Positions 1 through 64,000 of a stretch of 64,000 nucleotides of DNA are shown here, one piece after another (positions within the stretch are counted from its first letter, which is position 1; every line of letters begins with the position of its first letter). This DNA is from Paralvinella palmiformis. Lineage: Eukaryota > Annelida > Polychaeta > Terebellida > Alvinellidae. The stretch is from positions 1,206,501 to 1,270,500 of the forward strand of contig JAODUP010000127.1 in assembly GCA_025642065.1 (NCBI GenBank). The letters run 5' to 3'. Made by a program: the position numbers and the translations under genes. The notes under the pieces were generated by a model that saw only the letters and a program-made list of their open reading frames with translations, did not search any database and was not told the origin of the DNA.

Positions 1-860
1 ATGGAATCCAAAATTGTTGTCAGCCATAAATTAGCCATTTTTATCATCAGCATAATTCCAACATATACTTAATTCAATTGATATCTATGACATGTTTAAA
101 ATAACTGCATTAACCTATTTGTTGTTTTTATGTTTCTTATCATCCATTTAATCGGCAGGAATGTTAAACAAACAAGACCACTTGTTATATATGTGTGGAT
201 GTTCTTGTAAATAATGACCAGGCAGTGCAATTAGTAACTGTGTGTGTGTTGAATATGAGCTTCATATGTTGCAGGAACATATTTATGTAAAACATTTTAT
301 TTCTGTGAAAATATTATTATTGTTGTGTTGGGGATACATGACTGAATATTAGTGCTAACATAAAACTCTGAGCTTGTTCTATTAGCTATGCTGGCTTATA
401 TACAAGCAGCAGAAAATGCTATTTTAGTACAATGATTCATTTACTAAAATAAGATTTTAATGTTACAATAAACCTGTTTTATGTTTATTACTGGCTTATA
501 TATTGGTGTGTGTGTGTGATAGCTTGTCAGTATATGCTCTGAGTATATAGCAAAAATCATCAATGCTGCCAAGGGTACTGGGTAAACAATAGGAAAATTT
601 GAGATTGGCACCTATAGAAATAACCCCAAAAGCTAACTTAGAATGGTTACTTTAGATCCCTTTATGGAGTTTTTGTTTTGACCTAACTTCATAGGGAATG
701 TCCTAGTTTGGTACATTCTGTAAGATAAATACGATCCCAATAATCGGTCTCAAGAAGTGACATTTTTTTCTGATCCCATCTGTTCCTAATAACATAAATA
801 TAGTATGTTCCATTTAAGCAAAAACAATTACAATGGGGGAAATAATAACATGTTCCTGGA
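1..860. other. intergenic, no gene seen
   Basis: AT-rich sequence with short GT runs near 241 and 506-518. No exon with convincing splice sites or family similarity was seen. The right end runs into a SINE inserted in a LINE remnant. Confidence 0.5.
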
Positions 861-1028
861 TGATGTTTTACGGCCACTTTTGTGCACAAGGTAGGCTAAA
901 TGGGCCGAGCGACCTCCAAAAGTGAAAGACGAAACAACCTTCAGATATGCCCACGCCAGGATTCGAACACGGGTGGTAGTGATCTGTGGTCTAGCACGCT
1001 ACCGCTAGACCATGGAGGCGCCCACAAC
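861..1028 (-). mobile_element. tRNA-derived SINE, full-length copy
   Basis: On the minus strand the element starts with a tRNA-like head. It has an A-box-like stretch (TGGTCTAGCGG) and a B-box-like stretch (TGTTCGAATCC), followed by a body ending in GGCCCATTTAGCCTACC and a short tail. A 14-bp direct repeat, AACATGTTCCTGGA, stands at 847-860 and 1029-1042 and marks the target-site duplication. The element landed inside a LINE reading frame. Related copies are at 36611-36770, 7815-7865, 60838-60894 and 63232-63380. Confidence 0.8.
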
Positions 1029-1295
1029 AACATGTTCCTGGAACAGCTTGCCTGATAAAGTAGTGGAGGCTCGTAGTATACAATCTTTTGAGAGGAGACT
1101 AGATAAACGCTGGAGGGATTAGGATCTGATTTTTAATTATGAGACAGATCTGAGATTGGGTCACAAAGCTAATTATGAACTAACAGCCCTAAACTTCTCA
1201 AAATCGTGGACACGTGACAGGACTATCAACCTACCTCCAGTATCTTACACAAGAAATTGTATGGCCCCTCTGGGCGTGTCTGAATTTTAATGTCA
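1029..1295 (+). mobile_element. LINE ORF2 C-terminal remnant
   Basis: The plus-strand frame from about 1032 reads a typical C-terminus of a CR1/Jockey-like reverse transcriptase ORF (SWNSLPDKVVEA, then SFERRLDKRW), with one in-frame stop and decay after it. Only the last part of the element is left. The SINE at 861-1028 split it. Family assignment below the level of non-LTR retrotransposon is uncertain. Confidence 0.65.
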
Positions 1296-1641
1296 AGCGT
1301 AGATTTACACGGCTATGCCTGTTTTACCTCACCTTTATGAACTCTGCAACATGTTTGGCATTGAATCTATTCACATGTAGATCTATAGGCTAAACAAAAC
1401 AATTTGAATGATGACAACTCTGGATAAACTAAATTAAATCATTTACAGATGTTTTAAATAAAAATATCATGGATAATGAATAAGGTATTGAATACAAGCT
1501 ACATAGGATATAGGAGGAAACTACGATTAACTGAATAATTTAATATTTAACTTTGCTTCATTATTTTATATCTACCCGTGTACGTTCATTTACAAATGCC
1601 TATCTGTTGCGTGGTGCACACTGTTTACTTTAGCGAAAGTT

Positions 1642-1649
1642 ACTTCCGG
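1642..1649 (+). promoter_or_regulatory. ETS-type motif in SLC25A17 promoter/5'UTR
   Basis: ACTTCCGG stands about 97 bp upstream of the SLC25A17 start codon. ETS (GABP/ELK) sites of this form are common close to transcription starts of housekeeping genes. No TATA box is evident. This is inferred from motif and position only. Confidence 0.35.
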
Positions 1650-1745
1650 TCTTTGGGGTGAAACTTGGACTGTAGATTCTTGTCTAGACCCTCTTAGATG
1701 AGATAATAGCAGATCTTGATCTGTTTGTCACCTGAAACAACAGCC

Positions 1746-4700
1746 ATGAATCAGTTGCCGGCATTAAAAGATGTATTTTCGTACAAGAGTCTGGTTCACG
1801 CAATTGCGGGAGCAACGGTATTTATTTATTTATCTAACTCTAAAATTGTATATTTTATTGACTAGATCTAGATGAATTGGTAGATCTAGATATATTCTAT
1901 AGTTTAGAATTGAAATTTAGTTTAGAGCTAGAGTAGAGGGTTCTAGAAGTTTAGTTTAGTCTGTAATAAGACTAGTCCTAGACTGCTAGAGTATATCTAT
2001 ACTATTGTGACTGAACAAATACAGGTCATTTCGGGATGGTAACGGGTCGTTTCGTCGCCACTAGTGAGTCTAGTCTACTAGTTCATTGCCACCAAAAAGG
2101 TCGTATGGTCGCCTATGAGAAGTCGTTTCGTCGCCAGCATGATTAATTAGTGTAGATCATATTGTTTTGTTTTTCGAGGAGAATCCCCAGGCTGTCGCTT
2201 ATTTGCCACAGCCTTTTAGTTTATGGTGGAGTAGTTGAGGAAACTCCTCCCCTCACAGGGGAGCAGTATAGAAAGATGGAGCCGAGATACCATGAGGGTG
2301 GTCACTGCCATAGTGTTTTACGTCCTCAGGGGGTCTTTAACAGCCCCCTTTATTTTTAATATTTCAGTGGAGACTGCAGCACCATTTAACATGGTCACCC
2401 ACCCATGAGCCAAGAAATTAATCTCTGGAAAAGTGTTGACGTTTTGCTGGGATTGAACCTGTGACCCTTGGAACGAAGTGCCAATTGCTTAACAACTAGC
2501 CCACCAGAGCCCACCAGAGCTCACATACACACACACAAAGTATATGTATATAATGACATTCAAGCTAATTTTCACCAACAGTTTTGTGTTTCAATTACTT
2601 TTTAGCCGATGGTGTGTCAGCAGTGAGTTCAAGAACACCCTCAGGCAATTGACTGTGATGGGTGTAAAGATTGTTGTCACCATACTTCTAACAGTATCAT
2701 GCCTGGACATCTCCACTATGTCCAATCTTGCATCCACCAGGATTGATCCTATCAAGCCAAATCTGTCATTGATGCCTGAAGTGGATACAATGGCGTTCGT
2801 GGCTCCAGTGATGACTGATTCCCCGTCCCTCTTGTGTTAGTTGTGATGTCCAGGAGGTCAAAAGCAGACTATGCCTGCTGTAGAGAGTATTATGGCAGAT
2901 TTTGAGGTCTCAACCTGGCAAGCAATATGCCAGATATTACCAGACGTCCAACTGAGGGGTTGCATTTTTCATTTTATGCAAGCTGTGTGGTGCAAGATCC
3001 AAGAACTTGGCATGCAGATATCGTACAATAGGAAAACCAGTACCTATGACTTCTGCCATAGACTGATGGTCCTACCATTCCTTCCAGCACCCTACATTCC
3101 ATCCATGTTTGGAACAATTGCAAAGTTACAGATCCACCAGAGCCATTCAGTCAGCTGTTGACATACTTTAAACATCAGTGGATGAACAATAGTATTTTTC
3201 TAATCACTTCATGGTCCATTTTTGAGCAGTGAATTCAGACTAATAATGATGTCAAAGGATGGCACAAGAGGCTGGACAGTGGCACCAAGAGCTAAAAGTC
3301 TCTAAATTTGTACAAATTAATCCATGTGCTCCAAACAGAGAGCACCTACATCAATACACTTAATTAATTTTCAATGGTTTGGCTAAGGAGTTGTTAAAAT
3401 GATGTGCACATATGAATGGGCCCTCTGTATCTGTGAATGATTTAATATTTTTGAGTATATCATATATGTTGTTAATATTTCTATTAAATCTTTTTGTTTT
3501 TCTTATATGACTAGTCTATGCAATTTTTATTTGTGCTTCCTTTATTAAACCATTTTATTCAGATGTACGTTCCTGTCCCATTTCTGTCAATTGATAGCTA
3601 GATATCTATTAATTATCGCTGCTATGACTATTGGTTGGTGATGAAACTACTTTTGGTTGGTGACGAAACGATTCGTGACCATCTGGACAGGACCAAATCA
3701 GGACTTGATTTTTCCAATTTTGGAATTGCTTATTTTTTAAAATGGAATTGGAATGGATAAAATTGGAATTGAAGTTTGCTACAAAAAAATCCACAAATTA
3801 ATTTACCATTTAATTTTTTTTAATTCAGAAATATTTCTTCAATGACAATCCTACTTGGAATATAAACTATTTGGAGTAGGTATTCCAAGTAGGTACTCTT
3901 GAGTAGGCATTCGGAGTACCTACTCACAGTAAAAAAGAGTAGATCCAGGTAAAATTGGAATTGACCAAATGGAATTGACCCCATATCTGATATTTACCAC
4001 ATAATAGAATGATGTTGATATACGAGCAAACAATTGTGAACATATAAGTCATTAAACTTTCTATATTAAATAGTTTTTCATGAGTTTTAACACCTCCATA
4101 AACGAAGAAACAATAATATACATGATAAAACATTCTTAAAGGGATAGTCCACCTTCATTTCAAATTTTGAGGACTTACAGCTTTACTCACAAATATCATA
4201 AATAATATCAAAATGTGTAAATGATCACCCACATATTAAATAATCCAGTTCAAAGTGCTGATTAATCGACTTTTAATGGCCTGTGGGCGCTGCCATTTTG
4301 AAGCTAGGCAGATACTGGAAGGTCCTGAATGCTGATGCCACTTCAGCATATCCGGTTGACCTGAAGTCTGTAGAGCCCATACAAAAGCATGTAAACAAGT
4401 GTGAGCAAAGAATTATTCCAGAAATAAATGGCATTATCTTGTTAAAATTAAGTCATGAATGACATACAACCATATCAGTTTGAGCCAGAAGGATCCCTAC
4501 AAGAGGAAGATGATTCAAAATAGCTCAGAAACTATAATCTGCGTCAGTCTAGAGAGTGCCCATGTGACATCCGAGCATTTCATTTTTTACTTCCCGTCTT
4601 CGATTCTGGCTTCCAGTGCAGCTGTAATGGCAGCCCTACAGAGATTTGGATTATTTCCCTATATCTATGATATCAGGTATATTTCGTGATTACTATTGTG

Positions 4701-7700
4701 GAATTTTTGGTTACTGTTCTAAGCATTACATATTTAAAAAATATTTTCTGAGGGTGGGCTGTCCCTTTAATAATGAATTGCCTATAATCGCGAGTATAAA
4801 TGCAATTCTTAATTGGGTGTACTTATGTTTGAATTGATCACAACACTTCATCTCGGTATCTTAAAAGACAAGTAAAGTAAATCATGTATTCAAGCTATAT
4901 ATACCCAGCTTCAGATTTTATTCAATTTCAAATCAGCATTGTGGTGAAAATAATAAGATAAGTAAACCGTGTCTTATATGTCCAGGGGGAGTGCATGAAA
5001 TAGCAAAGCCCTGGAATGCGATGGTTGCCAGAGGTGGTGTCCCATCAGATGTGGTAAAAAAGATATTATACATGTATTTTCTGTTACTTGTTTGCTCACA
5101 TGTCAACATTGTTCTATGTGGTAAATATAATACCATAGCTGCCAACCATTACAATTTCTGCGGAATCATTACGATTTTCTGTTCTTCATTATGCCTGTAC
5201 TCTGAAAACTACGATAAATTTGACTTTCCCATAATAGTTCCATGCGGTGCAGTTTTGTCACTGTCTTAGCACACAGCAGTTGCCCTAGACCACATGACTT
5301 GAAAGCCTTTACTGGGCCAGAGAATCAGAATGGTGCATTTTTTCCAGGAGGGTCCAGGTTTTGTGGGGGTCGTGGGTTTTACCTATGTAGGAGATCCACT
5401 CTTCCGTACAATGTTTCTTAATACAGAGATAGTAAAATAGTATGGCAGTGGTCAGACAAAAACCAAATGTTATTGTGGAGACATTAGCCAGTGATGTTTC
5501 AAATTGCATTCTCAGTCAGATGCAAAACCAACTATTCAATCTAGCTACTGATGGATTCAATGACATGGACAACATGAAGCTATAGCCAGTAACTGTTAGA
5601 TATGTTTATTTTATTTATGTAACTTTTTACATGAGCAACTGGACCAAAATACGAGTGATAGGCCTACCTGTCCTTTCTGCTTTTCTTGCCAAAATTCCTA
5701 GTAGAATCTGTATACGTCATTGATAAGACATGGAGATGTGTGTTTGTTGTGTCAATTCATGGTGACCTAGGTTAATTGTAATTATATTTTAATAGAACAA
5801 GGTAATTTATTTGGTTTGTATCGACGAAACAGATAAAGAATGGCACTGGACAGCCACAGTTTGATATCCTTGCCTCTGTGATGGTGGACATTTTGATCTT
5901 GTTTCACAGCAGTACAGACTGTGAAAGAATATTCTCATTTGTCATCAAAACCAAGACAACTTTCTGGCACAGCACATCCACCAAAACTCTCTGCAGCTTG
6001 ACTGTGCACAAAGTAGCCCTCAATGCCAAAGGCACAACTCGTTCTCAGCAGAAACACTCCAAATTCTTTCCTGGCTAAGGCAAAGGGTGATACCTATCAA
6101 CAACTCCTGAAAAAGTGACACTATACTATACAATGTTAGAACTGAAATAACATTATATACAATGTGATTTGACTTTTAGTAATTTTTTAACTCAATCAAC
6201 TGATAAATAATACAATAATCCTATGAAGATTTTAGTATAGTGTAGAATATATAAGGTAATCATGTTCTGAAAGTGAAGATTTGTGATGTCTTAATTGCTA
6301 TTAAATGTGGGAAAATCTGAATAAATATAAAAAGCAGTTGAACCTTTCACAAAAGATTACCTATGATGTTAAATTGTTTTGTTATCAATAAATATGATAA
6401 ATTATGTGGTTTTATGATGTATGGTTTCATGTGAGCCGTAGGTCACACTTTGCGTGAAAATTATTACTCTTTCCAATTTTCAAATGTTGGCAGCTCTGTA
6501 ATAGTAGTCCTGATTGATTTGGTCTTGTCCCAATGCAGTCTTGTCTCGAAATGACCACACACTGACTGAACTATGTCATATTCTGCTCTATCAAATAATC
6601 AGTAAGTACTTGTTAAGTTTAAAAAAAGAATAATTTTAACCTGCTACCAGGTTTACCTTCTTTCAATAATCTGATATTAAATAGGTGCAAATGATAGTGT
6701 CAACTACATCCATAAAGTGAAACATAGCTCTATGACTAGACTACATAGCCCTAACTTAAACTGTTAAAGGAACAGACTGTACCTTCATTTCAATATTTCA
6801 GGACTAACAAATATGCTCACACAAATTATAGATGATGCAAAAATATGAACATGATCAACCACACATTAAATTATCCAGAATAGGGTGTTAAAAAGTTAAG
6901 CACGTTAACTATTGTAATACCATACCTGAACAACCCGGAGAGGTGCCAGAGCAGCTCATGTATCTCTTATAGGGTTTTTACAGACATGTTATTTGAGGTG
7001 TTATTATATCACATATTATTTGTACAGTGCATTTGAATGGCTCCTGCTAGTAAGAATGCTTTATTATTTAAGAAAAGTATATGTAAGATAGAATTTATGG
7101 TGTATACAGATGACATGAGATGTTAGATATATTTAATGCAGGAGACAGGAGTATTGACTTGAATAATAGTCAGTGGTAGGGCATTCCAGTGAGCAATAGT
7201 GTTGGGGAAACATTTAATGGTAGGACTGGCAATTGGATGAAATTGTGATAAAGCTGTGTTGGTGATGGGTGGTAGGTTGCTTGAATGAGGGTAGTTGTAT
7301 TGTTGTATTTGATGGCACTGATTCCCTTTAAGGTAACTAATCAAATATTTTGATGATGATGATGTTGCAGCCTTTTTCAGTCATGGTGTTGAAGTATATC
7401 ACTGGTACTAAATATATTTTATTATTTATTTAGCTTTCACCTAACTGGATTTTATTTTGGTGGTATGGATCCAGTATACTATTACTAATACTATAGATAT
7501 ATTCAATAATAATACAGCATTTTATATAGCGCTCTATATAATTGGATTAAAATTATCCTAAAGCACTTAACATTTCAACCTCTTGGCTGACTAACTTAAA
7601 CTACTTCTTTGATATCTGGGACTGACTGATCCTTGCCTTGGGGGGATTCCCAAAGTCATTTATGCAGGTCCCAGTGATTTATCTTCCAGAAATGCATGCT

Positions 7701-10700
7701 GGGTCATGTTGTTCAGGAAATCCAAGATAAGGCTGACCTTCCTCAGATTAAGTAGTAACTGGGTATAAGACACCTTGTTGTAAGCCTTACTACTACTAGT
7801 ACTACTACTAATAGCTCGGCCCATTTAGCCTACCTTGTGCACAAAAGTTGCCGTAAAACAGCAACATTACATTTTTGTGATGACAACATAATTTAAAACC
7901 TGTTCAGGTAATAAAATGTATTTACGTGCTGACAAACATGCACACGTTAAAGAGTTGGATTTTTATAAAGAAATAATCCCAGTATGGATGATGTGGTGTG
8001 TTTGTTGCGTGCACTGATGTACAAGGAGCTGGTGACATGCTGTATGCTAAATCCTTGAGTCCTGCATCGAGTCATGTATATTGATCTGACTTCACAGTGA
8101 CCCTATCTCGAACACGGAGGCACATGTTTAAAAATAGAATAGGGCAATGGTAAATAGGTGGCAGTTTTTGTAGTTATGAGGAGATTAAAACATTTACAGT
8201 TATCTTCACTTCATAAAATCAATGTCTATTTGAAGGATCTGTTTGATGAATACAATAAATATTTGAAGGCTACTATTTAAATTTTTGCTTTCATTGATCA
8301 ATTTGAACATAACTCAATTTTTAGATGGATGTTACTGTCATCAAGTAAACAGACTGACTTGAAAACCTTTTTTTTACAGGGAAGCAGTGTGGCAATCACA
8401 GTTTTCTATCCGATTGAAGTTGCAAGAGTACGGATACAAGGTATTTCCTAATTTGTTATTTATTTCGAAAATCATCTGTTGAGAATATTATTTTTTATAC
8501 CTGTCAAAGATATTAAAGCTTATAAAGTATATACTGGTATATGAACTACACATTTCCATTCGAACAGTGTGATTTTGTGTTTTGGAAAAACATCAATACA
8601 AAATATAATAGTGTGTGTGTGTGTGTGTGACGTTTGCCAGTATCCCATTAGGGATAATTACGGTAATGTCTTTTTTTGCTAAATCTGTATATTAGCTGTG
8701 CATAAATACTATCTGATTATAAATGCTAAGTGACATTAATAAAATAAGTGTACCATAAATTACTTGTTCTCATTGTAGTTGAAGACTCCAGGAAAGCAAA
8801 GTACTCACTACAGATGATAGCAGAGATATTTGAAGAAGAAGGGCTGTATGTATTATTTCAGTACCAGCTCAGCTCCATCTGAAATGGCTGATACTGTTGT
8901 TGTATGTTCATATATCATTATTCTCAGAGCTTAAATTAGATTAAAATAATTATTAAAATATTACTGTAATATTGTAAATTATAGATAAATTTGTTATTTA
9001 ACCCACTAGTAGCACCCCAGTCTGATGTTGATTTAGATATCATGGTGCAAGAGGGAATCTTGCAATCAGACAAATAGCTGTCAGACAACACTTTCAGTGA
9101 CAATGGTGGGACTTACCTTTCACCATTTGTGTTGAATATTTTATTAAGAGCCCAGGAATAATTTTTTTAATAACTTTACCATTCATGGGGAACTGCTTGC
9201 GCATGTTCATCTGAAAGCTGCACATCTTGTAATTCTTCTGACATTTTTTGCAAAACTGAGTGATCCATATGTAATTGTTTAAGATGTTTTAAAGATATCA
9301 GGTATGTGCTGTGTGCAGTTACTTTTCCTGCCTTAGGAAAAGAATAAGGATTGCCACTGGTGGGTCTACCGTAAGTGGCAAAGGGTTAAAATAAGAAACT
9401 TGTTTTATTCATAGTTTCATTCATTCGTGTTTATCATTAAATGATCTCAATTGCAACACTGATGGCATAGTGGTTAGAGGACCGTCCAGTCAGAGTTCAA
9501 ATTAGACCAAGTAACCCATGATCATGGGATATATCCCATCGGAGTCTACTCATAGTGATATGTTTTAGATGTGACCAGCACGAAGTGATCTTGTTTGTTG
9601 TAATTTTGCAGAATTTGGGTATCCCAGTTTTACATAATTAGACCAATTCATTAATTCATTAAATTGTATGTCATACACTTTTTATAGCTGGGATAGTATC
9701 GTGTAGTTTGATCACCTTTTTCTTAAAATCAGATCATTTACACTAAAATCAAACCTACAACATATATTAGCGAGCTGTCAGTAAGGAATAATTCACAACT
9801 AAAACCCTGTGAAAATTTTATTTAATTATCTCACCTATTCCAATAGGTTAGCTGTGAATATACCAGAATTATACTGGTGATCTGTTAAATTAAATTAATA
9901 CCTATTGTTTCTTAGTTATTATTAGAATAAAGCTAAAGTTGGTTGTGCAAATTTCAATAAAAATAACTATTGGAACTATTAAATATAGAATATAGGTAAT
10001 CATAATTCACAGAAATATTATGAACAGTTAAATATACCTTTCTTGGACTGTTCATTAGTTTTTGAATGATAAAGTATGAATATCTTTTGTCACATCTTCC
10101 CCTATTTCAGTTCTGCATTGTTCCGTGGTTGGTTTCCTGTTGTAACCAGCATCTGCTGTTCCAACTTTGTGTACTTCTATGTGTTCAACAGTCTAAAAGC
10201 GATCTCCTACCCAAAGGGAACCCAACCCTATCCAGCAAAGGACCTTGTTTTGGCTTTTACTGCAGGTTGGTTATGGTTCAACCTGTATTTAAAAGTTTTA
10301 AATTAGTAAATTTCTATTTTCTGAAATGAAGAAGATCTGATATGATGTGCGTATTTTCCTTTTAATCCCATTTGAATTTATTTCCAGGTGTTGTTAATGT
10401 ATTGCTTACAACTCCATTGTGGGTGGCAAACACCAGGCTTAAACTACAAGGAGATAGATCGAAGAATAAAGATGATAAAAACAGGCCTAAGTATAACTAT
10501 AAAGGGCTTTTAGGTACTTCACTAACATCTTAGCATTTAACATGGTTATTTTATGCACCCACTTATAATATGTACTCGTTTGTCTGCTTAAAGGTTATGT
10601 ATGTTCACACTTATTTTATAGATTGTGATAAGAATGGATCTTTTCTGTGTGTGCAATATTTCCTTGTATACACCTTAACCTTTACTAATATAAATATTTT

Positions 10701-11872
10701 TAGTTTAATTTCTTCTACGCTCGTAAAGATGCTGTGGCAACAATTCATAAAAAAGAAGGCATTAGTGCACTGTGGAGTGGTACAGTTCCCTCCATTATTC
10801 TTGCTACTAATCCTGCAGTACAATTCATGGTTTATGAGGCACTAAAGAGAAGAATCCAGGGACAAGGAAAACAAAAAGTATGGTCACAAAACATGTTTTG
10901 TTGATAAAAAAAATTAGTGCTTTGAGGGTTTAACATAACCCCAATCAGCTGTTTGTGTTTTAACTTAATTTCTAAATACCTTTTGATTATCTATTCAGAA
11001 TCTTGCATCACTCACTTATTTTGCAATGGGAGCAGTATCAAAGATGGCAGCTACTATAGTGACCTATCCCCTGCAGGTTGTACAGGCCAGATCTAGGGTT
11101 AGTATAAAAACAAATGTTCTGGCGATGCTGTTAAATAATAAATAAATTGAATAATGCTTTCAACAACTGCTATTGATATGCTATTATATAATATTACATA
11201 TTTTAATTAAATATGTGCATCAATGTATTTTGCAGGCAGGTCGTAGTGACAGGAAGGGTGCTGGCTTAATTGGTCTAGTGAAGGCACTGCAGAAACTGTC
11301 AAGGTAATTGGGTGCCTGACTGGGAATTTCATTATTAAATAACATGAGTTTTATTCTCTCTTTCAATGGCGATGTTATAGAATATGGAGTCATATTATGA
11401 TGACCTGTGAGTGCTGGTGGGTTACGAGGGAGTCGTACATATGTTTACATGAGGGGGCCTGTTGTTTTATAGATATGTATTTATTTTCCAGTAGATATTC
11501 AAGAAGGTAGGTATGTCCCGGCTTCTAAAACAAGTGTTTTACCTCTATAGTTTGATTTGAAAGGTGTGGGCTTTATATCAGCCAGCCAGTGACTCGCTCA
11601 TTCTTGTCAAAGCTAGTATGTTAACTAAAGTAATTCTACATAAAATAATTGGTAGATCCTTGTGGTACTGTTTACTGGCAATAAAGCGAGTAACTGAATG
11701 TTTTTATTTTTGCAGAGAACAAGGCATGCCAGGGTTGTATAAAGGCTTAGAAGCTAAACTTACGCAGACTATACTCATGGGAGCATTGATGTTTCTCACA
11801 TATGAGAAAATAGCTGCAGTTGTTTTTAAAGTGATGAGAGCAGAAATAGAAGCTAGAAAAGAAATGGAATAA
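1746..11872 (+). CDS. SLC25A17: peroxisomal membrane carrier PMP34 (SLC25A17)
   Basis: Exons by splice site and phase: 1746-1817, 8380-8440, 8779-8845, 10111-10265, 10388-10513, 10729-10877, 10999-11097, 11236-11303, 11716-11872; all introns are GT-AG and the phases join to 317 aa (human PMP34 is 307). The protein is a three-repeat mitochondrial-carrier-family member of the peroxisomal membrane; the family exchanges CoA, FAD, NAD+ and related nucleotides. Carrier signatures are YPIEVARVR (about 34-42), TPLWVANTR (127-135) and YPLQVVQAR (233-241); the last two are degenerate, as in vertebrate PMP34. [18 protein letters not shown] and [10 protein letters not shown] are family hallmarks. The start follows from homology of the first exon ([12 protein letters not shown]). 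Exon 6 has an unusual acceptor (cgtaaag) but is fixed by phase. Intron 1 is 6.5 kb and full of transposons. The gene is intact. Confidence 0.96.
1850..2010. repeat. CTAG-rich low-complexity tract
   Basis: Just inside SLC25A17 intron 1, the words CTAGATCTA, TAGATCTAGA and GTTTAG recur in imperfect copies. Similar CTAGATCTAG-like words stand at 13285-13300 (just upstream of SGSH exon 1), 37213-37232 and 38656-38690. Confidence 0.4.
2024..3694 (+). mobile_element. MULE-type DNA transposon remnant with TIRs
   Basis: The left end (2024-2065) and the reverse complement of the right end (3655-3694) align over about 40 bp, sharing GATGGT and CGTTTCGTC, so they are terminal inverted repeats. Between them, frames at 2871-3161 and on to about 3300 read as a decayed Mutator-like transposase: [31 protein letters not shown], and later [16 protein letters not shown]. 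Several stops and frameshifts make it dead. A SINE (about 2170-2520) sits inside. It lies in SLC25A17 intron 1. Confidence 0.7.
2170..2520 (-). mobile_element. tRNA-derived SINE (second family)
   Basis: On the minus strand the head contains TGGGCTAGTTGTTAAG (A-box-like) and GGTTCAATCCC (B-box-like), followed by a GC-rich body that includes a CCTGAGGACGTAAAAC stretch. An 11-bp duplication (agcccaccag twice, 2499-2519) adjoins the head. A fragment with the same ccctggctgtcgc end stands at 41757-41820. Confidence 0.6.
3700..3995. repeat. GGAATTG-rich repeat related to the hairpin at 57049-57132
   Basis: The word GGAATTG and its complement recur (ttccaattttggaattg, gaattggaatggat, aaattggaattg), ending in GGAATTGACCCCAT at 3971-3984. 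The same GAATTGACCCCAT end occurs at 57116-57129 inside a Rab37 intron, so both are copies of one dispersed, partly palindromic element. Confidence 0.5.
3990..4033 (+). repeat. left arm of a 40-bp imperfect inverted repeat
   Basis: This segment (…ttaccacataatagaatg… to gagcaaacaa) is the imperfect reverse complement of 5087-5128. The two arms enclose about 1.1 kb in which the 635-bp MITE at 4136-4770 is nested. They may be ends of an older DNA element. Confidence 0.45.
4136..4770 (+). mobile_element. TTAA-bounded MITE, copy A (about 635 bp)
   Basis: Both ends carry the inverted repeat TTAAAGGGAYAGYCCACC. The four outer bases TTAA at each end would be the target duplication, as in piggyBac-type insertion. 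The interior has no coding capacity. It is homologous along its length to copy B (27190-27838, opposite orientation) and in part to 17437-17814 and 6764-6905. It lies in SLC25A17 intron 1. Confidence 0.8.
5450..6078 (+). mobile_element. hAT transposase remnant
   Basis: Around 5520-5600 one frame reads [16 protein letters not shown], like the conserved start of hAT transposase catalytic domains (LATDGSND motif). At 5878-6075 another frame reads [18 protein letters not shown], like the C-terminal hAT dimerisation region. Stops and missing segments show it is a dead fragment. It lies in SLC25A17 intron 1. Confidence 0.6.
6764..6905 (+). mobile_element. TTAA MITE, truncated copy D
   Basis: It begins TTAAAGGAACAG and continues with the same left-end sequence as copy A (ccttcatttcaatatttcagga). 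It breaks off after about 140 bp. Confidence 0.6.
6968..7075 (+). mobile_element. LINE 3' tail (GGCTCCTGCTAGTAAG family)
   Basis: It is closely similar to 48749-48840, where the same sequence directly follows the C-terminus of a LINE ORF2. It is therefore a 5'-truncated 3'UTR of that LINE, ending in an ATT-rich tail. Other tails: 22465-22500 and 51865-51920. Confidence 0.6.
7815..7865 (+). repeat. SINE family 1 tail fragment
   Basis: It matches the body end of the SINE at 861-1028 (CTCGGCCCATTTAGCCTACC, then gtgcacaaaagt). Only about 50 bp remain. Confidence 0.6.
9456..9545 (+). repeat. tRNA-like SINE head fragment
   Basis: TGGCATAGTGGTTAGAGG (A-box-like) is followed after about 15 bp by GAGTTCAAATT (B-box-like), the spacing and order of a tRNA-derived SINE promoter. 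It lies in SLC25A17 intron 3. Confidence 0.4.
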
Positions 11873-12536
11873 TATTAAGAGTATTAGGTTATTGTTTTTT
11901 AATCACTAATGTTGTTATTAAGTCATTTTAATTTGACTATCTTAAATTATACAATTGCAGTTATAACAATTACTAAATGGAACCATTCCATAGCACATTT
12001 ACCCGATAGATAGTTTTTTATGAAAGTAATTTAACTCGCCAACTGTTGATACAGTTTCGATCATGTTAATCACATTTACCATTGGATATTAATTATTTTA
12101 ATGTTTAACAATTTTAAGGTGAAGATTTGAGTTCATTCAAAGCATTTTATTAGTTAGACAATTTCTTATTTTCTCATTCATTGTACAAGTTATATAACAT
12201 TAATGACAACTGATGGCTATTTTTACAGCTGTACCTGACAGTGTTATCATTTTATTAGTTGACACAAGATGTTCTGAACATTTATAGATGAATTCCTGTC
12301 TATCTGTTAATTATTGCATGTAGTGACACACTTCACTGATTTATTGATGTTTACTCCATGTAGTGATATATAAATTTGACCCTTCTCCTGATTTCTCAAT
12401 TCTAGTCACACCTGTATGACATTTGAACAATGAGTTTCTATAATTTAGCATTAATTTCACCACTGTGTGGTATGTTGCTGAAACATTGATGTAAATGTGC
12501 CATTTCATGAAGATGACATTATTTTGTAATAGTAAT

Positions 12537-12542
12537 AATAAA
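12537..12542 (+). terminator. poly(A) signal candidate for SLC25A17
   Basis: AATAAA stands 665 bp after the SLC25A17 stop codon, shortly before a (GT)n tract. No closer perfect hexamer stood out. Confidence 0.45.
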
Positions 12543-12590
12543 TATTAAATGTGTGATTGATTATAAAGCTATATTTCAACATAGTTTATG

Positions 12591-12593
<3 letters not shown>

Positions 12594-12627
<34 letters not shown>
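12594..12627 (+). repeat. (GT)n microsatellite
   Basis: About 17 uninterrupted GT units lie between SLC25A17 and SGSH. A shorter GT tract follows at 12730-12741. Confidence 0.9.
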
Positions 12628-12628
<1 letters not shown>

Positions 12629-12629
12629 C

Positions 12630-13364
12630 ATTAAGTGAACAAAATTATTTATATTATTATATACTTTATTTGCCAATTGCTGAAACTTAAATTTACAAGC
12701 ATGGAAAATTTAGTGAAAACTTAAATCAGTGTGTGTGTGTGTATTCTGGGTTATATACGCTTAGGATATTGTTTCATGAATACATAGCAAATATATTCTC
12801 ATTGCTAAATATTACATTTAATTTCAATACCCAAGATATAACTATTTGTAACACACCACATTTTCTTAATCACTTAAAAAAATTATTCCTCATTTAAACC
12901 ATTCTGTTAGTTTACATATTTTATGCTAAATACTAGCTATTTGGCTCTTCGGGATGTTACCTCAAGGTTACCACCAGTACTGAATCTAGTGCTGTGTGCA
13001 TACCTGATTTCTAAAATTTAACACTGCAAATTAGCAACTAGATGGGGTCTAGCATGTTTTCTTCTGCTTGATATTTAACAGTTAATGTTTAACTTATGAC
13101 AAACAGACTGTAGATATTCTTCTATACAGTTTGTTTTATTAACCAAACCTAAATCACCACAGATTACAGAAGATTGACCTTTACTATGTAACTTCAACTC
13201 AAAGATATTAAATAGCAATTTACGCCATTCTATAGAACTAAAGAGGTCAGTGAATAGATCAACCTGTGGTTTATTTATCGCTATCTAGATCTAGTAGATT
13301 TACCAACGCTAAGCTATAAGAAATGTAGCTTCTGTGACACTTGTAGATTAATGGTAGTGATAAA
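12630..13364. other. intergenic region between SLC25A17 and SGSH
   Basis: No exon was seen. The last 100 bp must hold the SGSH promoter and 5'UTR. A TCTAGATCTAG-like word at 13285-13300 is the only notable motif. Confidence 0.4.
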
Positions 13365-16300
13365 ATGAGATTTTATCTTTTGATTTTCGCGGTCCTAACT
13401 CAGTTTGTGATCATATCGACCCAGAAAAAAAACGTGTTGATATTTGTTGGTAGGTCGGCGCGAATGATTGAGCGATAATATAGTGGTGATTTATATATAT
13501 CTGTTAGTATTATAACTAGACATCTAATAGTATGATGAGTAAAACTAGATGGTAACTTGCGAGAAAAGTAGACTAATATCCCAAAATGGCTAAGTGAGTA
13601 AGTCGACTCCTTATCACGGCGATTAATAGTTAAATAGTTTACTGTTTGAACTGGTCTTTCAGCTGAAGTTTGCTATAAATTTTATTTAAAAATTCTAGTT
13701 TTGAGATTTTTGGAAATCTGTACGAGCATAACTCCTTTCCCGGATTGGTTCTACGCATACAGCTTAATTATTTCCGTGTTTTTCACTGTCAGACCAGTCA
13801 GTGTCCTGCTTTGCCTCTGGTCAGAAATGATGGACATCGGGTTTTATTCCAAACTGGTAAATAATAAAATATTGTTCGTAGCAAGATTGAGATCTTAAAT
13901 ACTTGACTGCATACAGCTTGACCTTGTCACTATAAATTGAGCTTGTTTGTGCTACTTCGTGTGATTTACTCTTCTAATGGTATTGCTACCCTGCTGGCAA
14001 TGATCTCGTTCATGAGTTTGAGTCGTGATTTCTCCTGTCTGGACTCCAGTGATTCTTAGGCTAGTTTATTGATCATATCAGTCACACCGTCAGTTCGTTT
14101 ATAATTGTTTGAGATGAATCTGGAAGCCTGCTATTGAACTGCTTCAACTAATTAAATACCTTTTGCTAAACTTTTTTGGCCACTTGTCATGTAGGACAAG
14201 TCATACTTCATTTTTGCTTGTCCGGAAAGAAATCACTTGTCCGAAATTTTGTATTTTTTGGTATTGGTAGAGATCCTTTTTAACCATTCAAAATACTCAC
14301 AACTACTGACTAGATGTTTCATAAAACTTTTATTAATACTGTTTCATATATTATCCCTCAACTAATCACAGTCCACAAAACATTAGAGTGGCCACTAGAC
14401 ACTTCACCCCATTGGACAGACTGCCCCACACATTTCAAGACATATCATCCCAACCGACGATTTGCCCCATATGCCACCTACTTAATAAACATTACTAAAT
14501 CGTGTTATGAAATAGTAACTGTGTCTCATCATTTAACCGGCAGTTATTGGCATAGGTGCAGTAAAACCATCGAAAATACAACTTGACACAGTGGACAACC
14601 AAGCATGTGGTTTTACTTGTCTGATTACATAGTTTGGTTTTCCCAGGCAGGCAGACAACCGTTAGTGTTGAGTCCTTCCTGATAAATAATATAGGCATAT
14701 GTAACATTAGGTATCTGCACAAAAATTTAAATGCAACTAAACAAATAATTTCTTTTAAAGTATATTGAGTTTTACATTATAGAAACACCAGTAAAATCCA
14801 ATGATCCAAAAACTTTTTACTAGCACTGTATGTGCCTCAATATGAATAGCAGTATGAATTATCAAGATATCTTTATAGGTCTCTGAGATGTAAGTCATTT
14901 AAATTAGAAAATTATTCACCATCTAAGTGTCTTAAAATACTTTTGTATGAAAAATGAAAATATAAATATTTTGCTTTATTTAGACTTAACAGTTATCTGT
15001 ATTCTGAGAAATAAAATCTCATATTTTCAGTACTATGGATAAAATAAATAAATAGTAACCTATTTTAAGGCCATTGTTCTTTTAATACTTGTTTTATGGA
15101 AAATATCCCTATCAAAAAGTAGGGTCAGACGGTCGGGAGAAAAATAAATAAAATCACTGAAAACATAGTCTGTTGAAAAGAATTGACATAAAGCTCAAGT
15201 TTCTGAAAGATTTTCCAAATTCCGTACTCAACCATATACAAATGCCTCACATATACTGGATTACTCTGGTGTATTTTTACACCAACGTGCAGAAGTGGAT
15301 TAGGCTACCATGCAGTAGCCTAATCCAAGATGGTGACTGGCCAGTTCCACTTCTAAATTATTTCACTTATTTCTAGAGTAAATCGGTCTTCAAGCCTAGA
15401 AATCTTATAAATTTAAACTAAATATAACCCCCCTCATCAAGAAACACATAAATAGTTCGAACTTTGTGAAGATCTACTTAAAATCACCATCAAAAATATT
15501 GCCATGAAAAGGCTACTGTGCATATATTCTTTTATCGGCATGGTAGCCTAATTTGCTTACGCACAGTGGTCAGATGGCATGTAGATAATAATAAAAGTCG
15601 ATTTTGTTTCATCTGTGATCGGCGGGTTTGTAAAACAAGTATTCAAAAAACAATAATCTAATTAATACTTTTTATCTGAAAAGCTTCTACATCTAAATAA
15701 AACATGTAAATATTTAAAAAATATTTATTCTGGTAGCAGTATTTTGCATTTCTTTTGGATTTGCCTAGATAGCATTATTTCACATTTTTAGGTAACTTCA
15801 TTATGATCAGAAACTGTAATAAAGGTTAACAAATCAATATTATCATATATAACTTTAATTTAAACATATGAACAAAATTCAATTTCAGTAAACCATTAAT
15901 CCAAATAATAAACTCTTGTTGAAGATTTGTAAAAAAACTACCACAGCATCAAATGTATGTGAATATCTGCTGACCCATGCAATGTAATGCACCCTACTCT
16001 GTTTTAGTGCTTCATATTATATAATTGATTTAAATCAATTTTTAACAATATTACTATTAGCTTTGATCATTCAACTTGATTGCAATTAAGGGTTCCCTAT
16101 CCAGATCAAGTGTTTCACCATTTGGTCAGCAGGTGGCAGCACCATTTTTGCAATATCCAGGGTGTACAAGTTAGCAGCTGTTGATATTCACCCATAAACT
16201 GGCAACAAAACTTCTGTTTTTCTCATTTGTACTGGTTCAACCCTGTCCCTGTGAGTACACAAGTTAATCAGTAAAATCTACTGACCAAATTGGTGTGTTT

Positions 16301-19300
16301 ATTATATAATTATTTCAAGTAAATGACAGCAAAGACCATGACTGACTTATACATTTTCTTGTCTTGTTTACATTTTTCTGTAGATATTTGAGCCGTCAAA
16401 TGGTTGAAGATTTTTTAAGTAAATCAGATCAAGCCTTTCCATTCCAGAAATAGATAAATATTCCCTGTTTGATCCTAATTAAAGTTTTATTTCAAGAAAG
16501 TTGACAAGCCACATTGAAAACACATGAAAGTGGCTCACAGTCCATTTTTTTCAGGCAATGACAAATAAATAAATGATTATGCATATTTCGACAGGTCACT
16601 TGATATTTGGCAAGATCCAGTGAATTTAATTACAGCATTATCTGGCCATAAACACTGTTTATGTGTGCCATGAAAAATGGCTACTGACACATCAATTTGT
16701 TCAGCTTATTATCAATTAAAAATAATGAAAAAATATATTTAAAGATTACATTTAGGCAGTATATTTGCAATCCTTTGAAACGCTTCCTTGGTTATGAACA
16801 AAACAATGCAAAAAGAAGCTAAACAATTCACTTATTTACTTGGGTTTCCGCAACTGATTTGGCAACAATATTTTCAGTACGTTGGCACTGGGAAATGTTT
16901 GGTCCACCCAGCAATTCAGATCAGCACTACCTGGCAAGTTAAATGGGATGTTTGGCAAGGGATTCATCAAACATGGAAGAGACAAAATTATACAAAACGA
17001 TCACTGATGAACAAATCTACATTATAAACTGGACATTTAACTAATTTAATTTCTTCAAATAACCATTAATTAAAATAGAAGAACCAAAACTATTCCAACT
17101 GATCATAACATAAAGAAGCCTACATTATAAGTGATGTTACTTATTGTATAAAATGCTTGCCTAATGTCATAAAAAAAGTTTTTGTGTCAGGAATGCTGAT
17201 TTGAAATGGGGTAAGGCTAATTTATATGTGATCTATTTATCAGTTCTTGTTTGGTTGCACTACTTGTTTTATACAATCAACATGTAAGACATCTCTCAAT
17301 GTGTTATGACATAAACATTTATTGAGAATTAGAGACAACGGAAAGGAATAGATAGCCCTTAGATAATATGACTTAAATGTTGTATTTATAAAAGTACGCT
17401 CATATCCCTCAGTAATAATCACAAACTCTACTTGAATATCATAGATATAAGGAAATAATCCTAATTACTGAAGGGTAGCCATTACGGCTTCCTCAAATGC
17501 CTGGCTGTATGGCGGGAAGGAAAAAAAGTAATGTGTTCTGATGTTAGGTTGCACGAGGATCATGTAGCTCTCTAGATTGAGATAACTGGGTAATATAAAC
17601 AGTTGGTATTAAATGACATCAAATTTCAGGAGCAGCTGGTTTGTGTCTGGCTTCAAAATGGCAACACCCACAGACCAATGATAGTTGAGTAAACAGCACT
17701 TTGAAGTGGATTATTTAATTTGTGGTTGATCATGTTCATATTTTGACATTATTTATTGTGAACATATTTGTGTTGGTCTTGAAAATTTGAAATGAAGGTG
17801 AACTGTTCATTTAAGAATCTTCTTACAGTCTTTCACTTCATGTCAGATGCTGTACTCTATCTTACTACCTAACCATAGAACTTTCACTCAGAGATATTAA
17901 TGTAAAATTTAATTTATCTTATTATTATATTATAAATGATGCCATCTTCCACCACCATTTGTGAGCTGCTGCTTTCAAACTCTTAAGTATGAAGATTGTA
18001 GTTTTTCTTCAACTGTTTCTTAGTCAAATTTATCTTATTAAAAATTTAATTTAGTTTCATATATGGTCACAGCTATAATTTTATTGACACTTTTAGAGTG
18101 AACAAAAATATGATGTTGTCTAATGGATCAGGATAATGATAATTTTGGACAACCCTAAGGAGTGTACTCTACTAGAAACTATCCAGAGGGGGAGGGGAAT
18201 TTCCAATGATATAACATTGTTCTGTCTAAAGTCTAGATAGATTTCTGGCACATGTTGACAACAGTACATCTTATATATTTATTTCACTATCTATCCAGAT
18301 ATATATATAGATATATATAATATTTGAAAAACAAATGCTTTTGAATATTAGTTTTCCAGATAAATCACAACAATAAATAGAAAACATCTAAAAAATTATA
18401 TAATTTGCATTTTAATGTGATGAATTTGTCTAACGATCATTTTAATATTGTGCCTTTATCAATTATTTATTCATGATGATAAAGAGTTTCAGATGATGTA
18501 TAATCCAGTTTAAAGTGATATCAAGTCTACTACTTGCTGGACATGGGTTAAAAAACAAAATCTGTCCAAATTAGACTTTCACGATTCAGGAAATCTATTT
18601 ATTGATTCATTTTGCCGTGTTATTTCCAAAGCATATTTATATTTGTGTTAAACGTCTAATATCTGCTCAAAATATTTTACACTTGAGGCTTGACCCACAT
18701 ACTATATTACTAGCTTTGTGAAGATGTCCTGTCAATCTGGTATTTGGTTGTTTCTTATATAACCTAAATGATAATATACTCTTATGTTAAAAATCTTACG
18801 TTGTTTGATAAAACTAGGTCCCCACTGATCACTTTGTTGTAGATTTTTTGTATAATTTTGAAGATCTCAATCATATCCTCCATACGCCTTCTGAATACAG
18901 GAACTGGATTTGTCTGAGCCTGTGTACTGGCTAATTAACTAAAATCCCTGAGATCTTGAGATCAACAGCCTTTTAATTGTAAATGCTGCCGATATTCTTT
19001 GTATCCACGTAGGTAAAGGATCCCTTGACCAGTCAGCCGAGTCATCTGATTCTGCCTTATAGTTGTCAACTGACTAACATAGGTTTTGAGTTTAGCATCA
19101 ACTTTATTCCTAGGTCCTTTTTACTGTTCATTTTCTTCAGGACATGAGATAACTCTGTGTCCTCTTCTGTCTTTGTCATGTGTACTATCTATGTTGAAAT
19201 AATAATAATAATAATGCCGATTTAGTAAAACTCTCTTATTAGCAGAAATCATTCAACGTCACTGTATGGTCAATTATATAAGAACATACAGTATACATCT

Positions 19301-21517
19301 AAACATTTAAAGAAGTTATAGATAAAAATAACGAGACCTAGAGATATAAAAATCATATACATTAAATTTATCAGGTAGACTAACATAAACGATTAACATA
19401 AGAACATCCTAATATTTGTATTTTATTGATACCTTGTGTGCCAAGTACATTCAGTGTACATGTAAATTGTGACCCAGACTTCATGTTTATCAGTTATCTG
19501 TCATCCCAATACTATATCCATTTAGACGATTTTCACATTGCTATGAGTAGAGAACGGCATATATTCATATCATCTGGTTCGCTGCAGCTAGATATTACAT
19601 TAGCTATGAATACTGTCTGTTGTTTTAAAACATTCTACTTTAATGTGTATTGTTACCAGTTCTGGCTTCACAATACCATGACATAATGATTACATCTTAA
19701 TCTTTAACACAATAATTTATTAAGAAGACTCAGACTTTGTCATTATCAAAATATTAATTAATGACATGTTTCTTAGTTAAATTATATGCCCCATTTGGTG
19801 AGATACAGAAGAAAATAGCATGTGGCTTGTAATTAAGGTTGTGATCAATAAATCTACTCGTGCATAAGTTATGGCCCTTGGCTATGTTTTTATCTGTGAA
19901 TTACAAACTGTGAAAACGCGTTCAAATTATTTCAAAACATTTGATCGGTCGGTGGCGGATTTCATGCCATTTCACCTAAAATGCCCTATTGTGGATTCCA
20001 CTAATTGGGGTCCAAGGTCTGACCGTATTATATCTGATTTCGTGTTATAGCGGTCCGTGGTAAAACAGGGGCCTACTATACTTATGTAATTAAAAATTCA
20101 TGCGTTTCATTTATCACTGATGATGTGTAATGACTAATGGGTATGACTGACTCAGAAAGGCCTCTACTCAAGACAAACTATAATGCGAACAACAGTAAAA
20201 TTGTGTGTTACAATCACACTATGGTTTAATGATTTATTAATTTTAAATATTTCATGCTACACATTTTGTAGAGGATCATTACTATACCAGGTGATAAAGA
20301 ATAAACAAACAGAAATTATCCAAACAAACAATTCATCCAATATTCATACTATTTACCATATAGCTGATGATGCTGGATTACAAATAGGAGCCTATAACAA
20401 CACTGTGTGTCGTACACCTCATATTGATCATCTTGCCAGGAGAAGCATCCTATTCAGAAATGCGTACACTTCAGTGAGCAGCTGTTCACCAAGCAGGTAA
20501 TACGATACAATGCTGTTAAATCTATCCTCAAACAAGGTTTCAGTACATTTTTTCCTCAACATCGATGTACTTGTCATGTAGAATAAATTGTATACATTAG
20601 GTTGTTTATTGCAAATGACTTTAGCATTCTGTGATTGTGCCATGTTTATACTGTTATATATACTGACAAACACCACTGTATTGGAATTGTATTTCAAGCT
20701 GTTTAAAATAAACTGATTTTCCGTATTGCAATATTTTATTCAGTGTCCGATAATTATATTCACAGGTCAGCTATATTAACTGGGCTGCCACAGCATCAGA
20801 ATGGCTTGTATGGTCTACACCAAGGAATACACCATTTTAATTCATTTGACACTGTATGGAGCCTGCCAAGAATCTTAGCAAAACATGGCATTCAAACAGG
20901 TGATTTTTTACCTTTTCATATATGTGTGTGTGTGTGTGTGATGATAAGACTGTGAAACCAAGGATTTTTGCAAAATCCCTAAAAACCTTTATGGGATTCA
21001 TAAAATAACCAAATATCACAATATTACCCTAATATATGTGATTTCACAATCTTACTCTAGTATATGTGATTTCACAATCTTACTCTAGTATATGTGATTT
21101 CACAATCTTACTCTAGTATATGTGATTTCACAATCTTACTCTAGTATATGTGATTTCACAATCTTACTCTAGTATATGCGATTTCACAATCTTACTCTAG
21201 TATATGTGATTTCACAAGCTTACTCTAGTATATGTGATTTCACAATCTTACTCTAGTTTATGCGATTTCACAATCTTACTCTAGTATATGCGATTTCACA
21301 ATCTTACTCTAGTCTATGCGATTTCACAATCTTACTCTAGTCTATGCGATTTCACAATCTTACTCTAGTATATGTGATTCACGAATTCCATGAAAGATTT
21401 TTGGATCTCACAGAATCCCTGGTTTCTCAATCTAACTGTAATATATAATATACAGGAGGCCCCTGTTATAATGCGGTCATTGGGGTCATCCACAACCTAT
21501 TGTCCATGTTATACACG

Positions 21518-21548
<31 letters not shown>

Positions 21549-21945
21549 AGAGAGAGAAATCAGTTTGTGCAATTAATGATCTAGCACCTGTTTTAGGTTG
21601 GAGAAAATTATGAGGGAATACTTGAAATTCTTAAGACCACCAGACTAATTTATTGGCTGGCCTCAAATGGTGTTGCATATGACAATCTCTCACATGAAGT
21701 GTTAGTTGTGGTTTCTCTTTATAATTCCTAATTTATTTACCTTATATTTAACCTATGGCTTCTATGAAAGATGCAGTCAGTATTGTAGTCATGTGTAAAC
21801 AGCAATCCATATAGAGATATAACCATGCTTTCATTATATTTCCTTTTATTTAATATAACATTATAAATATCATACCAATTCATTGTTTACAATTATTTAT
21901 ACTCATGTTAACTCAACTGGCCTTGCTGTGTCCAAGTAAAAACAT

Positions 21946-21996
<51 letters not shown>

Positions 21997-24900
21997 CACA
22001 CACACACACACACAACATAATTGAAAGAAGAATGTTTTGACTTATTGGATCCCTCTCTTGTATCCATCTTGTGTGCGCACACCGACAGCTGTTACAAAGG
22101 AATACCATAAACAAACTAGGGTTCTGTGGGAAGAGAAATTACAATTTACAACTTTAAATTCTGTACCTCATGATTAAAACTGACTATGATATTTCCATGC
22201 AGAACCCGTTTAACACTAGTGGGTCAGAAATATATTGTGGCTTTATTATTATGTGTTGGTCTGACAAAAATGTGCCATAAAATTGATTTCTGCAGTTCTC
22301 CCTATGCCTACGTGGCTTGTGAAAGAGTGTCAACACGTTTTGATAAACCCAGTTACAAAGATAGTTAATAAATCATTATCCCTCGGTGTTTTCCAAAGAT
22401 TCGTGAAAGCTGCCTTCGTAAAATCATTATTTTAAAAACCCAAATTTGGACTATTCTATTATATTTAAATGGCTCCTGCTATTAAGAGTACTTTATTCAG
22501 TCTACATTATTATTGTTATTGTTACAGGTATTGTTGGTAAGAAGCATGTTGGACCGGAGTCGGTGTTTCCATTTGATTACTCTCAGACAGAAGAGAATCA
22601 TTCCATCCTACAAGTTGGCAGGAATATCACCTTCATGAAGCTTCTGGTGAGAGAATTTCTACATCACAGTCAAAACCAGTAAGTTCTTACTACTTGTAAA
22701 TATTAGATTTTTTTTACAATATCTGGGCTAATTTTATACAAATGATTTTTTTACATATTTATATAACATAATGTTGTATGTTGGTTATTCATCATTAAAT
22801 GGTTGGTGCCCTGAGAACTTTGACCCATAACGTATACCGTAAAAACATGTGTATTAGTCGACCCGGCACTACTTATAAGCAATTACGATTATCCTTGTAA
22901 ATCATCACCTATATTTGTCAGATTCCCATTTACAGCTAAATAGATTGAGACCTGTAGAGACTAAATTGTTCTGTTTAAACTTCTAATGATAATAATGGAA
23001 CACCCCCCCCCCATCCAACTTGTATCTTCAGCAAAAGTATCTATAGATTTATCACAAATATTATATTGTTGCATCAAACCAAATAATAGAAGTAACTGTT
23101 GACTGTAGTTCATGCTCATCTAACACAAAGTTACTGATTTTCACTATCAATGAATAAGTAGGTCTCAACGGCAGATTATTACAAATAGATGATTTTGTGT
23201 CACTTCCTTTTACACCATGCCAGAAGATGCAGCAAGCCAGTTCTAAACAATAGATTTGTATGGTTGTCATCCGTTATAGTGTACCGGTATGAGAGATGTG
23301 TGTGTGCGACGTATTTACTGTGCTAATGGATTTTATACAAATTTCAGGCCTTTCTTACTCTATATCGGCTTTCATGATCCTCATCGTTGTGGTCACACCC
23401 AGCCTCAGTATGGAGCCTTCTGCGAGAAGTTTGGTAATGGAGAGCCTGGAATGGGAATGATTCCAGACTGGAAACCTATCTCCTATAGTCCTGATCAGGT
23501 CATCGTGCCATATTTTATACAGGATACTCCAGCCGCCAGACTGGATTTAGCCGCCCAGTATACTACTATGAGTAGGCTGGATCAAGGTTGGTATACCCAC
23601 CACATCTCCTCAAACTGACAGATTTGGAGCTTGTCTCGGCTAGGTTACTGCCATGGCTTGTTCAGATGTAGTTTGTTGATGAAAACACAACAGTAGAGTT
23701 ATAATTATATCATGTAAATGATATGTAAATCCATCTAGATCCTGACCGAAGTTATCACAATTTTAACCGATGTTTTTATTCATTGCCACTTGATCAGGAA
23801 CCTAGATGTTATATAATTCAACAAGTCTTTCAACCTATGGAAAAAAGTTTGAGCACTTTTTAATTTGCTGGAAAATGTTAGATGAATTTATAATGAATAA
23901 TTGTGACGAACAAAAGTGTCCAGATAAGCCTGTATCGTCATTCACAACATCGATTCCATAAATGTAAATGTCCATTCAGGTAATACATCTTCCAGAATGA
24001 TATGTTATGCAGATGGAAGCTATATAATACACTGAATAATTTATTTTGAAAGTGAACTTTATTAGTTAATACATTTATCATAGAATATCACATCGAGATT
24101 ATGTTAATAATAATATTAATAATAACAATAATAATGGATTACGTGTGCCACAAAGAAACATGTGATCATTGTGGTTGTGATTGAGATACAGATATGTTTG
24201 TTCATTTGATTTTCAGTGATTTTAATTAAAAGTTTGAGATTTGTATGGAAAAGAGTTTTTAGACCAGTCAAAGTTGAATTATATAATCCCGATAAATGAT
24301 AATACAATGTAATAATAACATTCTTTTTTATGTGTGTGTGTGTGGGGGGGGGTGTCAAAACTACTTGTATTCAAGATGTGAATAATTAAAAAAATTGTGT
24401 AAATGTTTTATGTAAATTCTGTTTGATATTTGTTTTGTTTCAGGTGTTGGTGTTATTTTAAAAGAGCTGGAACAAGCAGGCCATGGTACCGATACATTAA
24501 TTTTATTTACATCTGATAATGGCATTCCATTTCCTAATGGCAGGACCAATCTTTATGAGCCAGGTATGATTGAGCCGATGCTTATCTCTAGTCCTAAACA
24601 CAGGCAGCGATGGGGACAGGTGAGTTATAGTTGTGATTTATTTTACTGTAAGAGTATGAAGTTCATTTTGTTGATCATTGTTAACTGTTCTAAACAGCTT
24701 TCTTGGTGTACTTAGAAAATACCAGTTCTTTTATCAAATTATCAATACGCAGCCATACTAATTGAGTCTGGGTACACCGATATTACTGCAAACCTGCAGG
24801 TTGAGGTTAGAATCATGTTATCTTTTTCCATGAGATATTTACCCCTTCACCTAAGTACCCACTCAGTTGGTAACTGAATCCGTCCTCACTTTCAGGAATC

Positions 24901-25510
24901 CAATGCATTTGTCAGCCTGTTGGACATTGTACCTACTGTTTTAGATTGGTATAAGATTCCATACCCGAAGTACAGGTTGTTCAGTCAGAGCTCACCCATA
25001 GTGCAGTTGAGTGGATCCTCACTGTTGCCTATACTAGAAGAAGAACCGTCAGCGGGCTGGGATACAGTATACGCCAGCCACAACCTTCATGAGATAACCA
25101 TGTATTATCCAATGAGGGTGATTCATAAAAAACACTACAAACTGATACACAACCTCAACTACAAGATGCCATTCCCCATTGATCAGGACTTTTATATTTC
25201 GGAAACATTTCAGGATCTATTAAGAAGGACCAGAAGGAAGAAGCCACTTCACTGGAACAAGAATCTAAATCAGTACTATTACAGGTCAGCCTGGGAACTG
25301 TATGATCTCAGTAATGACCCGAAGGAGTTGAGTAACCTTGCATCAAATGCGTCATACTCTAACATTTTAGCAGTGCTGCAGAAACAGCTTCTGGACTGGC
25401 AAAATATTACATCCGACCCATGGCTTTGTTCACCAATTGCAGTTTTAGAAGATGCTGGCCTTTACAAGTCACATCCTCGCTGCATGCCCTTGTATAATGG
25501 ACTTCAGTAA
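13365..25510 (+). CDS. SGSH: N-sulphoglucosamine sulphohydrolase (heparan N-sulfatase)
   Basis: Exons: 13365-13449, 20364-20496, 20766-20899, 22528-22678, 23348-23586, 24444-24619, 24896-25510; GT-AG introns and matching phases give 510 aa (human SGSH 502). The lysosomal enzyme removes N-linked sulfate from glucosamine at heparan sulfate ends. Exon 1 encodes a hydrophobic signal peptide ([16 protein letters not shown]) and the strand leading into the first metal-binding DD (30-31). The sulfatase motif CSPSR has Cys69, the formylglycine precursor; its Arg codon is split by intron 2. Other conserved sites: GKKHVGPE (Lys122/123), FHDPHRCGH (177-184) and TSDNG (270-274, Asp/Asn Ca ligands). The C-terminal half keeps [10 protein letters not shown] and RWELYD-like ([12 protein letters not shown]) family landmarks. 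Intron 1 is 6.9 kb. No break was found; it is probably active. Confidence 0.96.
14395..14495 (+). repeat. dispersed repeat shared with 37455-37560
   Basis: Both copies run acttca(c/t)cc... gacag... ccccaca..., then GACGATTTGCCC(C/T)ATATGC, then cttaataaa. The repeat lies in SGSH intron 1. Its class is unknown. Confidence 0.5.
15068..15655 (+). mobile_element. MITE family 2, copy 1 (about 590 bp)
   Basis: The left end (ggccattgttcttttaatac then ttgtttta) is the inverse of the right end (taaaacaagtattc then aaaaaacaat). A second internal inverted pair, TAGGCTACCATGC and GCATGGTAGCCTA, lies at 15302-15314 and 15538-15550. A second copy is at 52228-52620. There is no coding capacity. It lies in SGSH intron 1. 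Confidence 0.65.
17437..17814 (-). mobile_element. TTAA MITE, partial copy C
   Basis: The sequence follows copy B (27281-27838) from gatataaggaaataatcc to the end tgaaggtgaactgttcatttaa, with internal deletions. Only the right end is preserved. It lies in SGSH intron 1. Confidence 0.65.
20010..20082 (+). repeat. DNA-transposon end (pogo/Tigger-like), unpaired
   Basis: The stretch ggggtccaaggtctgaccgt ... aacaggggcctactata resembles, in opposite orientation, 21450-21490 (tacaggaggcccctgttata, then atgcggtca). Both look like terminal repeats of one family. Whether they are a pair spanning SGSH exons 2-3 is unclear, and more likely they are two solo ends. Confidence 0.3.
21024..21380 (+). repeat. 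28-bp minisatellite, about 13 units
   Basis: A unit with core ATGTGATTTCACAATCTTAC plus ctctagta repeats about 13 times with few substitutions (tatatg to tatgcg or ctatgcg variants, one aagctt). It lies in SGSH intron 3. Variant units are clustered in the right half, as expected from local unequal exchange. Confidence 0.92.
21518..22013 (+). repeat. TA and CA microsatellites
   Basis: (TA)n at 21518-21546 and 21949-21995, the second followed directly by (AC)n to 22013. All are in SGSH intron 3. Confidence 0.9.
22465..22500 (+). repeat. LINE 3' tail fragment
   Basis: TAAATGGCTCCTGCTATTAAG then ACTTTATT matches the tail family at 48780-48840. It stands just upstream of SGSH exon 4. Confidence 0.5.
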
Positions 25511-25564
25511 GACCAATTTGTTATCGTGTCTCATGTTAAATGCTAGATAGGTTCACCTATTTGT

Positions 25565-25570
25565 AATAAA
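25565..25570 (+). terminator. poly(A) signal candidate for SGSH
   Basis: AATAAA stands 55 bp after the SGSH stop codon. A later AATAAA-like word is at about 26446. Confidence 0.55.
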
Positions 25571-25817
25571 AAACACAGAATCATGCAGAACAGATGTTTG
25601 AAGTGGATGGTGCTTTAAAAAAATGTGTATTATATAAACAAATTCTCCTTGGTGCTGCTGCATTTTATTTACTATTTATGATTGTAGGAAAGAATTCCTT
25701 GACAGACTTATATGGTTTACAGAAACAGAACATTGTGTCTATTAAAGGACAACTATGTTTCTATTCAGAGCTAGGTTGGTCTGTTTACTATACTGTATTG
25801 TGTGTTTATTTTGAAAT

Positions 25818-26558
25818 ATATATATATATATATATATGTCTGGACATGTTCAAATATATTAATTTTGAAACTGTTATTACAAATACAGTATCATGACAAG
25901 TCCATTGTTCTAAAATAGTTTAAGTTTTTATTTCTATCTGGTATCATGAAATCAAAGAACAACAGTGATAAAATCGATCAGGTTTAATATTTCTCAAATA
26001 GAACAAAAACAAGTAATAAATTAAGTACAATAAACTACAAGTTATAAATTACATACAATAAACTATCCTGAATGCTACTTAATCAAAAGTAAAAATATCA
26101 CAGCAACTAATAACATTTCTAGTTATCCAATTATTTTAATATTCCTACTAAAATAGACCTAACATAATCCACATTGTGGCCTGCTTCAGAGAAAAGAATT
26201 TATTATGACAACTGATGACAGCTCATTTGTAAGTGGTTTCTGAAAATGTGTGTGTGTGTGTGTGTGTAGTGTTTTACAAAACAAACAATGGCTATGCCAC
26301 TTTTATATTGTTCACGAAGAATATGTTTTTATCCTTGTATCATATAGTTATACATTTCAAAATGTATGAATACATGTACTCGATAGAACACATCTGTTAA
26401 AATTTAGCAATTGTATACATTTCTAACTATTTTAATTTATGTTCTTAATAAAAATATCTTTGAAAGCTGCAGTTATTGAATCTTGTTACACATCTATGTG
26501 TGACAGAATTTATTACTTTAAAAACCCAATCAAAACAAACACTTCTGTATCTGACATT

Positions 26559-26607
<49 letters not shown>
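25818..26607 (+). repeat. three microsatellites downstream of SGSH
   Basis: (AT)n at 25818-25837, (GT)n at 26249-26268, and a compound (TC)n(TA)n tract at 26561-26607. They lie in the tail-to-tail interval between SGSH and LRRC45. Confidence 0.88.
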
Positions 26608-26608
<1 letters not shown>

Positions 26609-27189
26609 AGATACTCCATTCTCAAAGGCAGAAATTTTACAGACACACACCCACACACACATACAATGGTATCTGTAGGTGAATGTGCATGTATTAAAAC
26701 AGAAGCAATGAATTGCCTGTGATCTATTCTCATCCACCATCTACGTTGTTGTCTCCTCACTGAGAGAAACATAAACGATAATAAATTAATAATTAAAAAA
26801 TAGACATATTGTTTTAATTTGTTAGTAAACTGAGCATAGAAATAGTTAAAATTAAGTTGGGCCTTTTACCCATTTACCATGAAAATATTTAAATGTCGTA
26901 CCTATATGTGCGTACACAGATTTCATATTTATTTTAAAAACAATTAAATCAGAACTAGGCACAGAATACACACAACGTTTACCAGTGACATACGTTTAGA
27001 GCTTACTGTATTCTAAAACACCAGATTAGTGCAGAAAAACACAGCATTGTTATATCAACAGCAGAAAAGAAGTTCTATGGAGAGAATCAAAAATACATTT
27101 CCATATATTGTCAGCACAACTATGAGTGAGGAGTTTACAAGAAACACATCAGAATGTCTGGTAACTGATTTTATCTATAAAAATGGTCT

Positions 27190-27838
27190 TTAAAGGGACA
27201 GTCCACCATCAGAAAATATTTCTTAAATATGTAATGCTTAGAACAGTAACCAAAAATACCACAATAATAATCATGAAATATACCAGATATAGGGAAATAA
27301 TCCAAATGACAGGAGGGCTGCAATAACGGCTGCACCCGAAGCCAGATTCAAAGGCGGGAAGGAGAAAACTCAAATGCTCTGACATTACATGGGCACTCTC
27401 TAGACTGGCGCGGATTATAGTTCATCTTGAGCATTAATTTCTGAGCCATTTTGAATTATTTTCCTCTTGTAAGGTTCCTTCTGGCTCAAAGTGATATGGT
27501 TGTATGCCATTCATGACATAATTTTAACAAGATAATTGCATAATGTTCTGGGATAATTCTTTGCTCACACTTGTTTACATGCTTTTGTACGGGCTCTACT
27601 GACTTCCAGTCAAACTGCTGTGTTAAAGTAACATCAGCATTCAGGAGCTTCCGGTATCTGTCTAACTTCAAAATGGCGGCGCCCATAGGCCATTAAAAAT
27701 CGATTAATCAGCAACTTGAACTGGATTATTTAATATGTGGGTGATTGTTTGCACATTTTGACATTATTTATGATGATATTTGTGAGTATAGCTGTAATAG
27801 TCCTGAAAATTTGAAATGAAGGTGGACTATCCCTTTAA
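27190..27838 (-). mobile_element. TTAA-bounded MITE, copy B (about 650 bp)
   Basis: Its ends are TTAAAGGGACAGTCCACC and its inverse GGTGGACTATCCCTTTAA. It is in the opposite orientation to copy A and similar along its length, including the stretch gctcacacttgtttacatgc. It sits between the 3' ends of SGSH and LRRC45. Confidence 0.82.
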
Positions 27839-28369
27839 TAATCACCGATTTAATTCAAAATAATATTATATATGCAATATTTGCCTGTGATATTTGTACA
27901 ACTAGACATGGTTAATATGGATTAGTGTTGGATTACATCCCCATAATGACCTGATCTGACATATTCACAACCTTCTAATCTTCTCACTGATGTCAATCGA
28001 AGAAGGACATAAAATAATTGGATACAAGGAATATTAGTACATCTACTAAATTTGTAAGTATTTGCATCAGAAAGAGTGAATACAAATTTACCAAAGCAAC
28101 ATTAACGATAGAAAGATTTACGTAAGTGAGACGAGTCAGAAATATGCGGAATGAGATGGGATCATTGGGTTTAATGCACAGTATTTATAAATTCACATCG
28201 TTTCATTAAATCTATCGACAATTTATTATATGATAAAACATACTCTGATTAATAAGAGAAAGCGGTAAGAGTAAAATATGAGACCAACATTATCCAGTTT
28301 TTTAAAGAATACACGTGATGGTAATTAACCGTTGAAATGCTTTTTTTTCTATTTGGCCATCATAATAAA

Positions 28370-28375
28370 TTTATT
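28370..28375 (-). terminator. poly(A) signal candidate for LRRC45
   Basis: AATAAA on the minus strand, about 100 bp after the LRRC45 stop codon. Confidence 0.5.
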
Positions 28376-28472
28376 AAAATTACATCGTACATCAAATGTA
28401 GGTCTCATTTAGATAGGTAGTACGAAAACACGCAGAATTGTAGCACTATACCAATTTGTAATTAAACAGAGT

Positions 28473-31400
28473 TTACCTGGGAAGTACTGGTGCTTTTGAC
28501 ACATAGTTCTGTATAGCTGACTGCAACATGGCCATACGCTGACTGTCGGACTCTAAAATATGACGGATTTCTGCCTCTTTGGTCTTTAGCTTTTCTCTCA
28601 GCATAAAGATTTCTCTGTCTTTCTCCTCTGAGGAAAGTCTTTGTTTCATGTTGGTTTCTGCATAAAACATCAGGCGATTTAATAAATTATATAATAATTT
28701 ATTTAACATAATGCACTCATATTACAGCATGCAAATAACATGATCTACCTGCAAGTTCCTTCTCCAAGCGACTGATTTTATCATAAAGGTCAGCTTGCGA
28801 CTGTCTCTCTGTCTCTAGTTTTTGTATCTTCTGGCTCATCTCAAGACGTACTTTGTTTACCTCGGCAAGCACCTCATTATTTTTGCCAACCACTTCCTGT
28901 TACATAAATCACAGATTATAATACACCCATAATAATTAATATGGATAATATTCATAATCAACATTTGAAAGAAGATGAATATAAAAATAGAATCATTCAG
29001 GAACCTGATTCAGTGTTTCTATCCTGTGCCGAAGGGTCTCATTCTCCAGAATTAAGTTTGCATTCCGTGCCTGTAGCTCTGTGATACTTGATACCTGCTG
29101 TGAGCAATGACTTGATAATTCTTCCTTTGATGAAATCAACATTCGAATTTTCTCTTCCAACTGCCTACAACGTTGCTCCTACAAAAGGTGTATATAAGTA
29201 CATACACGGAAATCATTGTTCTGCATACAACAAGAAAAATTCTAAATTTATAAGATCATGTCATAGACAAGACATGACAACAACATCATATGATTTTCAA
29301 AAAATATTTATTTACATATTGCTTTTCCCTCATTATAAATGAACAAATCTTGTTCCACAAATTTAATGTTTTATACGTGTGACAGATGATAATGGGATAT
29401 TAGACTGATGGAATGCAGCCAATTATTCAAACTGGTGATTTAATAAAATACAGATTAAAGAAGCAAATAGTATAAAATATATGGTCTACAAAATTATATA
29501 ATTCCAGGCTACCTTAACTCATCTTTGGTTTTGTAGAAAATTCTGTTAATAATTTCAACTAATTGCAAATACCATAAAATATATGGTCTACAAAATTATA
29601 TAATTCCAGGCTACCTTAGCTCATCTTTGGTTTTGTAGAAAATTCTGTTACTAACCTCACATTATAATAAAATATGTATTATAATTGTTTGCTTTGTAGT
29701 GAAAATAAAAAATGTATCGTGTAAACGTCTAATCAGTCATACAAAAACAAACAGTTGTTTCAATAAATATAATAAAAATTGGAAATAATCCGTCGTATAT
29801 AAAATACAATCCCCAAACCTCTTCATGCTTAAGTCTTTGTTTAAGAGTAGAAAGTTGTTCCTCTGCTTGAAGACGTTCCGTTGCCAGAGCATTCTTTTGT
29901 CTGCTGATATCTTCTTCTAACTCAATACGTGTCATTTCTAATTTCTGAATTCTTTCCTTTAGTAGTTTCTCAGTCTCTTCTGCTTCTTGCTTAATACGTT
30001 GAATCTATCAGTAGTTTAAAATTTATGTTATATACATAATTAAATATGTTTTTTACACACACAATTACCATACATCTCAAAACAGTTCAGAAAACATGTC
30101 AGATAAAAAAGTGACAGAAATATTACCTCTTTCAGCTTTAACTCATCATTATCTCTGTAGGCATCTTTCAACTTAGATTTTTCAAACTGAAGTCGTTCTG
30201 TAACAATAATTTTCATGTAGAATCAGTGTAACGCACACACACACATGTATGCACACAATATTTATAAAAAAATTCATATCAATATATTTGGTACAGGCAG
30301 CTAAGCTGAAAATTAACAGTAAAAACTGGAAGTATACCATCAAACTGGGCTGCCTTCAGTTTGACTTCAGCATGAGCAGCTGTTAGCTGTTCTTTTAAAT
30401 CAAAGATTTGCTCCTGTTGTCCTTTACATTTCCTTTCTAAGTCATCAATCTAGAACAAACATTAAACAGATTATTATAATATGACTAAACCAAATTATAA
30501 TAGCTAAAACTAAGAACATAAATGACTGGGCTAATAATAATTTATCTGTATATGAACACATAATAATGTCTGATTTGTCATTACGAATTTTCACTGAATT
30601 CACTAAAGGAAAAACTTACAAATCCTGATATTTTTCATAAATTACTTTCACAAGTTGTAGTAAATTATAAGCCAACATGATCTACTGAATTAAATTATCC
30701 AAAACTATGGATCACAACTTTTGCATGTGAATATACAGGTCTGAACTGTATGGGGTGGTACAAATTAATAGAATTTTATTTTATTACATTTGTGTAATAC
30801 AATAATAATAAGAATGGGGGAAGGCAATTTTATTATGTAGTTAATGACTTCAAAGGAGGAACATACAGTTGGCTTGTAATTTAACACTTCCCCATCGGGA
30901 TTAATTCTAAATAAATCTTCAACTCTTAACAGATGGCATATTCAGTCGAGGAAACCTTACCAGTTGCCTGGTTGAAGGAAAGTGGCCCCTATTATAGTGT
31001 CACAACTAGGATCTAAACCTTGACCCCTATGCACTGCAACCATGAGCAAGAATCCCATGTCTTAACATACTATGTCTTTAAGTTTCCAGCCAAATATCAT
31101 CATGTCATCTGATTCTGATGATCAAATTGGTTTAATTATCAGGAGGCATGAACTCATGTAAGGCCAATGTCATTACAATATCAATCTTACCTTGTTTTCA
31201 AGTTCCATATTTCTTTCATTGATTTTAATAAGCTCTTTCTGTAACTTTCCTTCAGCTACGGCTCTGTCCTGCAAAATATAAACAGCAGTAAGCATAATGT
31301 GTGAAAGAAAGTAAATAGCTAAGCGAGTAACCAACTAAATATCTGTTTTTAATACAAGTCATTTATCAGCAAAATCTAGGCCTACTAGGATTTTGGAATA

Positions 31401-32024
31401 CGATTTTTGATTATATGAGTTTCATTCACTAATTGTAGTCACATCAGTATAAATTCCCTATAGGCGAAAATAGCACATGGTGAAACCTACCCAGCTCAAA
31501 CAAAGGCATAAATCATGCATGCTATACAATTGAAACATAGGCTGGGCTTGAACCTAAGACCTATTAGTCAGCTGCCATGCATTCATTTTATCCATGCATA
31601 TACCCCCCTCACCTAAAAGGAAATCCCAGAAGCCTTCATGGTATCAATGGCAACATCATCTATGAGGCATGAAACACATCCTTCACATAATGACATTTCT
31701 GCTAACCCTAATATTTCAGCTGACACGTGTCGAAATTGAGCTCATATTGGTAGAAATTGCAATATGGGGTCTAACCTGAAGTACACAAAAATAACAATAC
31801 AAACCTCTCTTTCATGCTTCAGTTCAAGCTGACTCTGTCTAATAAATTCTGCTTGCTCCTCTTTAGTTTGAGTAACAATGGCCATAAGCTCAGCCACCTT
31901 GCTCTCGGACAGTGATAACTCAGATTCAGTCAAGGACAACCTTAATTAGAAAATGATAGGACAAAGTCAATCCACTGTGATTCAAGTCTCACTCTCTCTC
32001 TCACACACCTACACACACACAGAT

Positions 32025-32058
<34 letters not shown>

Positions 32059-32331
32059 CATCCTGTAAACCAGACAGACAAAGAGAAGTATAGCCATAAA
32101 TACTATGTTTTTTAAATTTTTAATTAAAATGTTCATTTACGTCTATGACATAACAGATAAATGATTTTAAAACTAACTTCGTAGCTAATGTGTTAAACTG
32201 GTCCTTTCTTTCCTGTAAAGCTTGCTGTAGCTGATTGATTCTTTCTGTTGCTGATCTGTTGGTCTTCCTCATTGCTGCTTCTTGTCTATCCATTTTATCC
32301 AACAGATCAAGCACCTTCAAACATGTGTGTG

Positions 32332-32375
<44 letters not shown>

Positions 32376-35300
32376 TACATGTGTAATACACAAATGGATA
32401 ACATATAACTAACTGACATGCTATATTTATCATATGATAGAGTAAATGTTGTACAACTTTTAAGAGAACATAGTATAACACAACGATGAATGAATGAAAA
32501 CACTGGGAAATATATATTACTATTAAATCAAATTACTAGAAGACAATAAACAGATTCATTCTATTGGTGAATCTCAAACAATGTGTACAAACTAACCTCA
32601 CTGTGTCTCGTTTTCTTCAAAACCTGGATTTCCCGACTAAGCATGTGTTGTTTACTTTTGAAATCAGTCGTCAGCTCAGCACGGTCAGCATTGCGTGATG
32701 CATAGGTCTCTATTCACAAAGACATACATTAATCATGATCTTTTCTAAGATTATATGAAATTTAACAAATATATATCAAAACACATGCTGATTATTAAAA
32801 CATCTTTATTGTATAAAGAAGTAATCACCTATTGACTTCAGAACATCACAAGGTGTATTATTTCCAGCCAGATCCAGTCTAACAAGGGTCTTGTTGTAAT
32901 CTAGTGCATTTAGCAAGGCTCTGCCACCTATTAAACCAATATTGTTCCAACGCAGGTCTAGGAGAGAATTCATATTATCACAGGTACAGTTTTATCATAA
33001 AAAAATTCATCCCCATTCATTTATTTCACAAACTGATTGACTGAATTGTTTATTTCACTCAAAATACTGAAGCTCAGCAACATATTGATATATATACTCT
33101 CTGTTTCTTCCCTACATATTTATTTATCTCTCTTAATCTGGATGTGTGTGTGTGCATGTGTGCCTGCAGATGAAAGATCAGCAACATAATGCTCTGATAT
33201 ATCTAATCCTCTTTGAATATTTTTCTTCTAACACACAGTCACACACACATTTTATATATACCAAAATGCAATTAATGTGAATTAATATTAAACCAGCCCA
33301 CTGAACTAAGATATCAGACTATTTATTGTAGTCATACTGCGTGGGACATTGAAGTAAGAGGATTTTACATCCAGCTGGAGAACCAGCAAGGTTTTCTCTT
33401 GTAAATATGCCATCTACATCAAATTATATATGTTTTTATAATCAGGTTCCACGAGGAAGCAGTAAAATACAGACCATTTGCACTGCTTCATTGAGATAAT
33501 TAGCCACAGTAACAACTGGTATTATTGCTATTATTATGTCCTCACCTCATCTAAGCAACAGAAAACAAGGCATGTCCCAGGACAGTCAGTTGTCCTTATT
33601 CTGATTGGTTCAACCAAACAGGATATATTGAAATTATAGCTGGCCATTGAAACTCATCTTTTACATTACATGCAAATCGTATACATGTAAATTTTTATGA
33701 TGCACAATAATAATCATTTGTTGAAATTTAAAAAGTAAATTAATTGCCTAAATTAAGTAAAACATTAAAGGCTATCACTCATTTACATGTTGCTTACAGC
33801 ACAATGTTAAAATTTGCTTCAGCTTACAGTGTCATAACATTGTCAGTTTCTTACTGAACAGTAGAATTACTAAAGACGAAACTTTTCTAGTCCTGTACTA
33901 ATAAAAGTCCTGTACTAAGATAAAATGTATAATAAAGTAATCGACAAGCACTCGTCAACTAAGTGAGTGCTATGTTTATCTTTGGTGCTGCTCACACGTA
34001 GAACAGTTGGCTGACGGATGAAAGGAGGAGACCATTCCGAAGACGTTATTAGATAACCCAATGCAATTGCTAAAAACTACACCAAGGAAAGCCACCTTTA
34101 CTCGGGTGATGGGTATGAATTTTATCCAGCTGAAAATCTTCAGTCTCAACACTGAATGTGTTCTAATGAGAAAGTGGCATAACTTATGTTTTATATTTCT
34201 CTAGACAGATGACTAAACAGTTTGTAGTTTTACTTCTCCAAGGAAATATTTACTTGTGTATTAACATTAGCAGAATAGTGGTTAGTTTTTTCTTTTACTT
34301 ATTTATCAACATTGCAATTATTTTAATATAGATATAACAAAGAATGGACTGCTCACATATAGTTTTTGCATTGTGTGTTTCTTGCTTGTCATTGACTATA
34401 CATTCATGCACACACAGAGAAAGACTGTTTGAATCAATGCGTATTTATGTTTAAACCAAATGTTTTGGCGGCACATTTTGTCTTCTGGTCACTGACAATG
34501 AGAAATTGATACCAAGAAACATATTTAGACATATTTAGACATTTAAATAAAAATTTTGAAATACCAAGATTGATTTAAATCTTAAATAACCTAGCATACC
34601 TAATGATCGAACTGTTGTATTCCTCTTGATGGCAGCTGCAAGTTCAGTGGCACCATCGTGGTTTATCTGGTTATTTCTCAAGTCTAGTACCTGAAGGGTT
34701 GGGTTAGAACCTAAGCCTTCACAGAATACACTAAATGCTGTATCTAGCATGCCCAAGGCATTCCACTCCAGACACATACTGAAATAACACAGAATTGGGG
34801 CTAAATCAGTGAAAACGGTTACAGGACACCCCAATCTTATCCTTCAGTTTATAGAACAATATTATTAAACCTTCACCAGAATTTGTATTACTTCACCAGC
34901 TAGAATTTTATCATTTATTTATATATTACCTGAGTAATGTTTTGTTTTGTCTCAACATTCTACCCAAAGCTTCTGTAGCAGTTCCTCTGATGTTATTTCC
35001 TTTCAAGTCTAGCTTCTTGCATGCCACATTACCAATAAAGCCATGAGCTATGGCTTTCATCCCTGAAATACAAATATAACAATGAGTTAAATAAAATTTT
35101 AAAACATTGCAGAGATATATGTAGCAGTGTGTGAGAAAATGAGATTAAAGTATCGTTAATTCTTTAAAATTTAATACATCAAGAGAGAGATCAAGAGATA
35201 GAGATAACACTTACCTTCTTCTGGAATCATACAATCATTTAGCTTGATTTCAAGAAATGTTCTGTCTGTTGTGAAAACCTTTGCTAATATAGCACATGTT

Positions 35301-35598
35301 TGTACTGACAGACTGTGAGTAGACAGATTCAGGCAGTATCCTCCTTTGTGTGGACCCTTCTGAGAGCTGTAACATTACAACAATGAATGATGGCATTATT
35401 AGTAGCTATCAACAAATAATCAGTGGTTAACAGCCACCATTTCACTGCTCAAGTTTGTCCATTATTATTGGCTTAATATGGTTTAAAAATTGGTATAAAA
35501 ACTTACACATCTAATGCATGCAGTACACAATCCTGAGGTTCCACATGATGATCCTTACAAAGACGAAGGTATGTATCATGGAATTCCACAACCGTCAT
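28473..35598 (-). CDS. LRRC45: leucine-rich repeat containing protein 45
   Basis: Fifteen coding exons on the minus strand: 35507-35598, 35215-35366, 34930-35062, 34600-34778, 32829-32957, 32597-32709, 32178-32314, 31805-31940, 31191-31268, 30338-30449, 30127-30197, 29819-30004, 29005-29178, 28749-28896, 28473-28657. Phases join to 674 aa (human 670). Residues about 1-228 form the leucine-rich repeat region with units such as [39 protein letters not shown] and [10 protein letters not shown]. Residues about 229-674 are heptad-rich coiled coil ending ...[16 protein letters not shown]. The family protein is a component of the fibrous linker joining the centrosomes and also acts at centriole appendages and in ciliogenesis. 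The start is taken from homology ([20 protein letters not shown]). The stop codon overlaps a donor-like AG/gtaaac, so a further small exon cannot be fully excluded. Confidence 0.95.
29470..29660. repeat. two-copy tandem duplication, period about 104 bp
   Basis: The block aaatatatggtctacaaaat to agaaaattctgttа-like ends occurs at 29473 and again at 29576 with very few changes. It lies in LRRC45 intron 12 and is a recent local duplication. Confidence 0.8.
31984..32062. repeat. compound (TC)n/(AC)n/(AG)n microsatellite
   Basis: Short TC, AC and AG arrays follow one another in LRRC45 intron 7. A (TA)n array is at 32335-32372 just upstream of exon 7. Confidence 0.88.
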
Positions 35599-35623
35599 TC
35601 TTTTTGGTTTACAAAACTCAGCT

Positions 35624-35645
35624 CATGTTAATTAGGTGTCAAAAT
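35624..35645 (-). promoter_or_regulatory. LRRC45 5'UTR exon edge and minimal uORF
   Basis: On the minus strand accatttcag stands directly before 35645, an acceptor-like site. This suggests that a 5'UTR intron precedes the coding start exon. Between it and the start codon lies ATGAGCTGA, a two-codon upstream frame that could dampen translation. Inferred from sequence only. Confidence 0.35.
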
Positions 35646-36610
35646 CTGAAATGGTGAAAACCTACTAAATTAGAGAATGCTGTGGATGTAAAAAAAACAT
35701 TTTCTAATAAATAAAGCCATTAATTAATAAAATCAGCTAGATGTATTTATTAACTTTCTCTGAAAAATTATTTTTAGATAAAATTTACCTGAATACCATA
35801 GAAAAGACATTAACCACCAATTACTTGATATAATTTGTGAGCCAATGATGTATTAAAGTGTGTTCCCTCCCAACACAGCAAAAGGCCTCATCAAATGACC
35901 TTAACACAATGTTCAATGGCGATTATTTGCAAACCACCAACTTTACAGTTTAATTAACAGTAAATCTGAAAGCAAAATTGCTTTTAATAAAATCAAATGA
36001 GTACATTCTTTATTCAAATCCTGACCCAGTGCTAATTATCCTCTGTGCTCTTGGAATCCTTTCAGCTACGGTACACACTGCTGCTCCTAATTCATGACAG
36101 CTATATCTATATAATTGCATGGATGTTATCAATAATATTATACTCAGTCATATTTAAAAAAGATTCACAAAACTGTCAAAAACATCACATATATGTTATT
36201 CCCAAACACATGTTTGCCATATTTTAGGGGAAATCAAAAAGCAGAAAGTGGAATCAGTAGTCAGTGTGCATTGAGTATTTGGACATACAACATTGAGAAA
36301 CAGGTTTCTAATGATATGAAAACCTATCTGATTTATATACTGCACATGCAAACCAGAAAGTGACAGACCAATAGGCAACAAAATACAGTTAGAGTTTTAG
36401 AGTTATAAGCACTTGGTAGGATTTACTAGCATTAGATGAAGCTGAACTGAAAACTCCTCATGTCACTCATATTTTTCACACATACTGATAGAAATATTGA
36501 TAATAATAATGCAGTACATAGACAATCAATACAATTGGCAGAAAAAGATAAATGATTCTGCTATTTCATAAGTCACATGACATGATATTAAGTCATCTTG
36601 CAAGTTGCAG

Positions 36611-36770
36611 GGATGCCTCCATGGTCTAGTGGTATGTGTTGGACCACAGATCGAATCTCAGTGTGGGCATATCTGGAAGTTGTTTCATCTTTGACTTCGC
36701 TTCATTACCTTCGGAGGTCGCTCGGCCCATTTAGCCTACCATATGGCCATAAAACATCAGTCATCATCAC
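36611..36770 (+). mobile_element. tRNA-derived SINE family 1, second copy
   Basis: GCCTCCATGGTCTAGTGGT starts the head and GGTCGCTCGGCCCATTTAGC ends the body, matching the reverse complement of 861-1028. A short deletion has removed part of the B-box region. Confidence 0.75.
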
Positions 36771-37316
36771 CTCAAGCAGCCATTAACAGAAACTCTTAAT
36801 AACTCTTTGAAAATTATATTGTGGTAGGGTGTAAAAATTATGAAAATATCACTTTACATCATCTATCATCCTATCACATGATCTTGAAAAAAAATCACAT
36901 TTGCACATATGCCCATACAAAATATGTATATGGGGGCACCCCAATGTCTATGCCACCAAACGAATGAGATACGATGCTCTTGGATACGGGATGTCTTGGG
37001 TACAAGTTGTCTTGTTACCGGCGCTGCCTTCATGAAATGCGCTGCTGAGTCAAACAACGTTTATCCATAATTACACAAATTAGATAATTCTACATATAAA
37101 TATTGATTTTCATTATAAAGCCATGTATAATTATCATCAACTTGTTTCACTTCTACTTTCACTCCATGACTGCATAAGTTTAAATCAAAATAATGATTGA
37201 TGGATGGTCTGCATCTAGATCTAGACTAGGACCTAGGTCACTAGCGCCTAGACGGCTGCTAACACACTGAAATATTTTCTCTTGATGACTGGATTTCTTG
37301 ACATTGAAACAGCACT

Positions 37317-37381
37317 GGCCATTAAGCCGACCCCCCAAAATAAGGGTCAAAATGTTGACACAAAGTCTCGGCTTAATGGCC
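37317..37381. repeat. 14-bp perfect inverted repeat (hairpin)
   Basis: GGCCATTAAGCCGA at 37317-37330 is perfectly complementary to TCGGCTTAATGGCC at 37368-37381, with a 37-bp loop. It resembles the folded terminal segment of pogo/Tigger-type elements. Confidence 0.75.
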
Positions 37382-37454
37382 AGGACCTACGGTACTTACA
37401 ATTGTAATAGGTACTGAATACTTATTAGTCTATAATAGGAGTACTTATTGCCTA

Positions 37455-37560
37455 AGACACTTCATCCAATCAGACAGGCCACCCCACACTAATCAAAACC
37501 CTATTGACATATTGCCCCATTGGACGATTTGCCCTATATGCTACTCCACTTAATAAATAT
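37455..37560 (+). repeat. dispersed repeat shared with 14395-14495
   Basis: See the partner copy in SGSH intron 1. GACGATTTGCCC then TATATGC and cttaataaa are shared. Confidence 0.5.
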
Positions 37561-37754
37561 AGATTGTCTTCACTATCACAGTGTGGTTTTATCATGTGTC
37601 ATTGAATAAATGACTGTTGCAAGTGGTGTTTCATTTGCTGTGGCACACACATTACTACAGAGCAGTACAACAAAGTACATACCAATGCTTACTCTAATTC
37701 ACAAACTATTTAACTACATACAGACCACCTGGATCTAAAACAAGACCTAACCCT

Positions 37755-38260
37755 CAACAGTGTGGTTAATTTTTGACCATGATGTACTTTCTAGGTTAAA
37801 AGACATGTTTGGTCTGTCAGGTAGAGTACTTGAATGGTTTAGATCCTATCTGGAACAACTCTCCCAGAGAGTGTCTGTTCATGGTATTTTATCTGACATT
37901 CAGTTTTTGTTATCTGGTGTACCACAGGGTTCAGTTCTTGGTCCTCTGGTTTTCACAATGTATACCCATCCTCTTGGGATCATTGCGCAGCGATATGGGG
38001 TTAAATATCACTTGTATGCTGATGACACACAGCTGTATATATCACTGGATCCTGACAATGAGTTTAATTTCTCCTCTTCCTTGAAGAATTTAGAACATTG
38101 TATTGCCGATATTCAGCTTATGGATGACTCAAAATCTTCTAAAACTAAATGATAATAAAACAAATATTTTATATTTGGCATCACCACATTGTGTTAAATC
38201 CCTAAAGACACCAGCATTACAGATGGGTGCATCTTCGATTACCCCTAATGGGTCAGTAAT
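37755..38260 (+). mobile_element. LINE reverse-transcriptase fragment with intact YADD box
   Basis: The frame from 37760 reads the C-terminal half of a CR1/L2-type reverse transcriptase: LSGRVLEWFRSYL, then SGVPQGSVLGPLVF (RT block 4), then HLYADDTQLYIS (catalytic YADD). A frameshift near 38125 moves the thumb region (MTQNLLKLNDNKT) into another frame. Both ends are missing, so it is inactive. It lies between LRRC45 and the candidate gene at 44984. Confidence 0.8.
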
Positions 38261-39011
38261 AAATCTTTTTCCTTTAAAAGGCGCAAAATTACAGAGTGGG
38301 GTTGGGCCCCCTCTTTTCCCCGTAAAAATTACACCACTGAATTGGGTTTTAGTAAAAAAATCTAGGGACTGCTTGGGGTGCATTCAAAGATGGGGAAACC
38401 ACTAAAAATAAATATTAAGAATTGTTAGCTCAATTTATACCGTGTCGACGTGTGTTCGTATTTAAATGTGTTCAGTAGTTGTCATGATCATTGCATAAAG
38501 TAAATGTTTTTAATCTGATTACATGCTTTAGTTTAGATTTTTTATTTGCATTTAATCACAGCTTTTAATAATGTTGGGCTAGTTAAGTCTCTCACAAACC
38601 CTTCTTTTGTTCTTAGCCTTCTACATTACCAAAAAATCATATTACTTTTGTACTTAAGTCTCCGAGATCTAGATTCTACTCTAGACTAGTCTACAACAAC
38701 TTGAACAAGACTATAGTCTACAAGTCGTGAAGTACGTACTAACTAAGTAGTAAGTAAGTTAGTAAAATAGCACTAAGTCTAACTCACTAACTGACTAGTC
38801 TAACAAATTAAACAATTACACAAAAGTCTAGGCATGAATTAATAATACTGCTCTTCTCATGTTTAATCTCTTAATCGTTTGAAAGATACGACATAAATAC
38901 ATACTTTCTCCACCAATCTAACTATTAGCTGTTCTATGGTACATTTAATGCGTTTCTATCACAAATATATTTCCAATTATTACATCGGTGTGTTTGGCGT
39001 CTGTAGTAACG

Positions 39012-39019
39012 ACTTCCGG
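39012..39019. promoter_or_regulatory. ETS-type motif, possible promoter
   Basis: ACTTCCGG in an otherwise AT-rich stretch, like that before SLC25A17. It could mark the LRRC45 promoter 3.4 kb upstream of its coding start, consistent with a 5'UTR intron. No other support was found. Confidence 0.2.
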
Positions 39020-39998
39020 TAAAACTAAAAAAAGTGATTTAAAGGTAGTACACCAAGATCTAGTTAACAATTTGATTTTATGAGACTTGAACGCATTGAC
39101 CTAAAAGAAAACTTTTAGATCAATGATTGAACGAAACAAATACAAAGCTAAACAACAAGCATATGATTGGATAAAGAGATATTAGGATCCAAATCAACCT
39201 TTTCTCCGTTCTGTTTTGGTTATGTCAGGTACATAATACATTATCTAGGCTCTATTGTCCTGATAATTATTATGAACTTTCACCTATTTTTACCTATTAA
39301 AAAAATCCAGGACATGTACTCCTCTCGGACAATATCCCCCCAGGACATATAATCAAAGACTATTTATAACTCTATTATATTTAAGCTCTCTGATATAATC
39401 CCCTCAAGAATATAATTTATTATTATTTTTCCTTCCATTAATAAATTAAGTAATTTAATTACGAAAGTACTTTTTATTGTCACATACTTGTCAATTTCCA
39501 CGGGAATCCACTAGTCTAGTCCATAAGTTGTTTATAAGGAAGCCAAGTATTATGTCACATCAATATTACCAGATCTAACCATTACCAGAACTACAACTAT
39601 ATATACACATGCCCAGCCCACTATATGGAGAGCCATAAATTAACAGTCTGCGCAAAGATCAAGATTATTCAAGATGGCACACAGTCACCCGACCCTGTAG
39701 GCTTTGTTCAAACAGGAAACAGGATATTAAAACAATTCCTGAGCTTCTGAGGGGGGAGGAAATTCGTTTTGAATTAAACTGTATGCTAAAATATTTGTTT
39801 TAATATTTGCTTTGTTTTGTTGTTCATATTGTAAGGGGATTATATATGTTCCGTGGGGATTATGTCCGATGGGATTATATGTCCGTTTACCATTTTATTT
39901 TGTATGGAGGGTCAAATGTTTTCTTTTGGGATTGTGATTCGCTCATTGAGTACGATTCTACCCAGTATACACGTGATTACACTTAATTTGGTCGACAT

Positions 39999-40001
<3 letters not shown>

Positions 40002-40066
<65 letters not shown>

Positions 40067-40279
40067 CCGAAGGGTCGTGAACTCCATAGAAAACATTCCG
40101 ACAAACTTATTTTAAGGTTACATTGTTTAAATTCTAACTCAAACGTTATCTATAGGGTTTATTAATTTTTGTAGCCCTAGTAATCTAGCCTTTTGCATGT
40201 CTTAACTTAAAAGTATTTATATACGTACTATATACATGTACTATATTCGCCACGGAATATACTATTTTACTTTGGCACT

Positions 40280-40342
<63 letters not shown>
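40002..40342. repeat. two long (TA)n arrays
   Basis: (TA)n at 40002-40061 and 40282-40342, each about 30 units, 220 bp apart. Confidence 0.92.
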
Positions 40343-40345
<3 letters not shown>

Positions 40346-40984
40346 GAAGGATAAGTACTGAAATAAATCAATATGTATGTTATTTTGTTCAGAAAATATT
40401 TTTTTATTTGATAGCATGTTTCAATTTTAATTACTTTTACCTATATAGTTACTTCGCTATAGCAGATATATTCTAGGGAATTGTTGCGCAACCGAAATTG
40501 CTTATTTGGCCTTACAGTGGGAATGAGAAAAGTTATGTTCTCTCACGTTAACTAGCACAAGGATCACGTAGCCGTCTCCTTCCATATTAAATCAGGTCAC
40601 TGATGCTCTGGCTTAGTCGTCCTTGTGACAACACTTGCCCCCGTGCTGAACCCTCTACCTCTCTAGTTCACTTAAATTTAACCTAATATGTTCTGAAGTT
40701 TATGCGCATTAAACCAAATCAAAATTGGGGTTTTGCTTCTGATATGTACTCTCATTGTAGCGAGATACAGAACCACTTAAATTGTCTGTGCTTTGCTGCA
40801 GCACCTGTCTCATCAAACTTTGGATCTGAACTAAAGCCGGATTATTTTTCCACATTAATATGGTCATCATCATCACCAAGATAAGCCAAATTTATATATT
40901 AAGACGCTTTCAGCATATATCATGTTCAAAGTGCGAGGTAAAAAAAGGATAATATTAATACATAATTAAAGTGACTACCAATAT

Positions 40985-41240
40985 GTGTTTATATACGTTA
41001 ATAACCTTAATGGAAGAGCTATATATAAGTATTAAGCGAGAATTGAATAATTATATGCTTTAAGTGAAGATTTGAAGATCCTTAATTGCTTCTCTACATT
41101 TTGCATGTCGTTGGGTAGAGAGTTCCACAATGCTGGAGCAGTCTCGGTGTAACATTGATCTTCCTTTGTGACGGTTCTATCGCTGGTTACCCCGATCAAG
41201 TCTTGTATTGGTCTCAGAATGGAGAGATAAGCACGGATAA
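40985..41240 (-). mobile_element. LINE ORF2 C-terminal fragment
   Basis: The minus strand reads ...TETAPALWNSLPNDMQNVEK then FKSSLKAY and a stop, the usual end of CR1/L2-like ORF2 proteins. Nothing else of the element is present. Confidence 0.65.
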
Positions 41241-41544
41241 TGCATGCCCCGTCAACAACTCTATTATGTCCATTCTCTGTATTAAACTTCGATCGTCACT
41301 TGTTAGTGTTACAATTTGACGGAACAGCAAAACATAGCCAAATGTTGCATCTGGTACACACTGTACTCATTTCTCAGGAAGGTAGATACGTATACCTGTT
41401 CAACCATCTAGGTCCATTCTATATGTCTTCGAGGTGGATTGCCACATTGTCGCGGTGTCGTTAACCAATGCTCCCAATTTCGGACAATAAGTCCACAGTT
41501 TGGAGGAGTTTATTCTGTAGTGTAAATATACTACTTTGTGTTAT

Positions 41545-41705
41545 AAGCATCCTAGCTTGCTCTTCAACCACGTTGACAGTGTTCTAGACCGAACACCAAA
41601 TTCTTTAGCAATTTGAATCTTAGATTTCACTTTTTTGTCAACTTCGTCAATTAAGAGCTTGCAACTTTGTGTCAATATAATATATACTGATTTACTTTTG
41701 CTAGC
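41545..41705 (-). mobile_element. pogo/Tigger transposase N-terminal HTH remnant
   Basis: On the minus strand a 50-codon stretch reads CKLLIDEVDKKVKSKIQIAK then EFGVRSRTLSTWLKSK. This is the psq/CENP-B-type helix-turn-helix that begins pogo and Tigger transposases. The catalytic DDE part is absent. Confidence 0.7.
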
Positions 41706-42169
41706 CACTGCGATATTGGATTACTGATTACTGTCTTGTTGAAATTTTGGGTTAGAGACCCCTGGCTGTCGCCTATTGGGCACAGCTATCGCCTATTCGA
41801 TGGGCACAGCCACAGTAAAATTGGCTCTATTTAAGCAGGTTGGCAAGCCGATCCAAATTTCGCAGTTTATCATACGCCATAATACCCCTTTTAACTGTAA
41901 TGTTTACTAAGTCATTTTAATCTTGTTTATCTTGTTAATCTTGTTTGTCTAATGTATGCTTTTATGTACTCGAAATGTCATCAATTTCTGGTGGTTTTAA
42001 TACATTATTATTATTATTATTATTATTAATAACCTATACCTCACCCACCCCTCCTCGGCACTTTATGCTTCGCATAATGGCTTCGCCCTTGTTTAGACCC
42101 CCTCACCCAAAAAATCCTGGATCCACCCCTGTACTTATGAGAAAGAAATAATGATGTTTAAAATATTTA

Positions 42170-42560
42170 TTACCTCATGTAAATCTGCATCAGTTAGTCG
42201 AAAAGGCTGGCCTTGAACAAACCTCTAGGTTGTCCTTTAATTAACATATCTGCAATGTTTCGTTAGTGTTAACGCAGAAAACCTTGTGTCAGTCATCCGG
42301 CTCTTCAAATGACTTTTGATTAGCCTCAACACAGAGAAACTACGCTCTGCTTCGGCAGATGTGGCAAGCAGAGTACATCCTAATATCAGTAAAAAATTCT
42401 GATGTTCTGAAAAGAATCTGGATCTGCAGATACTAAGGTTTTCATTAAAGTATCCGGTAAATTGGCTCTGTCAGACTACCTTGAACCACATATATTGAGC
42501 CATCTGAATACCTCATTATCTAATGACCTCAGAGTTAGCAGGTCGTCAAGCCATGATTCA
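42170..42560 (-). mobile_element. hAT transposase C-terminal remnant
   Basis: The minus strand reads LLATSAEAERSFSVLRLIKS then HLKSRMTDTRFSALTL, the dimerisation domain typical of hAT transposases. Other frames upstream (EQFESWLDDLLTLRSLD) belong to the same dead gene. GATCCGCCACTG at 42936-42947 looks like a hAT terminal repeat end, and GGATCCACCCCTG at 42120-42132 is another solo end. Confidence 0.7.
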
Positions 42561-43039
42561 AATTGCTCTTGGGGAGGCATCACTAGTTTGACAATTAAAA
42601 ATGGTATTAGACTCAGCAAAGCACTCACTGGCCAACAGTTGTCTGCGGAGAAATGGTTCTGCAACAAGTTATTATTTAACAGACAAATCACAACTATGCT
42701 TCATTTTATACTAAGTAAAATGTCTGTTAAATAATAATGCTATCAGACACACAATACACAATACTTAATGTGTGGTTATTTAAGAATGACAAATTCGCAG
42801 TATTACTATTAGTTATTATGTCGCCAAATGGTATATGGCATTTAAAGATGGAGGATCCCCAGTAGAGATGGGGGGGGGGGGTGTTCTGACCTTCTGAGAG
42901 ATTGTGGGTAATGAACCCCCTCCCCCCATAGATCCGCCACTGGATCTACGGAGTAGTGATAGCACAGCCTGCCAAAAACTCCGGTCAAGTCTTGTTTTCT
43001 ATGGATATTTCTTATTTAATGGATCACGGCAGATTGTAA

Positions 43040-44760
43040 CGCTCCCTAATCCAATGTTTGTCTAATCGGGACTTGAATGTATTTAACGTGGGACTGTCTA
43101 AACCGTCTGCTGGTAACCCGTTCCAATCGTTTGTCACTCTCTGACTGAATACATCTTGAGCGGCGCTTCACTAACATGAGGTTAAACCCTCTGGTATTTG
43201 ATATGTGGGCCAGCAAGAAGAATTGGTTAGATTCCAGCCTGTCTATACCCTTCAGGATCTTATACACCTGAAGCATGTCGCCTCGTGTCTTACGATAGCA
43301 CAAAGATGGGAGTATCAGGGTTTCTAATCTATCTCTATATGCCAGACTTCTCAGGTTCGGTATCAGTTTTGTGGCTCTCCTCTGGATGTTTTCGACTTCC
43401 AGCTTGTCAGGTCGGAACCTTGGACACCAGATCACATTTCAGTATTCCAAATGAGGGCGTACCATTGTGGTGAATGGCCTGGGAAGTGTCGTCTCGTCGA
43501 TGCGGGTGAATGTTGCTCTAACAAGTCCAAGCTTTCTTGATGCTTTGTTCACCGCTTTGGACACATGCATATGGAATTTCAGATCCCGGTCAATGGTGAC
43601 ACCTAAGTCCTTCTCCTCTGTTATTGCTTCCAGTGAGGTATTTCTCATACTGTACTCATAACATGGGTTTGTTGAGCCTAGATGGAGGACATTGGATTTG
43701 GCCTCATTAAATCCCACCTGCCATTTCTGGGACCAGTCCACTAACCGATTTAGGTCATCCTGGCGTTGTAGACAGTCCTCGTGGGAACTTATACCCTGGA
43801 AGAGCTTGGTGTCATCTGCAAATATCTTTGCAGTACATGTGACATCATAAGGTAGGTCATTAATGAAAATAACGAACAAAATTGGGCCAAGTATGTGAGG
43901 ATTACTGTCCATGTAGATAACTTGCCATTCACCACTACACACTGTCGTCTGCCTGAGAGGAAGTTCTTAATCCAGGTGAGCAGGCCACCTTTTATGCCAT
44001 ATGCCTCAAGATTCTTAATTAATCTCCTATGAGCAACTTTGTCGAAAGCTTTTTCTGAAGTCAAGGTAAATGACATCCACCGGGTCTCCACCATCCAGTA
44101 ACTCAGCCGACCCTCAAGTGTGATGAGTAGCTGGGTCATCCATGAGCGTTCCTGAACAAAGTCATTTTGGGCATCACAGAATAGATCGTCATTCATCATG
44201 TGGTTGACTGGCTTGTCTCTAATTACAGATTCCATAATTTTACCAATAACTGATATTAGGCTTACTGGTCTATAATTTCAACGGGAGATGTTTGATCCGT
44301 TCTTGTGGATCGGTGTTATGTGGGCATCCTTTCATACTTCTGGTAGTGTACCTTCCATAACATACTTACTGAATATTATTTGCAAAGGTACATTTATTGC
44401 GCTGGACAGTTCCTTTAGTACACGTGTATGGAACTCATCTAAGTCTGCTGACTTGAAAACGTATTATTGTTTCTTCTCAACCAGATCAGGAGTAATTATT
44501 ACATCTCTGAGTGTAACACTTTCTGTCGCTCATTCATAATAGGTATGGTGTCTTTGTCTTCCCTGATGAACACACTAGTGAAGTATTTGTTAGGATTTCA
44601 GCTTTTTCACGATCATCACTAGTGAGGCTGCTATCTTCCTTCTGTATGTCACCGAGCCATGTTTTGTTCTTTAGCTTGGACTTCCAGTATCTCCTAAATT
44701 CGTTCGGGTTGTCCTTCAGACTGGCTGTCAGCTTCCGTTCAAAACATCTATACAAGTTTC
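43040..44760 (-). mobile_element. LINE (Jockey/CR1-like) reverse-transcriptase remnant
   Basis: Successive minus-strand frames cover the region before the RT (EFRRYWKSKLKNKTWLGDIQ at 44755-44600), RT fingers and palm (FDKVAHRRLIKNLEAYGIK; GPILFVIFINDLP; ADDTKLFQGI at about 43830-43800), thumb (RLVDWSQKWQVGFNEAKS) and C-terminal region (RRATKLIPNLRSLAYRDRLE). At least three frameshifts separate them. This is the longest LINE copy in the window and is dead. Confidence 0.85.
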
Positions 44761-44983
44761 TTGTCGATGTAGTGAATTAATATTTTCTCAGTAGTTGCAC
44801 GGATGTAGTCCATACGATCCCCAGGCAGCCGATGTCGTTTTCACGTTTATAATCATACAATATAAAAATGCATTAAGCGGTTAAACCTTTGCTAAATTCA
44901 TTTATTACATGTTTATATTAGAGATCTACCTCTCTTATTAGCAACGTCAGTGATTATAATATAACGAATTCAGCGTATGAACA

Positions 44984-47900
44984 ATGGAAGATGAGTCTTC
45001 CAAGAGAATGTACGAAGCTTGTCGGACTATAGAAGATGTACTACAAGAAGCGGCTCATAATGAGAAAGGTGCTGCTTTATTAACCAATCATCGGAGTCAG
45101 TTTATCTACAGATAACATCAACTTAAAGAAATACCCATTAAGCTTAACGATAGCTAACATTGCTGCAATGGAAAGTTTCTATATTCAGGTGATCTGTAGT
45201 ATATAGATTTTCTTCGTCATGACCTGATCACTGCATTTGTACCATTTCTATAGCTGGAAAGACAACATTTGTTATACAGTGTATTTATAATGAAGTTTGG
45301 AAGCGTGGCAAAATAACTAGTTATCACACCCTGCAACAAATTGCAGATGATATGTTTTATACACCGGAATGGTTCTTCAATGAACTGTGGACTTGTTAGT
45401 CATTCATCCACATACTAGAGCACCGCACAGACATAAACATCTTCACTACAACCGCTCAGCACATGTCACAATTCGTCCCCACACATATATACTATTGTGT
45501 ATTATTTGCTCTTGGCCAGGACTAAACTATATTCTCAGACCCTTATCCATACAAAACTACCATATTCTCTAGTGATAAGCACTCAGAAACAAGTACATAT
45601 CTGCCACATTCTAGATGTGTCCTGGCTATCCATAGCACATGACGATACCAAATGTCGGAATCTGGCTAACCACTTGATCTGATTTGGTACACCTGGCAAG
45701 CTTACTGTTAAATATGTATGTATACTTCCCATTTAATTCTTATACACATGAATCCAAAGAGGGTTTTATAGCCTGCAAACATTTGTGAAGTAGGAAACTT
45801 TCTCATGAGATCCAAGAGGACTTATTATTCAGACAAGATAGCGGAATGTGGGAACAGTAAAAAATGTCTATTCAAAATCACTAAGAATTTGATGGGACAC
45901 AAAGGAGAAATCATTCTGCCAAGCTTTTCATCTGATGATCACTTGGCAAAAAGTTTAGTGATTTCTTCATGAGGAGAATTACAATCATTAGAGACGACAT
46001 TGATAATCACAAAATCCAATAAGCGACCCTGTCGTGATGAACGCTGATATCAAATTTGAAGGACAGTCTCTCACAAAACTTGCGCCTGCCACTCAAGACG
46101 GGTTACGTGATATTATCATTAAGTCTCCCTCAAAATCTTGTGAACAAGACCCATTACCTACATACCTGTTGATAGAAGTGCTGGAATACCTACTGCCTTT
46201 GATTACGGCTATTATAAACAAATCACTGGTGGAGTCCAAGGTTCCGCTTTCTTTCAAAAAGGTCAATATTAGACCACTGCTGAAGAAGCTAAATCTGGAT
46301 AAAGAGGAATTGAAAAATTACCGCCCAATGTCTAATCTGCCTTTCTTGTTAATGATCCTGGAGAAGCTGGTTGCTAAGGTTGATATCAGTACTTGGATGA
46401 GTGCAAACATGCTTAAGTTAAACGAGGAAAAGACAGAGCTCATTATCTTTAACCCAAAACATCAGGTTGGGATAAATGAGGAATTACGGCTTCAGGTAGG
46501 TAAGAATACTGTTTCTGTGGCATCGTCAGTGAAGAACTTAGGAGTTTATTTTGATAAATCCCTGACCATGGAGAGGCAAGTAAATGCAATATCCAAAGCC
46601 TGTTATTACCAAATTCGTAATATTGGTCATATTGGATCACATCACATTGGATGCTTGCAAAACACTGGCACACCCCCCTGATAACATCTCGGCTAGAGTA
46701 CGGCAACGCTCTCCTGTATGGTCTTCCAAGCACACTGATGACACGGCTACAGAAAGTAAGAATTCTTCTGCCAGGTTAGTCACTCGCACTCATAAAAGAG
46801 AACATATAACACCAGTCTTGAACTCCCTGCATTGGTCTTCCGGTTATATATAGGTCCCAGTACAAGATTTTGATATACACTTTAAGGCACTTCAAGGGAC
46901 TGCCCCTCACTACTTAGAGGAACTTGTCGTTCCGTATCAGCTGACAACGTCTCTACGGTCTGAGTCTGGAGCATTCTTAGCCGTACCAACAATACGTGGA
47001 GTGACATATGGTAATAGATGTTTCAGACAGGCTGTTGCAACCATATGAAATAATTTCCAGTAACCATCAGAAAGTGCAAGACCCTTGATACCTTCAAAAA
47101 GAAGATAAAAACTAATCTTTTTGTTTCAGCTTTTCCTAGATGAATATATTATGTATTTGGCTGGAAAGAATTATGTATTATTAAAGATGTAAATCTGTTA
47201 CACCCATATGAATTATTTATTGTCAAGCGCCTTAGAGTAACCTTCTTATGGGTTTTATAGGGTGCTATATAAATTTCGTATTTTATTATACTTTAACTAG
47301 GTACAACAAGTGCATGTTTTGTCGCTACCACCATACATAATAATTAATATGTGTCACCATTACCCTTATTATACAAGGTATATTTTGCTTTCTTTTTAGC
47401 TTTAGGTGGTTTTCAGTTAATATTTCAAGGTATATTTAACATCGGAGAAACACACACACAAACAAATATGTAATCTTTATTATATGATTATATTTCTGTT
47501 GTAGATTTTATGAGTGATTACTTTGTTTAACTTGAAACACACAACCAATGTTATGGGAGGTTTTATATTTATATCACATTGCTGTAGATATGTTTTGGTT
47601 TAAGAAAATATTTAATCCTTTCTATGAAGAAAAGAAAATTAGTTACTGAATATCCTTTGGTAACGTAACAGATAATTTGAAGTTGTAGCATAACACACAA
47701 AATATTAGATTCATCAGAATAGTATGCATGCATATAAGTGTGTGCGTGCGCGCTGATTTTAGATATCATACCTATACACCGACATTATGGCTAAGGTGGA
47801 TCAGCAAATGATATTACTCAGCATTGAAACAAATATAGTAGTCAGTCTGGGAAATAGGACAACCTAATTTAAGCAAACGTTGAACAGATATCTATAATGA

Positions 47901-48010
47901 TTTAAATAATACAATAAATTAACTTATAATCATCTTCACTTTTATATACAGTTGTGGTAGCTGGTTTTAAGACAAAAATAGTTGACCCGGAAGTGGATGG
48001 CTGCATTTGA
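44984..48010 (+). CDS. candidate four-exon gene, unrecognised 104-aa protein
   Basis: Hand-read exons 44984-45068, 45254-45394, 47400-47429 and 47952-48010 have GT-AG introns. All junctions are phase 1 and together give exactly 105 codons including TGA. The start has a good context (A at -3, G at +4). The product begins MEDESSKRMYEACRTIEDVL, contains AGKTTFVIQCIYNEVWKRGK and ends VDPEVDGCI; it is acidic at the N-terminus with an amphipathic helix-like start. The AGKTT stretch is not a full Walker A motif. I do not recognise the family. AATAAA at 48301-48306 could end the transcript. Intron 2 contains a whole LINE fragment (45760-47290). Exon 3 is only 30 nt and the first donor (gtgctg) is weak, so the later exons are less sure than the first two. 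It could also be a pseudogene or chance. Confidence 0.38.
45760..47290 (+). mobile_element. L2/CR1-type LINE, internally deleted, with 3' tail
   Basis: Plus-strand frames read the pre-RT region (RTYYSDKIAECGNSKKCLFK, then ITKNLMGHKGEIILP), then SKVPLSFKKVNIRPLLKKLN and ELKNYRPMSNLPFLL (RT block 2 region). The sequence then jumps at about 46380 directly to the thumb (ISTWMSANMLKLNEEKTEL). The catalytic palm with the YADD box has been deleted. The 3' end (47226-47285) has the L2-like tail: aagcgccttagagt ... gggtgctatataaattt. It lies in intron 2 of the candidate gene at 44984-48010. Confidence 0.82.
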
Positions 48011-48159
48011 GAGTCTGACATTTCATCATAATGATGCCTTCTCATTACTTTCATTGTCCATTATTATTTGTGGGCAGCATAGGCGTTTATTTTTAAAATA
48101 GAGAATTACAGAGTATACCCACTAAAAGGCATTTAAAAACTAAACATAAAAGTCAACTG

Positions 48160-48202
48160 AACGTGTGACATTGACACAACATGTGACATTGACACAACCA
48201 AT
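48160..48202. repeat. 19-bp tandem duplication
   Basis: GTGTGACATTGACACAAC is repeated twice (as cgtgtgacattgacacaac and atgtgacattgacacaac). A 20-bp duplication, TGCCTGTGTCACGGCTCGAG, follows at 48536-48575. Confidence 0.8.
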
Positions 48203-48559
48203 GCTGAAAAAATATTAAACTACAACCTCGTTAATATCATAACCTTTTTTCAGATATTAGCTTGTTTACTTTCTTAAGCTTTTGAAACTCTTAAAAATGA
48301 AATAAATGAACTGTTTTTTTAAATAATTATTGAACAAATCCAAAACAATGCGACTTAACATTTGAGAAATAGGAGTGTTCATAATAAAGCGTTAGAATTG
48401 TGTAGTAGCCAACATATCATGGAAACATTCACATGTTATCAGTAGGGCTCAGCTATTAATCAATTACTTTAAAGACAACTTGCATAAAAACAATGTGTAA
48501 CAGCAAAAAAGACTGTACTTAATACTATTACAGGTGCCTGTGTCACGGCTCGAGTGCCT

Positions 48560-48845
48560 GTGTCACGGCTCGAGTCATATGACAATCATGCATTTAGTGT
48601 TGCAGCACCCCACTTTGTGAAATAGGTTGCTGGAAGATATTAGAAATGTGTCGTCTCTTGAAAATTTTAACTCCGTTCAAAAAGCATGCCTGTTCAAGGT
48701 TGCTTTCAAAGATAAATAATGATTATAGTTTAAATCTCCTATATTTTTTTACAGACATATTATTTGGAGTATTATTATATTACATATTATTTGTACAGCG
48801 CCTTTGAACGGCTCCTGCTAGTAAGGATTCCTTATTATTTATATA
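48560..48845 (+). mobile_element. LINE ORF2 C-terminus and 3'UTR tail
   Basis: HAFSVAAPHF in one frame continues after a frameshift near 48620 as LLEDIRNVSSLENFNSV then LFKVAFKDK and a stop, the characteristic end of L2/CR1 ORF2. The 3'UTR follows at once and ends GGCTCCTGCTAGTAAGG, then ATT repeats. It identifies the source of the tail fragments at 6968, 22465 and 51865. Confidence 0.75.
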
Positions 48846-49236
48846 TACATTATTATCACTATTATAAATAAGCTTCTAATTTAATAAGTTGATATTTTTT
48901 ATTCTATGATATTTCAACTTCAACTGCTTCCATGAAATATATTTTGAGCTGATCTGTGTAACGTGGTGTGGTGTTATGATGGACTTTTAACGAGTCATAA
49001 GTCAAATGAAATGGGTTGGACACCGAGTGAGACATAAAACAGTAGACTGAAAGGTCTGCAACAATTTATGTATCCTCTTTGTACACAATGTACACACAGT
49101 AATCTATATGGGACAACAAATATTTTACAATACAGAACACTGGTAAGTGTAAACAGTAACAATATGTACCTACATAAATAGCAATATATGAATCTCTGCA
49201 AATAAAAAGATAAAAATTTACGTTTGACAGTTATGT

Positions 49237-49507
49237 TTTATTTGTTCGATGCAATTATGAGATTCAAGGCCATTGTTAATTGGTCACACTCGGTAAAACG
49301 CAAATTCAAAAGTTGCATCTAATTTCTCTAAATGTGAATTGCTGGCACTCAGGAAGCTGGCACCGATTTCCAATGCAAAGAAGTTGACCACAGCCGATGA
49401 AGAGACTGTCTGAACATTAGGATGTAAGGAGGTTGCTTGTACATCAGATGTAGAGAATATTTCTCTTCGATGAAGGTCAGTTAACATTACCAAACCTTTT
49501 ACTGGAA
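49237..49507 (-). CDS. orphan 3'-terminal exon (tentative)
   Basis: On the minus strand an open frame runs from an acceptor-like site (taactaatag) near 49508 to a TGA at 49284-49286. AATAAA follows 42 bp later (49237-49242). The frame, about 73 codons, reads NAIPVKGLVMLTDLHRREIF ... to ALEIGASFLSAS and ends FEFAFYRV. It enters in phase 1 and so cannot be joined to Rab37 exon E, which ends in phase 2. I do not recognise it and found no upstream exon. It may be the end of an unknown gene or a transposon remnant. Confidence 0.25.
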
Positions 49508-49509
49508 TA

Positions 49510-51615
49510 GCATTAACTATTAGTTAAAAATATGATAAACTACAGGCAAAATTTAAAGGTAGGCTGATGTTGCAAGTCACTAATTGTGTAGTGTAGCATA
49601 TGAAAGGTAACTTGATTGGTGACGAATTTATAAACAAAATATCCTAGTACGCTAAACCAAATCTGTAAAATGCTTAGATCAATGAACACTTAATTCTAAC
49701 TGATGAATGAATGTAAAACAATGTTAAACATTCGGTAATAATCAAAGAATCAGTAGAACAATATCCTGATGTGACACTCTCGTGTAAATATATTGTACCA
49801 ATCACAGCGAAATAAATAGCAACCAACCAAAATACTGATTAACTGGGATGATAATCTGCTTACAAGTGCAGTCCTTTTTAGGCACACATGCACACAAACA
49901 CACCGACTATTGCTAATTAAACATCTATACATATCAAACATAGGCACATTGATACCTCGGGTTAACCAGGTTTCATTAAGGTGGTTGTGGTGAACATTCT
50001 CAGTGGAATAGAAACTCGAGTCTGCCTGAACTAATCAATATATACCAAGTAGACTGTAACATACCGACTTACTACAATTATGACAAAAATGTTTGTTACA
50101 TACCATAATCCAGACTACAGTGAAGGACTAAAAATAGTATCCTGTCTAGTAAGACAGTACTGATAAAATTACTACAGCATTACCCCAGGTATATATATGT
50201 CACAATATTTTAGAGAAAAAAACCCCCAAAAACACGCATTCCAATAAGCTTTGAATGCTGCTTCCTAACCTAGGTCATTGTGGTTTGGTACCAGAAAGGG
50301 CAATGGATAGAAGGTGGAGATACACATGGCATATATGTGGGATGGGGGGGGGAACTGACCCGCAGATGGGTTTATAGGTCACACTTTAATAAACAGAAAG
50401 CCCATTATGGTTATATAAAATAATATTCTATTAACATTCAAATTTGTTATGATTTTATGACATAGGGATGCTAGGCAAGTTAATTATGGCCAAAATGATC
50501 TAATTCTGCGATAGATTTCCAAGAGTAATACCTCGTCATGGAGAACAAATCTATAGGTTTGATTGTATCTGTACAACTACGAAATTACAATTATTTTCAA
50601 TGGAAATTGTTACAACAGGGAAAGGTTATTTAATCATATCCCTTCCTTACAGTTATTATATATGTTAACATTTAACACTAATAATAAATAACATGGTTGT
50701 TTTAAAAACAGCTTTTAAACACGCACACCACACAGACACACACATCAATATCACAACTTAAGTACTCCATAATTGCATACCCAACAGTAAATACCCACAA
50801 CATGTATGAAATTACTTAACCACATCTAAAACCTATTATAATCTTCTATGCTATGCCGTGGAAGGTTCTCTTTACATATAGAAGACTGGGTACATGATGG
50901 AGGGAGACAACAGACGCATCAGAAGGATAAAAAGCTCTCATGTTTATAGTAAATGTCATAATATAAAAAATAATAATATCCAGAACAACCTGTTCTTAAA
51001 ATAAAGTCACCATTTTGTAGCACAGCACCCATGTGGATGTGTAATTTATAGCAAGTGATAACAGCTTAATCACACACACACACACACATATCCATATGAA
51101 TAAAAGCATCCATATATACAAACATATACATACATACCTAGATACAAGGCACACATGCATGTAAATGCACATTCACATGGATGTCATGTTACAAACTGCA
51201 AACATGATTGTAAAAACACAAACTTGGGTAATACTTAAAACAATACCACACTAAATACTTACATTTTATACAGTTTATAATTTGAATTTTGTTCACAAGT
51301 CACCACTCTGTTGTATTTTTTGGTACCACAATAATTATCTGGCTAACTAATAGCCAAATTTTGAATGTTTAATAATGCCATAATGACAAAAGGATATTAC
51401 AGCTAACTGACCATAATTAATTAACAAATGATTCTAGGTTTGCATCGTTTGCTATTTCCTTGTAGGTGTTAGTGCTTTTCTGTACAGAGGCTGTACGATA
51501 ATATTTTCTCCTAATGAGTTGACAGCTACCTGCAACCATAACCATTTCTACATGATCCTATTTGGTGGTGCCTCCTAGTGAATATGTGAAGAAGCTGTAC
51601 GTATTCTCAGTGCTG
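49510..51615. other. Rab37 downstream region, no other gene seen
   Basis: AT-rich sequence with short CA tracts (50727-50745, 51072-51090). It probably contains the Rab37 3'UTR after the stop at 51616. No perfect minus-strand AATAAA stood out close to the stop. Confidence 0.35.
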
Positions 51616-54476
51616 TTAGCTGCAACAGCCTCCCCTTTGTTTTTCTTGGTTGACATACTCTGCCACATTAAACGAAGGCTCATTGGCCTTTCTTAATTTT
51701 CTTGACTTTAAATCTCTGAAAATATGTATGCAAACAATTACCATAAAGAGAAGGTGAGAAACAACAGCTAACCAAATAATGTTTTTTAAATTACACCACT
51801 TATGTTACTGTTACTATTACTATATCATTCACATTTCTTACTGAGTTTTACGTGCATCTTATTGGGCTATCACTGTACAGCACCTTTAAATGGCTCCTGC
51901 TAGTAAGGACACTTTATTAAATCTACATTAATATTAACTGGTTTAATGTTTGTATATGATGTATTTACTGCAAAAATATGCCATGTACACAAATGTGGGT
52001 TTCAGAATTAATTCAAGCTGTAACTGGCAAATAGCTTTAAGAATCTATGGAAACCTTCAAATAAAAATTTGTTTCACAACAGCACAAACATCTTTCTAAT
52101 GATAGACATGAAGAAATTTGAAATATAGTAATATAACTGACATCTCTACTACCATAATCTTCTCTGTATAATGTGCACCTTTTTACTGTTTTCTGTGGGG
52201 TTTTTTTATAGACATATTTTATTGCTAAGGCCATTGTTTTTTGAATACTTGTTTTACAAAGCTGCTGATCACAGCTGAAACTGGCCAGCAGGAAATAAAA
52301 TGTTATTCTTTTTATTATACTTTTGCACTGACCTGCCTGAACACTGTGCAGAAGTGGATTAGCCTAATCCAAGATTGTGATGGGTCAGTTCCTCTTCGAA
52401 ATTATTTCAGTTATTTATAAAGTAAATTGGTCTTCAAGCTTAGAAATCTTGTAAATTTAAAATAATTATAACTCCCCCATCACCAAGAAATATAAATAGT
52501 TCAAACTTTGTGGAGATCTACTTAAAATCGCCATTGAAAATATCACTGTGATAAGGCTAGTGCCGATAAAAGAATATCTGCATTGCTATTTATAATACTG
52601 TAAACTTAACTGAACTGTGTTTATGGTTATTATAATAAATTACTTAATTCCCTTCTGTCTAATTATTATCTTTTATCACCTTCAATTACCAAATGATCAA
52701 AAGGATCTTATACAAAATGGTGCGCAAGTCCAGCTGCACCAAAACTAGGTTTTCTGGATATTTTTCTGGTCAACAAGGGGTGCACATTATACACAAGTGT
52801 GTGCTATACATGGGAGGTCATGGTATTCATTTCTGGTGAAATTTTAAATATTATAAAGGCATGGTGAAAACTAATTACAGTTACATTAATATTTTGAACT
52901 CTGAACCCTGATGAGTACGGATATCCCACCCTGAGTCTGTGTCACTTTCTGACTGACTCAAAATCACTATACTGATAATCAGTCATCCATGTACAGCTAT
53001 CCAAGACAGCATTTAAAACTTATTCTGTCGAGAATTTCCATTTCTGTGCCATTCTGATAGGCCAAAAATTGCTCACAAAAACCTGTGCATTTCATCCGAC
53101 CTTAGGTAGCCAAACACCAGATAAAACATGCTGCGATTGGTTGAAATCCCTTGGTGATCTAATTTTGGATAAAACATTCAGTGATTGGCTGAAATACCCA
53201 GGCCAAATTATGGGTGACAGTCAAGGTTGTGACAATATTGTGTTTGTAAACAAAACATACATGACTCTGGCCTGTTAACATACAAATATTATAAAACCAA
53301 GAAAGTATTTGTTTATGTAACAGTAAATGGATATCAACTGTTCGAGGTTTAATAACATAATATTTCAAAAACTTTGTACATGTTCACCAAATTATAACCA
53401 AATAACAAACCTTGCTATTGCCATAAAAGCTAGTTCCACATTCATTCCTGTCTTGGCACTGGTCTCCATAAAGGCCACATTATATTCCTGTCATGAATCA
53501 CAAAGTCAACAAAAATATTATAACCACTTATTAACAAGGGAACGACTATGAAAATTCACAGCTTTATTTTTTTAAATACCCTTTTCAGAGTACCTGATAA
53601 AACCACATAAAAAATTAATTTAAATTATTTAAAAATGTTAATAAATCATATATTTCTGCAGATATCCAGTGCTGAGTGTCACATATTGAAAAGATCAGAG
53701 TATTTAAATAATAATCAGAATAAACTTTTCCAGTTTAAGATGTTCAAATTAAAAAAAATTCTGGAAGTTTATAGTGATAGAAAATATTAAAGTGAAAAAA
53801 CTTTATCAAAACAAATATTCATTCCCAAATTTTTCTCACGATCTATATTGATTACCAAAATGGGAATCAATGTTGTAATGTTTTTGTTACAAATTCTATT
53901 TAAATATATTTAAAATATGAGAAAATAATTAAAGGCAAGAAAAATAAATAAATTTGAGTCCTGGAATATTGTTTTAGCCTAAATAATTGTTTAAATATTA
54001 GTTACATCAGCTTGACCTATTACTTTAAAAACACCAATACAAATAATATTTATACAAAACATTATTATAACAATAGGATTAATAACTAAATTCAACTATA
54101 AAAATAATCAGCACTCACACGAGCTAGACGTTCTCCATCTTCACGTCTAACAATTCGATCTGAATTCATATCTGCTTTGTTGCCCAGCAACATGATGACA
54201 ACATTGTCTTGAGCATATTCGTTTATTTCAGCAAGCCATGCCTAGAAAACAAAAATCAAAATTAACTGCCACTGTCAAACGTATATAAACAAACCAGATA
54301 ATATTAGACAGTGGGTTTAATTGGAATCTGAGATTCTCAAGTAGAATGATATAGGTGCTTTGATGATATAAAACACTACTAATGTGGACTCCCCCTCAAG
54401 GTACTGCCAGGGCAAGAGACAGGCACCATATTCAGCTGCTCGGAACAATATAAATATGTGCGCATACACACACACA

Positions 54477-54514
<38 letters not shown>

Positions 54515-55313
54515 AACTTTGATCAGGGATATATAATGTTAAACATTGCAAGGACAAAAGAAAAATGTGTGTAAAAATAGTTTAAAAATTTCTGGACAGA
54601 TGCAATATATTAGTGTACACCACTGAAATTATTAGTGTACACCATTTCTATTGAAGCATGTCATCAAAACTTTATTACTCATTTAGATCATTTTATGATG
54701 GGTAATAGATATAAAAAGCTAAATATTTAGAGTGATATTTATCTCATCTTACCCTTATGTTGTCAAAGCTGGCTTTATTTGTGACATCGTACAAAAGAAG
54801 TAAAGCTGGAAAAAAGATACAAAAGTAATGTAATGGTGCATAGATATAAGATGCATATAGGTATATATATTTCATGCATATATTCATTCATGGATGTGGA
54901 TATTTGAATATGTCAGACAAAGTATATGTTAATGGATGCATGTATATATATATATATATATACACACACACATATATATACATATATATATAATATTTCT
55001 TTAAGCACAAATACATATTGGTGTATAGAGCAAAAACTGGAATATCTAAGTACTCAGAGTGTAAGGTAAAAGTTAGTTATGAAAGTTTAGTTATTGGTTG
55101 TAAAATATAAAGAAAATCATATAAACCATATATCATTAATTTAGAAGTGATCAATTCTATCAAAAATAACTAAGATAATATGAGAAGGAAAAAACATAAT
55201 ATAGAGTGAGGACTATATTATTAGTGAATGTTAAATTCCAGGAAGCAGTAATTAACTGTCACGACATGATAATTAAGCTGTTGTGAAGTATTAGATACAA
55301 TGTGTTTCCAAAC

Positions 55314-55347
<34 letters not shown>

Positions 55348-57464
55348 GGCAAGAGATAAACAAAGAATAACAGAGCTAGTTTTTCTGCTTCTTTTTGGTA
55401 ATATCATAAAATGTTAAAGGTACAACAATTAATAACGTTAAACTGTTTGGAAACAGACTATTATGAAGAACAACGCAACTAAAAGTTTGGAGTAAAATAG
55501 CACAAATATGATTAAATCCCTATAAAATACATCTGGATTAAGTTCCAAATGATGCAGAACAAGAACGGGTGTATCACAATACTCACAGTGACCGGCAGGT
55601 CATCATCATACATTTATCATCAACATTCACCGACAAGCTTATTTACACAGGTAGAAAGATAATTTCCCATATCATCATCTAAAATATGTATTATATATAA
55701 TGGATGTTGAATATTGCAAAACTGTACACTTACTATAGACAACATCAACAAACTATAATGATATTATGAACAACAAAACACATTCAATTAAGTGTTTCAG
55801 CTGATAAAAATTATCTTTGTACTCTTGGTTTCAAGTGTTAAACTGGGAAATTGTTGGTAATGGCTTGTGTGGGTGTTAGAAAAGGCTTCCCTTGATAAAA
55901 ACAATTGGATTTCTAGATGTCTTTTATTATTGCTAAATACTTAATTCTATCAATTTGACCATTTATGAACTCATAATTAGTGCATTTCAGTTCATGTCTA
56001 ACACAGAAGTTTTCGCTAATAAAACTAAGTGGAAAATTTAGAAATATGTATTTATTCTGGGGATATTAGCAGTGTGCCCATGAATTATATTCTAGTAAGT
56101 GACCTTTAACCCATTTATCCTGATTGCCAAATCCGTAGCTTTAAAGATGTTACCACAAGATCACGCAGAAAAATAAAGTTGATACAATGAAAGCATCTTA
56201 ACAATTCTCCTTTTTCTGGCATATTACAGAAGATACATTTAAATAGAAACATAAACATGTATAATTTTATCAATATTAGAAATATAACAAAATTAGTGAT
56301 TTTAGGTAAAAATAGTTTGTGTTTTATTTATCAGATAAATGAACTATTTGTGTAACCTGAATGACAGACTGATAATGAAGCACAAAGTGGTTAGAATGAA
56401 ACACAGCCAGCGCTGTTGGTTCAAATAATCAGTGATACATGCAGTATTACACATAATACAGAGGTACGAAAGACACAAAATCTTGGTTGGACAACGAGCA
56501 TGATTATTGGTCAGGTACCTGTATGCGAAGGATGAGGTATAACAGACGAAGCAGACAGCTAACAATGGAATACCATTCAGATGTAACTGGGTTAGGAAAC
56601 TCAAACGTATTTTGCTGTATCAAAGCTTTATATCGACAGAAGTAATTAATATTAAACTGAGGGTATTACCGTAGAATCTGTTTCGTTACAACTGCAGGCA
56701 TATAAACTGTATGTTAAACATTGTATGCATCTGTGTGTTTGTGCGTGTGTGTGTGTGTGGGGGGGGGACGATGCGAGTGCAATTTACCCCTTTTCTTCAT
56801 TGATTAGAGAACTGATTTATGTTTTCATGCTACGACTATAAATAACTACTTTTTAACAACAACAACCACAACAACCGCAACAACCACATGGACAGCAATA
56901 AAAACAACATCAATGACAAACTAATGAACCTCCACAATACAATAACATAGTACTTTGTGTGGATACTTTATCTCTTTCTGGTCATTTCCAGGTCTTAATT
57001 TAAACAATTTTATACGACGACAACAACACGTTTAGATAATATACAACAGACATGGGGTCGAATCCATTTTGTCAATTCCAATTCCGGAATTGCCCACCAG
57101 TTCCAATTCTGGAATTGAATTGACCCCATGTCCGGTGTACAATAAATTGGGGGGGGGGGAGTTGCGTGATAGCCAAATCGGACAGCTGTACCATTAGCAT
57201 CTCTGTAATATGCATGCGTAACACTACGAAACCTCTCCTGTCCTGCTGTGTCCCAAATCTGAAAGTACAGTTATATATACACGGTGAAGTATTGTGCTAT
57301 GTACACCAGGCTGTGTGCGCGTGCTGCACTGTATGAGAAATAAGAGTGAGAAGATAAGTGAGAAGATTATACTCTAACTAACGACGTATCACACAGTACT
57401 GATAGAAGAACGTCTAAATTGAGATTTCAACGACCACAGCCACATTAACAAGTAGCACATCATT

Positions 57465-57497
<33 letters not shown>

Positions 57498-60400
57498 AAA
57501 TGTATGAGTGTGTGTGTGTGTTATTATAGGAACACAGGACATGTAATATAATTAAGTGCTGTAACTGTTATGCAGTTTTTGTGATGATAATATTGTTGTA
57601 ATTAATGTTCTAATGGTTACAATGTTGTTGTTGTTATTATTAGATTGTAACTGTTACAATGCTACAGTAGGCACTATATAATAGATTTTACAATCATGCA
57701 GTGATTACAATGTTGAATTAGTTGAAATATTGTAACAGTTAGCACTGTTGTAACTGGTTACAAACAACATCATGGTAGTTTCATAGTTGTAGCAAGTACA
57801 ACATACCGCAATTATTACAACATTTTAATAACTACAAAATATTACTAATGCTGTCATTCAAAATTTGCTGTTTATTGGTATATATTAAATATTACACTTA
57901 GCCCACAGCAACATGTTTAAGTGACCATTAATGATGAAAGAACATCATCATAATGGTCTATGTACAATCAAGATGCCAGTCATACAGGGTTCATAAAGGT
58001 CTGCCACTAATCTTTGTATTACGACCTGTCATAAAGCAAGAATAACTTGACTTCACTATTGGCTGTATCACAACTAACAATTCTCTATTAAAACTAAAAA
58101 ATATAGAAAACCACTTCCAGGTTTAGCCTCCTATTAATGCTAATCAACACAATCATGTGAACATATCTACTGGCTAAATGGCACTGAACACAGGAAGAAC
58201 ATAGTACGTCGAATATAGTACTCATTTTAATATAATGTCGAAACAAGTAATGGTAATGATAGCATTCATAATGTCTAGTAAATAGACATATTTCTGACTT
58301 GCTACAGTAATCTTCTAATATAAAGGCAAAATGCCCCCTTCCATATCTAAAATGTAATCACATGAACAGGTATCAGAAAAAATAACTGATAATATTCACA
58401 GGCTATTAATGAAATTAATAAATTTCACACACACACACACAAAAATACACATTGAATTGTGTTGTCATATCTTTCAGAATGATCTAAGATACAATCAATT
58501 ACATTGGTTAACTATCTTGTATTGCATTACTTTAATAACTTTGTCCTAATTGTATTGCCATATCTGGTAAGAACAATATTAATAACACAACATGGAGAAA
58601 AGAAATGAGAATTATTTTAATATTAATATAGTTCTGTATTACTTTTAAAACTAAACTAGAGATTAAAACAAACATGCCACTATGTCATGGCTGATAATAC
58701 AACTGAACATTACACTCCATGAGGCAGTGTTGTTAGAAGCAGTGAAAAACATATGATATTAGGGAAATATATAAAATGTGCTTTATTAGAGTAATAACAA
58801 TACCAGTGGCAGGCTGTGTTTTATGATACTACAGGTGTCAGTGTGTTTAGAATGATAATCTAAAGATTTAAAAAAAAAATCAAAATAGTAGAACAGTTAG
58901 ATGAAGCACTATGTTAGATTCTTAAAATCCACCTTTTTAAATTGCCCTATTTACTAAACTTAGGTTAAAATGCAAGACATTTTTATTTTGCCATCTATAT
59001 GAGCCTCTAAAGTTATTTAGCTAATTAAAATAATTTTTATGATTATTATTATTATTGTGAGCAAGCTAAATACTGTAAAGTGTAAAGAAAGTCCTTTGAT
59101 TAATCCAAGTATTGTGATCAACTTTAATGCTCTGATGTTACTGAACATTATGTCTGGTATTAATAATTAACAATCCAAACTGGTTTTTTAGCAAATTTTG
59201 TTTAAAGGTAAAAACTACCACATTTCATTCAAATTGGAAAACGAGCTTTCAAGAGAGAAAAAAATTAACTACTAATATTTTCTACGTTATTTTTCACTGT
59301 AAATCCGCGGAATTATTGTCTTATTAACTCTACTGATAAAACTGTGATAGACACCTATCGGAAGTATATTATCAGACTACTGTTCAAGGAACAAAATAAT
59401 TCCATTTTTGTGTTACCCAGAATGCAACTGAAATGATAATTCAAATTAAAAAGGTTAGGCACAAAGTTCAGCCACCAATTCTCACACCTCATGCTTAAGA
59501 GCTGAATTAAAGAGAGAGAAAAAGGTTTTCACCCCACAACCAGAAAACAGAGAGTGGACAAAGAACAAAACGAAGAATGAAGATTAAACGACCAGCTATC
59601 AGAGAGAATGGTTCTACTAGCTGAAGAAGGAACAAGTGGGACAGAATCATTCTGTCCAACGCGTTTTGGCACATACCCTCGGCATCGCGGTAATAGGCCC
59701 TCGTTATACTACGGAACCTCTCTTGGCCAGCTGTGTCCCAGATCTAATGTATGCCAGAGAAATGTCATACTTAAGCTTAACGCCAACATGGCCATTGAAA
59801 AATGTCGTGATGTCAATAGGAGGTCGGACAACACTTAATCGAAGCAATCGTTTCTGCCAATTATCATGCAAACGAAAATAAACTCTCTATATATGGTAAA
59901 TGTTTAGCCTGAATGTCTTCCTTACCTTGTAGTTCTATTAAAACAATGTTATGATCAATTATTAGGCAAACTGTACGAAATTTAAGGCCAGATGTAAACA
60001 AATAATTTTTATAAATGGGCACTCCGGAGACCAAAACAATGGTCACCATGACAACCATTAACCTCAGAACGTCATCAAACTATTTAGTCAGCTCATTAAA
60101 TACTCATGGTAATGTAAGTATTATTATTATTGGAATTCTGCACTTATTATGGCTCGTAATAAAAGGTTTCCTCAATCGTGTACTAGGTTCAGTCAGCAAC
60201 TATCATTTACCTGCCTAATAACTCGATAAACCACCCGAATCTAGCCCTAATTCAATGAAACTGGTAGAGACTACGTCTATCAGATCATCGTTCAGTTGAG
60301 TTGTTTAGTTTCATTGCCGGCCACACGTAGGATGTGTGGTCAAGAGGCATCAGCCTCGGCAAACAGATCCCACAAAAGTAGGGATGAGCTGGAATCAAAT

Positions 60401-60993
60401 CCACAATCTGGAGATTTCCAGTGCAGTACACCAACCACTGCACCATCATAATGACCTCTATCACTTTCATGTGACATTATATCTAACTATCTTCGAACGA
60501 CGTAAACATTGCATATTCGGGATAGCAAATAAACGAAGGAATAACAACAACAATGACACCAACAAAATACGAAACAGTGAAGCTATCAATTCTAACATGA
60601 AAAAAGATTCTACGGTACTGCCGACAAACTTAAAAAAAGGATTAAATTTAGAAACAGAAATCTTCTTCAATTCAAAATTTCAAATTTGAACAACATTCTT
60701 AACAATCATGCTACAATGAATATGATTTTTCATAGTTATTAACGAGTCAATATATATTAATTAAAAACATTTATTACAACATTTTAAAGAATATCTAGAA
60801 TTACTGATTTAAGCTTAATATCTAATATATAGTAGAGATGTTTGATTTTTACAGCCATTTTTGTGCACATCGTAGACTAAATCGGCCGACTAAGAGCAAT
60901 TTATAATCATTAAATACTTTGTTATTCAAACCACAATGTAATAATGCATACCTGTAATTTGACCTTTGTTCCATCAACATTTACGACTTTATT
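51616..60993 (-). CDS. RAB37: Rab37/Rab26-family small GTPase, 5' part off the window
   Basis: Minus-strand exons: 60952-60993 ([14 protein letters not shown]), alternative 59677-59743 or 57192-57258 ([11 protein letters not shown]3 box and switch II), 54753-54805 ([17 protein letters not shown]), 54119-54241 (GNKAD guanine-binding box), 53411-53487 (METSAKTG, G5 box), 51616-51715 (C-terminal tail). About 153 residues are visible; exons with the P-loop and switch I lie to the right of the window. The tail [11 protein letters not shown] ... GGCCS fits Rab37 better than Rab26 and carries a CC prenylation site. The family controls regulated secretion and vesicle docking. All junctions are GT-AG and in phase. 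Introns hold MITE copies and microsatellites. Most notable are the two alternative switch II exons, described separately. Confidence 0.93.
51865..51920 (+). repeat. LINE 3' tail fragment
   Basis: CTGTACAGCACCTTTAAATG then GCTCCTGCTAGTAAGGACAC matches the tail at 48780-48840. It lies in a Rab37 intron. Confidence 0.5.
52157..52797. mobile_element. TIR element (TATAATGTGCACC ends) with nested MITE
   Basis: TATAATGTGCACC at 52158-52170 and GGTGCACATTATAC at 52780-52796 form an inverted pair about 640 bp apart. MITE family 2 copy 2 (52228-52620) lies inside, so one element inserted into the other. It lies in the last Rab37 intron. Confidence 0.55.
52228..52620 (+). mobile_element. MITE family 2, copy 2
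   Basis: It is colinear with 15068-15655: ggccattgttttttgaatac, then cagaagtggattagcctaat, cttagaaatcttgtaaattt and actttgtggagatctactta. Its right end is lost. Confidence 0.65.
53105..53205. repeat. two diverged tandem units, about 50 bp
   Basis: agataaaacatgctgcgatt then ggttgaaatccc is followed by ggataaaacattcagtgatt then ggctgaaataccc. It lies in the last Rab37 intron. Confidence 0.5.
54479..55343. repeat. (TA)n arrays in Rab37 introns
   Basis: (AT)n at 54479-54508, interrupted TA/CA at 54943-54990 and (AT)n at 55317-55343, around the exon at 54753-54805. Confidence 0.88.
57049..57132. repeat. palindromic hairpin downstream of Rab37 exon B donor
   Basis: GACATGGGGTC (57049-57059) pairs perfectly with GACCCCATGTC (57122-57132). 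The interior holds further ggaattg/caattcc complementarity. In transcript order it starts about 60 nt after the exon B donor site. It is related to the repeat at 3700-3995. Confidence 0.75.
57192..57258 (-). CDS. RAB37: Rab37 alternative switch II exon B ([11 protein letters not shown])
   Basis: A 67-nt exon (22 codons plus 1 nt). The acceptor is ctgtactttcag and the donor G/gtacag. It enters in phase 0 after ...KVKLQ and leaves with one G, which joins CT of the next exon to make Ala. It encodes [10 protein letters not shown] then [12 protein letters not shown], the canonical Rab26/Rab37 version. It is the same length and phase as exon A. Confidence 0.93.
57470..57490 (+). repeat. (GA)n microsatellite
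   Basis: About ten GA units in the intron between alternative exons A and B, followed by a short GT tract at 57509-57520. Confidence 0.85.
59639..59657. repeat. 9-bp perfect inverted repeat beside exon A donor
   Basis: GGACAGAAT (59639-59647) and ATTCTGTCC (59649-59657) are separated by one base. In transcript order the repeat begins about 18 nt after the exon A donor. It could fold in the pre-mRNA, though the loop would have to open the innermost pairs. Confidence 0.7.
59677..59743 (-). CDS. RAB37: Rab37 alternative switch II exon A ([11 protein letters not shown])
   Basis: A 67-nt exon upstream of exon B in transcript order. The acceptor is catacattag (weak pyrimidine tract) and the donor G/gtatgt (strong). 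It encodes [10 protein letters not shown] then [12 protein letters not shown]. Against exon B it changes Val to Ile, His to Arg and Asn to Glu, while the nucleotide sequence has diverged widely at third positions. That pattern argues for long-maintained selection on the protein and against a recent copy or pseudoexon. Exit phase equals exon B. Confidence 0.9.
60305..60462 (-). repeat. tRNA-like SINE fragment
   Basis: On the minus strand TGGTGCAGTGGTTGGTG (A-box-like) precedes GGATTTGATTCC (B-box-like). It lies in the Rab37 intron before exon A. Confidence 0.4.
60838..60894 (-). repeat. SINE family 1 tail fragment
   Basis: The ttttgtgcacatcgtagact then aaatcggccga stretch matches the body end of the SINE at 861-1028. 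Confidence 0.5.
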
Positions 60994-61340
60994 CTGCAAG
61001 AAAAAAAGCAAGTTAAGTAATTTAATAAAATTTGCTTAGCATCGGAAACACATCCGATCATATTGCTCTTTCATTTAAACAAAACAAACTGTCTCATCAA
61101 ATTATTTACAACACTGACACAAATATAAAGCAGACATTTATTCATTATGAGTTTTATTAATACAGACTATGGTGATACATAGAGTGACTGTGTCTTTGGC
61201 TAAATGACATATCAGCACAAAAAGATAATTTGTCATAATCTTGTCAGAACTAGCCCTTAACTTATAACATGCAGGAATATGTTAATTGGCCAAATCTAAA
61301 CACGAATTATCAGTCATCACTGGTAGATGAAACATGAAAG

Positions 61341-61347
<7 letters not shown>

Positions 61348-61374
<27 letters not shown>
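61348..61374. repeat. (TA)n microsatellite
   Basis: About 13 TA units followed by a short CA run. Another (AT)n is at 62498-62515. Confidence 0.88.
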
Positions 61375-61381
<7 letters not shown>

Positions 61382-61702
61382 CACACACACAAATATCATA
61401 ACTGTGAATGATTAACATATTCTGGACAAAATACTTTATCATAGTGAGTTAAGCAGTTTTTCCTAGTTTTGATCAATACTACAAGGCGGCAGCATTTGAT
61501 AAAATCACTTAGCCACCATGATAATCCACTGAATGTTGGAAATATATATGTCTGCGATAAACTGTGCTAAATCGGCACTTATATATCATAGAACAAAGTA
61601 AGTGATCATGGTTTAGTTTAGTCCATACCTTATATCTCTAACTCATAACAAAGAGAATAATTGGGATGAACAGGTAATTAATACAAACATAAAAAATGCC
61701 AT

Positions 61703-61895
61703 CATTGTCAACATGATGACACCAAACGAGCAGATTCTTTCATCTTGATCATCTTGTCTGAGTCGGGAGTTTTCATCTTCACTTTCATGTCAATTATCAA
61801 ACCAACCAAGCCTCCATTGTGACCTATTTGCAATGCATTGTCTGCAAATTATTTGAACATCGAATGAGATATTACCAGTGACAGCTGTGTCACCT
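61703..61895 (-). repeat. 190-bp direct duplication, copy 1
   Basis: It is about 90 percent identical by eye to 62947-63145. On the minus strand both copies have a tttgcag acceptor-like site. Both then hold an open frame with GHNGGLVGLIIDMKVKMKTP then DSDKMIKMK, ending in a stop. The frame is shared, but the core is nearly identical at DNA level too, so it may be only a recent duplication. Confidence 0.6.
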
Positions 61896-62946
61896 ACTTC
61901 ATAATTAGAGCTGCTCTGAAGTGCCTCTAATGTTTCATCTGACAACAAGGCAGCTCAGCTATATCCGAAGGCTGATCCTTGCACCTAGATATGCACTAAT
62001 CAGTGACTGCCATAACATTCAGTGTCCACCCTCCAGCTATGTAACTATATATTATAATATTTGAGTGGTTCATTAAATGTAACTTGGGAATGATCAGTGT
62101 TAGACGTTCACCTCGGGCCTTAGCCAATCAGCTGACGTGATTGGATCATACGGACCAATCAGTGTTATAGGTTAATATTAATCAAGAAAACATCTCTCAT
62201 GTGTGTACAAGCCTATATTTTAGTCCACAAGTGAAGGAATAACCCCGCATTACACAAGTATCTAAAAATTAACCACACAAACATTCCGGCTCAAACAGAA
62301 CTGAAGAAATGCTTTGACTATGATGAATTATAAATTAAAAATCCACAATTTATATCGTTCCAGATGGCAGGTTTTTGGTGCTGAAAGCAAAAATGTCTAG
62401 CAAACAAATAACACCAGGTGTAAATAGTAAACAAAAGAACCTGCCAATAATAGGTATCTCATTAGCTAACTATCTGATCACTGACAGGTATAAACTATAT
62501 ATATATATATATATAATAGGTGTACTGTTATCTGAAGCCCAGGCCACAATGAAGAGGATGATGATGATGACAAATCATTGTCCAGGATCTAGAAGTGTTG
62601 TCCATAACTACTCCAGCATATATAATTAACGCCCCCTCCCCCACCCGGACACTGGGGGGAGAGGGTAAGTGGTATTATACCTCATATTAGGTGTGGTAAG
62701 AAAAATGCTTTAGGCAAGGTATGGCAACTACACTAGATGTGAGGTGTGGCAATTAATACACACAGCATCAGACAGATCTGGCATTGGTAAGATGGGTCTG
62801 TTCGTGTTGCCAACTTCAAGGGAAGTGTAAACATTGTTACAAGGTAAACATTAGCTCAATGGGGGGAAAATCATGGGACTCAAACAAGAGCGAAACACAA
62901 ACAAATACTGAATACTAAGAAACGGTCAGTCAACAAATCTAATAAA

Positions 62947-63145
62947 CATTGTCAACTTGATGACACCAAACGAGCAGATTGTTTCATCTTGATCATCTTG
63001 TCTGAGTCGGGAGTTTTCATCTTCACTTTCATGTCAATTATCAAACCAACTAAACCTCCATTATGACCTATTTGCTGTCCAATGTCTGCAAATTATTTGT
63101 ATTTGAACATCGAATGTAGTCCTTTCAGCAACAGCTGTCTCATCT
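62947..63145 (-). repeat. 190-bp direct duplication, copy 2
   Basis: Second copy of 61703-61895 in the same orientation, 1.24 kb away. The minus-strand frame keeps GHNGGLVGLIIDMKVKMK with synonymous His, Gly and Leu codon changes. Confidence 0.6.
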
Positions 63146-63151
63146 AACAAG

Positions 63152-63657
63152 GTGTGTGTGTGTGTGTGTGTGTTCATTATAGCTTCTAATTTTAGCAGCT
63201 ATAGAGAAACACTCCAAACAAGATGCTTGGATGGATGATTTGTGTTTTACGCCCACTTTTGTGGACAGTGAAGGCTAAACGGGTCCAGCGACGTTCAAAT
63301 AGGTAATGAGGTGAAGTGAAAGATGAAACACCCTTCAGAAATGATAACACGCCGAGACCTCAAACAGGAGACAATTTCTACTTGATCCATGTTCAGTTAG
63401 CTGACTTAAGACACTGTGCCAATAGAATCCAGCCAGAGAAAGTGTGATTAATCAAAAGGAGTTCTGCCGATTTGCATAGAGTACAAACGTAACTGTTTGT
63501 TGTTGCTGCTAGGTATCTAAGAAATTAATTAATGGTAATGGAGTGACAAATTAATATAATTATGTATTGAGATATATGTTGTTCTTACTTACTACAAATT
63601 CAATAACATTCAAAAACATGTGACCCTTCTTCTTTGAACACACACACACACACACAC
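63152..63657. repeat. microsatellites and a SINE family 1 copy
   Basis: (GT)n at 63152-63171; a diverged minus-strand SINE at about 63232-63380 (tgttttacgcccacttttgt, then gaaggctaaacgggtccagc); (AC)n at 63639-63657. This is probably within a large Rab37 5' intron, since the P-loop exon was not found before the window edge. Confidence 0.6.
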
Positions 63658-64000
63658 TTCCTCTATCAGCAGGTTTCCTTCATTATAGCTAGCTGTTCAC
63701 ACAGAGAGACCGTAGCTGATTTGTCTGCTTATGAAGAACAATTTTTTTTTTCTAAGATCATATATTGTCCACATTATACCGAGATCTGTCATCATACATA
63801 AACTGTTCATTAAAAACCACGAACACGAATGAAATCATCAGCCAAATAAGGAAATGGGAGTCATTTCTAAACCGACTGAGCCTAATTTCAACCTGTTGTG
63901 AGAGGCTTAATGCCAGGCGCATCTGAATAATCCTCAGTGAAAAGGGTTTAGGTAATATGTTGTATAAATTACAAATGTTCTAGTACACCAAATAGCCTAA

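Follow-up and report, generated by a model that had tools for sequence, protein, structure and literature searches.

The Rab26/37 gene and its two switch II exons

The window, that is, the whole 64,000-nucleotide stretch of DNA analysed here, comes from the vent annelid Paralvinella palmiformis (Alvinellidae), in which one Rab26/37 gene was detected, lying on the minus strand and measuring ~27 kb from the first to the last coding exon found. An upstream constitutive exon (60952-60993, 42 nt) is followed by two alternative exons for switch II, namely exon A (59677-59743) and the canonical exon B (57192-57258), and then by a downstream constitutive exon (54753-54805, 53 nt); both constitutive exons were placed by coordinates and tblastn. 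The exons beyond, located by tblastn on the same strand, encode 41 residues (54119-54241), 25 residues (R) (53411-53487) and the C-terminus (51616-51715, the last coding exon), whose double cysteine presumably serves prenylation.

Exons A and B are each 67 nt long, encode 22 residues plus a G, are preceded by AG and followed by GT, and are entered in phase 0 and left in phase 1. Exon A sits upstream of exon B in the gene, and the introns from the upstream exon to A, from A to B and from B to the downstream exon measure 1,208, 2,418 and 2,386 nt, respectively. The two are adjacent homologous exons of one gene with the same neighbours, which makes them a tandem pair, and the splice sites of both are canonical, although B has a low-scoring donor and neither exon has a strong pyrimidine tract. 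With A alone or B alone, the frame remains open through to the terminal EKQRGGCCS and the stop codon. Because each exon is 67 nt long, a transcript with both or with neither meets a premature stop, which lies at the 12th codon past exon A when both are spliced in and within the following exon when both are skipped. The coordinates, lengths, borders, phases and peptides proposed for the pair in the initial annotation all came out the same on recheck. Its claims that the frame breaks with both exons and with neither were reproduced when the splice products were recomputed, so that the exclusion of A by B holds at the level of the reading frame.

The gene had been assigned to Rab37. The joined protein contains a Pfam Ras domain (209 bits), and its best match among solved structures is human Rab26 (2g6b, E 7.9e-47), followed by Rab8A (7.7e-32). 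Most named relatives among the matches listed bear the names Rab-26 or Rab-37, and the nearest proteins among them are P0189 (98% to the B isoform) and that of Capitella (90%). In the tree described below, one vertebrate Rab37 joins one Rab26-like protein with support of 91/86, which is below the mark of the tool; the gene is therefore better called Rab26/37, with the subfamily assignment upheld and the more specific name Rab37 given up. The WDTAGQE sequence (G3 motif) and the C-terminal cysteines are unbroken in both isoforms.

At the nucleotide level, A and B are identical at 51 of 67 positions, and 11 of the 16 differences fall at third positions. Their peptides differ at 3 of 22 residues, and ~70% of the synonymous sites differ. 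The NG86 method gave a dN of 0.135 and a dS of ~2.1, which is saturated, for a ratio of ~0.06. These values bear out the wide synonymous divergence with a nearly constant protein that had been noticed earlier, and the ratio indicates strong purifying selection on the pair. The 120-nt flanks of A and B are no more similar than shuffled sequence. Together with the saturated dS, this argues against a recent duplication as well as an assembly repeat. The pair forms the longest direct repeat within 54806-60951, and a minus-strand tblastn search covering 50,000-104,000 (the window and 40 kb upstream) found no third copy of the exon. The whole assembly yielded at least 43 Rab-like matches, three of which lie on the contig of the window, all within the Rab26/37 gene; the remaining 40 are 27-70% identical (lower-bound search).

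Distribution of the two exon types across animals

We gathered 255 proteins from three source listings, comprising the best 120 of 4,916, of 4,063 and of 7,976 matches, with taxon names transcribed by hand. One listing scored exon A after its final residue and most of the flank downstream had been masked, which should place A motifs of other animals ahead of B motifs. Of these proteins, 252 were typed by a switch II residue, Arg or Lys defining A and His or Asn defining B. The three untyped ones are P0025 from a wasp (SVTHSYYRDAH, B-like), P0036, a fusion model from a bdelloid rotifer, and P0121, a different kind of Rab, from a fly. The rotifer protein ranked second in the A-exon scoring, yet it departs from the motif after SITR and is of neither type.

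A second exon in related species, which the initial annotation had proposed to look for, does occur: among the matches listed, the A type is carried by 31 of the 48 named spiralians, those 31 being molluscs and annelids plus one brachiopod and one bryozoan, and by none of the 96 named non-spiralians, which are 74 vertebrates, 18 arthropods and one each of lancelet, cnidarian, echinoderm and hemichordate. The 48 spiralians among these matches divide into 13 with both types (12 molluscs and the brachiopod Lingula), 18 with A only and 17 with B only; Paralvinella was scored as A only owing to its deposited model, and two nemerteans and Capitella have B only. The one named cnidarian has the B type, as do all typed phylum-level groups except the single bryozoan. 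Since B is so widespread, A is probably the derived copy, having arisen in an early lophotrochozoan; orthology of exon A between phyla would rest on few residues.

In protein records of 13 other species, partly automatic predictions, both isoforms appear to come from one gene. For 12 of these two-type species the A and B records lie on contigs of equal size, and in the remaining species, C. gigas, they correspond to isoforms X4 and X3. In Mytilus edulis, the single model P0001 contains A followed by a portion of B, in the same tandem order as in Paralvinella, and its contig is equal in size to those of the A isoform P0006 and the B isoform P0088. Much of the mollusc isoform set was predicted automatically, and such predictions can over-combine exons.

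The three residue changes described earlier are all present but do not weigh equally. Across phyla, only Arg/Lys in A versus His/Asn in B is consistent among the typed proteins. The Ile/Val site separates the types for the most part: A-type proteins usually have Ile, but B-type proteins from gastropods, Lingula, beetles and a hydrozoan carry it too. The last differing residue (E/N/Q/H) varies and does not distinguish A from B.

A tree was built with the switch II exon removed, using 42 rows, that is, 41 of 43 picked from the 255 proteins together with the window; P0190 and P0181 were left out, as the script found no P-loop start in them. Most A and B rows intermix by lineage, as in the pairs of Sinanodonta A with Potamilus B (100/99), P0058 A with Octopus B (100/99), and C. 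gigas A with P0201 B (100/96), which points to one gene making both types. Under the midpoint root, four A rows (P0019, P0125, P0127 and P0130), three of which have long branches, lie apart from all others and could belong to a separate gene. The tree also differs from the species tree in that two nemerteans are nested among molluscs.

Upstream exons and splicing signals

Outside the window, with its numbering continued, two P-loop/switch I exons lie on the minus strand, one encoding TVGIGFT (G, 79733-79623) and the other TVGIDFR (D, 67845-67735), both 111 nt long with AG/GT borders. Between them lies a first coding exon, MENSWRNGHAANGMLDSRSGELHDIACK (78472-78389, minus strand), which matches the start of P0189. 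That the G exon precedes the exon with which the D form starts suggests two promoters; no first exon of the G form was found in the upstream sequence. Both forms are present in vertebrate, insect, mollusc and brachiopod records. The G and D exons have 37 codons each, so that their joint inclusion keeps the frame, and this is seen in some vertebrate and arthropod models. Four predicted isoforms of Mytilus edulis, from a contig of equal size, carry all combinations with the switch II types, namely P0004 (G,A), P0009 (D,A), P0093 (D,B) and P0103 (G,B). The upstream exons, as well as the broken deposited model described below, are additions to the initial annotation.

In a rough frequency matrix, the donor of exon A (GTATGT) scores 7.5 and that of exon B (GTACAG) 2.8. 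The acceptors of A (ATTAG) and B contain 59% pyrimidines, compared with 73-82% at exons 60993, 54805 and 54241; those of exons 53487 and 51715 are as poor or nearly so (59% and 64%). Weak acceptors and the donor difference fit regulated exons. Two mechanical causes of exclusion were not supported: U2/U12 incompatibility, because both exons have GT-AG borders, and steric exclusion by a too-short intron, because of the length of the intron between A and B. RNA pairing was considered as a possible control of the choice between A and B. Among the 97 inverted repeats in 54806-60951, 23 of the 25 longest are TA or CA/TG runs. One of the remaining two is a hairpin just 3' of exon B, with its arms at 57037-57068 and 57113-57144. 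Its fold is somewhat better than expected by chance and was equalled by 2 of 200 shuffles (z -2.6), in a region chosen post hoc. Counts of splicing-factor motifs around the pair gave nothing informative.

Probable mutually exclusive use and its alternatives

We consider it highly probable that A and B are a genuine mutually exclusive pair in Rab26/37, produced by a spiralian duplication and yielding two GTPases that differ at a partner-facing surface. The switch II exon would have been duplicated in tandem in an early lophotrochozoan, after which the upstream copy A diverged, and exon A would have a single origin. The two GTPases would have the GTP-binding motifs in common and would differ in the partner-facing surface of alpha2/switch II, with Ile-Arg in one and Val-His in the other. 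Promoter choice would set switch I, and splicing would next pick A or B for switch II; the A/B pair thus probably combines with an older upstream choice of P-loop/switch I exons. Products with both exons or neither, being out of frame, would probably be degraded, and the reading frame would serve as at least one enforcer of exclusivity. In Paralvinella, the choice between A and B may be regulated and may shift which GEFs, GAPs or effectors the protein prefers on secretory vesicles.

Such an effect on partners can be considered against a solved structure. By alignment offset to Rab3C (6y7g), the Ile/Val site corresponds to I95, and the Arg/His site to T97, which lies between I95 and Y99. According to a report on the effector Rep15, residues Y92, I95 and Y99 of Rab3C switch II form a hydrophobic contact with it, and Y84F, a single switch II change in Rab3A, lowers Rep15 binding 20-fold (PMC9308819). 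It is therefore plausible that the choice between A and B changes partner preference.

Support at the transcript level comes from 14 A-type proteins of 190-293 aa found among the matches listed on contigs of 0.9-2.6 kb. Given a gene of ~27 kb with kilobase introns, these proteins probably derive from spliced mRNA. None of the 14 is more than 86.4% identical to the A isoform of the window. The oyster A entries P0020 and P0018 represent 51 and 27 contigs, respectively, and the oyster B entries P0200, P0197 and P0204 for 4, 1 and 1, although clustering makes these counts rough; P0018, P0197 and P0204 are identical to P0020 at 222-225 of 226 positions.

The pair could instead serve dose control as a poison exon, with double inclusion or skipping lowering Rab26/37 via nonsense-mediated decay and the peptide differences being incidental. 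The early stops carried by both mis-spliced products agree with this explanation, but we regard it as unlikely, since the rest of the exon, along with the Arg/Lys by which the A type is defined, is conserved from molluscs and annelids to a brachiopod and a bryozoan, and full-frame A-type proteins occur on short contigs, such as P0020 of C. gigas. A still less probable explanation is that exon A in Paralvinella is a relic, inherited but hardly spliced, with B as the sole working form. P0189, a near-identical transcript-derived protein on a 1,331-base contig, does use B, and no near-identical A transcript is found among the matches listed. On the other hand, the splice sites of A are intact, its donor outscores that of B in the rough matrix, it has no stop, and only 3 residue changes stand against saturated synonymous change; moreover, A-type transcripts exist in other lineages. 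With the either/or choice also present in mollusc and brachiopod records, the pair resembles an ancient splicing switch that still functions, not a leftover. That exon A is part of a second Rab gene or a retrocopy lying in the intron is scarcely credible: Rab4 switch II also has Arg at the A-type site (SVTRSYYR), but exon A shares borders, phases and length with B, has no separate set of Rab exons next to it, finds its best solved-structure match in Rab26 rather than Rab4, and is joined elsewhere to ordinary Rab26/37 flanks, while the genome search and the mixing of most A and B rows by lineage in the tree speak against a paralogue or retrocopy as the source of A.

The proposed mutually exclusive use of A and B in Rab26/37 has a counterpart in human RAB6A and RAB6A', which arise by alternative use of a tandem duplicated exon, differ at three residues in or near switch II and are reported to have different partners. 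The two cases are alike in that a tandem duplicated Rab exon alters three residues of the switch II region; they differ in that RAB6A belongs to another Rab subfamily and goes back to a separate event, not an orthologous duplication. We know of no second alternative switch I exon in RAB6A. The A/B pair alone would be a RAB6A-like case, and it is the choice of switch I in the same gene that sets this gene apart. Published mutually exclusive exons resemble A and B as homologous tandem exons of either/or use that are ancient, constrained and tune one protein region, whereas the main text of that work contains no RAB6A, small GTPase or RAC1 ('rab' there stands for rabbit), and the case described here is spiralian. 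In the accessible text of the literature searched, mostly open-access, no description of the A/B pair in Rab26/37 was found.

Rab identity is usually viewed as one gene with one switch surface. If the upstream choice is independent of A and B, the lophotrochozoan gene would form a 2x2 set, in which an old switch I choice made by alternative promoters is multiplied by a spiralian switch II choice and both surfaces are programmable by cell type; we put this forward tentatively, as a possibility somewhat short of even. The published N-terminal isoforms of vertebrate RAB37 (PMC9714508) and the vertebrate and insect records with TVGIGFT or TVGIDFR are like the upstream exons. Vertebrate RAB37 differs from the Paralvinella gene in switch II, which is of the B type in all 74 named vertebrate taxa among the matches listed. 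If exon A is orthologous across phyla, it would predate the split of molluscs, annelids and brachiopods. A and B offer a natural minimal pair for the residues that set partner choice in a secretory-vesicle Rab.

Gene finders mishandle the A/B pair, and the deposited P. palmiformis model P0202 is an example. It reproduces 6 of 8 exon peptides letter for letter and is without B and LLLLYDVTN; exon A is followed by 56 nt of intron (58859-58804), which replace the peptide of the downstream exon. The model is wrong at the pair and is not evidence of splicing. A frame-keeping gene finder meeting two exclusive exons would yield an error of this type.

Alternative P-loop/switch I exons upstream

Two further alternative exons of the Rab26/37 gene lie upstream of the window on the same minus strand, and both encode the P-loop and switch I. 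The one containing TVGIGFT is located at 79733-79623 in continued window numbering (5733-5623 of the flanking stretch L002), and the one containing TVGIDFR at 67845-67735 (3845-3735 of the flanking stretch L001). They are alternatives to each other within one gene, and in the G form (TVGIGFT) the Asp of VGIDF is replaced. The first coding exon of the TVGIDFR form, MENSWRNGHAANGMLDSRSGELHDIACK, is found on the minus strand at 78472-78389 (L002 4472-4389), between the two alternative P-loop exons. Among the matches listed, vertebrates, insects, molluscs and brachiopods are each represented by both forms. Some vertebrate and arthropod models, including P0193 and P0243, carry both P-loop exons within a single protein and thus have two P-loops; the joined exons stay in frame because each comprises 37 codons.

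Deposited gene model and a hairpin near exon B

The deposited Paralvinella palmiformis model of this gene, P0202 (LSH36_127g12012), lacks both exon B and the LLLLYDVTN exon, and takes intron sequence at 58859-58804 as an exon; its structure at the exon A/B pair is an annotation error. Downstream of exon B, at a distance of approximately 50 nt from its donor site, a minus-strand hairpin occupies 57037-57144, with 32-nt arms of 78% complementarity spaced 44 nt apart, and it folds better than 198 of 200 shuffled sequences. It is possibly a splicing element or a small mobile element.

Switch II variants in other animals

A cephalopod-like A/B pair deviates in switch II, with SITRGYYRDAN as the A form (P0058, which clusters with Octopus in the tree, and P0046) versus SVTNAYYRDAH as the B form (P0213 and P0116), in which His is replaced by Asn. 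In the Oncorhynchus mykiss Rab37 X1 model (P0145), THAYYRDAH is present twice and is accompanied by a short insert, possibly reflecting an alternative acceptor or a partial exon duplication in trout. The Rotaria sordida model P0036 is a fusion of parts from two Rab-like domains, in which the 10-residue switch II stretch is present before the sequence departs; an A-like exon could be hidden behind this model in rotifers.

Other frames in the window

Three further regions were noted on the minus strand. Interrupted frames at 44113-43049 resemble a non-LTR reverse transcriptase and contain FADDTKLF, a motif of such enzymes. The frame at 42470-42240 resembles the C-terminal part of a hAT transposase. 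Leucine-rich-repeat and then coiled-coil frames at 35144-30043 belong to a neighbouring, probably LRRC45-like gene that shares its strand with Rab26/37.
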